Assembly: GCF_002162375.1 (NCBI RefSeq)
Contig: NZ_CP021425.1
Coordinates: forward strand, 3,914,766 to 3,978,765
Length of the DNA: 64,000 nt
Direction: 5' to 3'
From: Oleiphilus messinensis
Lineage (GTDB): Bacteria > Pseudomonadota > Gammaproteobacteria > Pseudomonadales > Oleiphilaceae
Shown here: piece by piece, positions 1-64,000 of the stretch
How the letters are laid out: every line of letters starts with the position of its first letter
How positions within the stretch are numbered: position 1 is the first letter of the stretch
Position numbers and translations under genes: made by a program
The notes under the pieces: generated by a model
Databases searched by the model: none
Told to the model about the DNA's origin: nothing
The model's input: the letters and a program-made list of their open reading frames with translations, nothing else

Positions 1-317
1 ACAGCTTTGACACTCACCAATTGCAAGTTATCCCCGGAAGCCAGCATCGTCGAGAAGCCGAGCCCCTGAGCACTCTGCACCTGATTCTGTTCCGCCTTGC
101 TCTGCCAGTCAATTTGGAGTGGGCGCGAACTTTTGATCTGTCTATCCGCTGCCAGTAATTCTGACGAGCCTTGCAGCAGCGCCGAATTCAAAATCTGGGC
201 AAAAAGAGCCACGTTGGTCATCGCACCAACAGCAATAACGAGTGCGAGCAACAAGATCCTCGCTTCCCGTGTTTTTAGTGACTGTCGGAACATCCGCCAG
301 GCAAAATGAGTTGTCAT
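1..317 (-). CDS. ABC transporter permease, YbbP/FtsX type (5' part only)
   Basis: The reading frame opens at an ATG at 317-315 and runs off the left edge of the window, giving about 105 N-terminal residues. It starts MTTHFAWRMFRQSLKTREAR, followed by a hydrophobic segment (ILLLALVIAVGAMTNVALFA) and the periplasmic start of the family with a QGSSELLAADRQI stretch, as in YbbP-like permeases of the FtsX/MacB superfamily. It lies 102 bp downstream of the ATP-binding subunit on the same strand, so the two probably form one exporter-like complex. In relatives ybbA-ybbP is divergent from tesA, as here. Function in the cell (a lipid or lipoprotein-related export role has been suggested) is not shown by the sequence. 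Confidence 0.8.
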   Translation of the reverse strand, partial: MTTHFAWRMFRQSLKTREARILLLALVIAVGAMTNVALFAQILNSALLQGSSELLAADRQIKSSRPLQIDWQSKAEQNQVQSAQGLGFSTMLASGDNLQLVSVKA

Positions 318-419
318 TTACGCTCCCCAAAATTGCACGATCCTGTTTTCTATTTTGATTCTGCTTTTTCTGAATAGCAACGAATCCCGGCATACAGCAA
401 TCAATTAGACTACAATCAA

Positions 420-1151
420 TCAAGCTACAATCTTGCCTTCCGCCAGATAGATTCGTCGATCACAGCGCTCTGCCAGATGTTCGTCATGGGTCACCAGCAC
501 AAGCGTTGCAGACTGTTCCTGATTCAGTTCGAACAACAAGTCCATGATGTAGCGTCCGGTTTTGGTATCGAGATTTCCTGTCGGCTCATCGGCAAAGAGT
601 ATGCGCGGAGCACAGGCAAACGCCCGCGCGATCGCAACCCGCTGCTGCTCACCGCCAGACAATTGATGAGGTAAATGGGACTGTCGATGCCCAACTCCAA
701 CTTTGGTCAGGAAGTGCTCTGCTTTGATTTTCGCCTCTTTATCACGCTTCAACTCCAAAGGTAACATGACATTTTCCAGTGCAGACAATGAAGGGATAAG
801 TTGAAAGGATTGAAAGACAAAACCAACTTCACTCGCTCTGACTTTTGCCCGATCCTCTTCATCCATTTCAGCAATATTATTGGCATTGAGAAAGACCGCT
901 CCCGAGCTTGGGGTATCCATACCCGCAAGAATGCTCAACAGAGTCGTCTTGCCGCTTCCTGAACTACCACAGATCGCCAGAGACTCTTGAGCCCTCACCT
1001 CTAGACTGATGCCATCCAGAATTGTCAGAGCATTCCCGGAGCTGTCTACCTTTTTGACAATATCCCGAGCACGAATCACTGCTGGAGCAGAGTTGGCGCT
1101 TACCGTATCAATCCGCTCAGTACCAGATAGCTGTAACATATTATTTTCCAT
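420..1151 (-). CDS. ybbA: ABC transporter ATP-binding protein, YbbA/LolD type
   Basis: This is a 243-residue ATPase subunit. From the chosen start, the Walker A motif GSSGSGKTT lies at about residue 62, the signature LSGGEQQRV at about 164 and Walker B with catalytic Glu (ILFADEPTG) at about 183; the H-loop is VTHDEH near the C terminus. The sequence type is that of the MacB/LolD/YbbA group that works with FtsX-like permeases, and such a permease starts just downstream. A longer frame opens at 1205, but its extra 18 residues look non-coding in character. ATG at 1151 and a second ATG at 1139 are both possible; neither has a strong ribosome-binding site. It is divergent from tesA. Confidence 0.88.
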
Positions 1152-1163
1152 AGCGATCGCTAT
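1150..1163. repeat. Perfect 14-bp palindrome at the ybbA start
   Basis: ATAGCGATCGCTAT is fully self-complementary and overlaps the first base of the proposed ybbA start codon. It contains the octamer GCGATCGC. It could be an operator or an mRNA hairpin over the start, or chance. Confidence 0.5.
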
Positions 1164-1354
1164 ATTCCCCAATCTAGTGGATTTCCTGCTCTGGTGGTGC
1201 ACCAAAGTGACGTACTTGGCTCAACCCAAACAGCATACACCTCAATCGCTTTGCTTTACCATGAATTAAATTTAACCTGACTGTCGAATTACCAACTTCG
1301 CTTCAGAATCGTGGATTGATACACTGATGCAACATGGCACTTTGGAGATAAACA

Positions 1355-2065
1355 TTGGCAACAACCAAGACTTTTAACAGGTATACGTCCAAAAAATTTC
1401 TTTGGTTTTCTTTTTTTAGCATTTATTTTTTCTTGGTAGCACAAGCCAGTATTACCAATGCGGACAATAAACCAGAAAATGCTACCAGGGTCAGTTCGGC
1501 TCAAGGAGAAACCATTCTCGTTCTGGGCGACAGTTTGAGTGCTGCCTACGGAATCGCCACCGAACAGGGATGGGTGCATTTATTGCGTGAAATACTCCAT
1601 ACCCGTGGATCCCATGATGTGATCAATGCCAGTATCAGTGGAGAAACAACAGATGGAGGTGCCAGACGCATAACCACGCTCCTGGATACACACACTCCAG
1701 ATATACTTTTACTCGAACTCGGCGGCAACGATGGTTTAAGAGGATTCCCCACTCGTGTTATGCGCGACAACCTGCAACGCATTATCGATGCTGCCAAGGC
1801 AGCAAACTGCAAGGTTCACCTCATCGGAATGCACATCCCCCCCAATTACGGCCCACTCTATACGCAGCAATTTCACAACGTCTTTTATGAATTGGCCGAA
1901 GCAAACGAACTTACTTTGACTCCCTTCTTGCTGAACGGTGTGGAACTGAATGAGAAAATGATGCAATCCGACGGAATTCATCCTAGAGCTGAAGCACAAC
2001 CCATCATGGCGAATAACGTTCTGCAAGCATTGGAACCGTTACTGCCCAACGGCAACAGGCCCTAA
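1355..2065 (+). CDS. tesA: GDSL-family arylesterase / thioesterase I
   Basis: This is a 236-residue SGNH hydrolase of the TesA/arylesterase type, acting on acyl-CoA and ester substrates, probably in the periplasm. An N-terminal hydrophobic stretch (about residues 15-32) looks like a signal peptide. The SGNH blocks are visible: GDSL with nucleophile Ser60, a Gly in SGETT near 95, GGND at 123-126, and DGIHP with Asp206 and His209. Translation starts at TTG (1355), preceded by GGAG at 1344-1347 with a 7-base gap, which decides the start. It is divergent from ybbA and its stop overlaps the stop of the convergent universal stress gene. Confidence 0.93.
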   Translation: MATTKTFNRYTSKKFLWFSFFSIYFFLVAQASITNADNKPENATRVSSAQGETILVLGDSLSAAYGIATEQGWVHLLREILHTRGSHDVINASISGETTDGGARRITTLLDTHTPDILLLELGGNDGLRGFPTRVMRDNLQRIIDAAKAANCKVHLIGMHIPPNYGPLYTQQFHNVFYELAEANELTLTPFLLNGVELNEKMMQSDGIHPRAEAQPIMANNVLQALEPLLPNGNRP

Positions 2066-2991
2066 TCCCTTTGATCGCCAGAGTGCACAATAAGCAAGTC
2101 ACAGTTCAAACGATCCAAAACGGCTTCAGCTGTACTGCCAATAAATGGCGAATCAAAACTACTGTGCGCAACAGCTCCCATAACCATAATATCCACACTC
2201 TCATTGATCACAACATCTGGCAGAGTCGTCACCGGCTCGCCTTCAATGAAGTGACTATGAACAGTTTTTTCCAAATCATGCTGCAACGCCTGCTCGAAGG
2301 ACTCTCGGTGCTTTCGCTGCGCACTCAACTTGAACTGCTCATAGTCAGCCACAATCGCATCAAGCTCCATCATTAAACCTGAAGGCACTGGATCGAAGAT
2401 ATGCACTGCGGAAATTTCTGCGGGCAATTGGCAAGCCAGTGTATGTGCTGCTTGCAAAATTTTCGGGCTAATGTCTTTGACTGGCAATTGCAAATCAATT
2501 GAGCTCTCTGGATGAACTGGATCGATAGCTGCCATTACATGCATGGCAGACCCCCAAGCCTGGTTTTTAAGAAATAACACTAATCGATCCGCCCCGCGAA
2601 TCAGATGCCAGTCAACATGAGTGAATAACACTCGTTCAAGGAATGCATGCTCACTTGTTGGTTTAATGATAAGTTGAACATCCTGTATACGCGCATGTTC
2701 GAGAATCGCCCGGTGGATCGGACGCGCCCATACCACGTGACACTCCCAGGGCAACGTCTCGCCCCAAACCTCCGTTAACAACTCATGAACTGCTTCAGTA
2801 CGTTGCCGAACGAGGTTGGCGATCACACTCTCCCGCTGCTCAGCATTAAAAAGGTGACCCATCACAACTTTCGGGTCATGCAATACGTTGAGTACATATA
2901 AATCCCCTCCAAGTCGGCTCGCAATGATTTTCGCTTTGGTTAAAGCTTCTTTTGTTGTATCAGGCTCTACCACCAATAAAATCTTTTTCAT
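2062..2991 (-). CDS. Tandem-domain universal stress protein (UspE-like)
   Basis: The product of 309 residues has two UspA folds in tandem. The first starts MKKILLVVEPDTTKEALTKA, and the second ends with the typical VDIMVMGAVAHSS followed by GSTAEAVLDRLNCDLLIV, the nucleotide-binding G-(2)x-G-(9)x-G(S/T)-like end of the fold. The family includes E. coli UspE. The frame extends upstream to 3048, but residues before MKKILLV do not fit the fold, and an AGGA sits about 11 bases before the ATG at 2991. The stop codon overlaps that of tesA, which converges from the other side. Confidence 0.88.
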   Translation of the reverse strand: MKKILLVVEPDTTKEALTKAKIIASRLGGDLYVLNVLHDPKVVMGHLFNAEQRESVIANLVRQRTEAVHELLTEVWGETLPWECHVVWARPIHRAILEHARIQDVQLIIKPTSEHAFLERVLFTHVDWHLIRGADRLVLFLKNQAWGSAMHVMAAIDPVHPESSIDLQLPVKDISPKILQAAHTLACQLPAEISAVHIFDPVPSGLMMELDAIVADYEQFKLSAQRKHRESFEQALQHDLEKTVHSHFIEGEPVTTLPDVVINESVDIMVMGAVAHSSFDSPFIGSTAEAVLDRLNCDLLIVHSGDQRD

Positions 2992-3114
2992 GCTGTTATT
3001 TTTCCTATCATACTTAGAACGGTAACTTAAAACCCAAAACCTGCACACTTACCGACCACATCGCTCACAAACCAACCACCATCAAAAAACTTCAATAAAA
3101 ATGTCAAAAAAAGG

Positions 3115-3143
3115 TTGACGCTCCCCCCGGTTCGCATTAATAT
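3115..3143 (+). promoter_or_regulatory. Sigma70-type promoter of tRNA-Asn
   Basis: TTGACG (3115-3120) and TAATAT (3138-3143) are separated by 17 bp and followed by a GC-rich discriminator (TCGCGCC), the pattern of stringently controlled stable-RNA promoters. The second tRNA-Asn copy has the same architecture, which supports the call. Confidence 0.75.
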
Positions 3144-3165
3144 TCGCGCCGTTGGTTGAGGCAGA

Positions 3166-3241
3166 TCCCCGATAGCTCAGTTGGTAGAGCAACGGACTGT
3201 TAATCCGTGGGTCGCTGGTTCGAGCCCAGCTCGGGGAGCCA
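3166..3241 (+). tRNA. tRNA-Asn (GUU)
   Basis: A 76-nt cloverleaf with acceptor TCCCCGA/TCGGGGA, D-loop AGCTCAGTTGGTAGAGC, anticodon GTT in CTGTTAA, TTCGAGC T-loop region and encoded CCA. The sequence is identical to the copy at 16587-16662. Confidence 0.97.
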
Positions 3242-3330
3242 TTCAACTTCACTTCTGAATATTCAGCTGGTTATTGCCTGCATTTGGCACAGTTCACTTA
3301 GGCTGAACACTTTCATAGCACTAAAAAGTT

Positions 3331-3407
3331 CGGGGTATAGCGCAGTCTGGTAGCGCGCCTGCTTTGGGAGCAGGATGTCGGGAGTTCGAATCTCTCTACC
3401 CCGACCA
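3331..3407 (+). tRNA. tRNA-Pro (UGG)
   Basis: A 77-nt cloverleaf with acceptor CGGGGTA/TACCCCG, anticodon TGG in the loop TTTGGGA, T-arm GTTCGAATC and encoded CCA. It lies 89 bp after tRNA-Asn and is probably cotranscribed with it. Confidence 0.97.
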
Positions 3408-3651
3408 TTTGTATCGAATTAACCCAGTTCTCCTGACGACCTCTAAGACTAACATCAGCAGCAACACTGCGCCCCACTGACTCCTTTAAATAGTTTGCCA
3501 CTCAGTACAGGCTCAATCCGACCCTATCCAACAGCGCCTGCAACCTGTAAACATATCCATGCAAAACGCAGCCCCCTTCCTATGAATGCAGGCAGGCTAC
3601 CTGCTTTCTGAAAACAGACAACCCGGCCCGAACACTCCGCCTTTGCTTTAA

Positions 3652-4965
3652 CTACTCAGGCAATTGCAGAGCATCAACAAAGTACGCCTTCAATACCCGA
3701 TACAAACTCACCACATCAGAAACGGAAGCTAATTCGCGAATTGAGTGCATAGCGAACTGTGGTACACCCACATCAATAGTCCGCACACCAATTTCACCCG
3801 CAGTAAGGGGACCAATTGTACTACCGCACGCCATATCCGAGCGTACAGTAAAATATTGACAGGGCAACTGATTCAAATCACATAGATGCTTGAAATAAGA
3901 ACTGGTTTCACTACTCGTGGCGTAACGCTGATTGACATTGACCTTAATTACAGGCCCTTCGCCCATTAACGGACCATGCTTTTCATCGTGTTTTCCCGGA
4001 AAATTCGGATGAATACCGTGAGCATTATCAGCAGAAATCATCAAAGATTTGGACAACACGGAGGTCAACACCTCGCCCTGACCATAAATCCGCTCCAGAA
4101 CGGAGCGCAAAAATGGCCCTTGAGCCCCTTCCGCAGAGAGACTACCCACCTCTTCGTGATCATTGAATACAATCAGTGCAGGCTGACTCCCATCCGATGT
4201 TATTAAAGCCTGTAAACAAATATAACAACTCAGCAGATTATCCAGACGGGCACTGGCCAAAAATTCTGACTGAAGCCCGATAACTTCCGCCGCCTGGGTA
4301 TCATAAAAAGACAATTCATAGTCCAATACCTGATCCACTTTTAAATCAGGGTATTGTTTTTCGATTTGCGCTGACAATAAAGATCTGAAGGAAACCTCTT
4401 CACCCTCTCCCACACGCATCAACACAGGCGGTAAATCGGTTTGAGGGTTTATTGAGCGCTTACTGTTCGCCTCTCTGTCCAAGTGGATCGCCAAACTGGG
4501 TATCGTGGCAATCGCTCGTTTAAAATCAATCAGCACTTTATGTAATTTGCGCTGCTTGTCCCGATAAACCACCCTACCCGCGAGAGAAAGATCTCTGTCG
4601 TACCAGGGATTCAGCAATACTCCACCATACAAATCTACACCCACCTGAAAATAGCCATGACGCTTAATTTCAGCATGAGGCTTTACTTTTAAACACGGAC
4701 TATCAGTATGCGCACCAGCCATTCTGATTGCTGCTCCGCTACTTTTGTCTTGAGGCGTAATAAACGCAGCAATCGTTGATCCATTTCGTATTACAAAGTA
4801 TCGCCCCCCCGCCTCCAGGCTCCAGGCCTCATTTTCAGACAATTGCTTAAAGCCCTGACTTGAAAGAATTTCCGCAACATTTTCCACGGCGTGGTAAGGT
4901 GTAGGTGAAGAGCTCAAAAATGTTTTCAGCTCAGAAATAAAACTTTCTGTTTTTAAACCACTCAT
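3652..4965 (-). CDS. apeB: M18-family aspartyl aminopeptidase
   Basis: A 437-residue metallo-aminopeptidase of the M18 family, which removes N-terminal acidic residues from peptides in the cytoplasm and forms large tetrahedral oligomers. Visible features are the N-terminal SPTPYHAV box, the metal ligand region AGAHTDSPCLKVKP (His and Asp), VFNDHEEVGS with the catalytic/ligand Glu pair, the ISADNAHGIHPNF region and MACGSTIGP near the C terminus. The start at 4965 (MSGLKTES) was preferred over an upstream TTG at 4977; both lack a strong ribosome-binding site. Confidence 0.93.
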   Translation of the reverse strand: MSGLKTESFISELKTFLSSSPTPYHAVENVAEILSSQGFKQLSENEAWSLEAGGRYFVIRNGSTIAAFITPQDKSSGAAIRMAGAHTDSPCLKVKPHAEIKRHGYFQVGVDLYGGVLLNPWYDRDLSLAGRVVYRDKQRKLHKVLIDFKRAIATIPSLAIHLDREANSKRSINPQTDLPPVLMRVGEGEEVSFRSLLSAQIEKQYPDLKVDQVLDYELSFYDTQAAEVIGLQSEFLASARLDNLLSCYICLQALITSDGSQPALIVFNDHEEVGSLSAEGAQGPFLRSVLERIYGQGEVLTSVLSKSLMISADNAHGIHPNFPGKHDEKHGPLMGEGPVIKVNVNQRYATSSETSSYFKHLCDLNQLPCQYFTVRSDMACGSTIGPLTAGEIGVRTIDVGVPQFAMHSIRELASVSDVVSLYRVLKAYFVDALQLPE

Positions 4966-5135
4966 ATGCAAAAACAACCGACTATTTTAAACGGGGATAA
5001 AAAACATCAGTTTATCAGTTTGCCAAGGGAATCGTTACCTGAATTGCATTTCGCGCTATAATCGCGCCGTATATAACAACGAAGGCCACATCAAAGGCAC
5101 CTTAATCCAAGCGATTCACTGGAACCACAGCTATT

Positions 5136-5615
5136 ATGATACCTCCTTTTTTTCTGGACATAGACCCGAGCACACCCACCGCTAAAGGATTTCCAGCTGC
5201 AATAGCCTGGAGTCTTGCCAGCAAACAATACAAAAGCGTATTGATCAAGCCACTCGATACCTGGCTGCAAGAGGAGTCAACTGAAGTCGATATTGATTTG
5301 AACCTGCTTTTAATTCAAGGCCAGGATATCATTGATGTCGTAAGGGAAATGAATGAGGATCTGGATGGAGAAACCGTCTACGTTGACCTCACCCGTCAAA
5401 CCGACATTTGGCTCGCCAAACTATTTGACGCCGTTGGCTTTGAACCTTCATTTGAAATCGAACCCTTCACCGATCTGTTTGAAGCAGTATCACAAAGTGA
5501 CATTGAACAAAACATCAATCGCCTGATCGGTGAACTCGACCTCCCCCCTTACACATGCGATTCCAGAGTAATTGCACTCCTTCACTTGGCAAAAGAAGAA
5601 GACTTGTTCGAATAA
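5136..5615 (+). CDS. Hypothetical protein, possibly a degenerate DEDD exonuclease-like fold
   Basis: A 159-residue acidic protein without signal peptide or membrane segment. The layout recalls small RNase H-like 3'-5' exonuclease domains: an N-terminal PFFLDIDPS strand where such enzymes have D-x-E, a central VYVDLTRQTDIWLAKLFDAVGF where the second Asp would sit, and a C-terminal DSRVIALLHLAKEE resembling the last helix with its Asp. The first acidic pair is D-x-D and the usual His before the last Asp is absent, so activity is doubtful. This link is motif resemblance only. The gene faces the unknown gene at 5651 convergently. Confidence 0.6.
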   Translation: MIPPFFLDIDPSTPTAKGFPAAIAWSLASKQYKSVLIKPLDTWLQEESTEVDIDLNLLLIQGQDIIDVVREMNEDLDGETVYVDLTRQTDIWLAKLFDAVGFEPSFEIEPFTDLFEAVSQSDIEQNINRLIGELDLPPYTCDSRVIALLHLAKEEDLFE

Positions 5616-5650
5616 CGACGCCTTGGTGCAGCTGAACAATTGTAAACGGG

Positions 5651-6160
5651 CTAGCTCGAAACCAGCATTCGCCGGGCAGTAAGGAAGTTATCGATTGAGG
5701 CAGTGATCCGGAGCACATCCGACTCCTTTTCGGCACTCTTTAACTGCCTCTGCATCAAATCATCCTGAAGATGTTCGATAAGCCGCTGAGCTTGAAAAAT
5801 AAGTGCCTCAAGTCGCTCCCCGACTTCAGGCTGCAACGAATCAGAAAAAATTGAAGGTCCACACTCAAAATGGAATGAGTGCAACAACCAAAGACGCTCA
5901 AGGAGTACGTATTCCATTTGAGACTGAAGCGATTCAGGAATCTCAACCTCACGCACAACCTTCAGCAACTGCGCCTGAATCTGCCTTGAAGTACCGGCGG
6001 CAAAAAGCTCATTCACAGTCGCCTGCCAGTCAATCGACCCCGAATGCGCTGTAGCATAATAACCAACCATCAGTGTTTGCAATGACTGACAATGAAAAAA
6101 GGCTCCACCCAATTGAGTGTATAACTCATGGTCAACATATGAAAACCTGGAATCTTTCAT
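5651..6160 (-). CDS. Hypothetical helical protein
   Basis: A 169-residue soluble protein not recognised as a known family. It is predicted by eye to be almost all alpha-helical, with leucine- and glutamine-rich amphipathic stretches (LEALIFQAQRLIEHLQDDLM followed by a basic/acidic helix). The ATG at 6160 has a purine run GGGGG 5-9 bases upstream; a GTG one codon earlier is possible. The strong ribosome-binding site and uniform codon use support a real gene. It converges with the gene at 5136 across a 35-bp gap. Confidence 0.6.
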   Translation of the reverse strand: MKDSRFSYVDHELYTQLGGAFFHCQSLQTLMVGYYATAHSGSIDWQATVNELFAAGTSRQIQAQLLKVVREVEIPESLQSQMEYVLLERLWLLHSFHFECGPSIFSDSLQPEVGERLEALIFQAQRLIEHLQDDLMQRQLKSAEKESDVLRITASIDNFLTARRMLVSS

Positions 6161-6498
6161 CACGCCCCCTTAACCTTCCAGACTATTATTAGGCTATTGT
6201 GAGTAGCAAAACGTCAAATTACCAGCACCCCCAATAAACAAAAATTCAGAATTGTGCGCAATCGCCTATATTTTGACAACACCACCTCCTCTTACCGGAA
6301 GAGAAGCGGAATTGTGAAGTACTTCAGTGCAACAAATGGTAACATACTGCAAAATACTGAACCTGCTGCTCGTTACAAGACGCTCACACTCGAATTACGA
6401 GCCCCGCGTCAAGCAGGTACGCATTCTATGCTCAGAAGTTGCTAATACGTGCCATTAACGAAACCCTCAATTAACGAAAACAATGAAGAAGTAATCGA
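6161..6498. other. Intergenic region, no gene seen
   Basis: 338 bp between two divergent genes. A short plus-strand frame at 6254-6445 has no ribosome-binding site and no recognisable protein features. Nothing else stands out. Confidence 0.6.
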
Positions 6499-7167
6499 AT
6501 GATATTAGTGCGCTCTTTTCTGCTGGCCATTTCCGCCTTCATAATCTCGACCACCCTTACGTATGCTCAAGAGAAAGCCGCTGAAGATACCATCGCCCGG
6601 GAAGGCAAAGACTATGTTTCAGTAAATGCCATACTGTTCGATTATCGCTCAATTGGTCGCGATTCCCAGGCGCAAACCTTTGCGACGTCCGTCACAATGG
6701 GAACCTATATCACGGATTATGTCACGGTCGAAGTCAGAGGTGGATACGGGCTAACGACGGACAGTATTGTAGTGGGCAGCTTTACCGAAGAAGTTGAAGG
6801 TGAAGTCGATGAAAACGGTGACCCTGCAACCGTTAGGCGAAACGTGAATGCTGATGTAGGGCTTGACTACTTTTTCAGCTGGTATATCGGCCTCAGCTAT
6901 CCAATGACTGAGTGGATGGATTTTCAATTGAAATACGGCTTTTCCCATGTCCAAGGTAAAGCAAAGTTCAACAAAGAGCTGGCCGATGATGACATCATTG
7001 CCGACGACTACTTGACCAGTACCTTCAGCGTAAGCTGGCTTGGTGAAGTTGATATTCGACTCACCGACAATCTTTGGGTAACAGGAGAAGTGGGCCGATT
7101 ACACAGCGACACCACCACTGACATTAAAACTTTACATTTAACAACCGGTCTAAAATACTTTTTCTGA
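6499..7167 (+). CDS. Outer-membrane beta-barrel protein (porin-like)
   Basis: A 222-residue exported protein. Residues 1-23 form a signal peptide (MILVRSFLLAISAFIISTTL then TYA before QE). The mature part alternates amphipathic strands rich in aromatic residues, such as FFSWYIGLSYPM and WMDFQLKYGFSHV, and ends in KYFF, with the C-terminal Phe typical of barrels assembled by the BAM complex. The length and strand pattern fit an eight-stranded OmpA-/OmpW-like barrel. Substrate and role are unknown. It converges with rlmL. Confidence 0.78.
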   Translation: MILVRSFLLAISAFIISTTLTYAQEKAAEDTIAREGKDYVSVNAILFDYRSIGRDSQAQTFATSVTMGTYITDYVTVEVRGGYGLTTDSIVVGSFTEEVEGEVDENGDPATVRRNVNADVGLDYFFSWYIGLSYPMTEWMDFQLKYGFSHVQGKAKFNKELADDDIIADDYLTSTFSVSWLGEVDIRLTDNLWVTGEVGRLHSDTTTDIKTLHLTTGLKYFF

Positions 7168-7169
7168 TC

Positions 7170-7224
7170 GCCCTTCTGATAACACTATGCCACTACCAGA
7201 AGGGCCAAGTCATTATGCCCTTCT
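7170..7224. repeat. Repeated GCCCTTCT hairpin between convergent genes
   Basis: GCCCTTCTG (7170-7178) can pair with CAGAAGGGC (7197-7205), which can alternatively pair with a second GCCCTTCTG at 7217-7225 inside the end of rlmL. The result is two mutually exclusive hairpins. There is no U-run, so this is at best a weak terminator for the converging genes. Confidence 0.4.
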
Positions 7225-9435
7225 GATATCCCAGCAGTTATGAATTCTGGTATTACGAAGAAAATCACGATCAATACTGCGCTTGGTGATATCAACTACC
7301 TGATATCGTGAGCGCAACCCTTCATCCAATTTGAACTTCCGCAAATTGTTGGAAAATATCAATACTCCTCCCGGGTTCAGAAGACTGACACATTGATCTA
7401 TCAACCCGCTATGATCCCGCTGAATATCAAGGATTCCGGACATTTTCTTGGAGTTAGAGAATGTCGGCGGATCCAAAAAGATCAAATCAAACCGCTCTTT
7501 GCAAGCCTTTAACCACGCAAAACAATCATCTCGAATGAATTCGTGCTGGCGTACCTCTGCCGTATTTTTTTGCAGATTACGCTTGGCCCATTCAATATAC
7601 GTGTTAGACATATCCACGCTAACCGTTCTGGAAGCACCACCTTTTACCGCATGGGCTGTTACCGCCCCGGTGTAACAAAATAAATTTAAAAACGATTTAC
7701 CTTTGGCGTTTTGCTGAATCCAGTGCCGAATGGGGCGATGATCCAGGAACAATCCGGTATCAAGGTAATCTGTCAGATTCACTTCCAGTCGCACACCGTA
7801 TTCATTGACATCAAAAACAGCACTTTCGTCTGAAATCTTTTGATACTGAGTCGCGCCACTTTGCCTGGACCGACGCTTGTAGATAATTTTTTGTGGATTC
7901 ACCGAAAACTCGTCTCGCAATACCGATAAGACTTCGAAAAAACGCTCTCTTGCAGACTCAACGGAAACCGATGCCGGTGCAACATACTCCTGCACGTGAT
8001 ACCAATCTTGATAAAGATCGATTGCAACCGAATACTCAGGCATATCAGCATCATACCAGCGGTAGCACTGAATCCCTTCAGAAACGAGCCATTTTTTTAA
8101 TAGCTTTTGATTTTTCTTCAAGCGATTGACCAGCATTGCGGCACGTTCGGGATGAGAAACTTTCCAATTTTGTCCTCGTAGCGCACGCGCTTTGGATGGA
8201 TCCAAATAGTTCTCATCCCGGAGCGAGAAACAATACAGGACACAAGGTAAAGCACCATTCATAAACTTATACGTTTTATCTGCTCGCCAGCGGGTCTGCC
8301 GGGATAAATCAGGATTCGAGGTAAATAGATACCACCATTTTTCAGCGACATCCTGTCCATGCAAATTCTCCCCGATTGCCCGATAAAGGTTCTCCAGCGC
8401 CTTCACTTCCCCCAAACGTTCCCCATATGGTGGATTAGTGATCATACACAACACCTCAGTGTCCGGCGCAACCGTCCAATTCTCAGCCTGTAGCACTGAA
8501 AACGTCACCAGCTCAGCCACACCAGCTTTTTCCGCGTTATCTTTTGCAGTAGACACAACTTGAGCATCAATATCAGACCCGCTAAAGCGGATACGCCCGC
8601 GGAGTGTCTCCGCGGGTATACGGTCGGTTTTGGCATGCTCAATCAATGCATGCCAGACAGCCGGATCATGACCTTTCCAATGGGTAAAACCAAAATGTTT
8701 CCGAAGCAGACCCGGCGCCAGATTCAACGCCATCATTGCCGCTTCAATTAATAAGGTTCCAGAACCACACAATGGGTCAGCAATACAGATACTCTTAATC
8801 TCTTGAACCGACTTTTCCTGCAGGTTCAATTCTTTTTCCCAAAACCGAGCCAAATCCGCGCGACGAATAACTGCTGCCGCAAGATTTTCCTTTAATGGTG
8901 CTTTTCCAGCGTTTTCTCGATATCCCCTTTGATGCAAACTCGACCCGGAAAGATCAAGAGCAAGGGTTAACTTCCCCCGATTAAGATGGCCCGATATAAA
9001 GATATCCGGGTTTTTGCCTGAAACATTTGGCCTGTCACCAAGCTTGTCACGGAAACGATCTACGACAGCATCTTTGACCTTTTGTGCGGCAAAAAGTGTA
9101 TTTTTGATTTGCCGGTTTGTCCCGGTAAAACGCACAGAAAACGATTTTTCGATGTCAAACTCTTGCTCCCATGCTACCGAATGCACCGCTGAATAAAGCT
9201 GGTCTGCAGTATCACACGGTGCCTCCAATAGAATCCACATGACACGATTGGCAATTCGTGACCACAAACAGACCTTATAAGCTGCATTAATAGCTTCCGA
9301 TCTGGACTGAAAATCGCCAACGTAAACACCAAAGGGTGTAACTTTTACGATTGAAAGCCCCAACGCTTTCAATTCCTCCTCAAGAAGATACTCAACACCC
9401 TTAGGACAAGTTACGTAGATGATTTGATCAGACAT
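7213..9435 (-). CDS. rlmL: 23S rRNA (guanine-N2/N7) methyltransferase RlmKL
   Basis: A 740-residue bifunctional enzyme that makes m2G2445 and m7G2069 in 23S rRNA. Its parts in order are an N-terminal THUMP region (about 1-155), the RlmL methyltransferase with ADPLCGSGTLLIEAA and the catalytic NPPYGER at about 335, and the C-terminal RlmK methyltransferase with FLNLFCYTGAVTAHA (about 592) and the LDPPTFSNS motif near 655. The length matches fused RlmKL of gammaproteobacteria. ATG at 9435 begins MSDQIIYVTCPKGVEYLL, the usual N terminus. Confidence 0.96.
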   Translation of the reverse strand: MSDQIIYVTCPKGVEYLLEEELKALGLSIVKVTPFGVYVGDFQSRSEAINAAYKVCLWSRIANRVMWILLEAPCDTADQLYSAVHSVAWEQEFDIEKSFSVRFTGTNRQIKNTLFAAQKVKDAVVDRFRDKLGDRPNVSGKNPDIFISGHLNRGKLTLALDLSGSSLHQRGYRENAGKAPLKENLAAAVIRRADLARFWEKELNLQEKSVQEIKSICIADPLCGSGTLLIEAAMMALNLAPGLLRKHFGFTHWKGHDPAVWHALIEHAKTDRIPAETLRGRIRFSGSDIDAQVVSTAKDNAEKAGVAELVTFSVLQAENWTVAPDTEVLCMITNPPYGERLGEVKALENLYRAIGENLHGQDVAEKWWYLFTSNPDLSRQTRWRADKTYKFMNGALPCVLYCFSLRDENYLDPSKARALRGQNWKVSHPERAAMLVNRLKKNQKLLKKWLVSEGIQCYRWYDADMPEYSVAIDLYQDWYHVQEYVAPASVSVESARERFFEVLSVLRDEFSVNPQKIIYKRRSRQSGATQYQKISDESAVFDVNEYGVRLEVNLTDYLDTGLFLDHRPIRHWIQQNAKGKSFLNLFCYTGAVTAHAVKGGASRTVSVDMSNTYIEWAKRNLQKNTAEVRQHEFIRDDCFAWLKACKERFDLIFLDPPTFSNSKKMSGILDIQRDHSGLIDQCVSLLNPGGVLIFSNNLRKFKLDEGLRSRYQVVDITKRSIDRDFLRNTRIHNCWDIRRA

Positions 9436-9952
9436 GGGATATTCCAGTTAAATTACGGTGATAAAGAGGCTACAGGAGCGGGCAAAAATCGTGCAAATTA
9501 TCCACGATTTACTGGTGTTATCAATGTAAAACCAGCAGTTACATTTTTTTTCAATACATTTTTACCTAAAAAAGCTCAAGACCGGGAAGTATTTTAATAT
9601 TAAAATCATACCCTTATCTTTTTTATACCTAAATTGCATAACAAACATGTCATATAGATGAAATAATTTGTATACATTTTCAAATGAACTCGCTAACTTG
9701 AGATTGTGGCGTCTTACTCGAGTCGTCTCAAGTAAAACCAAATATGGAATATATGAGTTTTTGAATGAGAATAAGACATCACAGATCAAACCATTCACAT
9801 TGTGTCGGCTTTATGATGCACTTCTTAAACACCTGGTTTCCTACATAAACGCTATATCAGGCGCACATTGCTACCGGTACCATCGTTAGCAATCGGTTCG
9901 CATCAGTTTGATGCCGACAAGAAATGTCAAATCAGTTCGAGGGTACATAAGA
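9436..9952. other. AT-rich spacer upstream of rmf
   Basis: 517 bp with low GC. Short frames on both strands (for example 9562-9798 minus and 9668-9889 plus) overlap each other, lack ribosome-binding sites and have no recognisable composition, so no gene is called. It presumably holds the growth-phase promoter of rmf. Confidence 0.5.
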
Positions 9953-10165
9953 ATGAAAAGACAAAAACGCGATCTCTCCCAACGTGCTTACAAACGTGGT
10001 TATACCGCAGGAGTCCGCGGCAAATCGAAAGATTTTTGTCCAACAGAACATCCCGACTTAAGACAACAGTGGATGAACGGCTGGCGAGATGGCCGCTCTG
10101 ATAACTGGGATGGCATAAAAGGCGTCTCAGGTATCCACGTAACTTCGCACCTAGGGACCGCATAG
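9953..10165 (+). CDS. rmf: Ribosome modulation factor
   Basis: A 70-residue basic protein beginning MKRQKRDLSQRAYKRGYTAG, with the RMF hallmarks GKSKDFCP and QQWMNGWRDGR. RMF binds 70S ribosomes in stationary phase and drives formation of 100S dimers. It is about 15 residues longer than E. coli RMF (55 aa), the extra part being the tail after NWDG. A GAGG lies about 10 bases before the ATG. A longer in-frame start at 9908/9911 would add residues with no counterpart in the family. Confidence 0.93.
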   Translation: MKRQKRDLSQRAYKRGYTAGVRGKSKDFCPTEHPDLRQQWMNGWRDGRSDNWDGIKGVSGIHVTSHLGTA

Positions 10166-10194
10166 GCGTTACCGTCAACTCACACAGATTCAGG

Positions 10195-10225
10195 AAAAAA
10201 GGCTCCTAACGAAGGGGCCTTTTTT
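10195..10225. terminator. Bidirectional rho-independent terminator (rmf / pyrD)
   Basis: AAAAAAGGCTCC and GGGGCCTTTTT form a stem with an A-run on one side and a T-run on the other, placed between the convergent rmf and pyrD genes. Confidence 0.85.
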
Positions 10226-10257
10226 AATTCACCACCCCCCTTTACACCGAGCCGGAA

Positions 10258-11310
10258 TCAGCTCCGAATACCGCTTTTCAGTTGCTGTAATTTCATATTC
10301 ACAATCGCATCGGATGCTTCTCGTATCAACCCTGGACCGCGGTAAATAAACCCTGAATAAATTTGTACCAGACTTGCCCCCGCTGCTATTTTTGCCGCCG
10401 CATCTTCCCCGCTGAAAATCCCGCCAGCGGCAATGACTGGTATTTCACGTCCCAGCTCAGCTGACAGCAGTCGAACAACCTGGGTGGATTGCTCGAATAA
10501 GGGCGCTCCACTCAATCCACCCGCTTCACCGCTGTGTTTCAACCCTTTTACAGCCTCTCTGGAGATGGTTGTATTGGTTGCGATCACTGCATCAATTTCA
10601 AATGCCCGAAACGTCTCTGCCAGTAATCCGATATCATCGTCTTCCATATCCGGTGCAATCTTGATCGCAACGGGTTTGTATTTACGATATTCAGAAGCTA
10701 ATGCTGCCTGCTCTTGCTTGACTGCCTCGAGCAGTATTTTAATTGAATCACCAAATTGTAGATTTCTCAGGCCCGGAGTATTCGGAGAAGAAACATTAAC
10801 GGTTATATAGTCAGCATAGGGGTAAACTTTTGCCATACACTTCACGTAATCCAGATGAGCATCCTCTACAGCAGTGGCAAAGTTTTTACCAACGTTTATC
10901 CCCAAAATACAGGTTCGCTTCGCTTGCGCCACGTTGGCAATCAGGTTATCGACCCCGCTGTTGTTGAAGCCCATACGATTAATAATCGCATTTCGCTCTG
11001 GTATTCTAAAAAGACGCGGCTTTGGATTTCCGGGCTGACCCACAGGAGTGACTGTACCGATCTCGACAAAACCAAACCCGAGTGCACTTAATCCGTCGAC
11101 ACACTCTCCATCTTTATCGAGACCTGCAGCCAAGCCAACCTGATTTGGAAAGTTGAGCCCCATGACATTCACCGACGGCGCAATCGGACCTCTAATACAC
11201 TGCTGAGTCAGTCCCGTTTTCTCACCATACCCTATTAATCGTAATGACAAATCGTGTGCTTTTTCAGGGTCCAATTGAAACAACATTTGCCTAACAAAAG
11301 GATAAAGCAT
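10258..11310 (-). CDS. pyrD: Dihydroorotate dehydrogenase (quinone), class 2
   Basis: A 350-residue membrane-associated flavoenzyme that oxidises dihydroorotate to orotate with quinone as acceptor in pyrimidine synthesis. The N-terminal amphipathic helix ([20 protein letters not shown]) is the class 2 membrane anchor. Further signatures are [11 protein letters not shown], the FMN-binding [20 protein letters not shown] with the catalytic Ser, and [15 protein letters not shown]. The length is typical. In E. coli pyrD is also close to rmf; here they converge. Confidence 0.97.
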
Positions 11311-11458
11311 GATGATAAGTACCTAGCCGTAATGAATTCGGGCGCTATTATAGCGGTACCGACCTATAATAAAAACTGGGACTCATGATTTTACACTGTC
11401 TAATAATGCCATAATTCGACATTGACACCAGTATTCGACAATAACACCGAATTTGAAG

Positions 11459-11720
11459 TATGGATAACACGAGTTGTCAATAAAAAGATCGGCATGGTAG
11501 CATCAAAAGCCAACAACATATCCACAACTGTGGATATGTTTTGTTTGACAAACTTTCGCCCAATAGATTTGACTATTTTGTCATTTATCCACGATTTCTG
11601 TGGATAACTTTGTTGAAAAAACCCGAAAACACCTTGAGAAGCCCTGATTTTAGAATAAATAACTTAGATTGATCATTTTTTGATCAACTGTTTTGTTAAT
11701 ATTTTTCAATAACTTATGTT
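11459..11720. promoter_or_regulatory. Cluster of DnaA-box-like sites beside an AT-rich stretch
   Basis: Matches to the DnaA box TTATCCACA: 11459-11467 (reverse TTATCCATA), 11518-11526 (ATATCCACA), 11529-11537 (the same, inverted), 11585-11593 (TTATCCACG) and 11599-11607 (reverse, perfect). The pair at 11518/11529 forms part of a 12-bp inverted repeat (AACATATCCACA) with a 2-bp spacer. To the right lie an AT-rich stretch and paired GATC sites in an inverted repeat TTGATCA/TGATCAA (11669-11687). The layout is origin-like, but dnaA and other origin neighbours are not nearby, so it may be a DnaA-titration or regulatory site. Confidence 0.55.
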
Positions 11721-11907
11721 TTTACAAGGCTATGCCTCTCAAAAATGACATTTTTTTATCGCACCACCGTGGCACAAGCCTCCTTTGTGCATAAAAATGC
11801 CACCTATTTTATGCGTTATTTAATAACTTCCTATATAAGCGGCACAATAAAATCGAAAAACTACGCCACAGCTATTATCACGACCCACTCTGATTGAGGA
11901 TTTTATT

Positions 11908-13098
11908 TTGAAAAAAAGTGAAACTAATCATGCACCTCCAGAGCTTGAAATACATCAGGAACGCGAATATGCAAAGCGGGTTACTCTGATCGGCATGCTG
12001 CTCGACATGATACTTGGCTGCTCAAAGGTTGTCGTCGGATTGATTACACAATCAGTATCTCTGGTTGCCGATGGCATTCATTCGTTTACAGATGTGGTCA
12101 CTGATCTTATGGTTCTGGTCGTTACCCACTACGCCAGACAGGCTCCAGATGAAGAGCATCCATACGGCCATAAAAAGTTTGAAACGCTAGGCACCATGTT
12201 AATGGGAAGCATTTTAATTGCGATTGCCGGCGCAATGTTTTGGGACGCATGCCAAAGACTCAACAATGAGACCTTGCCCGTCAACCCGGGGCCTTTAGCC
12301 ATCAGCGTAGCCCTGCTCTCCATCCTGGGCAAAGAAGCCATCTATCGTTACACTTATCATGCCGGTAAAAAAATAGGCTCCAGTTTGCTATTGGCAAATG
12401 CATGGCACAGCAGAACCGATGCATTCTCATCCATTGTTGTGCTTGCAGCACTACTTGGCTCAGCGATTGGATTTCAGTGGCTGGACATCGTCGGCGCACT
12501 TATTATTTCCGTTATTATCGCAAAGATCGGCTGGGATCTCACCTGGGAAAGCGTGCAGGTTCTGGTGGACACCGCTCCGGACGCCAAGGAAATCCAGCAA
12601 TTCGAACACACCATAAAAAACACAGAAGGCGTAAAAAGTGTGCACATGTTGCGAGCACGAAAACTAGGAGACGATACTTTTCTCGACCTTCACCTCCAGG
12701 TTGACCCAAGGATCAGTGTTTCAGAGGGGCACCAAATCGGCCTTGCAGTATCCATGCGGCTGAGATCCGCGTTTAGCGACATCAAAGACATTACTTATCA
12801 CATCGACGTGGAAGAAGATCAACAAGCGCAAAAGCCCAAACGTCCCAAAACGCCATTGCCACTACCACAGCGTGAGCGAATTACTCAAGTCTTGGAAAAG
12901 CAGCTGGGAAAGTGGCTTTCGATAAACCACTGTGATTTACAACTACACTATTTAAACGGGCAAATAGACATCGATCTCTATCTTCCCAACTCGTTCTCAG
13001 GCCTGGACAGCTTTCCAGAACTTGAGAGCCAGATTATCGCCTGTGAACAGGAACTTCCATGGCTTAATCAACTGAGAATATGGAAAGCATTGAGATAG
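11908..13098 (+). CDS. Cation diffusion facilitator transporter with a long C-terminal region
   Basis: A 396-residue inner-membrane proton/metal antiporter of the CDF family (FieF/ZitB-like; zinc, iron or manganese efflux). The first transmembrane region carries the family motif SLVADGIHSFTDVVTDL, with the D-x-x-x-D metal site, and HPYGHKKFETLG follows. A second site, HSRTDAFSSIVVL, gives the H-x-x-x-D pair. After six membrane segments comes a CDF dimerisation domain (about 210-290), then a proline-rich linker and a further ~85-residue domain, making it about 100 residues longer than FieF. The start is TTG with GAGGA 7 bases upstream. Confidence 0.9.
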   Translation: MKKSETNHAPPELEIHQEREYAKRVTLIGMLLDMILGCSKVVVGLITQSVSLVADGIHSFTDVVTDLMVLVVTHYARQAPDEEHPYGHKKFETLGTMLMGSILIAIAGAMFWDACQRLNNETLPVNPGPLAISVALLSILGKEAIYRYTYHAGKKIGSSLLLANAWHSRTDAFSSIVVLAALLGSAIGFQWLDIVGALIISVIIAKIGWDLTWESVQVLVDTAPDAKEIQQFEHTIKNTEGVKSVHMLRARKLGDDTFLDLHLQVDPRISVSEGHQIGLAVSMRLRSAFSDIKDITYHIDVEEDQQAQKPKRPKTPLPLPQRERITQVLEKQLGKWLSINHCDLQLHYLNGQIDIDLYLPNSFSGLDSFPELESQIIACEQELPWLNQLRIWKALR

Positions 13099-13103
13099 CG
13101 CCC

Positions 13104-15122
13104 CTAATCAGCATTCAACAAGATTGTTTTTTTCAACTCTGCGATTGAGTCACGGATTTGTGCTGCACGTTCAAACTCAAGATTCGTTGCAGCCTGATAC
13201 ATCTCATCTTCAAGGGTTTTGATTTTCCCTGCGAGCTGTTCCGGAGAAGTTAATGTATGAGTATATTCGCCTGCTGCTTCAGCGACACGCTTTTGCTTAC
13301 CAGAAATTTTACGCCCTGGAATCACAGCGCCTTCCATAATATCTTTTACGCTTTTCTGAAGACCTTTTGGCACAATTCCGTGCTCTGCATTAAATGCTTC
13401 TTGCTTCCGCCTTCGCCGCTGGGTTTCATCCATTGCTCGTGCCATCGACCCCGTAACTTTATCTCCGTACAATATTGCCTTTCCGTTTAGATTCCGGGCG
13501 GCTCGACCAATGGTTTGTATCAATGAGCGCTCCGATCTCAGAAAGCCTTCTTTGTCTGCATCCAGAATCGCAACCAAAGAAACTTCTGGCATATCCAGAC
13601 CCTCACGTAAAAGGTTAATACCGACCAGCACATCAAACTTTCCGATTCGAAGGTCTCGTATAATCTCTACCCGCTCCACAGTGTCTATATCCGAGTGCAA
13701 ATACCGTACACGTATATCATGATCCAAAAGAAAATCGGTAAGGTCTTCCGCCATTCGTTTGGTAAGTGTGGTAACCAGAACCCGCTCGTTGATGGTGACC
13801 CGTTTTGCGATTTCGGAAAGTAAATCGTCCACCTGGGTTGAAGCAGGCCGAACTTCAATCTCTGGATCAAGTAGCCCAGTCGGGCGCACAACTTGCTCAA
13901 CCGGAGAAGAGACATACCTGGCCTCATAGTCCCCCGGTGTTGCCGAAACGAAAATCATTTGTGGCGCAATACTCTCCCACTCATCGAAACGCATGGGTCG
14001 ATTGTCTAACGCTGAAGGCAAACGAAAGCCATATTCGACCAGATTTTCTTTCCGTGACCGATCCCCCTTGTACATCGCTCCAAGCTGAGGAAGGGTAACG
14101 TGTGATTCATCAATCACGAGCAATGCCTCCGGGGGAAGGTAATCAAACAAGGTCGGAGGGGCTTGACCGGGCTTGCGCCCTGATAAATATCTGGAGTAAT
14201 TCTCAATGCCATTGCAATAACCTAACTCGGCCATCATCTCCAGATCATAACGAGTTCGCTCTTCGAGCCTCTGCGCTTCAACAAGTTTATGGTGGTTCCG
14301 CAAATTTTCGAGCCTGCTTTTGAGTTCCTCCTTAATTTTGTCACAGGCTTCCAGAATCGTTTCTCGGGGAGTAACGTAATGACTTTTCGGATACACCGTA
14401 ATTCGAGGTACTTTACGAATGACCTCGCCGGTCAATGGATCAAAGAAACTCAGGTTCTCAACTTCATCATCGAATAATTCGATGCGAATTGCATCTCGCT
14501 CTGATTCCGCTGGAAAAACATCAATTACATCACCACGAACCCGGTAGGTTGCCCGATGCAACTCATAATCATTACGAGTATATTGCAACTCCGCGAGCCG
14601 GCGCAGTATATCCCGTTGGGTTATTCGGTCCCCACGGTCCAGATGCAGCATCATACCGAGATATAGTTTTGGATCCCCCAAACCATATATCGCCGACACG
14701 GTGGCAACGATTATGGCATCCTCCCGCTCCAACAACGCTTTGGTCGCAGAGAGACGCATTTGTTCAATGTGCTCGTTAATCGATGCATCTTTTTCTATAT
14801 AAGTATCTGACGACGGAACATAAGCCTCCGGTTGATAGTAGTCATAGTACGATACAAAGTACTCCACCGAGTTTTTCGGGAAAAATTCTTTGAATTCCCC
14901 GTATAATTGCGCCGCCAGAGTCTTGTTATGAGCCAGTATTATTGTCGGTCGCTTTACTTGCGCAATAACATTAGCAATGGTAAAGGTCTTACCCGACCCG
15001 GTAACCCCCAATAGGGTCTGGTGAGCAAGCCCGTCCTCAATGCCTTCTACGAGTTTGGCAATCGCGCCTGGCTGATCGCCAGCCGGTGGAAAATTTGAAA
15101 TCACTTCGAATTCTGTAGTCAT
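13104..15122 (-). CDS. uvrB: Excinuclease ABC subunit B
   Basis: A 672-residue DNA-damage recognition helicase of nucleotide excision repair, working with UvrA and UvrC. Walker A is GVTGSGKT near residue 40. The beta-hairpin that clamps DNA is in the [20 protein letters not shown] region near 92. VIDESHVT is motif II, and the helicase C-terminal motifs include [15 protein letters not shown] and QTIGRAARN. The C-terminal UVR domain that binds UvrC is at about 630-665. The length equals E. coli UvrB (673). It is divergent from the aminotransferase gene. Confidence 0.98.
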
Positions 15123-15271
15123 GTACTTACCGAATTTAACGAAAAAATGTTATGATACCGACGTTTTGTCTGTTTTTAACACTAGAAAGCATAAGGTTCC
15201 AGTACACTGTCTGAAAATATTTCGCTTTCTGTACCATTCAACCGCAAAAAAAATTTTTGAGGATAACGAGC

Positions 15272-16459
15272 TTGGAAGTTCAACTCTCAAACCGCGTTCA
15301 GAACATCAAACCATCCCCCACTCTGGCTGTCACTAATAAAGCCGCAGAGCTGAGAGCTGCAGGTAAAGATATCATTGGATTGGGTGCAGGTGAACCCGAT
15401 TTCGACACTCCGGAGCACATCAAACAAGCTGCAATCGAGGCTATCAATCAGGGACAGACGAAATACACGGCTGTAGATGGCACGCCGGGCCTGAAACAGG
15501 CCATTATTGCCAAATTCAAACGGGACAATGGATTGGACTACGCGCCAAACCAGATTCTGGTGTCCAGTGGTGGCAAACAGAGCTTTTTCAATCTGGCACT
15601 TGCATTGCTGAATGAAGGTGACGAGGTTGTGATACCTGCTCCGTACTGGGTTTCCTACCCGGACATGGTACTCGTTGCCGATGGCAAACCAGTCATTGTC
15701 GAGACAACACAGGCTGCTCGTTTTAAAATGACGCCTGAACAACTTGAAGCGGCGATTACCCCCAGAACCAAACTGGTTGTTATCAACAGCCCTTCAAATC
15801 CGTCAGGCATCAGCTACACCCTGGCCGAATTAAAGGCTCTGGCGGAAGTACTTTTAAAACACCCTGACATCCTCATCGCCACAGATGACATGTACGAGCA
15901 CATTGTTTGGGGTAGCGAACCGTTCTGTAACATCCTGAATGCGTGCCCTGAACTATATGATCGTACTTTCGTTTTGAATGGCGTATCAAAAGCCTACTCT
16001 ATGACCGGCTGGCGTATCGGTTATGCAGCAGGGCCCGCACCGGTAATTGGTGCGATGAAAAAAATCCAATCTCAGAGCACTTCCAATCCCGCCTCTATTT
16101 CGCAGGCTGCGGCTCAGGCAGCACTGGAGTCTCCACAGGATTGCATTGGTAAAATGGTCACCGAGTTCAAAAAGCGCCATGACTACCTTGTAAGTGCTTT
16201 GAACGAGATCCCCGGTATTGAGTGTATTCCGGGTGATGGAACCTTTTATGCGTTTCCCAGCTTTCAGGGAGCCATTGATGCAACCCCCGGTGTTGAAACC
16301 GATGTAGAGATGGCGGAATTGCTTTTAAACAAAGCCGGCGTAGCACTCGTTCCAGGGTCGGCGTTCGGCACACCCGGCCATATGCGACTCAGCTTTGCTA
16401 CAGCGATGTCGGTACTAGAAGACGCGGTAAGCCGGATTAAATCCGCTCTAACCGCTTAA
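15272..16459 (+). CDS. Class I aminotransferase (aspartate aminotransferase type)
   Basis: A 395-residue PLP enzyme of the Thermus/Pseudomonas-type aspartate aminotransferase group (subgroup I-beta). Features are GLGAGEPDFDTP near the N terminus, NSPSNPSG, the TDDMYEH region and VSKAYSMTGWRIGYAAGP with the PLP-binding Lys, followed by an Arg near the C terminus in MRLSFA that binds the substrate carboxylate. The start is a TTG at 15272 (LEVQLSNRV), because GAGGA sits 8 bases upstream. The frame also opens 15 bases earlier at another TTG, but that one lies on the ribosome-binding site. Confidence 0.92.
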   Translation: MEVQLSNRVQNIKPSPTLAVTNKAAELRAAGKDIIGLGAGEPDFDTPEHIKQAAIEAINQGQTKYTAVDGTPGLKQAIIAKFKRDNGLDYAPNQILVSSGGKQSFFNLALALLNEGDEVVIPAPYWVSYPDMVLVADGKPVIVETTQAARFKMTPEQLEAAITPRTKLVVINSPSNPSGISYTLAELKALAEVLLKHPDILIATDDMYEHIVWGSEPFCNILNACPELYDRTFVLNGVSKAYSMTGWRIGYAAGPAPVIGAMKKIQSQSTSNPASISQAAAQAALESPQDCIGKMVTEFKKRHDYLVSALNEIPGIECIPGDGTFYAFPSFQGAIDATPGVETDVEMAELLLNKAGVALVPGSAFGTPGHMRLSFATAMSVLEDAVSRIKSALTA

Positions 16460-16499
16460 TCCGCTGCGAAACAGATGATCGAATAGAGCATCCCCCAAT

Positions 16500-16533
16500 G
16501 CCGAAAGAAAAAATGTAACTTTTTTCTTTCGGC
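16500..16533 (+). terminator. Rho-independent terminator after the aminotransferase gene
   Basis: A 14-bp perfect stem GCCGAAAGAAAAAA / TTTTTTCTTTCGGC with a TGTAAC loop, 40 bp after the stop codon. The T-run is inside the stem rather than after it, so it may act less efficiently than a canonical one. Confidence 0.65.
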
Positions 16534-16536
16534 CTC

Positions 16537-16565
16537 TTGACACTCCCCACACCAATCATTAATAT
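16537..16565 (+). promoter_or_regulatory. Sigma70-type promoter of the second tRNA-Asn
   Basis: TTGACA (16537-16542) and TAATAT (16560-16565), 17 bp apart, are followed by a GC-rich discriminator ACGCGCC. It closely matches the promoter of the first tRNA-Asn copy at 3115. Confidence 0.78.
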
Positions 16566-16586
16566 ACGCGCCTCAACTGAAGACGT

Positions 16587-16662
16587 TCCCCGATAGCTCA
16601 GTTGGTAGAGCAACGGACTGTTAATCCGTGGGTCGCTGGTTCGAGCCCAGCTCGGGGAGCCA
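16587..16662 (+). tRNA. tRNA-Asn (GUU), second copy
   Basis: A 76-nt cloverleaf with encoded CCA, identical to the tRNA at 3166-3241. The identical gene with a separate promoter suggests a gene duplication kept for dosage. Confidence 0.97.
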
Positions 16663-16932
16663 ATTTAGTTTTCTGGAATCTTTCAGCCTCTCCAGAATTC
16701 AAAATAATTTCAGATCTACGTGCCTCCCGCTATCACGAACACCGCTCCAAAACCAGTTTACTCCCTAATACACACATAAACCAACCCCACACTCACGCTA
16801 CATCTAAAAATTCCACCAGCTTAATCAACCGTACTCGCCACCAATACATCAATTTAAAATACCCCTCCAAGACCTCATCACACATCGCACGAAGGTGCAC
16901 AACTACTGCAACACCAGGCACAAATTTGAACC

Positions 16933-17032
16933 GAAGTAGAAGTAGAAGTAGAAGTAGAAGTAGAAGTAGAAGTAGAAGTAGAAGTAGAAGTAGAAGTAGA
17001 AGTAGAAGTAGAAGTAGAAGTAGAAGTAGAAA
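16933..17032. repeat. Hexanucleotide array (GAAGTA)16
   Basis: Sixteen perfect tandem copies of GAAGTA plus GAAG, ending abruptly at a GAAAGAG. It lies in the 428-bp space (16663-17090) between tRNA-Asn and the 3' end of pyrF. Frames through it encode only (Ser-Arg)n on the plus strand and (Leu)n on the minus strand and are not considered genes. The flanking 16663-16932 stretch holds nothing recognisable. Confidence 0.95.
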
Positions 17033-17064
17033 GAGTATTACGAAAAGCAGAATACCTAAACTAC

Positions 17065-17085
17065 AGAAGGGCAAAAAGCCCTTCT
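17065..17085 (-). terminator. Weak hairpin after pyrF
   Basis: AGAAGGGC / GCCCTTCT with an A5 (minus-strand T5) loop, 6 bp beyond the pyrF stop. There is no following U-run, so it is called only as a candidate terminator or 3'-end stabiliser. Confidence 0.45.
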
Positions 17086-17090
17086 ATCGT

Positions 17091-17795
17091 CTATTTCCCG
17101 GCAATCTCTGCCTGGATCATTTGAAGCACTTTAAGCGGCTCAGAGGCCTTAGTAATCGGCCTGCCAATGACCATATAATCAACCCCGCTGGAAACCGCCT
17201 CAGCAGGCGTCATAACACGATTCTGATCATCTTTGGTGGCAAACTCTGGCCGAATCCCTGGTGTCACCAACAAAAACCCATCCCCCAGCTCAACTTTGAG
17301 CATCTGCGCCTCTTGCGCAGAACAGACAACACCGTCGAGACCACACTCTTTTGCAAGTTGAGCCAAGCGCTTAACCTGCTCTTGCGGACCAACATCCAAC
17401 CCCAACTCTTCAAGATCGTGACGATCCATACTGGTTAAAACCGTAACACCTATGAGCAAAGGAACTTCAACACCAGCAGTTTTAAGCTCACTGAGGCGAG
17501 CCACACATTCACGCATCATTTTTCTACCACCAGACACATGAACGTTCACCATCCATACACCTAGCTTCGCAGCAGCCACTACAGCCCCCGCCGTGGTGTT
17601 TGGAATATCATGAAACTTGAGATCGAGGAATACATCAAATCCCCGGGAAACCAGCTCTTCCACAATCCCTGGCCCACAACTTGTAAAGAGCTCCTTACCA
17701 ATCTTCAAGCGACACATTTCGGGCTTCAATTTATCTACAAAACCCAATGTCGCCTCTCGTGTATTAAAATCCAAGGCCACAATTACCTTACTCAA
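17091..17795 (-). CDS. pyrF: Orotidine-5'-phosphate decarboxylase
   Basis: A 234-residue TIM-barrel enzyme that converts OMP to UMP, the last step of pyrimidine nucleotide synthesis. The N terminus [10 protein letters not shown] carries the substrate Asp, [12 protein letters not shown] the Lys, and the catalytic Asp-Lys-Asp set is in [21 protein letters not shown] and [13 protein letters not shown] form the phosphate-binding end. It follows lapA by 100 bp on the same strand. Confidence 0.97.
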
Positions 17796-17895
17796 AACCC
17801 CACCTCAATCATCTTCAATACCAAATCTCAATTTTTTGGCAAAACCTAGCCTCTACGCGATTAACCACGCTCAGCCCTGAAAATCGCAGATACAC

Positions 17896-18189
17896 TTATA
17901 CAGCATCAGCCTGAGAGGATGACGAGCCTTTCGCCTTTTTCAGCTTCATTTCAAGCACCTTTCGCTGGGCACCAGCCTTGACCAACAAAACGCAGGTAAA
18001 CAGGAGCGAAATCACGACACCCAAAAAGAATGGAACCATTACCAGCAATGCCACATTTACAGAATCAGGCTGCATAAATACGAGATCTAACGAAGCGGTA
18101 TTTTCCGCATTCGATACCGCGAAGAGCACACCAAATACGATCAGGATTAACGCTGAAATGATTACAAGTACCTTTATCACAAACCCCAT
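17896..18189 (-). CDS. lapA: Lipopolysaccharide assembly protein A domain protein
   Basis: A 97-residue inner-membrane protein with two membrane segments (about 6-26 and 45-68) and a basic, charged C-terminal tail in the cytoplasm, as in LapA/YciS (DUF1049). In E. coli LapA works with LapB and FtsH in controlling LpxC turnover and LPS synthesis. Here the neighbours are ihfB upstream and pyrF downstream; lapB, which lies between lapA and pyrF in E. coli, is absent. Confidence 0.85.
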   Translation of the reverse strand: MGFVIKVLVIISALILIVFGVLFAVSNAENTASLDLVFMQPDSVNVALLVMVPFFLGVVISLLFTCVLLVKAGAQRKVLEMKLKKAKGSSSSQADAV

Positions 18190-18488
18190 ATATATCCCCT
18201 AGAGCTCCAATTAACAAAATTGGCACATGATAACGTCTATGCCCCTGAATTAGAAGTCGCCATAGAACAACATCACTCTGCCGCCATTGCTTTTAGCGAA
18301 AGAGACAAAAATCCATTGCAGACATCCAGCTGAAAATACGAAAGAAAAGAGAGGGAGTAGACTGGAGTTAAGGTGATACGCTCTTTTGTACCCCCTTAGC
18401 ACAACCAGTCCCGATACAAACAGGAGCTTACACCCCTAATACAAAGAGACAGAGCAATGCATGACACAGCAACTTCGGGAAAAGAAAA

Positions 18489-18785
18489 TCAATATCCCGC
18501 TTTCAAACTATTATTCACTTGCTCGCGCAACTCTTTCCCTGGTTTGAAGTGAGGAACATGTTTAGCCGTTAGCTGAACCGCATCACCTGTTTTTGGGTTC
18601 CGTCCGGTTCGAGGCGCCCGGTAGTGAAGTGAGAAACTACCAAAACCACGAATTTCAATTCGATCACCTTGGGACAACGCTTGAGACATATGCTCAATGA
18701 TTGTTTTTACCGCCAGTTCCACATCTTTAATATTTAATTGAGCTTGTTTGGACGCGATAATTTCGACCAACTCTGACTTTGTCAT
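18489..18785 (-). CDS. ihfB: Integration host factor subunit beta
   Basis: A 98-residue nucleoid protein that pairs with IhfA and sharply bends DNA. It begins [14 protein letters not shown], has the [15 protein letters not shown] core and the DNA-inserting [12 protein letters not shown] arm with its Pro, and ends in [17 protein letters not shown] lies 6 bases before the ATG at 18785, so a longer frame opening at 18803 is rejected. Its position just after rpsA is the conserved one in gammaproteobacteria. Confidence 0.97.
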
Positions 18786-18841
18786 GGAGAGTCCTTTTAT
18801 CATTTTTTATCAAGAGTTTAGTCAAGGAATTGAAAAAAAAC

Positions 18842-18871
18842 AAAAAAAACGGGCCATAAGGCCCGTTTTTT
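18842..18871 (-). terminator. Rho-independent terminator after rpsA
   Basis: ACGGGCC-ATAA-GGCCCGT stem flanked by an A8 and a T6 run, so it can work in both directions. It separates rpsA from ihfB. Confidence 0.88.
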
Positions 18872-18899
18872 GTTACACAGAGCATATTTTGATCAGAAA

Positions 18900-20582
18900 T
18901 TAACCTTCCTGATTTTGCATTTGCTCTTTGATCAGGTCACCGATAGTGGTTGGACCTGCAGACTCAACCTGCTTGTCCTTCACATCTTTCATTGCCTGCT
19001 TCTCGTCATCAATATCTTTAGACTTCACAGACAGATTGATAACTCGATTCTTACGATCCACGCTGATGATCTTAGCTTCAACCTCTTCGCCTTCGTTCAA
19101 CACGTTTCGCGCATCTTCAACTTTATCTCGGCTGATTTCAGAAGCTTTCAATACCGCCTCAACTTCTTCACTCAACTCAAGGATTGCAGCTTTCGCATCA
19201 ACAGACTTAACGGTACCCGTTACGATCGCACCTTTGTCGTTAACCTGAATATACTCAGCAAATGGATCGCGCTCCAATTGCTTGATACCCAGAGAAATAC
19301 GCTCACGCTCAGGATCAACAGACAGAATTACAGTCTCGATCTCATCACCTTTCTTGTACTTGCGAACTGCATCTTCTCCGGTTTCATTCCAGGAAATATC
19401 AGACAAGTGAACCAGACCATCGATACCGCCATCCAAACCGATGAAAATACCGAAATCAGTGATGGACTTGATCTTACCAGAGATCTTGTCGCTCTTGTTG
19501 AAGCGAGATGAGAACTCTTCCCATGGGTTAGCTTGACACTGCTTGATACCCAGAGAAATACGACGACGCTCTTCATCAATATCCAGAACCATAACGTCGA
19601 TTTCATCACCCACTTGAACAACTTTGCTCGGGTGAATATTCTTGTTGGTCCAATCCATTTCAGATACGTGAACCAGACCTTCTACACCCTCTTCCAGCTC
19701 GGCGAAACAGCCGTAGTCAGTCAGATTGGTTACCTTGGCAGTAACACGGGTGTTTTCAGGATAACGCTCTTTGATTTGCACCCATGGATCTTCACCCAAT
19801 TGCTTCAGACCCAGAGAAACACGATTGCGCTCGCGATCAAACTTCAGAACCTTAACGTTGATTTCATCACCAACGTTTACGATTTCACTCGGGTGCTTGA
19901 TGCGCTTCCAAGCCATATCAGTGATGTGCAACAGACCATCAACACCACCCAAATCAACGAATGCACCGTAGTCGGTCAGGTTCTTAACAATGCCCTTGAC
20001 TTCCATACCTTCAGTCAGAGCAGACAACAGCGCTTCACGCTCAGCACTGTTCTCAGCTTCAAGCACTGAACGACGGGATACAACGACGTTGTTTCGCTTT
20101 TGATCCAGCTTGATTACTTTAAATTCGAGATCTTTGCCCTCAAGGTGCGCAGTGTCACGCACAGGACGAACATCAACCAGAGAACCCGGCAAGAACGCAC
20201 GGATACCGTTGACGTCTACAGTAAAACCACCTTTAACTTTGCCGTTGATCACACCGTTAACAACTGCAGCGGCTTCGTAGGCCTTCTCCAGCTCTTTCCA
20301 TGCTTCAGCGCGTTTTGCTTTCTCACGAGACAGTCGAGTCTCACCGAAACCATCTTCTACAGCATCCAGGGCTACCTGAACTTCATCCCCAACCTTCAGA
20401 GTCACTTCACCTGAATCTGACACAAACTGTGACAGAGGGATAACCCCTTCAGACTTCAAACCTGCGTTAACAGTCACCCAGTCATTATCTATATCAACTA
20501 CCACACCAGTGATAATTGAACCGGGTTGCATATCAAGTTCTTTTAAACTTTCTTCAAAAAGTTCCGCAAAACTCTCGCTCAT
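18900..20582 (-). CDS. rpsA: 30S ribosomal protein S1
   Basis: A 560-residue RNA-binding ribosomal protein with six S1 (OB-fold) repeats, which brings structured or leaderless-poor mRNAs to the 30S subunit. Repeats three to six show the family pattern G-x-(V/I)-K-x-(I/L)-T-D-(Y/F)-G, for example [16 protein letters not shown] and [16 protein letters not shown], each ending in RISLG or similar. The start is the ATG at 20582 ([13 protein letters not shown]), matching E. coli S1 (557 aa). The operon position after cmk is conserved. Confidence 0.98.
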
Positions 20583-20764
20583 TATGTATCCTATGTGATC
20601 AACACAAAATATCCGCATGCCAGTACTACGGGTTGTTTAATAAACTCCAGGCGGGAGAAACTGGCCTTATAACTCGCCTGAAAGCCAAAAATAAATCGTC
20701 AACCTGCCCACTAGAGCCTGTTCACTTTACAATCAATAACGTTAACAAAATTTAACATATTTCG

Positions 20765-21466
20765 CTAACAGAAACCGCGTTTTTTGCACAATTTTAATAC
20801 AACGTCAAACACCGAATTTATATCCAGCCCAGTCGTATCAATTACTGCAGCATCGCTGGCAGGCTTGAGTGGCGCGGTCTCTCTCGACATATCCCGATGA
20901 TCTCGGGCCTCAATGTCTTTTAAAAGGGCCGAGAGTTTAACATCTCCACCTTTCCCATTCAACTGTTTGAAGCGCCTTTGAGCACGCTCCTCTGCGCTCG
21001 CAGTCAGGTAGATTTTGCATACGGAATCCGGAAATACGACCGTCCCCATATCTCGACCATCCGCAATCAATCCAGGCTGTGTGCAGAAATCTCGCTGACG
21101 CTGTAACAGTGCCGTCCTTACCTCAGGCACAACTGCCACGAGCGAAGCATCTGCGCCACAAACTTCAGTTCGAATTTCTGATGTAACATCCACACCCTGC
21201 AGCAGAACTCGAGCAGGCTCATTATGATCCCCAGGCAAAAATGCAACGTCCAAATCACGAGCCACTTCAGACAACACCTGAACATCATTAAAATCGACAG
21301 TCCCCTTGCGAGCTGCGAGCCCGGTCAAGCGATAAAGCGCACCACTATCCAATAGGTGCCACCCCAAATGATTGGCCAGCATTTGTGCTATTGTTCCTTT
21401 GCCAACACCACTTGGGCCATCAATCGTGATTACCGGCGCAGCTGCATTTCCATGATTATTGGTCAT
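20765..21466 (-). CDS. cmk: Cytidylate kinase
   Basis: A 233-residue NMP kinase that phosphorylates CMP and dCMP. The P-loop is DGPSGVGKGT near residue 17, followed by LDSGALYR; the substrate-binding DGRDMGTVVFPD is near 137 and the lid/Arg region RDHRDMSRE near 190. The length and its place between aroA and rpsA are typical. ATG is at 21466; a long spacer with a hairpin separates it from tyrA-aroA. Confidence 0.97.
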   Translation of the reverse strand: MTNNHGNAAAPVITIDGPSGVGKGTIAQMLANHLGWHLLDSGALYRLTGLAARKGTVDFNDVQVLSEVARDLDVAFLPGDHNEPARVLLQGVDVTSEIRTEVCGADASLVAVVPEVRTALLQRQRDFCTQPGLIADGRDMGTVVFPDSVCKIYLTASAEERAQRRFKQLNGKGGDVKLSALLKDIEARDHRDMSRETAPLKPASDAAVIDTTGLDINSVFDVVLKLCKKRGFC

Positions 21467-21814
21467 AAAACACCTACATCAACTCACTCCCCTTCAATTT
21501 CGGGGAGTGTAGCCAAATTTAGAAAAATAGATTTAGAAAATTCGACGAATGAGAGAGAACATTATAACGACAGGGTTTTGCAAAATGCTGAGCGCGTACA
21601 TAAATCTGGCATCTTGCTTACTCAGACACCGAACAGGACACTCGAGCACCCCGGAGACACTCATGCACTGAGTTCCTCCGATAAAATCCTTTCTGAATTT
21701 GCGGCTTTACTGCCGACCCCATCAAAAAGCAGCTACCATCAAAAAGTAGCAACCTAAAAGTCGAACAATTAGTCTGCTGGAACCCTTGTCGGCTGTCATC
21801 CTTGTTTGCTAGAA
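21467..21814 (-). other. Spacer between aroA and cmk with a hairpin
   Basis: 348 bp without a credible gene. CACTCCCC (21485-21492) and GGGGAGTG (21502-21509) form an 8-bp stem 18 bp upstream of the cmk start, in its mRNA leader. A short near-repeat CATCAAAAAGYAGC occurs twice at about 21719-21750. A cmk-rpsA promoter is probable here, but no clear -35/-10 pair was settled on. Confidence 0.5.
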
Positions 21815-24022
21815 CTAGTCCGCAACAACATTAATGCTCAGACCGACTTCATTTGCCAACTCAACGAAATTCGGGAAAGACGTTGCGACATTGGCACAAT
21901 TGCGTATGGTTACCTCGCCCTCTGAACGAAGCGCAGCGACTGAGAACGACATCGCGATCCGGTGGTCACCATGGCTCTCAACTTCTCCTCCGGCAATTGT
22001 CTGACCAGTAATCTCGATACCATCATCTTTAACGAGTGTCTGGACACCCAATGCAGACAGTCCATCCGCCATCACCTGGATGCGATCACTTTCTTTAACC
22101 CGGAGCTCTTCGGCACCGGACAATACCGTTGTCCCCTCGGCACAGGTGGCGGCAATGAACAAAACAGGAAACTCATCAATCGCCAATGGCACTAACGCCT
22201 CAGGGATATGAATACCTTTAAGGGGAGCATACCTCACACGAATATCTGCCACAGGCTCGCCACCCACTTCCCTCTCATTACTCAGCGTAATATCCGCCCC
22301 CATGAGCTTTAGGATATCAATAACACCTGTGCGCGTAGGATTGATCCCCACATGTCGCAACAACAAATCAGCGCCAGGTGTAATTGAGGCCGCAACCATG
22401 AAAAATGCAGCTGAAGAAATATCCGCAGGGACGTCGATTTTCGTTGCAGTCAGCTTGCCGCCACCAACAACTTTTATCTCATCCCCTACCCGTGACACTG
22501 GATAACCAAAACCACGCAACATCCGTTCCGTATGATCACGCGTTGGCGCAGGCTCTGTTACCACGGTCTCACCCTCAGCATACATGCCCGCCAATAACAC
22601 ACAAGATTTAACCTGTGCACTGGCCATGGGCATTTCATATTTAATGCCTTGCAAAGCCTGTCCGCCTCCGCAACGGAGCGGCGGACGGCCCCCGTCTCCC
22701 GTTTCAACCTGAGCCCCCATCAAACGAAGCGGAACAGCTACCCGCTCCATGGGACGCTTGGAAAGCGACTCATCACCGATCATCTCCGACTCGAAATCCT
22801 GCGCGGCCAACAAGCCAGCCAGCAAACGCATGGAGGTTCCGGAATTACCAACATAGAGTGTACCGGGCGCTTTTTTCAACCCCTGCATACCCACACCATG
22901 AACGGTGACATGCCCCTTTTCTGGCCCCTCGATCACAACCCCCATATCACGGAAGGATTGCAAGGTAGCCAGCGCATCTTCACCTTCCAGGAAACCGTCA
23001 ATTTCGGTAATACCTTCGGAAAGCGAACCCAACATGATGGATCGATGAGAAATAGACTTGTCCCCTGGCACACGAATATCGCCCTGTACGGACCCACCAG
23101 GCCGGACCGTAAAAGTTACATTTTGATTTGTCATAGTGGTATACGATTTAAGTTCTAATATTTTACTAAAGTGCTCACGGGCGGATTTGGCCCGAGTGAA
23201 CACGCCACTGAGGGTCATTTCATCGCCCGTCTCGATTGCTTTTTGCAACTTGGACAAGCCTTCCGAGAAGTGGCCTAAAACTTTCAGGACAGCATCACGA
23301 TTGCTCAGAAATATATCACGCCACATCACTGGATCACTGGCAGCAATCCGGGTGAAGTCACGAAACCCCCCGGCGGCATATTTAAAAATTTCCTTGTTAT
23401 CATCCTCTCCCGCTAACGTATCAACGAGGGAAAATGCAATTAAATGGGGTAAATGACTTGTGGCTGCCAACACTTCATCATGATGGCGGATAGCCATTTC
23501 AATCACTTCCGCGCCAGCGCACTCCCACATTCGGCGTACCAACTCAACCTGTTCAGGGTCATTGCGCTCAAGCGGCGTTAATATAACGCGGTGATGTTGA
23601 AATAAGGTTTCATCTGCCGCACTGACACCACTTTTTTCCGATCCGGCTATGGGATGCCCTGGCACAAACTGGCCAATCTGATCCCCTAGCGCCATTTGCG
23701 CAGCCTTGACAACCTCCCCCTTTACACTGCCCACATCAGTCAATACTGCGGTCTTGGGGAGGAATTCAACCAATTCTGAAAAAACGGAACTCAGGCTACG
23801 CACGGGCGTGGCTACAATTATGATTTCGGCACCCTCAACAGCTTCTGACAGGGTAGCCACCGCTTCATCCACTATGCCGAGCTGGACGCCGCGCAACGCA
23901 TCTTCGAAACTCAGATCATAGCCTGTGATATTACCTGCAAAACCATTTATCTTAAGCGCTTTGGCAAGGGAACCACCAATCAAACCCAAGCCAATCACAG
24001 CAAGTTTAGAGATGGAGGACAT
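21815..24022 (-). CDS. aroA: Fused prephenate dehydrogenase / EPSP synthase (TyrA-AroA)
   Basis: A 735-residue fusion of two enzymes of aromatic amino-acid synthesis. Residues 1 to about 290 are TyrA (prephenate or arogenate to the tyrosine precursor), with an NAD-binding GLGLIGGSLAKAL at 10 and GHPIAGSEKSG near 122. From about 298 onward is AroA (shikimate-3-phosphate plus PEP to EPSP) with PGDKSISHRSIML, YVGNSGTSMRLLAG, RPMERV, DEFPVLFIAA and ESDRIQVMADGL. No stop or frame change separates the halves. The same fusion is known in Pseudomonas. It is 11 bp after hisC. Confidence 0.97.
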   Translation of the reverse strand: MSSISKLAVIGLGLIGGSLAKALKINGFAGNITGYDLSFEDALRGVQLGIVDEAVATLSEAVEGAEIIIVATPVRSLSSVFSELVEFLPKTAVLTDVGSVKGEVVKAAQMALGDQIGQFVPGHPIAGSEKSGVSAADETLFQHHRVILTPLERNDPEQVELVRRMWECAGAEVIEMAIRHHDEVLAATSHLPHLIAFSLVDTLAGEDDNKEIFKYAAGGFRDFTRIAASDPVMWRDIFLSNRDAVLKVLGHFSEGLSKLQKAIETGDEMTLSGVFTRAKSAREHFSKILELKSYTTMTNQNVTFTVRPGGSVQGDIRVPGDKSISHRSIMLGSLSEGITEIDGFLEGEDALATLQSFRDMGVVIEGPEKGHVTVHGVGMQGLKKAPGTLYVGNSGTSMRLLAGLLAAQDFESEMIGDESLSKRPMERVAVPLRLMGAQVETGDGGRPPLRCGGGQALQGIKYEMPMASAQVKSCVLLAGMYAEGETVVTEPAPTRDHTERMLRGFGYPVSRVGDEIKVVGGGKLTATKIDVPADISSAAFFMVAASITPGADLLLRHVGINPTRTGVIDILKLMGADITLSNEREVGGEPVADIRVRYAPLKGIHIPEALVPLAIDEFPVLFIAATCAEGTTVLSGAEELRVKESDRIQVMADGLSALGVQTLVKDDGIEITGQTIAGGEVESHGDHRIAMSFSVAALRSEGEVTIRNCANVATSFPNFVELANEVGLSINVVAD

Positions 24023-24033
24023 GCTTTATGCTC

Positions 24034-25143
24034 TTATGAGTTAGGAAACAAAATTGTTTCCAGTGCATTTAGAAATGCTTCGTTTTCTTCCGGCAAACCA
24101 ATACTCACGCGCAAATGTCTCGGCATACCATAATTCGCTACAGGGCGGACAATCACACCTTCAAGCAAGAGTCGCTGATAGATATCGGCCGCATCATCAC
24201 CAACCTCAATACACACAAAATTACCAACCGAGTCAATGTAAGCAACACCCAAGGATTGCAAGCGATTCGTCACTTGCTGCATGCCAGCACGATTATTTTC
24301 AATTGATTGCTTCAGATAATCGACATCTGCCAACGATGCTAATGCTGCGACCTGCGCTAAAGTATCGACATTGAACGGTTGACGAACCCGATTCAGGATA
24401 TCTGCGATATCACTCCCACTTACAGCATACCCGATACGCAATGCAGCCAACCCCCAGGCCTTAGAAAAGGTGCGGGTAACAATCAGATTTGGATGAGACT
24501 GCAACAAAGCAACACCGTCAGGATAATCTGGCTCACTAATGTATTCACAGTAGGCTTCATCAAGCACGACAACTATATCTTCCGGGACTTTGGTCAAAAA
24601 CGCTCGAAGTTGAGACTCAGAAAACCAGGTTCCGGTCGGATTATTTGGATTCGCTAAAAATACCAGCTTGGTTTTTTCTGTCAGTGCAGCTGCAATCCCA
24701 TTTAAATCATGTCCCCAGCCCTCGGCAGGAACTGCAACACCCACTGCACCTGCTGCTTTCGCCGCCAAAGGATAAACCGCAAAAGCATACTGGGAGAACA
24801 CGACTTCATCACCGGGGCCTGCATAGGCGCGTACGATTAACTCAAGAACATCATTCGAACCATTTCCGAGCGTAATCTGCTTCTCATCGATACCATAAAA
24901 TTTCGAAAGTGCCTGCTTGAGCTGGTAGCCACTGCCATCTGGATATCGTGAAATTGAAGGCAGTGCATCCTTGATTGCCTGTACAGCCCGAGGACTTGGC
25001 CCCAATGGATTTTCGTTGCTGGCCAGTTTAAAAATTTTTTCCAGGCCAAGCTCGCGCTTGACCTCATCTTCCGGCTTGCCCGGTGTATAGGGCGTCAACC
25101 CCTGAACACCAGCAACAGCCAACGCTTTATAATCGCAAGTCAT
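24034..25143 (-). CDS. hisC: Histidinol-phosphate aminotransferase
   Basis: A 369-residue PLP enzyme of the HisC2 type, which transaminates imidazole acetol-phosphate in histidine synthesis and often also works on aromatic keto acids. Features are KLASNENPLGPSP near residue 38, GNGSNDVLEL, FLANPNNPTGTWF, VLDEAYCEY and RTFSKAWGLAALRIGY with the PLP Lys. It lies between pheA and tyrA-aroA, which fits a role in phenylalanine and tyrosine formation as well as histidine. Confidence 0.95.
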   Translation of the reverse strand: MTCDYKALAVAGVQGLTPYTPGKPEDEVKRELGLEKIFKLASNENPLGPSPRAVQAIKDALPSISRYPDGSGYQLKQALSKFYGIDEKQITLGNGSNDVLELIVRAYAGPGDEVVFSQYAFAVYPLAAKAAGAVGVAVPAEGWGHDLNGIAAALTEKTKLVFLANPNNPTGTWFSESQLRAFLTKVPEDIVVVLDEAYCEYISEPDYPDGVALLQSHPNLIVTRTFSKAWGLAALRIGYAVSGSDIADILNRVRQPFNVDTLAQVAALASLADVDYLKQSIENNRAGMQQVTNRLQSLGVAYIDSVGNFVCIEVGDDAADIYQRLLLEGVIVRPVANYGMPRHLRVSIGLPEENEAFLNALETILFPNS

Positions 25144-25178
25144 TCAAATTACCCTTTCAAAGACCCCGTATTTCCGGA

Positions 25179-26276
25179 TTACAATACTCCGACAGGATAC
25201 GACCCCAAATGCTTCAGCTCAACCGCCTCAACCTCTATGTCTTTCAACACATTCTGAATTCGATCTTCGGAAACATGACCCTCAAAGTCGATGTAAAACA
25301 CATAAGCCCAAGTACCATTCGGGGATGGCCTTGTTTCGATTCGAGTGAGGCTAATATTATGCTTGTGGAAGGGTTCCAGAAGATGGTAAAGCGCACCAGG
25401 CTGATTTCGCATGGACACCAGGACAGAGGTCTTATCCTGACCGCTCGGCGGCACATCCTGCTTACTGATAATCAGGAAGCGTGTAGTATTATCAGGCCGG
25501 TCTTCGATATTTTTGGCCACTCGGCTCAAGCCATAGAGCTCTGCAGCCATATCCCCGGCAATTGCGGCTGCTCCGACTTCATCACGAGCCCGCCTTGCGG
25601 CTTCTGCATTACTATTAACCGTAATCCGCTCAACTTTCCGCCAATGAGAATCCAGCCACTGCCGACATTGAGCAAAGGACTGCTGATGACTATATATCTT
25701 TGTTATGGTATCTGGCTGGGTGCCTGCACCCACCAACAAATGATGATGGATTCGTAACTGAACTTCGCCACAAATCTTGTTGGGCGACTCCATGAACATA
25801 TCCAAAGTATGGTTTACCATACCTTCTGTTGAATTCTCGATCGGTACCACGCCATAATGGGCAGCCCCGGACTCAACTTCACGAAAAACCTCATCGATCG
25901 CACCCAGCGGAACACTCACCACAGAATGACCGAAATGCTTCAAGGCTGCCGCTTGAGTGAACGTACCTTCCGGACCGAGAAAAGCGATGTGCATGGGCTT
26001 TTCCAACGCCAGACATGCCGACATAATCTCCCGAAACAATCGCGCCATCTCCTCCGCACCGAGCGGCCCCTCGTTCCGATCCTTAATTGCGCGCAGCACT
26101 TGCGCTTCACGTTCCGGGCGGTAGAAGACGGCATTCTCCTCGCCTTGGGCGGCCATCTTCACATGCGCAACCTGCTGGGCACAGGCTGCACGCTGATTAA
26201 TTAACTTCTGGATTTCACGATCAAGACGGTCAATTTCCTGACGCAGTCCTGACAGCGCATCAGTGTCGGAACTCAT
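25179..26276 (-). CDS. pheA: Chorismate mutase / prephenate dehydratase
   Basis: A 365-residue bifunctional P-protein leading to phenylalanine. An AroQ-type chorismate mutase domain is at about 1-90 (LRQEIDRLDREIQKLINQRA). The dehydratase domain is at about 95-270 with FLGPEGTFTQAAA and the catalytic ENSTEGMVNHTLD, followed by NTTRFLIIS. A C-terminal ACT domain (about 280-360) with QPGALYHLLEPF and SLTRIETRPS gives feedback inhibition by phenylalanine. Its ATG overlaps the gyrA stop (TAATG), so the two are translationally coupled; serC, between them in many relatives, is absent. Confidence 0.97.
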   Translation of the reverse strand: MSSDTDALSGLRQEIDRLDREIQKLINQRAACAQQVAHVKMAAQGEENAVFYRPEREAQVLRAIKDRNEGPLGAEEMARLFREIMSACLALEKPMHIAFLGPEGTFTQAAALKHFGHSVVSVPLGAIDEVFREVESGAAHYGVVPIENSTEGMVNHTLDMFMESPNKICGEVQLRIHHHLLVGAGTQPDTITKIYSHQQSFAQCRQWLDSHWRKVERITVNSNAEAARRARDEVGAAAIAGDMAAELYGLSRVAKNIEDRPDNTTRFLIISKQDVPPSGQDKTSVLVSMRNQPGALYHLLEPFHKHNISLTRIETRPSPNGTWAYVFYIDFEGHVSEDRIQNVLKDIEVEAVELKHLGSYPVGVL

Positions 26277-28933
26277 TAGACATCCTCTCCACTGCTATCC
26301 TCTTCGCCACCACTGGCTTCAGCGCCACGTTGATCACCCAAGTCTGCGGAGGCCAGGTTTTCGGAATCAGCCAAAACGCTTGCTTCATTTTCGGGGTCAG
26401 CTTCAGGCTCATCAATGCGCTCTACACCAACCAGGTTTTCAGTACCCGCACTCAGCTTGATCAGCCTTACACCTTGAGTGTTTCGGCCAGAAATGGACAC
26501 TTCCTCGGTTCGGGTCCGGACGAGTGTACCTTGATCACTGATCAACATCATCTCATCGCCATCAAACACCTGAATCGCAGACACCAACTCCCCATTTCGC
26601 TCAGAGCATTGCATCGCAATGACCCCCTGAGAACCTCGACCATAAGTTGGAAACTCTTCGACGCGCGTTCGCTTACCATAGCCATTGGAGCTGGCGGTAA
26701 GGATCATACCACCTTCCTGCGGGATAATGAGACTGACCACACGCTGATCCTCAGCAATTTTTATGCCTCTAACACCTCGAGCAGTCCGCCCCATTGCACG
26801 CACATCATTCTCACCGAAACGCATCGCTTTACCGGCACTACTAAACAACATAATATCCTCAGTACCATCGGTAATAGCAGTACCGATCAGCGCATCACCC
26901 TCATCGAGATCCAGCGCAATCAAACCTGTGGAACGTGGACGGGAGAAATTTTCCAGCGGGGTTTTCTTGACCGTACCCTTCCCTGTTGCCATGAACACAA
27001 AATGATCTTCCTTATATTCATTGACTGGCAGGAAGGTCGTCACCCGCTCACCCTCATCAAGCGGCAAAATATTCACCATAGGCCTACCTCGCGCAGCACG
27101 GCTCGCTTGAGGAATTTCAAAGACCCGCAACCAATACACTTTGCCGCGATTGGTGAAACACAAGATTGTATCGTGGGAATTGGCAATCAGAATCTTCTCG
27201 ATAAAATCCTCTTCTTTCATGGCCGCAGCGGACTTACCCTTACCGCCGCGACGCTGGGCCTGGTATGCTTCAATCGGCTGGGTTTTCGCGTAACCGCCAT
27301 GGGAAATGGTCACGACCAAATCTTCTTCCGTGATCAAGTCTGCGACGGTTAAGTCCTTACGGGAACTGATTATTTCCGAACGACGCTCATCACCAAATTG
27401 CTCTTTCACTTCAAGTAATTCTTCACGAATCACTTCCATCAGTTTTTGCGGATCAGACAAAATCCCCAGCAGCTCGGTAATTTTTTCGATGATATCTTTA
27501 TATTCATCAAGCAACTTTTCAGTTTCCAGTGCAGTCAACTTCTGTAACCGCATTGCCAGTATATCTTGAGCTTGCTCCGGGGAGAGATAATATTTCCCAT
27601 CTCTCAATCCGAACTGCGGCGCGAGCCCGTCGGGCCGACATGCATCTTCGCCTGCACGCTCCAACATCGCTATGACGTTACCCGGCTCCCATGCCGTTGA
27701 GATCAGCTTTTCCCGCGCAGTTGCAGCATCCGGAGAGGACTTGATTGCTTCAATCACCGGATCAATATTTGCTAATGCGACAACCTGACCTTCTAAAAGG
27801 TGGCCACGCTCTCTCGCCTTACGTAATTCAAAAATACAACGACGGGTGACAACTTCTCGGCGATGCTTGACGAAGCACTCAAGCACTTCTTTCAAGTTAA
27901 GGATTTTTGGTTCACCGTCAACCAAGGCAACCATGTTGATACCAAATACGGTTTCCAGCTGAGTCTGTGAATAGAGGTTATTCAGAATGACGTCCGGCAC
28001 TTCGCCCCTTCGCAATTCGATAACAACACGAATACCTTCTTTATTGGACTCATCCCGCAATTCGGTGATGCCTTCAACCTTCTTGTCCTTGACCAGTTCA
28101 GCGATTTTTTCGATTAATCTTGCCTTGTTGACCTGGTAGGGTATTTCAGTGATAACGATCCGAGGCTTACCGTTTTTCTCGTCAGTTTCAATTTCGTGAC
28201 GAGCCCGGATGTAAATCCGCCCCCGACCGGTACGATAGGCCTCCACAATACCTGCACGGCCATTAATAATCGCGGAGGTGGGAAAATCCGGTCCGGGAAT
28301 GTATTCCATTAGCTCATCGATGGTCAAAGTACTGTTATCGAGCAAAGCCAAAACAGCATTGATCACTTCATTGATATTATGAGGCGGAATATTGGTCGCC
28401 ATACCCACGGCGATACCAGAGGACCCATTCACTAACAGATTAGGGATACGGGTCGGCAAGACATCAGGAATTTGTTCACTGCCGTCATAGTTGGGCACAA
28501 AGTCGACAGTTTCTTTTTCCAGATCAGCCAGAAGGGAGTGGGCGATCTTCGCCATGCGAACTTCGGTGTAACGCATTGCCGCTGCGCTGTCACCATCTAC
28601 AGACCCGAAGTTACCCTGGCCATCGACCAACATATAGCGAAGGGAAAATGGCTGCGCCATTCGAACAATCGTGTCGTAAACCGCTGAATCACCGTGGGGG
28701 TGATATTTACCAATTACATCACCTACGATACGAGCTGACTTTTTATACGCTTTATTCCAATCATTTCCCAAATCATGCATTGCGTACAATACACGACGGT
28801 GGACCGGTTTAAGGCCATCTCGCACATCAGGCAGAGCCCGCCCGACAATAACACTCATCGCATAATCAAGGTATGACTGTTTAAGTTCATCCTCAATGTT
28901 CACTGGCAAGATTTCAGCGGCTAAATCACCCAT
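26276..28933 (-). CDS. gyrA: DNA gyrase subunit A
   Basis: An 885-residue type II topoisomerase subunit. The quinolone-determining region is visible as [19 protein letters not shown] with Ser and a typical acidic-position replacement region, and the catalytic Tyr lies in [10 protein letters not shown] at about residue 122. The GyrA box is seen as QRRGGKGK near 560, followed by six beta-pinwheel repeats and a very acidic tail rich in Glu, Asp and Ser. The length is near E. coli GyrA (875). It is the first gene of the long minus-strand run. Confidence 0.98.
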
Positions 28934-29178
28934 AAATCCAGGAATTCCTATCGATTAATATTGGTTTGTCTATGTCGTTGTTGTAATGACACCCTTCTCG
29001 TGCAACCGCGAATCATAACACATTTCTCCATATTGGTACCGAACCAAACGGAATATTTTGGGAAACTTCCTCAATTTATAAGGCTTTGCCAAGGTCTTGC
29101 GAACTTTATCGTTCACAGCTTGATCAAAGTCGCAAACGATCTAGTATTAAACTAAACAATTGATGAATATGGAGCCCA

Positions 29179-30429
29179 ATGAACAAGTTCCTCTTGGTGG
29201 AAGACAGCGCCCTCGTTGTTAAAGTGATCAATCACTTGCTGAAAACATCTACGGACCTTGCTGCCGAAGTTGCAACATCCAAAAAACAAGCAATCGAGAT
29301 GCTTAGAACGGCAAAACGCTCAGAATATGTTGCAGCCGTAGTGGATTTGCACCTTCCGGATGCTCCGGACGGGGAAGTTGTTGATTTAACCCTGAAACTG
29401 GGCCTGCCAACGATAGTCCTCACCGGGAGCTTAAACGAACACACCCGAGACCAGATGATTGACAAGCCGATTGTCGATTACATTGTTAAAGAGAGTCGCT
29501 TCTCTTACGAATATGTATTGAAACTATTGCGACGGCTATTGAAAAACAAGGAAATTGACGTACTGGTCGTCGACGACTCTGTAACTTCCCGTACGTACCT
29601 GAAACAGCTTTTGAACAACCAACAGCTTCGCGTTCATGAAGCCAGCGACGGTACAGAGGCAATTGCTTTATTACAGCAGGACCCAAACATTCAACTTTTG
29701 ATCACCGACTACCACATGCCAAACATGAACGGCATCGAGCTGGTTAAGAATATCCGCCAAAATACCACTTTTGACGATCTGGTAATCATCGGCATTTCCT
29801 CCCACGACACCAACGGCTTATCCGCACAATTCATTAAAAACGGTGCAAATGACTTTTTGACCAAGCCTTTTAGCAACGAAGAATTCCAATGCCGGGTCAT
29901 TCACAACCTGGAAGCATTGGAAAATATTCGTAAAATCAAGCAGGCCGCACACACCGATTACCTGACAAACCTGCCGAACCGACGCTACTTCCAAAGCAAA
30001 GCAAACGAAATTCTCGATCAACACAAGTCCAAACCGGGCATCTGCACACTGGCCATTATCGACATTGATCATTTCAAACGGATCAATGATCAATACGGCC
30101 ATGACGCGGGAGACCAGGTTTTGATTGAATTCAGCGACCTGATTGCCCAAGGGTTTCAGCGTTTTACATTTGCCCGGGCTGGTGGTGAAGAATTCTATTT
30201 ACTATTGCCAGGCCTGAAAACTGCGCAAGCAATCAAACTGATTGAAAACTTCCGGGAAATGATTGAAGACCACTTGATTTTGCTGGAACAGGACAGCCTG
30301 ACCATAACATTTTCTGCAGGGCTGGCAGGCTTTAACGGAGAAAGCCTGCCAGAATTGATGCGTGTCGCCGACGCTCGCCTCTATTCCGCAAAAAACAGTG
30401 GGCGCAATCAACTTTGCTGGGAAGATTAA
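29179..30429 (+). CDS. Tandem-receiver diguanylate cyclase (REC-REC-GGDEF)
   Basis: A 416-residue signalling protein with two receiver domains and a GGDEF domain. REC1 (1-120) has a candidate phospho-Asp in VVDLHLPDAPDG; REC2 (about 123-245) has VDDS, LITDYHMPNMNG and the Lys in FLTKPF. The GGDEF domain (about 255-416) carries DYLTNLPNRRYF, IDIDHFKRIND and the active-site AGGEEF, so c-di-GMP synthesis is likely. The RxxD inhibition site that normally precedes GGEEF by five residues is missing. GGAG lies 4 bases before the ATG. It is divergent from gyrA. Confidence 0.92.
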   Translation: MNKFLLVEDSALVVKVINHLLKTSTDLAAEVATSKKQAIEMLRTAKRSEYVAAVVDLHLPDAPDGEVVDLTLKLGLPTIVLTGSLNEHTRDQMIDKPIVDYIVKESRFSYEYVLKLLRRLLKNKEIDVLVVDDSVTSRTYLKQLLNNQQLRVHEASDGTEAIALLQQDPNIQLLITDYHMPNMNGIELVKNIRQNTTFDDLVIIGISSHDTNGLSAQFIKNGANDFLTKPFSNEEFQCRVIHNLEALENIRKIKQAAHTDYLTNLPNRRYFQSKANEILDQHKSKPGICTLAIIDIDHFKRINDQYGHDAGDQVLIEFSDLIAQGFQRFTFARAGGEEFYLLLPGLKTAQAIKLIENFREMIEDHLILLEQDSLTITFSAGLAGFNGESLPELMRVADARLYSAKNSGRNQLCWED

Positions 30430-30499
30430 CTGGAAAGGCAGAACATTTAACGGGGCTCAGGCTCTCCCTCACCCCGGAACAAACCGGCTTACAATAATG

Positions 30500-31354
30500 C
30501 TAAGAGAAGACCACCGTTTTGTTCTCACAAACAATTACGCGATCCTCAAGATGGTAACGCAAACCTCTGGCCAGAACATTTTTCTCAACATCACGCCCCA
30601 GACGAACCATATCCTCAATGGTATGGTTGTGACCAACACGAATGACATCCTGATCTATGATCGGGCCTTCATCAAGATCCTGGGTAACATAATGACAGGT
30701 TGCGCCGATCAACTTCACACCGCGATTGTATGCCTGATGATAAGGTCGGGCACCGGCGAAAGAAGGGAGAAAGCTGTGATGAATGTTTAAAATCTGCCCT
30801 GAATATTGCTCACACAAATCTGCTGGCAAGATCTGCATATATCTGGCAAGCACGATCACATCCACCTCATATTGCCCAAACAAACGCCCGATTTCAGCGA
30901 AGGCTTCCGCTTTATTTTCCTTGTTTACGGGTACATGATGAAAGGGAATATTATGCCAGTCTACCATACGCTTGAGGTCGGTATGATTCGAGACCACCGC
31001 AACAATTTCTGCATTCAACTCTTTATCGGTGTAACGATGCAGCAAATCCGCCAGACAATGGGATTCCTTGCTCGCCAGAAGAATAACCTTTTTCGGCTTG
31101 TTCGAATCTTCCACATGCCACTTCATGCCGAACTCATTCGCTATCGGCTCAAATGCGATGCGGAAATTATCCAACTCAAACGGCATGGAACTGGCTTTTA
31201 TTTCATTGCGCATAAAAAACCAGCCCGCCTGCGGATCAGCATGATGACTCGCCTCGGTAATCCAACCATTATACGTGGCCAGGAAATTACTGACCTTTGC
31301 CACAATCCCAACTCGATCAGGGCACGACACCACCAATCTGAACGTTCTTTCCAT
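30500..31354 (-). CDS. purU: Formyltetrahydrofolate deformylase
   Basis: A 284-residue enzyme that hydrolyses 10-formyl-THF to formate and THF, balancing one-carbon pools. An N-terminal ACT domain (RLVVSCPDRVGIVAKVSNFL) is followed by a formyltransferase fold with the catalytic Asn/His/Asp set in ILNIHHSFLPSFAGARPYHQA and DLDEGPIIDQDV. The length matches PurU (280). It converges with the diguanylate cyclase. Confidence 0.96.
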   Translation of the reverse strand: MERTFRLVVSCPDRVGIVAKVSNFLATYNGWITEASHHADPQAGWFFMRNEIKASSMPFELDNFRIAFEPIANEFGMKWHVEDSNKPKKVILLASKESHCLADLLHRYTDKELNAEIVAVVSNHTDLKRMVDWHNIPFHHVPVNKENKAEAFAEIGRLFGQYEVDVIVLARYMQILPADLCEQYSGQILNIHHSFLPSFAGARPYHQAYNRGVKLIGATCHYVTQDLDEGPIIDQDVIRVGHNHTIEDMVRLGRDVEKNVLARGLRYHLEDRVIVCENKTVVFS

Positions 31355-31529
31355 TTTTGATTAACCTACAACTTAATACCCGTCGCAACGATCTGAATCT
31401 TTGGCTTTACGATAGTCAAACGCGCTATGAGCAACTCTTGGACAATGCGGGGCATCATACCCTAAACACAACGACAAGGTCACCACTTGAAAGCACAGCA
31501 AATCAATATCCAGACACTGCCCAGCCCCA

Positions 31530-31862
31530 TCAAACCAACTTATCTGTCCGTGCAGCCATGATAAAGTCTGTTTTGTGCAGCCCGCCAATCTTGTGTGTCC
31601 ACCATTTTACCGTGACCCTGCCCCACTCCGTAATCAACAGGGGATGATGCCCTTCTGATTCGGCCACAGCGCCAACCTGGTTAGTGAACTGCAGGGCTTG
31701 CGCAAAATTTTTGAAAACAAACACCCTGGACAGGCAGTTTTCAACCCCTTTTTCTATTGACCACTCAGGCAACTCCGCCAACAATACTGGCCACTCTTCT
31801 TCTGGCACCGTTGGTGCACCCACTCTGCAAACCTCACATTCCTGCTCTGCCAATGTTGCCAT
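31530..31862 (-). CDS. phhB: Pterin-4a-carbinolamine dehydratase
   Basis: A 110-residue PCD/DCoH-type protein that recycles the pterin cofactor of phenylalanine hydroxylase. Markers are the [15 protein letters not shown] helix, [20 protein letters not shown] with the active-site His pair, and the W-x-H of [14 protein letters not shown]. The start at 31862 has GGAGG 5 bases upstream; a longer frame from 31883 overlaps that site. No phenylalanine hydroxylase gene is in the window. Confidence 0.94.
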
Positions 31863-31990
31863 TTCAACCTCCCACCGGTTCATTCATGCCCCAGAAAACA
31901 CGCTTATTGCATTATGGCACAACAAAAAAACGGTGTCGTACTGACACCGTTTCATTCACGATAACTATGGGTTCGCGAACAAGCGAATCA

Positions 31991-33499
31991 CTAACCTTTA
32001 GCAGCGATAATCTTGTCTCTCCACAACTGCGGGCCAGTCTGGTGCACTGACGTGCCTTGACTGTCAACAGCTACGGATACTGGCATATCTTCCACATCAA
32101 ATTCATAAATTGCCTCCATACCCAATTCAGGAAAGGCAACCACTTCAGCAGACTTGACCGCTTTCGACACCAGATAGGCAGCACCACCCACTGCCATCAG
32201 ATAAACCGCACCAAACTCCCGGATAGCTTCAATTGCAACCGGCCCACGCTCAGCTTTACCAATCATCCCCACCAAACCGGTTTCTTTGAGCATGGTATGG
32301 GTAAATTTATCCATTCGTGTTGACGTTGTCGGACCTGCGGGGCCCACCACCTCTTCTCTCACCGGGTCTACCGGCCCCACATAGTAGATAAACCGGTTTT
32401 TCAAATCGACAGGCAGCTTCTCGCCATTCGCAAGCATTTCTACCATCTTTTTATGGGCAGCATCACGACCGGTAAGCATCTTACCGGACAGCAACACGGT
32501 GTCACCCGGCTTCAACGCCGCGATTTCCTCTTTGGTAACCGTATTCATATTAATACGCTTGACGCCTTCACCGACTTCCCAAGTAATATCTGGCCAATCA
32601 TCCAGGTTGGGTGGCGTTTGCAGTGAAGGACCACTACCATCGAGCACGAAGTGTGCGTGGCGCGTGGCCGCACAATTCGGAATCATGGCAACAGGCAACG
32701 AGGCGGCGTGTGTGGGATAGTCTTTAATCTTGATGTCCAGAACAGTAGTTAACCCACCCAAGCCCTGAGCACCTATACCAAGTTCGTTCACTCTATCCAT
32801 AATCTCAAGCCGCAATTCTTCAACACGATTTTGCGGCCCACGCTCGCGGAGTTCATGAATATCGATTGGATCCATTAATGACTCTTTTGCCATTACGGCC
32901 GCTTTCTCAGCGGTACCGCCAATCCCCAGACCCAGCATGCCTGGAGGACACCAGCCAGCACCCATGGTTGGCACCGTTTTGACCACCCAATCCACAATAC
33001 TGTCACTAGGGTTCAGCATCACCATCTTGGACTTATTCTCACTACCGCCCCCCTTGGCCGCGACTTGCACATCTACAGTATCACCAGGCACAATCTCGTA
33101 ATGAATTACTGCAGGCGTGTTATCTTTGGTATTTTTCCGGGCACCCGCCGGATCTGCCAGAATAGAGGCACGCAATACATTGTCCGGGTGCGTATAAGCA
33201 CGGCGAACACCTTCATTTATCATGTCATCCACACTCATGTTCGCATCCCACTGAACATTCATGCCAACCTTGATGAATACCGTAACTATTCCCGTATCCT
33301 GACAAATCGGACGATGTCCTTGAGCACACATTCGCGAATTGATCAAAATTTGTGCCATCGCATCCTTAGCCGCAGGTGACTCCTCACGCTGGTAGGCTTC
33401 GTAAACTGCGTCTATAAAATCTTTCGGGTGATAGTAGGAAATGAATTGAAGTGCATCCGCCACACTTTCGATCAGGTCATCCTGGCGTATAACTGTCAT
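31991..33499 (-). CDS. Fumarate hydratase, class I ([4Fe-4S])
   Basis: A 502-residue TCA-cycle enzyme interconverting fumarate and malate (FumA/FumB-like, oxygen-sensitive iron-sulfur type). Cluster ligands are suggested by Cys residues in RMCAQGHRPICQDTG, GAGWCPPGMLGLG and IPNCAATRHAHF. The C-terminal beta domain has GPAGPTTSTRMDKF and AVGGAAYLVSKAV. The first ATG of the proposed protein (MTVIRQDDLIESVAD) is preceded by GAGAGA; the frame runs 37 codons further upstream to 33610 without family counterpart. Confidence 0.95.
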   Translation of the reverse strand: MTVIRQDDLIESVADALQFISYYHPKDFIDAVYEAYQREESPAAKDAMAQILINSRMCAQGHRPICQDTGIVTVFIKVGMNVQWDANMSVDDMINEGVRRAYTHPDNVLRASILADPAGARKNTKDNTPAVIHYEIVPGDTVDVQVAAKGGGSENKSKMVMLNPSDSIVDWVVKTVPTMGAGWCPPGMLGLGIGGTAEKAAVMAKESLMDPIDIHELRERGPQNRVEELRLEIMDRVNELGIGAQGLGGLTTVLDIKIKDYPTHAASLPVAMIPNCAATRHAHFVLDGSGPSLQTPPNLDDWPDITWEVGEGVKRINMNTVTKEEIAALKPGDTVLLSGKMLTGRDAAHKKMVEMLANGEKLPVDLKNRFIYYVGPVDPVREEVVGPAGPTTSTRMDKFTHTMLKETGLVGMIGKAERGPVAIEAIREFGAVYLMAVGGAAYLVSKAVKSAEVVAFPELGMEAIYEFDVEDMPVSVAVDSQGTSVHQTGPQLWRDKIIAAKG

Positions 33500-34016
33500 A
33501 TATGGTCTCTCTTCGTATCCAGCACAGATTGCATCCAGTAAAGATTGCATCCCGCACAGATGTATCAGCAAATCCCGGGGTGCAGGTTGTTTTTTAACCA
33601 CCCCAGTCAATCTTCCGCAGCATTGTACCTCAGTCTATGGTTAATAACGACTGCCAGGTAGCAATAACAACTGCGGGCGGTTACCGAAAGCCGCTCCAGT
33701 AGAGCGCAATTTCAAGCCGGATCAAGCCCGGTACTGCGAACGTTATCTTTATGATTTAACTCGTTAACTACATCTCTTAACTGGACTTTAATGCAAACAG
33801 CGACTAATTTTATCTGAAGCACTAAATTAAGGATTACATCGAACTGCAGGAAATGCCTAGCCGGCATAACACGGGATTCCGGACAAGCCATGCATCCCCT
33901 TGCAAACAACCACTGTCGATGTCATGAGATACAAGTAACAGACTCCTATAAAAACAAGCCCGATACAGGTTTGTGAAAAACCAATGAATAATAAAAGGAA
34001 CAGAAGGTCCAATCTT
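33500..34016. other. Intergenic region upstream of the lipase gene
   Basis: 517 bp between divergent genes. Short frames exist, but none has a ribosome-binding site or recognisable product. It probably contains the promoters of both flanking genes. Confidence 0.5.
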
Positions 34017-36911
34017 ATGCTCAAGAAAACCTTAGTCAGTATGGCGGTTGCGTCTACAGTCACTTTGACTGGCTGTCTGGACAATGCAGACACCGGACGA
34101 AATGCCGACCCAGAGTATAAAATCTCACACCCCGACTTTACAGGTAAAACCTGGCCTATTTTCAATCCGGTGACAAGCGCTTTGCCTGTTCCTAACGACC
34201 TGATTTTTGATAGTGTTGCGAGCGACGGCAGCTTCCGCGTTCCTGGCGATATGAGCAACCCGGTAATTAATGCACTGAATGATCTCAGCGGTGCATCGGT
34301 CTCTGCAGCGATTGATATCACCACAAATGGCTACATCGACCCGGCGACCGTAGATGGCCGCGCCTTTATTATCAGCGCAGGCCCCGATGGGCAACCGACG
34401 GTAATTCCCAATCCAAACCAGTCGGTATTTCTGATTGAACTGGATTACGCAAGTGGTGAACCCGTTACAGGGTTGAGCAAAGGTGAGCCACCCACCATAC
34501 CGCTTGCAGTCACAGCGCAAAAAGCAGCAGCTGGTGATCCTGCTTCGGGTGCAGCCTTGGCGGGACTTGCTCAAAATCCGGCATATGAAGCGAGTGTTGT
34601 CGAGTTGGACGGTCTATCAGCTATCCGAATCAACCCGCTTACACCATTGAATCCGCGCAAACGCTATGTGGTGGCAATTACGAAAGATGTGAAAACGGTC
34701 AACGGCGAGTCGCTCGTGGCATCTCCAGGCTACAGCAACCTCACTGATGCAGAAGCACCGCTGGCAAGTGGTGCACTAAGTGGGGTACGCGCGCTGATAA
34801 ACGGCCTGTGGGAACCCATAGCCAGCAACTATTTCCAACTGACCAACAGCGTAAGGGCTCAAACCGGCCAGCCATCCCTTAGCGATGCTGACATCGTAAT
34901 GTCATACAGTTTCACAACATCCAATGACAAAGCGGTTCTGGGCTACATGGCGGAGCCCAACACCTGGTTTACTGATCAAATCAAAACGGTGCTCGGCACA
35001 CGTACCCGTGATGCAGTTATGGCTCAGTCCGCTGCCGCTGGCGTGTCTGCCAGTTACGACTCGATCAAAACGGCCATCGACGGAACCATCGCGACCTACC
35101 CTTCAGCGCAATTCACCACGGCACTGGCGCCACTGTTCGACATTCCCTTCCCGAATGGCTGTGGAGGCCTGACAGGTGAACAAGCGCTATCCTGTACCGG
35201 TGTTGCTCTGTCCCGAAACTTCGAAGTACCGGGACTGATTGAGCCCCCGACTTCTCGCGAAGCCCAGTTCGGGACACCGACTGACGTCACGCAGTTGTCT
35301 GTGATTACCAGTAGCCTGGTCGCACCCGGCGAAGTCATGGCGGTTACCGGGCAAATTACACTCCCGTATTACCTTGGTATTCCTGAAGGCACGGATGGCT
35401 CAAACATCACTGCCGGTAAATGGCGTGCTAACGCATCCCTTGCAGGCGCGCTGAATAATGCCTTTTCCGCTCTGGGCGTATCATTCCCACAAGCTGATCC
35501 CAACGTTACGGATGTGGTTAACTACCTATTCCCATTCCCGCAAAAAACTTCAGATGTTACCATTCCGGTGCTGGCAATATATCCGGCTAATGCCAACATG
35601 AACTCGGGCAATCTGCCAGTTGTAATTTACCAACATGGTATACGAACTGACCGCAGTACCGCTTTAACATTTGGTAGTGCACTCGCCAAGGCGGCGGGTG
35701 TGGCCGTGATCGCAATAGACCACCCTGCCCACGGTGTGGCACCTTCATCCACAGCAGATAGAACGGAATTGGCAACCCGATTGCTGACACTGGCAAATCT
35801 GCCTACGGATGATGCCACGGTACAGGCAGTGGTAAACGAAACATTCCATATCGCTGCACTGCTGCAGATTCAAGAAGCAGGCTGCCCTCTGAACATCACC
35901 AACCCAGGGGACACTGACCAAGTCAACAATGCCATGCAGATCGTTCTTGGCGGAACCTGTGGTGTTCAAGCTGCGACCTCGCTTGGTTCTGCGCTAGCAA
36001 TGGAAAGTACCGTGAAGAATGCAGGCAGTATCGTTCCTGGCTTGCCTGCAACCGATTTTGAGCGCCACTTTGATTTCACAGCCGGCCCAACCGGGGCTCC
36101 TATTCCAATGAACTTCGATCCTGCGAATGCAGTTGGCGGCTCTGGCACACTTGCAATCAACCTGACCCACTTTCAAAATTCCAGGGATTACCTTAGACAA
36201 AATATTATCGACAACCTGAATCTAAGATTGTCACTGAGCTCTTTGGACCTGAATGGTGGAGGAGCCGACCTGAGCGGAGACAATGTTTATTTTGTAGGCC
36301 ACTCCCTCGGCTCAATTACCGGGATACCCTTTGTCGCTGTAGCAAACAGCACGGCTGCCACAGACGATAATATCGTTGCGGCTCAGATGCTTACCCCCGG
36401 CGGCAAGTTCTCGGGATTACTGGAACAATCACCTACATTCGCGCCAGCAATTCTAGGTGGACTGCAAGCTGCTGCTGGCATACAGCAAGGTGACTCCGGT
36501 TTTGCCGCCTTCACCCACGTACTGCAGGCAACGCTTGATTCCGGTGAAGCCATTCAGTTCGCAGGCGACCTGCCCGGCTCCAAGGTCATTCTTTCCGAAG
36601 TTATTGGTGATACCTATATTCCAAACAGTGCCTATCCAACGGCTAACTTCGGCAATGCCGACCCTGATCCTTTAACGGGCACAGAACCCTTAGTCCGAAT
36701 CTCCGGAGCAACGGATATCACCACAAGTGGTGCTTTAAATGTGGGCGTAACCCGTTACACTGGCGGAGATCACACCACACCTGTTCTCCCCGCACCCGGT
36801 GACCAGAATGCGGCAAGAGCTTTTGCCGAAATGATCGGCCAAACCACCAGCATGATCCTGACGGGCGGCCAACAGGTTATGGTTAACGACCCGGGAATCA
36901 TTCAACAATAA
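34017..36911 (+). CDS. Surface lipoprotein lipase, Pla-1/cef and VolA type
   Basis: A 964-residue exported lipase. The N terminus has a lipoprotein signal peptide with lipobox LTGC at about residues 18-21, so the mature protein should be anchored by its Cys. The N-terminal part fits the bacterial lipase N-domain (FNPVTSALPVPNDLIFDS). The alpha/beta hydrolase core shows an oxyanion-region VIYQHGIRTDR, a VIAIDHPAHGV strand and the nucleophile elbow GHSLG near residue 763. VolA of Vibrio is a surface-exposed lysophospholipase of this group. An in-frame ATG 33 bp upstream is possible. Confidence 0.9.
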   Translation: MLKKTLVSMAVASTVTLTGCLDNADTGRNADPEYKISHPDFTGKTWPIFNPVTSALPVPNDLIFDSVASDGSFRVPGDMSNPVINALNDLSGASVSAAIDITTNGYIDPATVDGRAFIISAGPDGQPTVIPNPNQSVFLIELDYASGEPVTGLSKGEPPTIPLAVTAQKAAAGDPASGAALAGLAQNPAYEASVVELDGLSAIRINPLTPLNPRKRYVVAITKDVKTVNGESLVASPGYSNLTDAEAPLASGALSGVRALINGLWEPIASNYFQLTNSVRAQTGQPSLSDADIVMSYSFTTSNDKAVLGYMAEPNTWFTDQIKTVLGTRTRDAVMAQSAAAGVSASYDSIKTAIDGTIATYPSAQFTTALAPLFDIPFPNGCGGLTGEQALSCTGVALSRNFEVPGLIEPPTSREAQFGTPTDVTQLSVITSSLVAPGEVMAVTGQITLPYYLGIPEGTDGSNITAGKWRANASLAGALNNAFSALGVSFPQADPNVTDVVNYLFPFPQKTSDVTIPVLAIYPANANMNSGNLPVVIYQHGIRTDRSTALTFGSALAKAAGVAVIAIDHPAHGVAPSSTADRTELATRLLTLANLPTDDATVQAVVNETFHIAALLQIQEAGCPLNITNPGDTDQVNNAMQIVLGGTCGVQAATSLGSALAMESTVKNAGSIVPGLPATDFERHFDFTAGPTGAPIPMNFDPANAVGGSGTLAINLTHFQNSRDYLRQNIIDNLNLRLSLSSLDLNGGGADLSGDNVYFVGHSLGSITGIPFVAVANSTAATDDNIVAAQMLTPGGKFSGLLEQSPTFAPAILGGLQAAAGIQQGDSGFAAFTHVLQATLDSGEAIQFAGDLPGSKVILSEVIGDTYIPNSAYPTANFGNADPDPLTGTEPLVRISGATDITTSGALNVGVTRYTGGDHTTPVLPAPGDQNAARAFAEMIGQTTSMILTGGQQVMVNDPGIIQQ

Positions 36912-36946
36912 GGTTTTTTTGCAACAATAAGGCTTTTTGCAACAAT
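36902..36946 (+). repeat. Short tandem repeat at the lipase stop codon
   Basis: About two and a half copies of an 18-bp unit, CAACAATAAGGCTTTTTG with small variations. The lipase stop TAA lies in the first copy, and each later copy repeats the CAATAA. Confidence 0.75.
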
Positions 36947-36976
36947 AAAAAAACCGGGCATTTACCCGGTTTTTTT
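36947..36976. terminator. Bidirectional terminator (lipase / argG)
   Basis: AAAAAAACCGGG and CCCGGTTTTTTT form a 12-bp stem with a CATTTA loop between the convergent lipase and argG genes. Confidence 0.92.
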
Positions 36977-37003
36977 GTGTAATCACACTTTGGTGACTAG
37001 CGA

Positions 37004-38215
37004 TCAACGACCTTTCTGAGCCGCAATTCGCAGTCGCAGTGCATTGAGCTTGATAAAGCCTTCAGCATCTTTTTGATCGTAAGCACCTGCATCATCTTCG
37101 AATGTCGCTATCTTCTCGTCAAACAATGAATCGTCCGACTTACGCCCAACCACGGTCACATTGCCTTTATAGAGCTTAACCCGCACCACACCGTTTACCA
37201 CTGATTGAGACTCATCAATCATGGTCTGTAACATCTGGCGCTCAGGGCTCCACCAGTATCCGTTATAGATCAATTCGGCATACTTTGGCATGACACTGTC
37301 TTTAAGGTGAGCGACTTCGCGGTCCAGTGTAATGGATTCGATAGCACGGTGTGCGCGCATCATTATGGTTCCGCCTGGTGTTTCATAGGCACCACGAGAC
37401 TTCATGCCAACGTATCGGTTTTCGACTATATCCAAACGCCCAATACCGTTATCCCCACCCAGTTTGTTTAGTTTTGCCAGCACTTCGTGGGCTTTCAGCG
37501 ACTCACCATCAATGGCAACAATATCACCTTTCTCGTAGGTCAGTTCAATGTAAGTCGGCTCATTCGGCGCGTTCTCCGGACTGACAGACCAACGCCACAT
37601 ATCTTCCTCTGGCTCTGCCCATGGATCTTCCAGGATGCCGCCTTCGTAAGAAATGTGCAGCAGGTTGGCGTCCATGGAGTATGGACTTTTCTTGCCTGCT
37701 TTTTTAAAGTCAACCGGGATATTGTGCTCTTCGGCATAGGTCATCAGCTTTTCGCGGGACAACAAATCCCACTCACGCCAAGGCGCAATCACTTTGACAC
37801 CCGGTTTTAATGCATAGGCTCCGAGCTCAAACCGAACCTGATCATTCCCTTTTCCGGTTGCACCATGGGAGATCGCATCTGCTCCGGTCTCATTTGCGAT
37901 TTCAATCAGCCGCTTGGCAATCAACGGACGCGCGATAGAGGTTCCCAGCAAATACTCGCCTTCATAAATAGTATTGGCCCGGAACATCGGAAAAACATAA
38001 TCCCGCACAAACTCTTCACGCAGATCTTCAATGTAGATTTCTTTAACGCCCATTGCCTGTGCCTTCGCACGTGCAGGCTCAAGCTCTTCACCCTGACCTA
38101 AATCCGCAGTAAAAGTAACCACCTCACATCCGTAGGTGTCCTCCAGCCAGCGTAAAATAATCGATGTATCCAAACCACCTGAATACGCCAAAACGACTTT
38201 TTTCACATTCGACAT
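37004..38215 (-). CDS. argG: Argininosuccinate synthase
   Basis: A 403-residue enzyme of arginine synthesis joining citrulline and aspartate at the cost of ATP. Motifs are the N-terminal ATP-loop [29 protein letters not shown], and the citrulline/aspartate-binding middle with [15 protein letters not shown] at 38215 (MSNVKKVV) has GGAG 8 bases upstream; the frame extends to 38347 but those residues do not belong to the family. Confidence 0.98.
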
Positions 38216-38402
38216 TAACAATTCTCCAGATTTTCGAGGGGAGGTGTTGAAAGAAAAGTGCAGTATTGTACTCGTTACCGGGCGTAAATCCCAGACTTGT
38301 ATAAATTTCGCCGGTTTACGAACAATCTGAATCTGGAGGTGAACCAAATTCCACTTGATAATGGAGGGCCACGCGTATTTGGAGGAGAATTCCGTTAACT
38401 AA

Positions 38403-39317
38403 CTACAGCGTTCCGGCTTGTGCTTCTCTAATGGGGGTCGACTTTGGCGCGCGGGGTCCACGCTCGAGGCGAATTGTACTCCGCCTGTTTCGCTTCCGAC
38501 TGTCGAAAGTTTTATTGGATACCGCAGGATATCGCTCACCATGGTAACGGGTCGTAATAAGCTCTTCTTTAATGCCATGATCGACCAGATACTGTGTAAC
38601 CACCTCTGCACGTTCTTTGGACAAACGCCGATTGTATATACGACGACCACTACTATCGGTATGACCATCTACAAATATTGAAGAAACAGAAGGATCCGCC
38701 TTTACATAAAGCACAACATTATCGATTGACTTGAGGTCTTCTTTTGTAAGCACGGCTTTATCGACTTCAAACAGGACAACGGTACGCTCCACCTGACGAA
38801 AATTTACCGGAAGCAGTGTCGCCACGCAGGCAAGGTAATCATTATAAAACGCCTTAAAGTTCACAGGATTAATCCTGACCCTGACGGACTCATCGGCATA
38901 GACCGCTTTTCGTGTGAAGGTTGGCATACGCCCCTCCATCAAACTCGCCATCATCATTGTAGAATTATGGGGCATAACTGTGACCGGACGAGTACTCTGC
39001 CCCACTGGCACATAACCTAAATCCGTGACACGCGTCCCCGGTAGCCAGTCAGGCGCTTCTATCACCAGTGCAGCCTCCCCTGATCGCATCGGGTTCTTGT
39101 AGGCTTCCAGGTAAAATTTTAAAGGCTCACCCGCTTCATGGTAGAACACACCTTTGCCATAATCCGGAATACTATGGGTCAAACTGCACTCGAAAATCGA
39201 TGTTGAAATGTACCACTGGCTTGCTTCGATGCCCGCCACAAAGGTGACAGCGAAGCTCAATTTGGCAAACACCAAGAGCACCAACGCGAGAAAAAACCGG
39301 GTTACCAACACTATCAT
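38403..39317 (-). CDS. motY: Flagellar stator protein MotY
   Basis: A 304-residue exported protein. The signal peptide is MIVLVTRFFLALVLLVFAKL with cleavage after SFA. The N-terminal half has the MotY pattern FECSLTHSIPDYGKGVFYHEAGEPL, which attaches the T-ring to the flagellar basal body. The C-terminal half (about 190-290) is an OmpA-like peptidoglycan-binding domain with VDGHTDSSGRRIYNRRLSKERAE. MotY supports sodium-type or MotAB-type stators in Vibrio and Pseudomonas. The start at 39317 was chosen because the upstream 40 residues look non-coding; ATG 39332 is an alternative. Confidence 0.88.
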   Translation of the reverse strand: MIVLVTRFFLALVLLVFAKLSFAVTFVAGIEASQWYISTSIFECSLTHSIPDYGKGVFYHEAGEPLKFYLEAYKNPMRSGEAALVIEAPDWLPGTRVTDLGYVPVGQSTRPVTVMPHNSTMMMASLMEGRMPTFTRKAVYADESVRVRINPVNFKAFYNDYLACVATLLPVNFRQVERTVVLFEVDKAVLTKEDLKSIDNVVLYVKADPSVSSIFVDGHTDSSGRRIYNRRLSKERAEVVTQYLVDHGIKEELITTRYHGERYPAVSNKTFDSRKRNRRSTIRLERGPRAPKSTPIREAQAGTL

Positions 39318-39836
39318 TCGACCTAAAACCATACGATACAAACTCGCATTAAAAACTTTGACAGTTAACTTTGCATGCACTGTTCCGATCACTTTACCGC
39401 AACTCGTTTTTACTGATCGCAACTTGCTGTCACACATACTTATGATCCTGTCATTTTCCGCCGCCTTCAGAACTTCATACGGACTGTAAACGAAATCGGA
39501 TTATGACAGGGTTACTTTTATATCGTCACAAATTGCCAAACCTTTACTGCTAAACCCGGTTGAGACCTTTTTTTATCGGGCAAGTTTTTGCCGATACAAA
39601 CAGAATGACGGTATTATGCGTCCCTTTCTCTTACTAATACATCATACTGTATTTCTGATATAATGCCGCTAACGTATAGTGATCGCCCTCCCGATGACAA
39701 GCATAGGCCGAGAAAACTGGCCCAACGCAAATCGCATATGATCGCTGCACAAAGCCTCTATAGACTCGATTATTACGGCTACTGAAAAGGTCATCAGGCC
39801 TCAAAAGATAGCCGTAGAATAAGGTACTCAATCACA
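39318..39836. other. Spacer between motY and pyrC
   Basis: 519 bp separating divergent genes; AT-rich at its right end. Nothing gene-like was found and no promoter could be assigned with confidence. Confidence 0.45.
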
Positions 39837-40880
39837 ATGGTAGACTCCAATACCCGCCTAACCCTTACTCGACCGGACGACTGGCACCTCCACTTCCGGG
39901 ATGACGACGCCCTTGAAACGACGGTAAAAGCAACGGCCCGCGTTTTTCAACGAGCAATTGTTATGCCGAACCTGGTACCTCCCGTTACTAACGTTACCGC
40001 AGCCCTCTCTTACCGCGAACGAATTTTGTCCAACAGTACGGAATACCCGGGCTTCAATCCATTGATGACCCTGTACCTCACTGACAACACAACACCGCAC
40101 GACATTATCCAAGCAGCCGAAACTGAGCATGTCGTGGCCTGTAAACTGTACCCTGCAGGTGCTACCACCAATTCTGATTCCGGCGTAACAGACATCAGCA
40201 AGATGTATCCGGTATTCGAACAGATGGCCAAGTCTGGCATTCTGTTACTCGTGCACGGAGAAGTCACCTCGCCGGAAACTGATATTTTTGATCGGGAAAA
40301 ACGCTTTCTTCAAAACACCCTGAACAAAATCGTCTCCGATTTTCCATCATTAAGAGTGGTACTTGAACACATCACAACTTCCGAAGCGGTGGACTTTGTA
40401 AACGCAACGGGGGAAAACGTTGCCGCGACAATTACACCACACCACCTGATGTATAATCGAAACCACATGCTTGCTGGCGGTATTCGCCCTCATTTCTATT
40501 GCTTGCCAATACTGAAACGCAGCAGCCACCAGGACGCGTTGCGCAAAGCTGCAAGCAGTGGCTCACCGAAGTTTTTCCTGGGTACCGATTCTGCCCCGCA
40601 TACGATTGGCAAGAAAGAAGCAGCCTGTGGTTGCGCGGGTTGTTTTTCGGCTTTTGCAGCCATTGAATTTTATGCAGAAGTATTCGAAGAACTGGGTGCA
40701 CTGGATAAACTTGAAGCTTTCGCGAGCCATTTTGGACCTGACTTTTATGGCCTGCCACGCAATACTGACACCATTACACTCGTAAGAGAACCCTGGCAAG
40801 CACCAGGAGAAATACCCATGGGAGACAGTGTTGTGGTACCGGTAAAAGCCGGCGAATTCATTCAGTGGAAAGTAATTTGA
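39837..40880 (+). CDS. pyrC: Dihydroorotase (class II)
   Basis: A 347-residue zinc hydrolase that closes carbamoyl aspartate to dihydroorotate. The HxH metal site is in [10 protein letters not shown], the carboxylated Lys in [16 protein letters not shown], with His ligands in LLVHGEV and [11 protein letters not shown] and the catalytic Asp in [16 protein letters not shown]. The length agrees with E. coli PyrC (348). AAGG lies 12 bases before the ATG. It is divergent from motY and followed 75 bp later by rnt. Confidence 0.98.
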
Positions 40881-40955
40881 AACACTCCCTTAATTTAACA
40901 TTTTAAATGTGAACTCACACGGACACCGGAATACAATTCCGTTAAGGCTTATTCA

Positions 40956-41585
40956 GTGCTAGATGATCATGATAAATCCCCATTAGCTGAACGATTCCGC
41001 GGTTTTTTGCCTGCGGTAATTGACGTGGAAACCGGCGGCTTCAACCCGACGACGGATGCACTTTTGGAAGTCGCAGTCGTCATTATTCGGATGGACGAGT
41101 TCGGGCTTCTATACCCAGGAGAAAGTGCTTTCTGCAATGTGGAACCTTTTCCCGGCGCAAATATGGAAAAAGCAGCGCTGGAATTCACCGGAATTGATCC
41201 TCACAACCCTTTGCGCAATGCCAAGCCCGAAAGAGAGGCTCTTGCAGAGGTATTTCGTCCAGTCCGCCGAGCAGTTAAAGAATTAGGCTGCACCCGGGCT
41301 ATCCTGGTTGGCCACAACGCGTCATTCGACCAAAGCTTTATTAATGCGGCAGTCGCTCGCTCGGAAACCAAACGTAATCCGTTCCACCCTTTTTCAACAT
41401 TTGATACGGTTTCTCTATCCGGGCTGGCCTTCGGACAAACCGTATTGGCAAAAGCTTGTCGGGAAGCCGGTATCGATTTCGACAATCAGGAAGCACATTC
41501 CGCGATTTATGACGCACAAAAAACGGCCGAGTTATTCTGCGAAATTGTCAACAAATGGAGCAAACTGGGCGGACTTAAAGTCTGA
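40956..41585 (+). CDS. rnt: Ribonuclease T
   Basis: A 209-residue DEDDh 3'-5' exoribonuclease that trims tRNA, 5S and 23S RNA 3' ends. The four acidic residues are in VIDVETGGF (D,E), GHNASFDQSFI (D) and HSAIYDAQKTAELF (His-D). Start is GTG at 40956 with AAGG 8 bases upstream. It is on the same strand as pyrC and probably cotranscribed, as in Pseudomonas. Confidence 0.96.
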   Translation: MLDDHDKSPLAERFRGFLPAVIDVETGGFNPTTDALLEVAVVIIRMDEFGLLYPGESAFCNVEPFPGANMEKAALEFTGIDPHNPLRNAKPEREALAEVFRPVRRAVKELGCTRAILVGHNASFDQSFINAAVARSETKRNPFHPFSTFDTVSLSGLAFGQTVLAKACREAGIDFDNQEAHSAIYDAQKTAELFCEIVNKWSKLGGLKV

Positions 41586-41600
41586 TTCTGGGGGTTTACC

Positions 41601-41626
41601 ACTTTAGGTAATAATTACCGTAAAGT
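41601..41626 (+). repeat. Hairpin just after rnt
   Basis: ACTTTAGGTAAT and ATTACC-G-TAAAGT form a 12-bp stem with one bulge and a single-base loop. There is no T-run, so it may protect the 3' end of the rnt message rather than terminate it. Confidence 0.6.
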
Positions 41627-41674
41627 GATAACTAACACAGGCGATAGCTAACACAGACGATAGCTAAATAATCG
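41627..41674 (+). repeat. 16-bp degenerate tandem repeat
   Basis: GATAACTAACACAGGC, GATAGCTAACACAGAC and GATAGCTAAATAATCG follow one another directly after the rnt hairpin. No function is apparent. Confidence 0.7.
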
Positions 41675-41695
41675 ACAACCAAATACTCGATAAGC

Positions 41696-41722
41696 AAAAA
41701 AGGCCCATCAAGGGCCTTTTTT
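41696..41722. terminator. Bidirectional terminator (rnt / peroxiredoxin)
   Basis: AAAAAAGGCCC and GGGCCTTTTTT with an ATCAA loop, between the convergent rnt and peroxiredoxin genes. Confidence 0.92.
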
Positions 41723-41746
41723 GGATTCATTTGCTATTGCAATGAA

Positions 41747-42349
41747 TTACAGGTTATCAGCCTGCTCTGCCAGGTAAGATGCAACACCGTCTGGAGACGC
41801 ATTCATACCTTTGTCACCTTTCTTCCAGCCAGCAGGACAAACTTCACCGTGCTCTTCGTGGAACTGAAGTGCATCAACCAAGCGGATTAACTCATCCATG
41901 TTTCGGCCAAGCGGCAAATCATTCACGATTTGAGAGCGGACAACACCTTCTTTGTCGATCAGGAATGCGCCGCGGAATGCTACACCACCCTCGGACTCAA
42001 CGTCGTAGGACTTGCAGATGTCATGGTTCATATCCGCTGCAAGCGTGTACTTAACTGCGCCGATGCCACCTTCGTTAACTGGCGTATTTCTCCACGCATT
42101 GTGGGTAAAGTGAGAATCGATGGATACGCCGATCACCTCAACATTACGCTCCTTGAACGCTTCGATACGATGATCCAGAGCGATCAGCTCGGACGGACAC
42201 ACGAAGGTGAAATCCAAAGGATAAAAGAATACGAGACCGTACTTGCCCTTGATTGCATCTGACAGCGTGAAGGAATCAACGATCTGGCCATCTGCCAAAA
42301 CCGCAGGAACAGTAAAATCAGGAGCTGGTTTGCCAACGAGTACGCTCAT
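41747..42349 (-). CDS. Typical 2-Cys peroxiredoxin (AhpC/Prx1 type)
   Basis: A 200-residue thiol peroxidase for hydrogen peroxide and organic peroxides. The peroxidatic Cys is in PLDFTFVCPSELIAL near residue 51, the resolving Cys in GEVCPAGWKKG near residue 172, and the tail SPDGVASYLAEQADN is the Prx1-class C terminus. No reductase gene (ahpF, trxB) is adjacent, so thioredoxin is the probable electron source. Confidence 0.95.
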   Translation of the reverse strand: MSVLVGKPAPDFTVPAVLADGQIVDSFTLSDAIKGKYGLVFFYPLDFTFVCPSELIALDHRIEAFKERNVEVIGVSIDSHFTHNAWRNTPVNEGGIGAVKYTLAADMNHDICKSYDVESEGGVAFRGAFLIDKEGVVRSQIVNDLPLGRNMDELIRLVDALQFHEEHGEVCPAGWKKGDKGMNASPDGVASYLAEQADNL

Positions 42350-42538
42350 TTATAATTATCTCCACTTTAAAGAATAATAATTGAATTGTAGGGAAAAAGT
42401 AGACGAGAAAAATTCATTGGGCAATATCTTGCCCATGAATTTTTCCCGGATAATACAAGGTATTAAAGAAAAACTCACTATTGACTCTGAAGATTTAAAC
42501 TTTTCGTAACCTCAATACATGAGTTTTCCATGATAGCG

Positions 42539-42844
42539 TTAAGCATTGATGGCCATCGTGATCGATGATTGAAGCTCGGTGAACGCAGGAAATCCACGTG
42601 AAAGCCCCTCTCGGAACACATCATGAGTCTCGGTATTTTTCAATAAATTTTTGTGCGCCGCCAGGTGTGCCACCGGGATCACCATAAGATAAGGCTTTCC
42701 CGCCTCATGTAACCAAAGAACAGAACTATCCTGATAAGAACGCCCAAGAAGAACATACCGAGGAAATGCTTCAGGATTATTGATTCGACTGTGCAATACT
42801 TTTTCAAGTTGCTCAGGCAGGGATTGGGTTTGTATTGAATTCAT
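42539..42844 (-). CDS. Hypothetical protein
   Basis: A 101-residue soluble protein of unknown family. It contains a strand-turn region (RYVLLGRSYQDSSVLWLHEA then GKPYLMVIPVAHLA) and a C-terminal helix. GGAGA lies 8 bases before the ATG at 42844, which supports translation; the frame extends to 42904 without a better start. It stands alone between the peroxiredoxin and phaB, separated from phaB by 331 bp in which nothing gene-like is seen (42845-43175). Confidence 0.6.
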   Translation of the reverse strand: MNSIQTQSLPEQLEKVLHSRINNPEAFPRYVLLGRSYQDSSVLWLHEAGKPYLMVIPVAHLAAHKNLLKNTETHDVFREGLSRGFPAFTELQSSITMAINA

Positions 42845-43175
42845 GTTCAATTCTCCTAATGTCCGGCAAGCTGGAATCTCAACTCCGCTCCAGCAAATGC
42901 GCAACCCCGGCCGTCCTCACCCTGAAATCAAAGATCGGAATGACGCACCAGGTGCAAACACGCGAAACCGCAAGTTATAAGCTTGTAGATCGCTTGAGCA
43001 TCTATTTGAACCTCAAAACTTCAAAGTATGCTCAAGCTCACAGGCCAGTTTAAGCTTGTACTACTGTTTTAGCTTTGCCTACAATAAATAAGCCTATAAA
43101 AGAATCTAGACATTGAAAATGACAATCTGATTGCAATTTGAACCAGGCCGCATTTTCAATTCATTCAGTACGTCC

Positions 43176-43919
43176 TTAGTACATGTGTTGACCGCCATTA
43201 ATTGAAAGATTCGACCCGGTAATAAAGCCAGATGCTTCATCCACTAAAAAACCGACTGCGCGGGCAATCTCTGCTGGCTCAGCCAAACGACCAACCGGAA
43301 TCTGGGCAACAATCTGTTCCCTGATTTTCTCATCAATTGCCATGACCATACTGGTTCCGACATAACCGGGCGAAACGGTATTAACCGTGATCCCTTTGCG
43401 CGCAACTTCTTGAGCCAATGCCTTGGTAAAGCCATGAATCCCCGCTTTGGCAGCAGAATAATTCACCTGCCCAAACTGCCCTTTTTGACCATTGATAGAT
43501 GAAATGTTTACGATTCGTCCGTATTGTTGCTCGATCATATCGTCGAGAAACGGCTTGGTAACATAAAATGCACTATTCAGGTTTGTATTGAGCACAGCAT
43601 CCCACTTTTCCACACTCAATTTCTTCATCACGCCATCGCGCGTGATACCGGCATTATTAATCAATACGCTGACGGCCCCGTGATTCGATCGTATTTCGCT
43701 CGCGGCCTGTTGACAGGAGTCAAAATTGCTCACATCCATGCACTGCACCGCGATATCAAAGCCCAATTCCTGCTGCTCTGACTGCCATGCCAAGGCAACA
43801 TCAGCACGGGAAGGGCTGCGATAAGTCGCAACCACGTGCATGCCGTCTTTGGCCAGCTGTTGACATATTGCGGTTCCTATTCCACCGGTGCCACCGGTAA
43901 CTAATGCGATTTGAGTCAT
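43176..43919 (-). CDS. phaB: Acetoacetyl-CoA reductase (PhaB type)
   Basis: A 247-residue short-chain dehydrogenase that makes (R)-3-hydroxybutyryl-CoA with NADPH for polyhydroxyalkanoate synthesis. The nucleotide site is TGGTGGIGTAICQQL; further features are NNAGITRDGVMKK, the catalytic Ser in NISSINGQKGQFGQ, and Tyr and Lys in NYSAAKAGIHGF. The sequence after Ser (NGQKGQFGQ) is characteristic of PhaB rather than FabG. Start at 43919 has AGGAAAG just upstream. No phaA or phaC gene is in the window. Confidence 0.9.
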   Translation of the reverse strand: MTQIALVTGGTGGIGTAICQQLAKDGMHVVATYRSPSRADVALAWQSEQQELGFDIAVQCMDVSNFDSCQQAASEIRSNHGAVSVLINNAGITRDGVMKKLSVEKWDAVLNTNLNSAFYVTKPFLDDMIEQQYGRIVNISSINGQKGQFGQVNYSAAKAGIHGFTKALAQEVARKGITVNTVSPGYVGTSMVMAIDEKIREQIVAQIPVGRLAEPAEIARAVGFLVDEASGFITGSNLSINGGQHMY

Positions 43920-44133
43920 ATCTGCTTTCCTCACTCCTGAGAGATGGCTTTGAGTTGTTGATTTGTTTTATTTGCCATTGAATTTATAACAACGGGTGCC
44001 ATTCAAAGTTCTGACGCCGATCAAAACCCTGCCGCTTCAAACATGAATTTTTAATTAACAAAAAAGTGTTGCAACCCAGAGTGCTCGCCCCTACAGTGAG
44101 ATATTTAATAATTGACTGAATGCCCTACTCTTT

Positions 44134-47064
44134 ATGCTAAAAAATAATATATTCAGAATAACCATGGTGTTAACCATGTTCCTGGTCCAGGCGCAGGCAG
44201 CGCTTTCGGAAACCCTTGAAAAGAGCCCTTATGATACGCGGAAATATTCCGTCCTCACCCTGGCCAACGAACTTCAAGTACTTGTCGTTTCGGATCCCAC
44301 TACCGACAAAGCTGCGGCGGCTCTGGATATTCGTGTCGGCAGCGGCAACGACCCGAAAGGACGAGAAGGGTTGGCGCACTTCCTGGAACACATGCTCTTC
44401 CTGGGCACTGAGAAATACCCAAACGCAAGCGAATATCAGGAGTTCATTAACCAGCATGGTGGATCACATAATGCCTTCACCGCATTTCAGGACACGAATT
44501 ACTTTTTTGAAGTGGATGCAAACTTCCTGACGCCGGCCCTTGATCGCTTCGCACAACAATTTATTGCGCCCACGTTTACCGAAAAATATGTAGAACGGGA
44601 GATCAACGCCGTACATTCGGAATATAGCTCGAAGATTCAGGACGACTATCGCAGGACACTCTCCGCATTCAAGACACTCATTAATCCAGACCATTCCTAC
44701 AGTCAGTTTTCGGTGGGCAACCTGACCACCCTCGGGAACCGGGACGGCAGCCTGATCCGCGATGAGCTTATCAAGTTTTATGAAGCAAACTATTCTGCAA
44801 ACCTGATGCGGCTGGTCATCCTGGGCAAGGAAGATATTGCGACATTGGAAAAAATCGCAATCGAGAAGTTTTCAGCCATTCCCAATCGAAACCTGAAGGC
44901 AAAGGAACATACACAGGAATTGTTCTCGGGCTCGGCACTGCCCAAACTGATTCAGGTCGAACCCGTGATGGAAAAACGCGTAATGGAAATGAATTTCCCT
45001 GCGCCATCAACACAGCAACTGTATCTGCGCAAGCCCACTCACTTTATCAATAATCTGATTGGTCATGAAGGGAAAGGTAGTCTGTTGTCTGAGCTCAAGT
45101 CCCGGGGGTGGGTCGAAACGCTCAGCGCAGGTTCAGCAATGGATACAGGCCATGAAAGCCTGCTGTCCATAAAGCTTTCACTGACAGAAAAGGGTCTGCA
45201 AAACTGGAAAGAAATTGCGCGGCTAACGTTCTCTTATATTGACCTCGTGAAACAGCAAGGCATGCAATCGTTTTACTTCGATGAACAAAAACAAATGCTC
45301 GACCTAGCTTTTAAATTCGCTGAAAAAAGCCACCCAATCCACTTCGTCAGTTATGCTGCTTCAGTGATGCATCAGGTTCGAAGCCAGCATATTCTGCGAG
45401 CAGGCTATATCATGCAGGCTTTTGATCCAGAACTTTACCAAACCTTTTTGGCTCAGATGACCCCGGAAAACGTCATCATTACCCTCACTGCGGCAGGCCT
45501 TAACAGCGAATCCGAATCCGAGCAAGTATTGCAAACCGAATGGTACGACGCTCCCTATCGGATACAGTCAATAAACCCTGAATCAATTCGCCCTCATGAC
45601 CAGCCCGAACAGTGGTTTGCGTTACCCGAACCAAACGAATTTATACCGCACAACGTCGAGCTTTTGTCAAATGGCAAGAGCATACTCCCAACGCGCTTGC
45701 TGAATCAGAATGGCCTCGTCGCCTGGTATGCAGAAGACACCGAGTTCAATACCCCCAAATCATCGTTCTTCGTAAATGTGCGCACCCCTATTGCCAACAC
45801 CTCGCCCAAAAACAATGTGATGACCTCACTGTTCACGGCCCTGATCAACGACGCACTGAACGAATTAACGTATCCGGCTACACTGGCAGGATTACAGTTC
45901 TCGCTTTACCCACACATTCGCGGCATGACCATCAAGATTTCAGGTTACCCGCAACGGCAAGCCAATTTATTAACCAAAATTTTAAGTGCATTGCAGTACA
46001 CCCACTTGTCTGCAGCGCGGTTTGAAATTAAAAAGGATGAGATACGGCGCGCCCTCGAAAATTCAACCAAGCAAAAGCCCTACGAACAAACCAGTGGCCA
46101 AATACGTGACCTGCTCGTAGCGCCTGGCTGGACCGATGAAGAACGACTGGCAAGTCTTGGAAAAATCAGCTGGTCCGACATGACAGAATTTAGAGCAAAA
46201 CTATTAGAGAAACTAGACTTGGTCACGCTCGCGCATGGCAATATAACACGCACTCAGACACTTGCACTGAATGCGCTTGTAGACTCATTTCTGGCGAAGC
46301 CTGCGCAATTTGTTCCAGTACCGCGGGGCACCGTCTTAAAATTAAATCCGCAAGACAGGTTCAGCAAAGCATTAGCGATAGATCATCCTGACAGCAGTTA
46401 CACACTGTACCTGCAGGGGCGAGAGAAAAGCTATCGCGAAATGGCCGCCTATTCACTCGCAGCCCAATTACTGAGCACGGGTTACTATGAGCAGATGAGA
46501 ACGGAAAAACAATTTGGATACATCGTTTTCAGTGCGCCAATTCCACTTCTGGAAGTACCCGGAATAGCTTTCATTATCCAGTCACCGAAAGCCAGCCCGG
46601 AGATTCTACACACCGAAACCCTGGCATACCTGAGCAAACAAGTGGACGCACTGACAGCCATGCCAGATGAACAGTTTGAGCGTCATAAACAGGCACTCAT
46701 CTCACGCATCAAGGAAAAAGAAACCACCCTGCAACAAAGAAGCAATCGCTTCTGGAGTGAGATTGACCGCAATAACGAAGGCTTCAATACCCAGGATCAA
46801 CTGGTATCGGCAATTCAGGGGCTCGACAAACCGGCAATGCTGGAATTACTGGGTAAACAGCTTGGAGAGCAGCAACAAGCCTTGCTCATCTTCAATCGCG
46901 GGACAAACACTTCAGCACAAACTGATTCACAATCTGACGCTGAACAACAGACAAAAACGGAACAACAGATAAAAGCGGCCCCAAATATCGAAGCCGTCTT
47001 CAATCTTTACAAATCAGTAGAAACCAAAGCTGCACTCTGGGAAGGCAGAGGCCATTTTGAGTAA
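44134..47064 (+). CDS. Secreted M16-family metalloprotease (insulinase/pitrilysin type)
   Basis: A 976-residue zinc protease. An N-terminal signal peptide covers about residues 1-28 (IFRITMVLTMFLVQAQAALS). The inverted zinc motif H-x-x-E-H is in GLAHFLEHMLFLGTEKYP at about residue 86, with the distant Glu in EREINAVHSEY near 160. Later regions follow the four-domain layout of pitrilysin (protease III, about 960 aa), including the C-terminal YYEQMRTEKQFGYIVFS. Substrate-binding and periplasmic degradation of peptides are expected from the family. It is divergent from phaB. Confidence 0.92.
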   Translation: MLKNNIFRITMVLTMFLVQAQAALSETLEKSPYDTRKYSVLTLANELQVLVVSDPTTDKAAAALDIRVGSGNDPKGREGLAHFLEHMLFLGTEKYPNASEYQEFINQHGGSHNAFTAFQDTNYFFEVDANFLTPALDRFAQQFIAPTFTEKYVEREINAVHSEYSSKIQDDYRRTLSAFKTLINPDHSYSQFSVGNLTTLGNRDGSLIRDELIKFYEANYSANLMRLVILGKEDIATLEKIAIEKFSAIPNRNLKAKEHTQELFSGSALPKLIQVEPVMEKRVMEMNFPAPSTQQLYLRKPTHFINNLIGHEGKGSLLSELKSRGWVETLSAGSAMDTGHESLLSIKLSLTEKGLQNWKEIARLTFSYIDLVKQQGMQSFYFDEQKQMLDLAFKFAEKSHPIHFVSYAASVMHQVRSQHILRAGYIMQAFDPELYQTFLAQMTPENVIITLTAAGLNSESESEQVLQTEWYDAPYRIQSINPESIRPHDQPEQWFALPEPNEFIPHNVELLSNGKSILPTRLLNQNGLVAWYAEDTEFNTPKSSFFVNVRTPIANTSPKNNVMTSLFTALINDALNELTYPATLAGLQFSLYPHIRGMTIKISGYPQRQANLLTKILSALQYTHLSAARFEIKKDEIRRALENSTKQKPYEQTSGQIRDLLVAPGWTDEERLASLGKISWSDMTEFRAKLLEKLDLVTLAHGNITRTQTLALNALVDSFLAKPAQFVPVPRGTVLKLNPQDRFSKALAIDHPDSSYTLYLQGREKSYREMAAYSLAAQLLSTGYYEQMRTEKQFGYIVFSAPIPLLEVPGIAFIIQSPKASPEILHTETLAYLSKQVDALTAMPDEQFERHKQALISRIKEKETTLQQRSNRFWSEIDRNNEGFNTQDQLVSAIQGLDKPAMLELLGKQLGEQQQALLIFNRGTNTSAQTDSQSDAEQQTKTEQQIKAAPNIEAVFNLYKSVETKAALWEGRGHFE

Positions 47065-47123
47065 CGCTCAACGGTATCACTTCTGACTTTAAAAACAGCA
47101 ATCATGCCCCGCCATCAGCTGGT

Positions 47124-48575
47124 TCAGTGGTAGGGCATGATTGACTCGGCATAAAACTTCAAATCCTCGAGAATACCGGCCTTTCTGGTATCCTCGTGGT
47201 ATTGGCCATACAGGTACTCCAGCTTCTGAGCAAAGCGAGAAAAAGCACTCTGCCCTTGAGAATCCTGCGCAAATAATCGAGTTTGCCGAAACAGGTTCCA
47301 CTCTTCATGCTCTTCCGGTGTCAGACATTCTGGAAAATTTCTTGCCTTGTATCGTCGATAGAGTTCGGGTAAGCGTTCGTCCTGAAAAGCAGGCAGGAAT
47401 TCTGTGAGATCATCCGCTCCCATCTGCGTGATTTTCTGCATCATCGACCGGTCATGCTGTGAGAAGAACCCTCCAGTGTAAAGTGTCACTTCTGGATCGC
47501 CTTCCGAAAGTGCCCGACTCTCTGCTGACGATGCAAATACAGCGGAAATCTTTTCTTCAATATTATCCGCATTTTTTAACAACGATAGATGTTGACGCAG
47601 TACATCGCCATCCAGACCAAGCCCTTCCAACTGTGTCTTCGGTAACGACTTCATCATTGTCATGGGCGCAACAACTGGACATTTGTTTAAATGGATCACT
47701 TTCAAGGGAATACGTTCAATATCGCCCAAAGCGTCCTTTGACGTGAACACTCGCGCCCTAATTTCATCAGATTCCAGTGCAAGCATCGGGGCAGGGTCAA
47801 CACGAAGGTCATACACTACGATTCCGTTCTGATTCACCGGGTGCTGAGCCAGAGGCACCACAACGGAACAGGCCCCCATACTCGCAGGAAACATCGATGA
47901 AACATGCAAGACCGGGGTTTTGGCTTCTAGATTCAGCACATTTCGAACACTGTGTTTATCTTTATGATTGAATACGTAGTCATACAGATCCCGAGCACGC
48001 TCCCGAATCAATTTAGCCAACGCAATCGTTGCCAGCACATCGGACATGGCATCATGCGCCGCGTCATGAATCAATCCATTTTGTTGCGTCAATTGCTCCA
48101 GCCGGAAACTGGGTGCACCATCATCCGTACGCGGCCAATTCAACACATCCGGTCGCAGCACATAGACCAGACGCACTAAATCGATAATATCCCAGCGGGA
48201 ATTGCCGTTTTGCCATTCTCGGGCATAGGGATCAATAAAGTTTCGGTAAAAGCCAAAGCGCGTCAATTCATCATCGAAACGAATACTGTTATACCCCACA
48301 CCACAGGTTCCGGGACGGGAAAAATGCTCATGGATTTTGCCCATGAATATCGCTTCTGATTCTCCCTCACGCAGTGCATGCTGGGGTGTAATACCCGTGA
48401 TGAGACAAGCTTCAGGCTCCGGCAGATAATCTTCAGGAGGCTTGCAATAATAGGTAACCGGCTCCTCGATAATATTAAAATCCAGGTCTGTGCGCACACC
48501 GGCAAACTGGGAAGGCCTATCAACTTTGGGGTTCGCACCAAATGACTCGTAATCGTGCCAAAAAAAAGAATTCAT
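47124..48575 (-). CDS. sbcB: Exodeoxyribonuclease I
   Basis: A 483-residue 3'-5' single-strand DNA exonuclease involved in recombination and mismatch repair. The DEDDh acidic residues are in FFWHDYESFGANPKVDRPSQ, GYNSIRFDDEL, and HDAAHDAMSDVLATI. The rest matches the ExoI C-terminal regulatory and SH3-like parts, and the length is near E. coli ExoI (475). It converges with the M16 protease. Confidence 0.96.
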   Translation of the reverse strand: MNSFFWHDYESFGANPKVDRPSQFAGVRTDLDFNIIEEPVTYYCKPPEDYLPEPEACLITGITPQHALREGESEAIFMGKIHEHFSRPGTCGVGYNSIRFDDELTRFGFYRNFIDPYAREWQNGNSRWDIIDLVRLVYVLRPDVLNWPRTDDGAPSFRLEQLTQQNGLIHDAAHDAMSDVLATIALAKLIRERARDLYDYVFNHKDKHSVRNVLNLEAKTPVLHVSSMFPASMGACSVVVPLAQHPVNQNGIVVYDLRVDPAPMLALESDEIRARVFTSKDALGDIERIPLKVIHLNKCPVVAPMTMMKSLPKTQLEGLGLDGDVLRQHLSLLKNADNIEEKISAVFASSAESRALSEGDPEVTLYTGGFFSQHDRSMMQKITQMGADDLTEFLPAFQDERLPELYRRYKARNFPECLTPEEHEEWNLFRQTRLFAQDSQGQSAFSRFAQKLEYLYGQYHEDTRKAGILEDLKFYAESIMPYH

Positions 48576-48682
48576 AGTTTCTACTTAACAGCAATAGTTC
48601 CAACTTAACAGTAACAAAAATAACGCGGGCTCGAGCGAACCTAGGGTATCAGATTTGGATCAGCTTAAATAAGTCTCATAAA

Positions 48683-48706
48683 CAAAAAAAGCCCGGATAA
48701 CCGGGC
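48683..48706 (-). terminator. Terminator after the large repeat protein gene
   Basis: GCCCGG-ATAA-CCGGGC with an A7 run on the plus strand, which is a U-run after the hairpin for minus-strand transcription. It lies 33 bp beyond the stop of the 48740 gene. Confidence 0.88.
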
Positions 48707-48739
48707 AACACTGGAAGTTCTTTGTTCATTTCGCCTCTA

Positions 48740-51700
48740 TCAGAGAATATCCACAGCAGCGGTATACTCTCCCACAGGAATGGTTCCGTTCAATGAATAG
48801 ATTTGCACAAAATAGGTATCATCCCGACTTGCAGCGAAATCCAGCTCGGCAACCGACTCTCCGGAAACAAGCTCATCTGATACCAGTATTTCACCCCGAG
48901 AGTTCAGTACCCGAAAAGCAGGCGCATCTAAATCACTGCTACTCACTTCAAGGTGGTACGAACGTCCTCCCTGGAAGTCAACCGCGAATAAGTCATGATC
49001 ACCAACCATATTCAGACGTGCAGTAATCGATCCGCCCACATCAATGCGAGCATCGGTGCTGAGCGAGTTGACATAATCGTCCGCCATATCGAGAACGGCC
49101 TCCAAAGTATATTCGCCGGTGACCACCGTACCGCCGGCATCATAAACCTCGATATAGAACCCATCCGTAACCAATGCGGATATTTGAATCAATGCCTCCG
49201 TTTCACCGGCTTCCTGAATATCAGAGTCAATCACCGTATTTCCGCTGCTGTCGAATAAGCGCAAGCCCAACATATCGAGCTCTGCACTTTCTACTCGAAG
49301 TGCATACGTATTCCACTGCTCTAGCGTCACACCATACCAGTCCCGGTCGCCCGCGATTTCAATCTGACCATTAACACTACCGTCTATTGCGAGATTCACG
49401 GCCGTTCCCGGTGCGCTCCCGGCATCATCGGTGGTACCACTGAGTGCTGCAGCAACTGTATAGGGGCCAACCGGGAAATCTCCCGAAGCATCAAAAATTT
49501 CAAGATAGTATGTCCCTGTCAGATCAGGGGTATACCCAACCAATGCGTTGCCATCGGCATCGCCATTCAGATCAGCCCCCAACTCCAAAGCTGATCCATC
49601 GAGCAAGCGTAATCCGACTTTATCCAGGTAAGAACTGTTTACGGTAAGGTAATAGGTCGTTCCCTGATCCAAGTCCACAGCCAACCAGTCCGTATCCCCT
49701 ACGGTCTCAATACGACCCGCAGCAGTATCACCAACCAGAACCACACCGCTCGTAGCCGTAGATCCTGCATAGTCATCAGTGGCATCCACAGCACCGAGGG
49801 CTAAATCATAATCTCCCACCGGCGTCGAACCGCCACCATCAACAACTTCAAAATAGAAAGTGCCTGAAGCATTGGCAATAAAAGTCTCTGTCGCGGCAAC
49901 GCCAGTATGAATCAACGTACCCGTCGCATCGTATACATTAATACGACCAGCATCCAATGTAGGACTGGACAGCGCGATATCATAGCTTTCCCACTGACTC
50001 AGGACAGCGGCAAACCAGTCAGCATCCCCTACCCTTTCGAGCCGCCCGGCTGCAGTACCACCCACGGTGATCATCCCGGCTGTACTGGTATCACTGGTAA
50101 AGTCATCATCGGCTGCCCCGGCAGAGAAGCTGATGGCGTAATCCCCTACCGGTATGGATCCCGCTCCAGCATCGACCCCGATATAGAAGGTACCCGTTGC
50201 TTCCGCGGTATAACTCAAACTCTGTGCACCAGGGCTATTGATGAGAGTTCCAGCTGCATCGTAAAGCGTCAGTACAGGGGCATCGAGATCAGAACTGGTT
50301 ATGGCAAAATCATACGTTTCCCATTGCGTCAGCGTTACAGCATACCAATCGACATCTGCAACCACTTCGAGTCTGCCCGACATGGAGCCACCGAGACTGA
50401 TGCTACCTGTTGTCGACGTATCATTGGCATAATCATCGGTCGTATCACCCAAGCCAATACTGAGAATATAGTCACCAACCGATGTCGAACCTGTACCCCC
50501 ATTAACCTGTACATAATGGGCCCCAGGCGTCACTGCAGTATAGCTTCCACTTGATGATGAAAAATCTGTAAGCAATGCACCTGAAGCATCAAACAGGCTG
50601 ATCTCAAGATCATCCAGCGCTGCGCTAGTAGCCTGAATATCATAGGTATCCCATTGTGCCAACGTAATCTGGAACCAGTCATTATCGCCCTCCGTCTCAA
50701 GACGTCCGGTGATGCTGCTTCCCACTGCAACGTTGCCCGTTGTCGTTGTATCTGCCGCATAATCATCGGCAATTGCATCCAGACTGGCAGCCACCGTGTA
50801 ATCACCAACAGGAACCGCCCCACCTCCGTCCAGAATCTCCAGATAATAAGTACCCGACTGGGTAATGCTGTAATCCGCTATTGAAGCACTCGTATTATTG
50901 TTGAGGATCGTCCCGGTACTGTCATAGAGCTTAATGACCGGTGCATCCAGATCTGAACTTGAAACGTTGAAATCATAGCTTCCGGCGGTACTGATCGACA
51001 CTGCAAACCAGTCAGCATCGCTGACCTGCTCCAATCGACCGGTACTCGAGCCACCGAGGCTGACAGTCCCGGATGTGGCGGTAGTAGCGTCATAGTCATC
51101 TGCGACACTGCTATTTTGAAACGAGACCGTGTATAAACCGGTAGTCGCCGTACTGGATCCGGCATCAACACCGACATAATAGGTACCCGAATTTGTTGCA
51201 AGATGTGTCAGATTTGACGCTGCGGGATCGAGCAACAGCGCCCCCGTTTCATCGTAGAGACGAATTTCTGGCGCATTTAAATCCAGACTGCTGACCTGAA
51301 AGTCATAGGTCTCCCACTGGACTACGGATACAGCAAACCAGTCAATATCCCCGGCGATCTCAATTTCACCATTGGTAAAGTTTCCGAGTACGACTTTACC
51401 AGACGTGCCAGTATTGTCACTGAAATCGTCTGAGATTGTGGCATTCTGGAAAGAAAGTGTATAAAGTCCAACAGGAACTGAGCTACTGCCCGCATTGACC
51501 CCGACATAATGAGTGCCGGTACTGGTAGCAGTATATGCAAGCCCTGATGTCCCGGGCGAATTGATAAGCCCGCCCGAGCGATCAAACAGTTCTATCTCCG
51601 CACCATCAAGCTCCAGACTGGAAACCAGAAGATCATAACTTTGCCCTTGGGTCATCGAAACAGCAAACCAATCAACATCACCAACGGATTCCAATTCACC

Positions 51701-52966
51701 ATTTGCAAAGTTACCCAGCGCGACACTACCCGTGGTTACAACGTCCGCGCTAAAATCATCACTTTGATCAAGGGTAACGACAACCTGGTAATCCCCGACC
51801 GGTTGACTACCTGCATTATCACGTACCTGAATATAAAGGGTATCCGCCGTGTTTGAAGTGTAATCGGTCAGCAACCCATTGCTGCCTGAAGCCAGCACAC
51901 TTCCGGCAGCATCCACCAGTTGAAGGTTTGGATCATCCAGATCGTGTCCATAGATTTCAACGTTATAAGTTGACCATTGAGCCGGTGTAAATGAAATCCA
52001 GTCGACATCCCCTACGCGTTCGATTTCACCGTCAGCGACCCCCTCGGAAGCGCCGCCCTCGATTACAATGCTTCCTGCCGTACTCGAGTTCGCAACGTAA
52101 TCATCTCCTGCATACACGGCAGTACTCAGATCATAGGTGCCGGTACTATTCCCATCCAGATCTGAAACAACTATATGATAGGTACCCGAGACGGCAGCAT
52201 TAAAACGCACACTCGAAGCATTAACACCAATTGAAAACGCAACTGCATCACCGGAAGGGTCAAACACTCTGAGCGTTGCTTGATCAAAAAGAGCATTACT
52301 CAGGTCTATGCTGTAGGATTGCCACTGCTCAAGTGTGATTGAAAAAATATCCCGCTCACCGTCCACACTCAGATCACTCGAAATCGCATCTCCCGGACTC
52401 AGAGCGGTCACTCCGGATAGATCCCCTGGCAGCCCAACTGTTGACAGGCCGTTAAGATAACTATGGCTACTGTCTATTCCGGTAGAGACTGTCGCCGGCG
52501 TCGCATCCACTGTGCTGAGTATGCTGACAGCATCATTAATCAGTGTTGCATCATAGACAACAGACACCAAATCAACGTATTGCGTAAAATCATTTGCTAC
52601 GTCGAGTTTGTTCTCCGCCGCACTCAAGTCACTTCCCGTGGCACCGTTTAATACTTCATAAGCCAATTGGGCCGAGGTCAAATCGCCATTGTCCAATAGT
52701 CCGACATAGTAATCGCGACCAGCAGTATCGGGTAATCTCGAAAAAATTTGCTGGTAGATCGCATCAACCATTTCGGTGTGCGTCAGGCTACCATAACGAT
52801 CAACATACTCCTGGGAGGTACCAAAAACATCTATGATGGCAGTCATATCGCCACCCGCTGCCTGAAGCTCGCCCGACCAATACGCGATGCCCGCGGAATC
52901 CCCTGGACGACCGTAATAAGCCACGTACATCAATTGTATTTTGTCTTGATTAGACCGATATGCCAT
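48740..52966 (-). CDS. Large repeat protein: DUF4214-like N terminus plus eleven PPC-like beta repeats
   Basis: A 1408-residue acidic protein with almost no Cys. Residues 1 to about 115 resemble DUF4214 (IQLMYVAYYGRPGDSAGIAYW and a second helical unit YQQIFSRLPDTAGRDYYVGL), which is common at the start of type I-secreted surface proteins of marine bacteria. From about residue 175 come eleven repeats of 105-115 residues of pre-peptidase C-terminal (PPC) type, each with a G-(E/R)-(I/L)-E-x-x-(G/A)-D-x-D-W-(F/Y) core and a G-x-Y-x-(L/I/V)-x-(V/I)-x-(D/N)-x-G end before PVGDYT. There is no signal peptide, so ATP-driven type I secretion is suspected, but no exporter genes are nearby. Confidence 0.85.
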   Translation of the reverse strand: MAYRSNQDKIQLMYVAYYGRPGDSAGIAYWSGELQAAGGDMTAIIDVFGTSQEYVDRYGSLTHTEMVDAIYQQIFSRLPDTAGRDYYVGLLDNGDLTSAQLAYEVLNGATGSDLSAAENKLDVANDFTQYVDLVSVVYDATLINDAVSILSTVDATPATVSTGIDSSHSYLNGLSTVGLPGDLSGVTALSPGDAISSDLSVDGERDIFSITLEQWQSYSIDLSNALFDQATLRVFDPSGDAVAFSIGVNASSVRFNAAVSGTYHIVVSDLDGNSTGTYDLSTAVYAGDDYVANSSTAGSIVIEGGASEGVADGEIERVGDVDWISFTPAQWSTYNVEIYGHDLDDPNLQLVDAAGSVLASGSNGLLTDYTSNTADTLYIQVRDNAGSQPVGDYQVVVTLDQSDDFSADVVTTGSVALGNFANGELESVGDVDWFAVSMTQGQSYDLLVSSLELDGAEIELFDRSGGLINSPGTSGLAYTATSTGTHYVGVNAGSSSVPVGLYTLSFQNATISDDFSDNTGTSGKVVLGNFTNGEIEIAGDIDWFAVSVVQWETYDFQVSSLDLNAPEIRLYDETGALLLDPAASNLTHLATNSGTYYVGVDAGSSTATTGLYTVSFQNSSVADDYDATTATSGTVSLGGSSTGRLEQVSDADWFAVSISTAGSYDFNVSSSDLDAPVIKLYDSTGTILNNNTSASIADYSITQSGTYYLEILDGGGAVPVGDYTVAASLDAIADDYAADTTTTGNVAVGSSITGRLETEGDNDWFQITLAQWDTYDIQATSAALDDLEISLFDASGALLTDFSSSSGSYTAVTPGAHYVQVNGGTGSTSVGDYILSIGLGDTTDDYANDTSTTGSISLGGSMSGRLEVVADVDWYAVTLTQWETYDFAITSSDLDAPVLTLYDAAGTLINSPGAQSLSYTAEATGTFYIGVDAGAGSIPVGDYAISFSAGAADDDFTSDTSTAGMITVGGTAAGRLERVGDADWFAAVLSQWESYDIALSSPTLDAGRINVYDATGTLIHTGVAATETFIANASGTFYFEVVDGGGSTPVGDYDLALGAVDATDDYAGSTATSGVVLVGDTAAGRIETVGDTDWLAVDLDQGTTYYLTVNSSYLDKVGLRLLDGSALELGADLNGDADGNALVGYTPDLTGTYYLEIFDASGDFPVGPYTVAAALSGTTDDAGSAPGTAVNLAIDGSVNGQIEIAGDRDWYGVTLEQWNTYALRVESAELDMLGLRLFDSSGNTVIDSDIQEAGETEALIQISALVTDGFYIEVYDAGGTVVTGEYTLEAVLDMADDYVNSLSTDARIDVGGSITARLNMVGDHDLFAVDFQGGRSYHLEVSSSDLDAPAFRVLNSRGEILVSDELVSGESVAELDFAASRDDTYFVQIYSLNGTIPVGEYTAAVDIL

Positions 52967-53051
52967 AATTTACCTTCCACCCACAGCAAATCAGCCGCAA
53001 ACGCCTGACGTTGTTAACGGCTGAAATTTTTGTTTTTATTGTCCATGACCT

Positions 53052-53954
53052 TTAGAACAGACCAAGGCTTCGATCAATAAACTCAGTCCGCACACGGGGT
53101 ACACCTGCAGCTAATTCAGACAAATTGATTGTCATGGCAGTCGGGATATTGACGTGTACTCCAACGTCAGTGGCCACAATACTGCCAGACGGTGATTGCC
53201 AATCTAGAGCTTGTTTCTGGTAGGAGAAAAAGTAATCACTGGTAAATCCGACCGTACCATCACCATTGTCGACACCCACTTCAAAAGTCTGGATATTGCT
53301 GATCGCAGTACAATTGTTTTCCGACATGCAATCAGTGGTCTCCCCTTCCAGGCCGATATGGGTCGCTCGACTTGAGTTAGCGAGGCCTGCATTGGTTAGC
53401 AGTTGAGCGTCTTTCAATTCCCCTGAACCATCATCGAGCTTGATACCGATGTTCCCCGAGAAACTATCAAAATCACCGGAAACAGTCCCTCTGGCCTGAT
53501 TAAAGCCCATACGGAAACCCACCAGCTCACCGCCGTCCTGTGCGATCTCAAAATAGGGATCGACCCCGGAGAACGGCACAATCTCGTTCTCGGCGTATGT
53601 GTTTCCATCAATTTGAATTTTGTTGCTGTCCCGGGAAATATGCCCCAGGGATACGTTAGAAGCTTGTAGATCAGCACCGGGAGCACCTTCCATAAGGTCA
53701 TACTCACCGAGTACAACTGCATCTACGTTGGTTTGAATATCGGCAGATACGCCGAGTGTGAATCGAGTAAAGTCGGTACCTGTAGCGGTCTCAACAACAT
53801 CAAAAGCAATTGCTGCCTGACCAGTAAATTGCCTGAGCGAATCATCATCAATCGCCTGCAGGTCTGCATAAACAGGCTCGGTAAGACCTACCGAGCACCC
53901 AGCAGCGAGCAGTGCGATCGAGAGATTCCTCCCTGTATCGCGAGTCTTTTTCAT
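53052..53954 (-). CDS. DUF6160/FilA-like exported protein (short member)
   Basis: A 300-residue exported beta-rich protein, the shortest of six paralogs here. The N terminus is a signal peptide (NLSIALLAAGCSVGLTEPVY) before ADLQAIDDDSLRQFTGQA, the family's first conserved box. A central PYFEIAQDGGELVGFRMGF and SGDFDSFSGNIGIKLDD align with the other members, and it ends RTEFIDRSLGLF. It lacks their C-x7-C pair. CAGAGACAC sits 8-16 bases before the ATG. It is 85 bp from the repeat protein gene on the same strand. The family name is from recognition, not from a search. Confidence 0.8.
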   Translation of the reverse strand: MKKTRDTGRNLSIALLAAGCSVGLTEPVYADLQAIDDDSLRQFTGQAAIAFDVVETATGTDFTRFTLGVSADIQTNVDAVVLGEYDLMEGAPGADLQASNVSLGHISRDSNKIQIDGNTYAENEIVPFSGVDPYFEIAQDGGELVGFRMGFNQARGTVSGDFDSFSGNIGIKLDDGSGELKDAQLLTNAGLANSSRATHIGLEGETTDCMSENNCTAISNIQTFEVGVDNGDGTVGFTSDYFFSYQKQALDWQSPSGSIVATDVGVHVNIPTAMTINLSELAAGVPRVRTEFIDRSLGLF

Positions 53955-53992
53955 TTTTAGTGTCTCTGAAACTGAAAGCTATTTTTTGTTGA

Positions 53993-54059
53993 TTTTGCTT
54001 ACTGTTGTCGATTTTGCTTTTTATTATGTTTTCTTGCTTATTTTTATATTTTCTTGCTT
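53993..54059. repeat. Four phased direct repeats upstream of the 53954 gene
   Basis: TT(T/C)TTGCTT occurs with its end at 54000, 54019, 54039 and 54059, that is at spacings of 19, 20 and 20 bp in a T-rich context. The repeats lie 40-105 bp upstream of the gene at 53954. The region 53955-54285 holds no gene. Confidence 0.75.
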
Positions 54060-54285
54060 TTTATTATTTTTTGTATCTTTTTTGTTATATCGACAATATA
54101 CAGCAGAACGCCCTGGATTTTGTGAACCAAGGCACAGAGACACTGATCACTGATATTATTTAACGTTGAACTATGAAGACAATCACATTTTCCTTATATT
54201 TCAGTAATTTGGTACATTTTAACAATACTTCTGTACCACTTTTTACTGGCACAAAAGTACTTAATCCCCGCCATTCAGATCATGC

Positions 54286-55656
54286 TTAGAATAAACCTAC
54301 CCCGCGATCTATATACTCACGACGAACACCATGAATACCCTCATAAACTTCATGCAGGTTCACCTTTACCGCTCCAGTGGGAAGATTTAAAAACGCGCCA
54401 GAGGTTGCTGATACGAAATTTGACATCGCCGTAGCAGATGAATCAGTGGACCATTCCATGTCTCGCGTCTGAAATGACAGAAATAAGCCCGAAGCGGTAT
54501 CCGTGATGTACTGGCGACCATTGATCTCTTCTACTTTACCAACCGGCATACTCTGGAAATTTGTGAGCGGGAAACACGTTGGAATACCCAACATGACACA
54601 GTCATCTGACTGGATATAAATATTGTAACAAGCGAATAAACCAAACAGGCCACAGCCAGAACTGCTCACCTGTTCGGATCGAGAAGCACTTCCGATCAAG
54701 TTTGCATCGGAAAGTAAGGGCACAACACCTGCAGCCAGAAAGTCAGCACCTTCAATCGTGAACTCGGTACCGTTTTGCATGCCGATATACTGTGAACGCA
54801 CAGGGTCAGCTTCACCATTCTCGTCAACCAAGATAGCCTGTGCGCTGAGTTCACCGTCTGCAACCAGCAGTGGTGTCAGAAGTGTCAGTGCTTCTTCGAG
54901 AATATTTCCATCCTGCTTTTGTCTTGCAGCAGACAGCCCATCGACATCATCACGGATATCAACTTCGACTGCACCAGACAGTGAGAGAATGTTACCTGAC
55001 AGAATCCCTTTCGAATCACCAAAACCAATACGAACACCAATCATTTCATTGGTTGCATCATCAAATGCAAATTCAAGAAAGGGGTCGTTTATCTGAAACG
55101 GTACGACTTCACCTTCACTGTAGTTGATCGGTCGTCCACGGGAATCAAAACCTTTTGCCACCATCGGTACAGATTTATATTTATTGGTGTAATCGTTACT
55201 GTGAATGTATCCAAGCGAAAAATTAGTAGCATGGATATCCGCACCGGTTGACTCTAGGCCTGCTTCTGAGCCATCACATGTGTAGCACGCCTTACCATTC
55301 AAGGACGGATCAGTCGGGTGGTTTTCCCAGCGATGATACTTGCCAAGCTCCATCTCTTCTGCAACCATCATCGTGTCGATTTTCATGCCGAGGTTTACGC
55401 GAGTGTAGCTAATGTCAGATTGTGTCGGATGGCTATTTTGATCGATAGAAATGAATGCCTGTCCGGTGATATCAGACATTTCCTCATCCGAAATTGCTTT
55501 TAACTCACCATAGGAGTCTGCCGGGTATAGCGTTGAGCCAATCAGAAGCAAGCCGCCACTCACAATTGATAGACACTGCTTCCCAAACGAACATTGCCTT
55601 GTTTTAGTTAAATCAGTCCCTTGTTCAAATGCCGCCATTGCCATCGCGTTACCCAT
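54286..55656 (-). CDS. DUF6160/FilA-like exported protein
   Basis: A 456-residue paralog. A roughly 25-residue polar stretch precedes the hydrophobic signal (CLSIVSGGLLLIGSTLYP), then ELKAISDEEMSDITGQAFIS, the first family box. The middle has DPFLEFAFDD, GVRIGFGDSKGILSGNI and a dinucleotide-like LSGAVEVDIRDD; the C-x7-CF pair is DCVMLGIPTCF, and the end is REYIDRGVGLF. It has extra Cys in ACYTCDG near residue 125 shared with the 58021 and 60863 members (ECDGTE). A shortened leader (CAGAGACCACAAC, 55663-55675) lies just upstream. Confidence 0.82.
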   Translation of the reverse strand: MGNAMAMAAFEQGTDLTKTRQCSFGKQCLSIVSGGLLLIGSTLYPADSYGELKAISDEEMSDITGQAFISIDQNSHPTQSDISYTRVNLGMKIDTMMVAEEMELGKYHRWENHPTDPSLNGKACYTCDGSEAGLESTGADIHATNFSLGYIHSNDYTNKYKSVPMVAKGFDSRGRPINYSEGEVVPFQINDPFLEFAFDDATNEMIGVRIGFGDSKGILSGNILSLSGAVEVDIRDDVDGLSAARQKQDGNILEEALTLLTPLLVADGELSAQAILVDENGEADPVRSQYIGMQNGTEFTIEGADFLAAGVVPLLSDANLIGSASRSEQVSSSGCGLFGLFACYNIYIQSDDCVMLGIPTCFPLTNFQSMPVGKVEEINGRQYITDTASGLFLSFQTRDMEWSTDSSATAMSNFVSATSGAFLNLPTGAVKVNLHEVYEGIHGVRREYIDRGVGLF

Positions 55657-55923
55657 ATTCTTGTTGTGGTCTCTGAATTTATGCTGTTAACACAAATACC
55701 TTGCTGAGGACGCAGAACCAAAAACGTTCCGGTACAATCGTATGGCACAAATGTACAAAGAAAGCCGATTTGTCTCCTCCCCCAAATGGGTGAACCTGGG
55801 CGACGCTATTCACAAAGTTGTCTACAAATTGTCACATAATGTTAAATTACGATAATACATGGCCACTTCTCGCACTGAGCGTACTATGACTGAACACCTC
55901 GCCATTTATGAGCCATTGACAAA

Positions 55924-55954
55924 TGTAGAATAGGTTCACATTTCTGTACAAAAT
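55924..55954 (+). promoter_or_regulatory. Conserved upstream element, copy A
   Basis: TGTAGAATAGGTTCACATTT followed by CTGTACAAAAT lies about 300 bp upstream of the 56240 start. Related elements are found at a similar distance from the 58021 and 60863 genes. The rest of the 583-bp spacer 55657-56239 is AT-rich; TGTAAT/ATTACA (56034-56049) forms a small inverted repeat. Confidence 0.5.
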
Positions 55955-56189
55955 ATCTATTTTCGCAATATATTTCTTTTTTGTTCTATTTTATTCCTTA
56001 TCAATTCACCAACGGTCATTTTCAATCATTTCGTGTAATTTAGATTACATTTCGAAAACCGGTTTAGAGTATTTATTCTTATTAGAACAATTCGTCATTT
56101 TTTGTGATACTTGCACAAATTTCTGACGTTTGATTCCGGTTTAGCGATAATTTAACCTCTGTAAAACAAAGCTATAACAACAAAACACT

Positions 56190-56242
56190 CAGAGACACAA
56201 CGTCATCCATTGATTACAAAATAACAACAAGGGCGTTGTATG
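56190..56242 (+). promoter_or_regulatory. Leader stem, copy A
   Basis: CAGAGACACAACGTCATCC (56190-56208) starts the leader. ACAACGTC (56197-56204) can pair over 8 bp with GGCGTTGT (56232-56239), which is immediately followed by the ATG at 56240. The ribosome-binding AAGGG is at the loop/stem border, so pairing would hide it. Confidence 0.65.
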
Positions 56243-57538
56243 ATTCAAGTCAGCAGAGCAACAACTAGAACCAGAAACAGTCAGCAACTGGATCACTACG
56301 AAAATACTTACAGCCACAAAAACGAACATGATTTCAGACGAGTAACTTCACAAACCAATATTGTCCGTTTACTTGTATCTGTAGTGGTATTTGCAATCGG
56401 CACTGGGAAGGCGTTGGCAGACTTAGTACCAATGAATAATGGTGAACTTGCTTCAATATCTGGCCAAGCCATGTTCAGTATTGATCAATACTCACATCCG
56501 GATCCAACGGAAAATACCAACTACACACGCATCAATCTTGGACTGGATGTCGAGACCGTACTGAATGCCGACGTACTTGAGCTCGGCAGGTATGAGCGAG
56601 CCGGTGAAAAACCAGGGACTTCCGATGTACTCATCAACAACTTTGGTTTGGGCAATATTTATACATCGTCGTACTACGACAACAATCCCAAATCGCCGCG
56701 CCCGCTTAAAGAAAATGGTGAAGAGTATGTTGACGGTGAGTTAGTCCCCTTCACGCTGCATGACCCCTTTATAGAATTCTCCTTTAACGAAGCCACCGGA
56801 CAACCTACCGGAGTGCGTATTGGATTTGGTGATTCCAAAGGTTTTCTGTCCGGCAATATTGAAACCCTTACAGGAAATATCAATGTTGATATTCTCGACC
56901 GAGGAGAAGGCCTTACGGAAGCCTCCTCCAATGGTAATCTGTTTGATCAGGTGGTTATCGCACTCGCTCCTTATCTGGCAGGAGGAAGCCCGATCTACAC
57001 CAAAGCCGAGCTGGTCGATATGGAAGGTGAACTTGACCCGGTACGAGCGGAGTATGCCGGTGTACCAGATGGGGAAAAATTTGTCATTGAAGATGTGAGT
57101 GGCGCAACACGTTGGCTGATTAATACAGTTTCACCTTTGAACAGTAGCACTATTGAAAATCCGAACTGTTCTTTTTTCTGGTGTCCTGCTGGAGACATTA
57201 TCATCACAGTCGAAGACTGTTTGGTTCTCGGGATCACGGCTTGTTTCGATTTAGGTGACTTCAATAGTCTGCCTATCGGGAAAATAGAGGAAATTAATGG
57301 CAAACGCTACATTACCGACGCCGTACCCGGAGTATTTATTTCATTGCAATCGCAAGACGTTGACTGGTTAATCGATACAGCTAACCTGTCTCCAAACCCT
57401 GAAGATTTCTTGCGCGCAACACAGGGCGCATTCCTGAATATCCCGAACAGTGCCGTTGAATTCAATTTGGCCGAGGCATTGAATGGGATCGACCGGGTTC
57501 GGACAGAATACATCGACCGGGGTGTGGGGCTGTTCTAG
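56240..57538 (+). CDS. DUF6160/FilA-like exported protein
   Basis: A 432-residue paralog, most similar to the 62206 product. It begins with about 42 polar residues before a hydrophobic segment (VRLLVSVVVFAIGTGKALA), giving an unusually long n-region of the signal peptide; no in-frame internal start is available. The family boxes are MNNGELASISGQAMFSIDQ, the DPFIEFSFNE and GVRIGFGDSKGFLSG core, C-x7-C in DCLVLGITACF and the end RTEYIDRGVGLF. It starts directly after the conserved leader stem. Confidence 0.85.
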   Translation: MIQVSRATTRTRNSQQLDHYENTYSHKNEHDFRRVTSQTNIVRLLVSVVVFAIGTGKALADLVPMNNGELASISGQAMFSIDQYSHPDPTENTNYTRINLGLDVETVLNADVLELGRYERAGEKPGTSDVLINNFGLGNIYTSSYYDNNPKSPRPLKENGEEYVDGELVPFTLHDPFIEFSFNEATGQPTGVRIGFGDSKGFLSGNIETLTGNINVDILDRGEGLTEASSNGNLFDQVVIALAPYLAGGSPIYTKAELVDMEGELDPVRAEYAGVPDGEKFVIEDVSGATRWLINTVSPLNSSTIENPNCSFFWCPAGDIIITVEDCLVLGITACFDLGDFNSLPIGKIEEINGKRYITDAVPGVFISLQSQDVDWLIDTANLSPNPEDFLRATQGAFLNIPNSAVEFNLAEALNGIDRVRTEYIDRGVGLF

Positions 57539-57694
57539 AGGAGTTCTCTACAAATTTCATGCAACATTGAAAACAGATGGAAAATAACTGGATTGATCCA
57601 CTGACTTTCAGTCCAGATCTGGTTGAGCCAGTTTGTCATTACGAAAATCTCAAATTGCGCTCATCAGACACCAAACCTATGTACCATTACAAAA

Positions 57695-57734
57695 TGTAGA
57701 ATAGCATCACATTTTAGAACGAAAGTACAAATTG
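57695..57734 (+). promoter_or_regulatory. Conserved upstream element, copy B
   Basis: TGTAGAATAGCATCACATTT, then TAGAACGAAAGTACAAATTG, about 300 bp upstream of the 58021 start. The second half is nearly the same as in copy C at 60551. Within the same spacer (57539-58020) a perfect palindrome ATTCAATATTGAAT is at 57856-57869. Confidence 0.55.
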
Positions 57735-57971
57735 ATCCATTATTTTCGTTTTTGATTTTAAACCTGAAATTCTTTTCGCTTAAACAAACTTTAACGCCTT
57801 TTCAGTTCGATTTAGAACATCCTTACAAAAAACTGTGATTCATTTCCGTCGTGATATTCAATATTGAATGACGACAACCTGTTGTAACAACACTTCACAA
57901 TCCCTCTCCCCATTGATTACAAATTAGCTCTTGATTACTCTGAAGTCACTCGATTCACACAACTATAAAAA

Positions 57972-58023
57972 CAGAGACACAGCGTCATCCGTTAATTTCA
58001 AAAATAACAAGGGACGTTGTATG
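57972..58023 (+). promoter_or_regulatory. Leader stem, copy B
   Basis: CAGAGACACAGCGTCATCC begins the leader. ACAGCGTC (57979-57986) pairs with GACGTTGT (58013-58020), the ATG following directly at 58021. Relative to copy A both arms have changed, yet 8 pairs remain, one of them G-U. Confidence 0.65.
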
Positions 58024-58903
58024 CACACCTGCAAACAATTGAAAACTATCTTAATCTCTATCTTTGCTTTACTCATAGGGACAATTTGTCACGCCGAGCT
58101 AAAACCAATTTCAGACGATGAAATGTCCAATGTAACCGGTCAAGCTTTCTTCTCCGTGGATAGTTACGACTATGATGGAACCGATTTCATGCGCGTGAAT
58201 CTAGGCATTGAAATCGAAACATTGCTTGACATTGGAGAGCTGGAAGTGGGTCGCTACCACCGATGGGAGAATGGAGATGCGTGTCTGGAATGCGATGGCA
58301 CCGAACCCGGTTTGGAGCGCCACGCAGCGGATCTTATGCTGGAAAACTTTTCCTTGGGACACATCGATAAAGACACTGGAGAGATCGATCCATTTTATTT
58401 AAACGAACCATTCCTCGAATTCGCGTTAGATGATCAAGGCACACCTATTGGAGTTCGTTTAGGCTTTGCGAACGCCAAAGGCTGGCTATCGGGTAACATT
58501 CAAAGTTTAACGGGAAACATCGATATCGCGATTCAGGATACCGCTTACGGTTTATCACAAATGGCTCCCGATTGTTCTGCCGGTGCATATGAATGCTTTT
58601 TGGGATTATTACTCAGCATATTGGGCCCTCCAATTCTCCAAGGCTCCCCCCTGGAAGCCGAAGCAAACCTCATCAGCCCAGAGGGTGAATTAGACCCTGT
58701 GCGCGCGAATATGGTTGGCCTGGAGAATGGGAAAGAATTCCGTGCAGATGGCACAGGTGAAATTAACTTTTTCGAGCGAGGCCTGTTGGATCTGATGATC
58801 GCGCTTACGCCGTCACGCTATAACGCACGGAGGGAGGGCGATGTTGTTATTTTTGAAGCCGCCAACTGTGACATACTAAGCGTTCCTGTTTGTTTTGATT
58901 TTA

Positions 58904-60057
58904 GGAAGGCCTGATTAATCAGCCATATTTATAGACGAAGCCCACTTTCGGCAAATCTCGTCAAAATCAGCGGGTCTTCTTCCTGATTTGCCACCTTATG
59001 TGGCCGTTACGCGCCTACAAGGCGCAACTTGCCTGTTAAACTGGCTGCAAATGCCTTTTGGCAAGCACAATATTCGCCAACGCACATTTTGTAAATACCG
59101 CATGTGCGTTCTTATCCAACCCTTTGTATCTCACTTTTTTGTAACCAAACTGGCCTTTCAGCACGCCAAATACATGCTCAACACGAGACCGTATTTTCGA
59201 TTTGAATCGGTTTGACGATCTTTCCTGATCTGAAAGCGGCCTGTTGCGATACGCCTTTCTCTGAGTGAAATCTTTGGCATTGGGAGCTCGCTCTTTAAGC
59301 ACTTCCTTTAGGCCAGCGTAAGCAGAATCCCCCCATAATCGAGTTTCATCTCCGTGAAGTAAATCTTCCAGCACCTGAGAGTCATGAACATTTGCAGGTG
59401 TCACGACAACCGAATGAATCAGCTTGGTTTTGCTGTCCACACCAATGTGTGCTTTCATGCCAAAATACCACTGGTTGCCTTTCCTAGTCTGCTTCATTTC
59501 CGGGTCGCGTTGTTTGTCTTTGTTCTTGGTTGAGCTTGGTGCGTTGATAATGCTGGCGTCAACTATCGTGCCTCGTGATACCTTTAAACCATTCTCCTCC
59601 AAATAAACATTCACTAAACGAAACAGCTCACCACCAAGATTATGCCTCTCCATCAAATGGCGAAACTTACAGATAGTCGTTTCATCTGGCACAGGTTCCT
59701 TGCCCAAATCTATCCCAACAAAAAGACGCATTGCTCTTGAGTCATAGAGTGCTTCTTCTGCACCGGGATCCGACAACTCAAACCAATGCTGGAGGAAATG
59801 AATACGAAGCATACGTTCCAAACCGACTGGCTTGCGTCCTGCGCCTTTCGGAGGTTTTGGATAATAGGGTTTTATTGCGTCACTCAATTCCTTCCACGGA
59901 ATGATTTGATTCATTTCATCAAGGAAAATCTCTTTTCGGGTTTTCTTTCGGTAAACCTCAAACCCTGTCGCTTCCAGACTCTGTTGTTTCATGTGCAAAC
60001 CAGCTTATTGTTGTTTGGGGTATGGTATATCATTTTTGTTAATTAATCAGAGATGCC
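58904..60057 (-). mobile_element. IS5-family insertion sequence, 1154 bp
   Basis: The element is bounded by 19-bp imperfect inverted repeats: left GGAAGGCCTGATTAATCAG, right (reverse complement) GGCATCTCTGATTAATTAA, 13 of 19 matching without gaps. It is flanked by a 4-bp direct repeat TTTA (58900-58903 and 60058-60061). It carries one intact transposase gene and resembles IS5 in size, ends (GGAAGG) and target duplication length. Confidence 0.93.
59036..59992 (-). CDS. IS5-family transposase
   Basis: A 318-residue DDE transposase of the IS5 group. The catalytic triad is suggested by Asp in GTIVDASIINAPSS, Asp in LWGDSAYAGL and Glu in SRVEHVFGVLKGQFG with the conserved Y-(2)-R-(3)-E-like C-terminal signature; DPEMKQTRKGNQWYFGMKAH is the typical central region. 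The start is ATG at 59992; a TTG two codons upstream is possible. It is intact, so the element may be active. It is transcribed opposite to the interrupted gene. Confidence 0.94.
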   Translation of the reverse strand: MKQQSLEATGFEVYRKKTRKEIFLDEMNQIIPWKELSDAIKPYYPKPPKGAGRKPVGLERMLRIHFLQHWFELSDPGAEEALYDSRAMRLFVGIDLGKEPVPDETTICKFRHLMERHNLGGELFRLVNVYLEENGLKVSRGTIVDASIINAPSSTKNKDKQRDPEMKQTRKGNQWYFGMKAHIGVDSKTKLIHSVVVTPANVHDSQVLEDLLHGDETRLWGDSAYAGLKEVLKERAPNAKDFTQRKAYRNRPLSDQERSSNRFKSKIRSRVEHVFGVLKGQFGYKKVRYKGLDKNAHAVFTKCALANIVLAKRHLQPV

Positions 60058-60550
60058 TTTACTAACTTTGGCAGCTTCGAGATTGGTCGGGGAACTGAAA
60101 ATGGCACTCCAGGTCTCTTCCTCTCTGTACAGACCGCAGATACCATAAAGTGGGCCCAAACCTTTGAAAACAAACCAGGTAGTGCAGTTCAAACATTCCA
60201 GGAAACCGGCTTTGGAACATTTTTCAATATCCCGAATGATGGTGTAGCCGTAACACTACAGGAGGCTATGAACGGAATCGAACGGAAACAAACTCATTTT
60301 ATCAATCGTGGTATGGGACTGTTCTGACGATTCAGTTTCAATTAAGCCTATTAAGTTTCGAGGCGGTAAGCGATTGATCCACATCAACCATCCGAAGCAT
60401 TACCCTGACTATTTATTAGAGAGTTATGGTAACGGATCGATTGCTTACCGACTTGTCAAAAACATAAAGCTCCCAAGCAGCATTTGTCATTTGTCATTTG
60501 TAACAACACTGAATCCGAAACCATAGAAATGGTCAAAAAATAGACCACAA

Positions 60551-60581
60551 TCACATTTTGGAACGAAAGTACATTTTGTTC
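60551..60581 (+). promoter_or_regulatory. Conserved upstream element, copy C
   Basis: TCACATTTTGGAACGAAAGT continuing ACATTTTGTTC, about 300 bp upstream of the 60863 start. Of the compared copies this and copy B are closest. The spacer 60328-60862 has no gene. Confidence 0.55.
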
Positions 60582-60812
60582 TTTTTCTTTCGAATTTGAT
60601 TGTCACGCGATGCTCATCACCTATTCCGAACACATCTATTACAACACCCTTCTTTTGAGAACATGCCGCCAAATTACTGTGATTTAGTTCCGCAACAATA
60701 TTCCAAAAAGAACTCGCGCAACACTTCGATACACTTTATCACTAATTGATAACACGCCAACTCTTGATTAATCTGAGACAGCTAGGTTCAGAACAATATA
60801 ATAAATAATACT

Positions 60813-60865
60813 CAGAGACACGACGTCATCCGTTCAATTCTAAAAATAAGATGGGGCGTTGTATG
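60813..60865 (+). promoter_or_regulatory. Leader stem, copy C
   Basis: CAGAGACACGACGTCATCC starts the leader. ACGACGTC (60820-60827) pairs with GGCGTTGT (60855-60862) over 8 positions including two G-U pairs, directly followed by the ATG at 60863. Confidence 0.65.
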
Positions 60866-62014
60866 AACAATATCGGCAAGCGGCTGCACTTTGGCATAAT
60901 CTCGGTGATCGCGTACCTGACCGCGTCACTCTGCCAGGCAGAACTAAAACCAATTTCGGACACAGAAATGTCCGACATAACGGGTCAGGCTTTTTTCTCA
61001 GTGGATAACTATGCCTATGAGGGTACGGAGTTCATGCGTCTTAATCTTGGACTTGAGATTGAGACGCTACTAGATATAGGTGAACTTGAGGTGGGCCGCT
61101 ACCATCGCTGGGAGAACGGTGACCCCTGTCTAGAGTGTGACGGTACTGAAGCCGGCTTGGAACGCCATCCTGCCGACCTCATGCTGAAGAATTTCTCACT
61201 CGGCCATATTAACGAAGATACGGATGAGATAGATCCATTTTACCTAAAAGATCCATTTCTTGAGTTCGCATTAGACGATCAGGGTACGCCCATTGGTGTA
61301 CGTCTCGGATTTGCCAACGCGAAGGGGTGGCTATCTGGCAACATCACAAGTCTTACCGGTAATATTGATATCGCCATCAAAGATACGGCTTATGGCCTCT
61401 CACAGATGGCGCCAGATTGCTCGGCAGGAGCGTATGAATGTTTTCTCGGGCTGCTTTTGAAAGTCTTGGGCCCGCCCATATTACAAGGCTCCCCCCTTGA
61501 GGCTGAAGCAAATCTGGTCAATCAGGAAGGCGACCTGGATCCAGTACGCGCCAATATGGTTGGCATGGAGGATGGCAAAGAGTTTCGAGCCGACGGCACT
61601 GGAGAGATTAACTTCTTTGAACGCGCCCTACTGGATTTAATGATCGCACTGACACCTTCACGCTACAATGCTCGACGAGAAGGCGATATTGTGATTTTTG
61701 AATCTGCCAACTGCGATATATTGAGCGTTCCCGTATGCTTTGACCTTTCCAACTTTGGTAGCTTCGAAATCGGTAGAGGCACCGAAACAGGAACGCCAGG
61801 CTTATTTCTCTCAGTACAGACCGCAGATACGATAAAATGGGCGCAAACCTTTGAAGAGAACCCAGGCAGCGCAGTTCAAACATTTCAAGAAACGGGATTT
61901 GGCACGTTTTTTAATATTCCCAACGATGGTGTTGCCGTCACATTGCAGGAGGCAATGAACGGCATAGATCGTAAACAAACCCACTTTATTAATCGAGGTA
62001 TGGGTCTGTTCTAA
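60863..62014 (+). CDS. DUF6160/FilA-like exported protein
   Basis: A 383-residue intact paralog of the broken gene at 58021. The signal peptide is MNNIGKRLHFGIISVIAYLT to SLCQA; ELKPISDTEMSDITGQAFFS follows, then YHRWENGDPCLECDGTE, PFLEFALDD with GVRLGFANAKGWLSG, LTGNIDIAIKD, C-x7-C in NCDILSVPVCF and the end HFINRGMGLF. An ATG at 60851 is in frame, but the conserved leader in the other loci puts the start at 60863. The two genes keep nearly the same protein despite many silent differences. Confidence 0.87.
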   Translation: MNNIGKRLHFGIISVIAYLTASLCQAELKPISDTEMSDITGQAFFSVDNYAYEGTEFMRLNLGLEIETLLDIGELEVGRYHRWENGDPCLECDGTEAGLERHPADLMLKNFSLGHINEDTDEIDPFYLKDPFLEFALDDQGTPIGVRLGFANAKGWLSGNITSLTGNIDIAIKDTAYGLSQMAPDCSAGAYECFLGLLLKVLGPPILQGSPLEAEANLVNQEGDLDPVRANMVGMEDGKEFRADGTGEINFFERALLDLMIALTPSRYNARREGDIVIFESANCDILSVPVCFDLSNFGSFEIGRGTETGTPGLFLSVQTADTIKWAQTFEENPGSAVQTFQETGFGTFFNIPNDGVAVTLQEAMNGIDRKQTHFINRGMGLF

Positions 62015-62205
62015 AAACCGCTCATAGGTAAAAATAACACATTGAGTGCGTGAAGGTTTCCTGGTTCACACAGATTTCGCGCACTCTCTTGGATGTTTTA
62101 ATCTTATCCTTCCAATATAGCCGCACGCACTCATTGGCTTGCTTGTTCACATCATCCGATAAGAGAGAGCGGATTTTGAATCTTGTCCATCTGACCGGTA
62201 AAACG

Positions 62206-63390
62206 CTAAAACAATCCCACGCCTCTATCGATATATTCCGTACGAACTCGACTGATTCCATTTAATGCTTCGTTCAAATTGAATTGAACTGCGCTATTCG
62301 GCACATTGAGGAATGCGCCTTGGGTCGCACGTAAGAAATCTTCAGGATTTGGAGCCAGCTTGGCGGTATCGACCAGCCAATCGACATCCTGTGATTGAAG
62401 CGAAATGAACACACCAGGAACGGAATCTGTTAAATAGCGTTTACCATCAATCTCTTCAATCTGTCCAACAGGTAAACTCTTGAAGTTCCCCAAATCGAAG
62501 CAGGCAGTTATCCCAAGAACCAGGCAATCTTCTACAGTAATCTCGATATCACCCGCCGGACACCAGAAAAACGAGCAATTAGGGTTATTGATGTTGCTAC
62601 TATTCAGCGGTGAAACCGTGTTAATCAACCAACGTGTCGCACCACTCACATCTTCAATCACAAATTTTTCACCGTCAGGCACCCCAGCGTACTCCGCCCT
62701 GATCGGATCCAGATTACCATTCATATCCACCAACTGCGCCTCAGTTCGAATCGGACTTCCCCCAGCAAGGTAAGGTGCGAGCGCAATTACAATTTGATCA
62801 AACAGGTTTCCGTTGGAGGACGCTTCCTGTAGCCCTTGACCTCTATCTAGAATTTCAACATTAATGTTCCCGGTAAGGGTCTGGATATCCCCGGACAGAA
62901 ACCCTTTCGAGTCGCCAAATCCAATACGTACGCCGGTCGGTTGCCCAGTCGTTTCATCAAATGAGAACTCGATAAACGGATCGTGCATTGTAAAGGGAAC
63001 GAGCTCTCCTTCTTGATACTGGGAGCCATCTGCTTTCAATGGTCTGGGAGACTGGGGATTATTTTGATAATAGGCATCGCTGTATATACCGCCCAAACCA
63101 AAATTATTAATCAATACATCAGAAGAGCCTGCTTTTTCACCTGCGCGCTCGTATCGCCCCAACTCAAGAACATCCGCGTTGAGTACAGTCTCAACATCGA
63201 GACCTAAGTTGATCCGGGTGTAAGACGTATTTTTTAAAGGATCGGGATGGTCGTACTGGTCAATACTGAACATGGCTTTACCCGATACAGACGCAAGCTC
63301 GGAATCATCCATAGCCTTCAATTCCGCGTGTAGACCGGGCACGCTCAAGCAAACCGCAATGACTGAGGAAACTAGAACCTTACGCATCAT
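62206..63390 (-). CDS. DUF6160/FilA-like exported protein
   Basis: A 394-residue paralog close to the 56240 product. A short signal peptide (MMRKVLVSSVIAVCLSVPGL then HAELK) precedes ELKAMDDSELASVSGKAMFS; note GKA replaces the usual GQA. The DPFIEFSFDE and GVRIGFGDSKGFLSG core, DCLVLGITACF and the end RTEYIDRGVGLF match the family. AGGGGG lies 9 bases before the ATG. Its start overlaps the stop of a 51-codon upstream frame (ACATGATG), and the family leader lies ahead of that frame instead of ahead of this gene. Confidence 0.87.
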   Translation of the reverse strand: MMRKVLVSSVIAVCLSVPGLHAELKAMDDSELASVSGKAMFSIDQYDHPDPLKNTSYTRINLGLDVETVLNADVLELGRYERAGEKAGSSDVLINNFGLGGIYSDAYYQNNPQSPRPLKADGSQYQEGELVPFTMHDPFIEFSFDETTGQPTGVRIGFGDSKGFLSGDIQTLTGNINVEILDRGQGLQEASSNGNLFDQIVIALAPYLAGGSPIRTEAQLVDMNGNLDPIRAEYAGVPDGEKFVIEDVSGATRWLINTVSPLNSSNINNPNCSFFWCPAGDIEITVEDCLVLGITACFDLGNFKSLPVGQIEEIDGKRYLTDSVPGVFISLQSQDVDWLVDTAKLAPNPEDFLRATQGAFLNVPNSAVQFNLNEALNGISRVRTEYIDRGVGLF

Positions 63391-63542
63391 GTTATCGAAC
63401 CCCCTACCACAGAGCTCAAAACTGGGTTAATTGTCCGTTTTCTATTGAACATTTGACCTTCATAAACTGGATTGCAGGCAAAACGAATACAATCGCCAAA
63501 TGCAGCATCCATTGAATACAATTGCCGGTTGATCGTGGTCAT
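63387..63542 (-). CDS. Upstream leader frame overlapping the 62206-63390 gene
   Basis: A 51-codon frame starts at the ATG (63542) that follows the conserved leader stem and ends with a TGA inside the ATGATG start of the DUF6160-like gene. The peptide begins MTTINRQLYSMDAAFGDCIR and ends SSVVGGSIT; it has no recognisable domain. Position, overlap and leader suggest translational coupling or control, or it may be a remnant of an N-terminal extension as seen in the 56240 protein. Translation is not shown. Confidence 0.5.
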   Translation of the reverse strand: MTTINRQLYSMDAAFGDCIRFACNPVYEGQMFNRKRTINPVLSSVVGGSIT

Positions 63543-63591
63543 ACAACGCCTTTTTTATTTGAGTAATACGAGGATTGACGTCGTGTCTCTG
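63540..63591 (-). promoter_or_regulatory. Leader stem, copy D
   Basis: On the minus strand the leader starts CAGAGACACGACGTC (63591 downward). Arm ACGACGTC (63584-63577) pairs with GGCGTTGT (63550-63543), the ATG of the 51-codon frame following at 63542. It has two G-U pairs, as in copy C. Confidence 0.62.
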
Positions 63592-63673
63592 AATTTTTTT
63601 AGTTGTTGTGAAGAGTAAGAGTAGCGGAAGGTTATTCTAGAATCAGTAGTAGTTAGCGGTGCTTTCTGTTACT

Positions 63674-63697
63674 AAAAGTGAACATATGATCACTTTT
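63674..63697. promoter_or_regulatory. Operator-like inverted repeat
   Basis: AAAAGTGA (63674-63681) and TCACTTTT (63690-63697) are perfect inverted arms around 8 bp. It lies about 130 bp upstream of leader D and could be a regulator site. The rest of 63592-63808 shows nothing recognisable. Confidence 0.4.
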
Positions 63698-63808
63698 GTA
63701 ATCTCATTAAAGTTAAAGAGAGGCACTAACGATATATTGATGTGAAGAAAGTTGAAGTGATGGAAGCCAGCTTAAAAGACAATGATACAGTATCGGAATT
63801 TTACACAT

Positions 63809-63845
63809 AAAAAAACCCCAGTGGTGTTTACCACTGGGGTTTTTA
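63809..63845 (-). terminator. rRNA operon terminator
   Basis: AAAAACCCCAGTGG / CCACTGGGGTTTTT with a TGTTTA loop, directly after the 5S gene and with T-runs for either direction. Confidence 0.93.
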
Positions 63846-63850
63846 ATTAG

Positions 63851-63969
63851 GAGCCTGACAATGACCTACTCTCACATGGGGAGACCCCACACTACCATCG
63901 GCGCTGGACGGTTTCACTACTGAGTTCGGTATGGGATCAGGTGGTTCACGTCCGCTATGATCGTCAGAC
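63851..63969 (-). rRNA. rrf: 5S ribosomal RNA
   Basis: On the minus strand the sequence begins GTCTGACGATCATAGC and contains GAACCACCTGATCCC, CGAACTCAGTAGTGAAAC, CGCCGATGGTAGTGTGGGGT and ends GTAGGTCATTGTCAGGCTC. The ends pair over about 9 positions. It is very close to the Pseudomonas-type 5S. The 23S and 16S genes lie beyond the right edge. Exact ends are estimated to within 1-2 nt. Confidence 0.95.
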
Positions 63970-64000
63970 AAAACAAGTTGATCGTATGCGTTCTGTCTTT

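Follow-up and report, generated by a model that had tools for sequence, protein, structure and literature searches.

Six genes in the 64,000-nucleotide stretch of Oleiphilus messinensis DNA that we analysed (hereafter the window) were compared with Pfam DUF6160, a family of unknown function with a curated cut-off of 27 bits. Only the gene at 54286-55656 reaches that value (27.1), the other five scoring 14.2-26.3, and in a relative with a four-gene set (L202) two genes reach it (33.8 and 53), one scores 22 and one is without a match. The protein encoded at 62206-63390 is 53-57% identical to 17 aligned proteins of relatives, found no plasmid match, and gave a poor predicted structure (mean pLDDT 54); for the protein of 60863-62014 no close relatives were found in the searched genome contigs.

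A first-pass annotation had described leaders at 56190, 57972, 60813 and, on the minus strand, 63591, and all four are present as written, each with CAGAGACAC and an 8-bp stem adjoining an ATG (Table 1). Their arms pair, and RNA folding recovered them in 4/4 cases. Within the window CAGAGACAC occurs six times against 0.42 expected, a count reached in 0 of 100 shuffles, and the pattern CAGAGACACN{30,45}GTTGTATG has four matches in the 6,379,281-base genome, which are exactly the four window leaders, while its reversed control has none in the same genome. An additional copy of CAGAGACAC lies on the plus strand at 54135. Leader 4 does abut an ATG, as had been claimed, but this one, at 63542, opens the small ORF and not the large DUF6160-like gene; judging from the overlapping reading frames, translational coupling of the two is possible. 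Similarly, the statement that two paralogues keep only CAGAGAC is true at 55656, but the gene starting at 53954 retains the whole of CAGAGACAC. Neither of these short relatives has a comparable stem in its predicted fold.

Table 1. Leaders, genes and associated features of the window.
Feature	Position	Strand	Description
Short leader relative	53955..53968	-	CAGAGACAC 53968-53960 shortly 5' of ATG at 53954; A-rich
Short leader relative	55657..55675	-	CAGAGAC 55675-55669, then AACAAGAA and ATG
Leader 1	56190..56239	+	CAGAGACAC 56190-56198; ATG at 56240
Leader 1 arms	56197-56204 and 56232-56239	+	ACAACGTC and GGCGTTGT
Leader 1 A-rich repeat	56220-56230	+	AATAACAACAA
amiE-like stretch	56218..56231	+	AAAATAACAACAAG, 14 nt identical to part of Hfq/Crc-bound amiE6ARN RNA of P. 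aeruginosa
DUF6160-like gene behind leader 1	56240..57538	+	432 aa; N-terminal extension precedes apparent signal peptide
Leader 2	57972..58020	+	CAGAGACAC 57972-57980; ATG at 58021
Leader 2 arms	57979-57986 and 58013-58020	+	ACAGCGTC and GACGTTGT
Leader 2 A-rich repeat	58000-58010	+	AAAAATAACAA
DUF6160-like gene behind leader 2	58021..58914	+	interrupted by transposase gene (59036-59998, minus strand), as read from sequence
Leader 3	60813..60862	+	CAGAGACAC 60813-60821; ATG at 60863
Leader 3 arms	60820-60827 and 60855-60862	+	ACGACGTC and GGCGTTGT
Leader 3 A-rich repeat	60842-60849	+	AAAAATAA
DUF6160-like gene behind leader 3	60863..62014	+	383 aa
DUF6160-like protein gene	62206..63390	-	394 aa; relative of rRNA-adjacent Marinobacter gene
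Small ORF	63387..63542	-	51 codons; opened by leader 4; 4-base overlap with start of DUF6160-like gene
Leader 4	63543..63591	-	CAGAGACAC 63591-63583; ATG at 63542
Leader 4 arms	63584-63577 and 63550-63543	-	ACGACGTC and GGCGTTGT
Leader 4 A-rich repeat	63559-63552	-	AATAAAAA
Terminator-like hairpin	63811..63844	-	between 5S rRNA gene (63853-63968, minus strand) and leader 4

Taken alone, the four window leaders fold unexceptionally (z of -1.02, -1.34, -0.91 and -0.05). The differences among their arms are all purine changes opposite U, so that no pair is altered on both sides, and the four copies alone therefore provide no compensatory evidence. A scan for consensus promoters stood at chance level (15 found, 20.6 expected). 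By eye, TTGATT, TTGATT and TTGATA, followed after 17 bases by TAACCT, TACTCT and TAATCT, lie 5' of leaders 1-3 as candidate promoters, and TATAA-like hexamers lie nearer to these leaders than those boxes.

In three genera, one of them Marinobacter, genes related to 62206-63390 bear a longer leader, and an rRNA operon adjoins the gene in six inspected loci of relatives, as it does in the window. This leader combines CAGAGACRCUCAUC with an inner hairpin and a stem that closes across the ribosome-binding site and/or the AUG; CAGAGAC is near-invariant, and there is essentially one locus per genome. Of 163 family genomes, 56 have it according to a covariance model built from the relatives (R1), a patchy distribution that covers 2 of 16 genera; the window copies, which are without the inner hairpin, went undetected by this model, with 0 matches in their own genome. 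The 13-mer CAGAGACRCTCAT is present in 69/151 genomes. In agreement with the claim that no known leader element matches, a scan of the leader stretches against Rfam 15 brought only rRNA and tRNA to the gathering threshold.

For the comparative analysis 89 loci were fetched (L083-L171; some are paralogues or cut by contig ends), of which 58 have a leader of the set, 27 have none, and four further ones (L116, L127, L164 and L171) carry a leader by eye. Custom regular expressions assigned 31, 8, 7 and 9 leaders to groups A, B, C and others, respectively. One doubtful member of the 55 relatives' leaders (L152, TAGAGACAC) was excluded from the statistics on the repeat, on ANGGA and conservation, and on the mean fold.

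Alignment of 46 relatives' leaders (51 loci were given) showed pairing in 91.9% of cells, with two-sided change in 10 of the 16 pairs against a shuffled mean of 5.1, and with 42 two-sided cells against a shuffled mean of 9.8, a number that 0 of 500 shuffles equalled; the alignment was fitted to model R1 and leans towards that model's structure. Shifting the partner by 1-3 columns reduced pairing to 23-42%. Helix 1, which contains the start codon, showed no two-sided change among the 46, and covariation in the 17 close type-A leaders alone was not above that of shuffles. With 31 sequences aligned by MAFFT, RNAalifold recovered nothing but the invariant start-codon helix, because the shorter hairpins had been misaligned, a problem that the model-based alignment solved.

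A second hairpin, CTGGC-A-rich-GCCAG, lies upstream in 37 of 54 relatives by regular expression, and in 34 aligned sequences 99.4% of its cells pair and 3 of its 5 pairs show two-sided change. These 34 came from 40 extracted upstream segments, the extraction having left out duplicates and 13 named leaders in which the hairpin is not obvious or is a short or long variant. Both this hairpin and the (AAN)n motif described below had been overlooked in the first-pass annotation.

The mean folding z of 54 relatives' leaders was -2.25, with 45 below -1, and in a loose test every one of the 54 had at least 4 pairs in the inner part of its predicted fold. When arms were exchanged between types, own partners paired better in two comparisons, the window against type A and type-B 5' arms against type-A 3' arms. 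The 3' arms of types B and C, by contrast, pair well with every 5' arm, the 5' segment being nearly invariant. Z-scores from shuffling the 5' arms were modest, ranging by group from -0.9 to -2.8. Conservation averaged 1.56 bits in the 5' segment and 0.83 in its partner, a comparison biased by selection of the leaders on the 5' segment, and this greater conservation goes beyond what plain pairing explains. The predicted folding of the leader is well supported. G-U tolerance, from which an RNA element ending at the start codon had originally been argued, is no proof in copies that differ only by one-sided purine changes, but the covariation of the 46 relatives' leaders bears that claim out. It had also been expected that a covariance model would find further covarying copies in relatives. 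Leaders with covarying stems over the start region do occur there, and of 30 CAGAGACRCTCAT loci inspected 21 lie before DUF6160-like genes, the other 9 not.

Such folding had been proposed to block translation. Among 54 relatives' leaders, 85% are predicted to have the AUG or the ribosome-binding region mostly paired (probability unpaired < 0.3), a share that is 40% among 40 control starts, and in type-A leaders the probability that the AUG is unpaired is at most 0.05 in 30/31, the mean in the 40 control starts being 0.48. The proposal fares less well in the window copies, where the AUG is predicted to be mostly unpaired (0.78-0.85) and the ribosome-binding region to be masked in part by the stem (0.11-0.57 unpaired).

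Of the leader's individual features, the (AAN)n motif has the strongest statistics. AANAANAA occurs in 40 of 58 leaders, all four window copies among them, when 2.4 are expected and the largest of 200 shuffles gave 8, and a four-repeat form occurs in 24/58 (0.2 expected); the other 18 lack a perfect AANAANAA and have imperfect repeats or none. The motif is predicted to be unpaired (0.72-1.00) in 35 of the 36 relatives' leaders bearing it, the remaining one giving 0.49, and at 0.53-0.81 in the window copies. Enrichment in the 45 nt 5' of CAGAGAC is mild (24/58, shuffled mean 13.9, largest 21). Across the O. messinensis genome, 12 of 24 DUF6160 starts have AANAANAA no more than 70 nt away (4.7 expected), as do 3 of 27 control ORFs (1.9 expected); the starts were chosen by script and a few are wrong. 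The amiE-like stretch of leader 1 has an expectation of 0.03 with one mismatch allowed; the amiE6ARN RNA is Hfq/Crc-bound in P. aeruginosa, according to excerpts of PMC6422490. The ANGGA core of CsrA/RsmA-type sites, present in only 14 of 58 leaders, is not conserved.

Hfq is encoded in the O. messinensis genome, as is an orthologue of Crc, whose best PDB match is P. aeruginosa Crc (E 4.3e-73), whose gene adjoins phosphoribosyltransferase (pyrE-like) and RNase PH genes, and whose relatives occur in 159/163 family genomes. Of eight residues placed in RNA or dimer contacts of P. aeruginosa Crc in portions of an eLife paper, the alignment keeps 4/8 by our own count, K155, W161, R162 and R230 not being kept. 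Of 61 family genomes, 54 have CrcZ-like RNAs, each of them scoring under Rfam's cut-off, and 3 of 14 control genomes gave sub-threshold matches too; a search of the window's own genome with the CrcZ model gave no match at E 0.1. All six CrcZ-like RNAs inspected carry 4-5 AANAANAA sites and have a pcnB-like gene on one side and, on the other, a gene whose end is cbrB-like; at one of these loci Pfam confirmed the flanking genes as a sigma-54 activator and a poly(A) polymerase.

Given these features, we infer Hfq/Crc control, and consider it somewhat probable that the element is a structured leader through which Hfq(-Crc) controls the translation of DUF6160-like genes. The 5' leader RNA would control translation of these exported-protein genes through a stem between the conserved 5' segment and the bases directly 5' of the start codon, in many relatives the start codon too, that conceals the ribosome-binding site and/or the AUG while its loop exposes an unpaired (AAN)n repeat, a putative site at which the distal face of Hfq would bind, most likely together with Crc. 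On good carbon sources Hfq-Crc would occupy the leader and exclude the ribosome, and a rise in a CrcZ-type decoy RNA would titrate Hfq off and permit translation. The reduced window copies would presumably work as the relatives' leaders do.

In type A the predicted fold alone should already prevent translation, which suits activation no less than repression. One alternative is activation of the kind described for the Escherichia coli rpoS leader, whose self-inhibitory stem Hfq and small RNAs open (parts of PMC6762075). Here Hfq on the AAN repeat would bring in a small RNA pairing with CAGAGACRCUCAUC and so free the start codon. The predicted locking of the type-A start codon favours this, as does a 5' segment that outconserves its partner and is kept even where predicted unpaired; in addition, CrcZ-like RNAs of leader-bearing genera contain GAGUGUUUU, which could pair with GAGACACUC. 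However, when both strands were searched for the 13-mer, 65 of the 69 genomes with a match had just one, so that no second locus with the exact 13-nt complement is conserved. Moreover, of 300 shuffles 21 to 52 equalled the leader-CrcZ pairing in the five pairs tested, GAGUG is also found in CrcZ of four genera with no leader in the set (g10, g11, g13 and g16), and CrcZ of g4, g5 and g8 has GAUU. We regard such activation as possible but unlikely. A single device, in which the covarying fold shuts the AUG and shows the A-rich loop and CrcZ acts both as Hfq decoy and, through GAGUGUUUU-GAGACACUC pairing, as the partner that opens the start codon, seems decidedly doubtful; base pairing by CrcZ would, if true, be a new mode for that RNA.

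That the 5' hairpins simply shield a highly expressed transcript, or provide ribosome standby, with no specific role for Hfq, would fit the strong stems, the upstream hairpin of many relatives and the position directly behind an rRNA operon, but stability does not require sequestration of the start codon, and the AAN repeat is predicted to stay unpaired and is far more frequent than chance; we think this rather improbable. A temperature- or ligand-responsive riboswitch, which the first-pass annotation had offered, is very improbable. Thermometers typically have a stem across the ribosome-binding site and AUG, yet in two type-A leaders (L085 and L091) the predicted unpaired probability of the AUG stays at 0.00-0.02 (98-100% paired) between 10 and 45 °C, and it shifts by at most 0.12 in six others tested; for a ligand, no conserved pocket was seen beyond the A-rich loop, and no Rfam family matches. 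Scarcely probable at all is a DNA-level feature, a promoter or operator duplicated along with the genes and forming a stem by chance: the window genes are paralogues and their four leaders lack two-sided changes, but the covariation and variable loop length in relatives contradict it and indicate an RNA element, and the place of most inspected loci before a DUF6160-like start codon also argues against it.

Hfq/Crc control has mostly been studied in Pseudomonas, and, if the Hfq-Crc reading is true, it gains a structured, covarying leader, and the Crc/CbrB/CrcZ circuit extends to Marinobacter and relatives. CbrAB has been called exclusive to Pseudomonads (a passage of PMC6296734). Our data suggest nutrient-sensing RNA control of DUF6160-like genes in O. 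messinensis and its Marinobacter relatives, and give a first lead on when DUF6160 genes are expressed; the literature search found a single paper with the word DUF6160, which stands in it once.

Several known systems resemble this leader in part. RNA thermometers such as the ROSE and fourU elements sequester the ribosome-binding site and AUG in a stem, as the leader's stem would, but the leader is predicted to stay closed over the temperatures examined and has in addition a conserved A-rich loop and an unpaired 5' segment. CrcZ (RF01675) has the same (AAN)n repeats and a CrcZ-like RNA occurs in the same bacterial family; CrcZ is a trans-acting decoy RNA, whereas the leader belongs in cis to the mRNAs themselves. 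With the rpoS leader it shares a self-inhibitory stem over the translation start, predicted here and weaker in the window copies, and an AAN-type Hfq site, but it is shorter, and its repeat lies inside a loop rather than upstream of the stem; neither exact 13-nt complements nor the five CrcZ pairings identified a partner small RNA of the rpoS kind. The sites of Hfq/Crc translational repression in amiE, rbsB and estA of P. aeruginosa, as presented in sections of PMC6422490 and PMC9890229, likewise have ARN/AAN repeats beside the translation start, and in those sections hairpins beside the ARN repeats too; the genome here encodes Hfq and a Crc orthologue, and leader 1 has 14 nt in common with amiE6ARN. 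Unlike those sites, the leader holds its repeat in the loops of covarying hairpins, closes a long stem on the ribosome-binding site and start codon, and in relatives occurs at about one locus per genome, beside an rRNA operon and with a near-invariant CAGAGAC.

All four leaders described in the first-pass annotation were present as claimed, and folding recovered the proposed 8-bp stem in each of them. CAGAGACAC occurs six times in the window versus 0.42 expected, and when coupled to GTTGTATG 30-45 nt further on it identified only the four leaders in the organism's own 6.38-Mb genome, where the reversed control pattern gave 0 matches. Given that the folding z-scores of the four were weak (-1.02, -1.34, -0.91 and -0.05) and that their arm differences are in every case purine changes facing U, the window copies taken alone are suggestive only. 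Their predicted folds leave the AUG open (unpaired probability 0.78-0.85) but cover part of the ribosome-binding region (0.11-0.57). No Rfam family matched the leader in the stretches searched. In the literature covered, no paper linked CrcZ with Marinobacter, and the papers found on DUF6160 and on Crc/Hfq with Marinobacter give no sign of it.

Features of the window and own genome, with leader architectures and one gene set from relatives
Feature	Position (strand)	Description
1408-aa protein	48740-52966 (-)	adjoins DUF6160-like cluster; DDY/DDF-type motif every ~110 residues
Leader 1	56190 (+)	8-bp stem, then ATG
AAAATAACAACAAG	56218-56231	identical to 14 nt of amiE6ARN RNA
Paralogue	56240	in-frame N-terminal extension in the place that the small ORF takes behind leader 4
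Leader 2	57972 (+)	8-bp stem, then ATG
DUF6160-like gene of leader 2	58021-60330	split by transposase gene (read from sequence); sequence resembling its 3' part stands past the transposase gene
Transposase gene	59036-59998 (-)	
Leader 3	60813 (+)	8-bp stem, then ATG
Small ORF	63387-63542 (-)	51 codons, opened by leader 4; 4-base overlap with large gene
Leader 4	63591 (-)	8-bp stem, then ATG
DUF6160 gene (L037, own genome)	C1:113619-116750	preceded by a very long A-rich stretch in which AAN units recur
Type A leader (n=31)		CUCAU paired with start-codon AUGAG; most also pair AGUCA with UGACU
Type B leader (n=8)		GAGACAC with GUGUCU; UCAUC with GGUGA (ribosome-binding sequence)
Type C leader (n=7)		GACA + CUCAU with UGUC + AUGAG, upstream of AUG
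Gene set of locus L202		four members of 402, 361, 183 and 804 aa (Pfam DUF6160: 33.8 bits, none, 22, 53); then biotin-protein-ligase (birA-like), then type III pantothenate kinase

The relatives' set comprised 55 distinct leaders, all from genera g12, g15 and g2 of the same family except a doubtful one (L152) of g9. Types A, B and C are its main architectures, and an inner hairpin is predicted in addition to the pairings tabulated. In a model-guided alignment of 46 of them, two-sided changes were found in 10 of 16 pairs, amounting to 42 cells versus 9.8 when shuffled, a count that no shuffle or partner slide approached. These changes involve all five pairs of the inner hairpin and all five of the middle helix; the start-codon helix has none, as expected because the AUG is fixed. 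A regular expression picked out an upstream hairpin, CTGGC and GCCAG around an A-rich loop, in 37 of the 54 relatives, and among 34 aligned sequences 99.4% of its cells pair, with two-sided change in three of five pairs (most clearly CGGAT/ATCCG, in two genomes). Its loop varies in length, which would argue for a transcription start further upstream and disfavour a DNA operator.

The 54 relatives' leaders gave a mean folding z of -2.25, with 45 below -1. The predicted unpaired probability of the AUG is ≤0.05 in 30 of the 31 type-A leaders, versus a mean of 0.48 for 40 control starts, and in eight leaders it shifted by ≤0.12 between 10 and 45 °C. The repeat AANAANAA is present in 40 of 58 leaders (36/54 relatives and 4/4 window copies; 2.4 expected) and its four-repeat form in 24 (0.2 expected). 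In leaders that have it, the predicted fold leaves the repeat for the most part unpaired (0.49-1.00), against averages of 0.21-0.50 over the remainder of the leader. AAN repeats also stand in upstream regions without CAGAGAC at L130, L140 and L143, in a predicted hairpin loop at the first, partly so at the second and not at the third.

The genes 3' of the window leaders are DUF6160-like, although five of six window genes fall under the Pfam cut-off; the own genome holds 24 DUF6160 matches (E up to 0.1). Relatives of the 62206-63390 product occur in 115 of 151 same-family genomes (E up to 1e-6), and near full-length ones in other genomes share 48-59% identity. In all six loci inspected (L085, L091, L098, L202-L204) 23S and 5S rRNA genes lie beside the related gene, the order in L202-L204 being 23S, 5S, first DUF6160-like gene; this arrangement is matched near leader 4 (5S, terminator, leader, gene). 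The leader itself is patchy: R1, a search model built from relatives' leaders, matches 56 of 163 family genomes, once each, in 2 of 16 genera, and the reduced window copies gave no match with it. Named records carrying a type-A leader were Marinobacter in 11/11 cases. The 13-mer CAGAGACRCTCAT occurs in 69 of 151 genomes, with a DUF6160-like gene 3' of it in only 21 of 30 loci inspected, and the leader was not seen in 27 of 89 fetched loci. At L183 (genome G081) a leader-like copy, CAGAGACGCTCATC ... GTGAGATGTCATC, has no recognised DUF6160 gene behind it.

The own genome encodes Hfq and a candidate Crc, a 258-aa exonuclease-III-like protein whose best PDB match is P. aeruginosa Crc (E 4.3e-73). 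Its gene lies between phosphoribosyltransferase (pyrE-like) and RNase PH genes, the Pseudomonas neighbourhood being pyrE-crc-rph. Alignment to P. aeruginosa Crc shows, by our count, R140, R141, E193 and R196 kept, and K155, W161, R162 and R230 not kept; relatives of this protein are present in all but four of 163 family genomes (159). The CrcZ family RF01675 gave no match in the own genome and sub-cut-off matches, many full length, in 54 of 61 genomes, but also sub-threshold matches in 3 of 14 control genomes. Such CrcZ-like RNAs were seen in Marinobacter and related genera (L242-L247, L259-L278). The six inspected (L242-L247) are taken as real CrcZ relatives because each has 4-5 AANAANAA sites and is flanked on one side by a gene whose end is cbrB-like and on the other by a pcnB-like one; at L242 Pfam identifies this pair as a sigma-54 activator and a poly(A) polymerase.

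Our analysis, wholly computational, shows a leader whose base pairs covary and whose fold conceals the start region while exposing an (AAN)n loop; genes for both Hfq and Crc are present. It would be reasonable to propose that Hfq-Crc binds the leader and represses translation, and that CrcZ, by titrating Hfq, would end repression. The main rival is an rpoS-like activation in which a small RNA acts on the leader's 5' arm; such action would explain both the greater conservation of this arm than of its pairing partner and the firmly locked start codon. The test of CrcZ as the activating RNA was not significant, with pairing as good in 21 to 52 of 300 shuffles; its segment GAGUGUUUU is found in those genera examined that bear the leader (g2, g12 and g15, with L268 of g15 unread), but also in g10, g11, g13 and g16, leaderless in this set, and g4, g5 and g8 have GAUU.

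Among Hfq/Crc sites of P. aeruginosa, the amiE6ARN RNA is given as AAAAAUAACAACAAGAGG in the methods of its source (PMC6422490), and with a different 3' end in two further passages; the pattern it shares with leader 1, allowing ≤1 mismatch, has one window match versus 0.03 expected. CbrAB is called exclusive to Pseudomonads in the abstract of another paper (PMC6296734), in contrast with the cbrB-like flanks found here.
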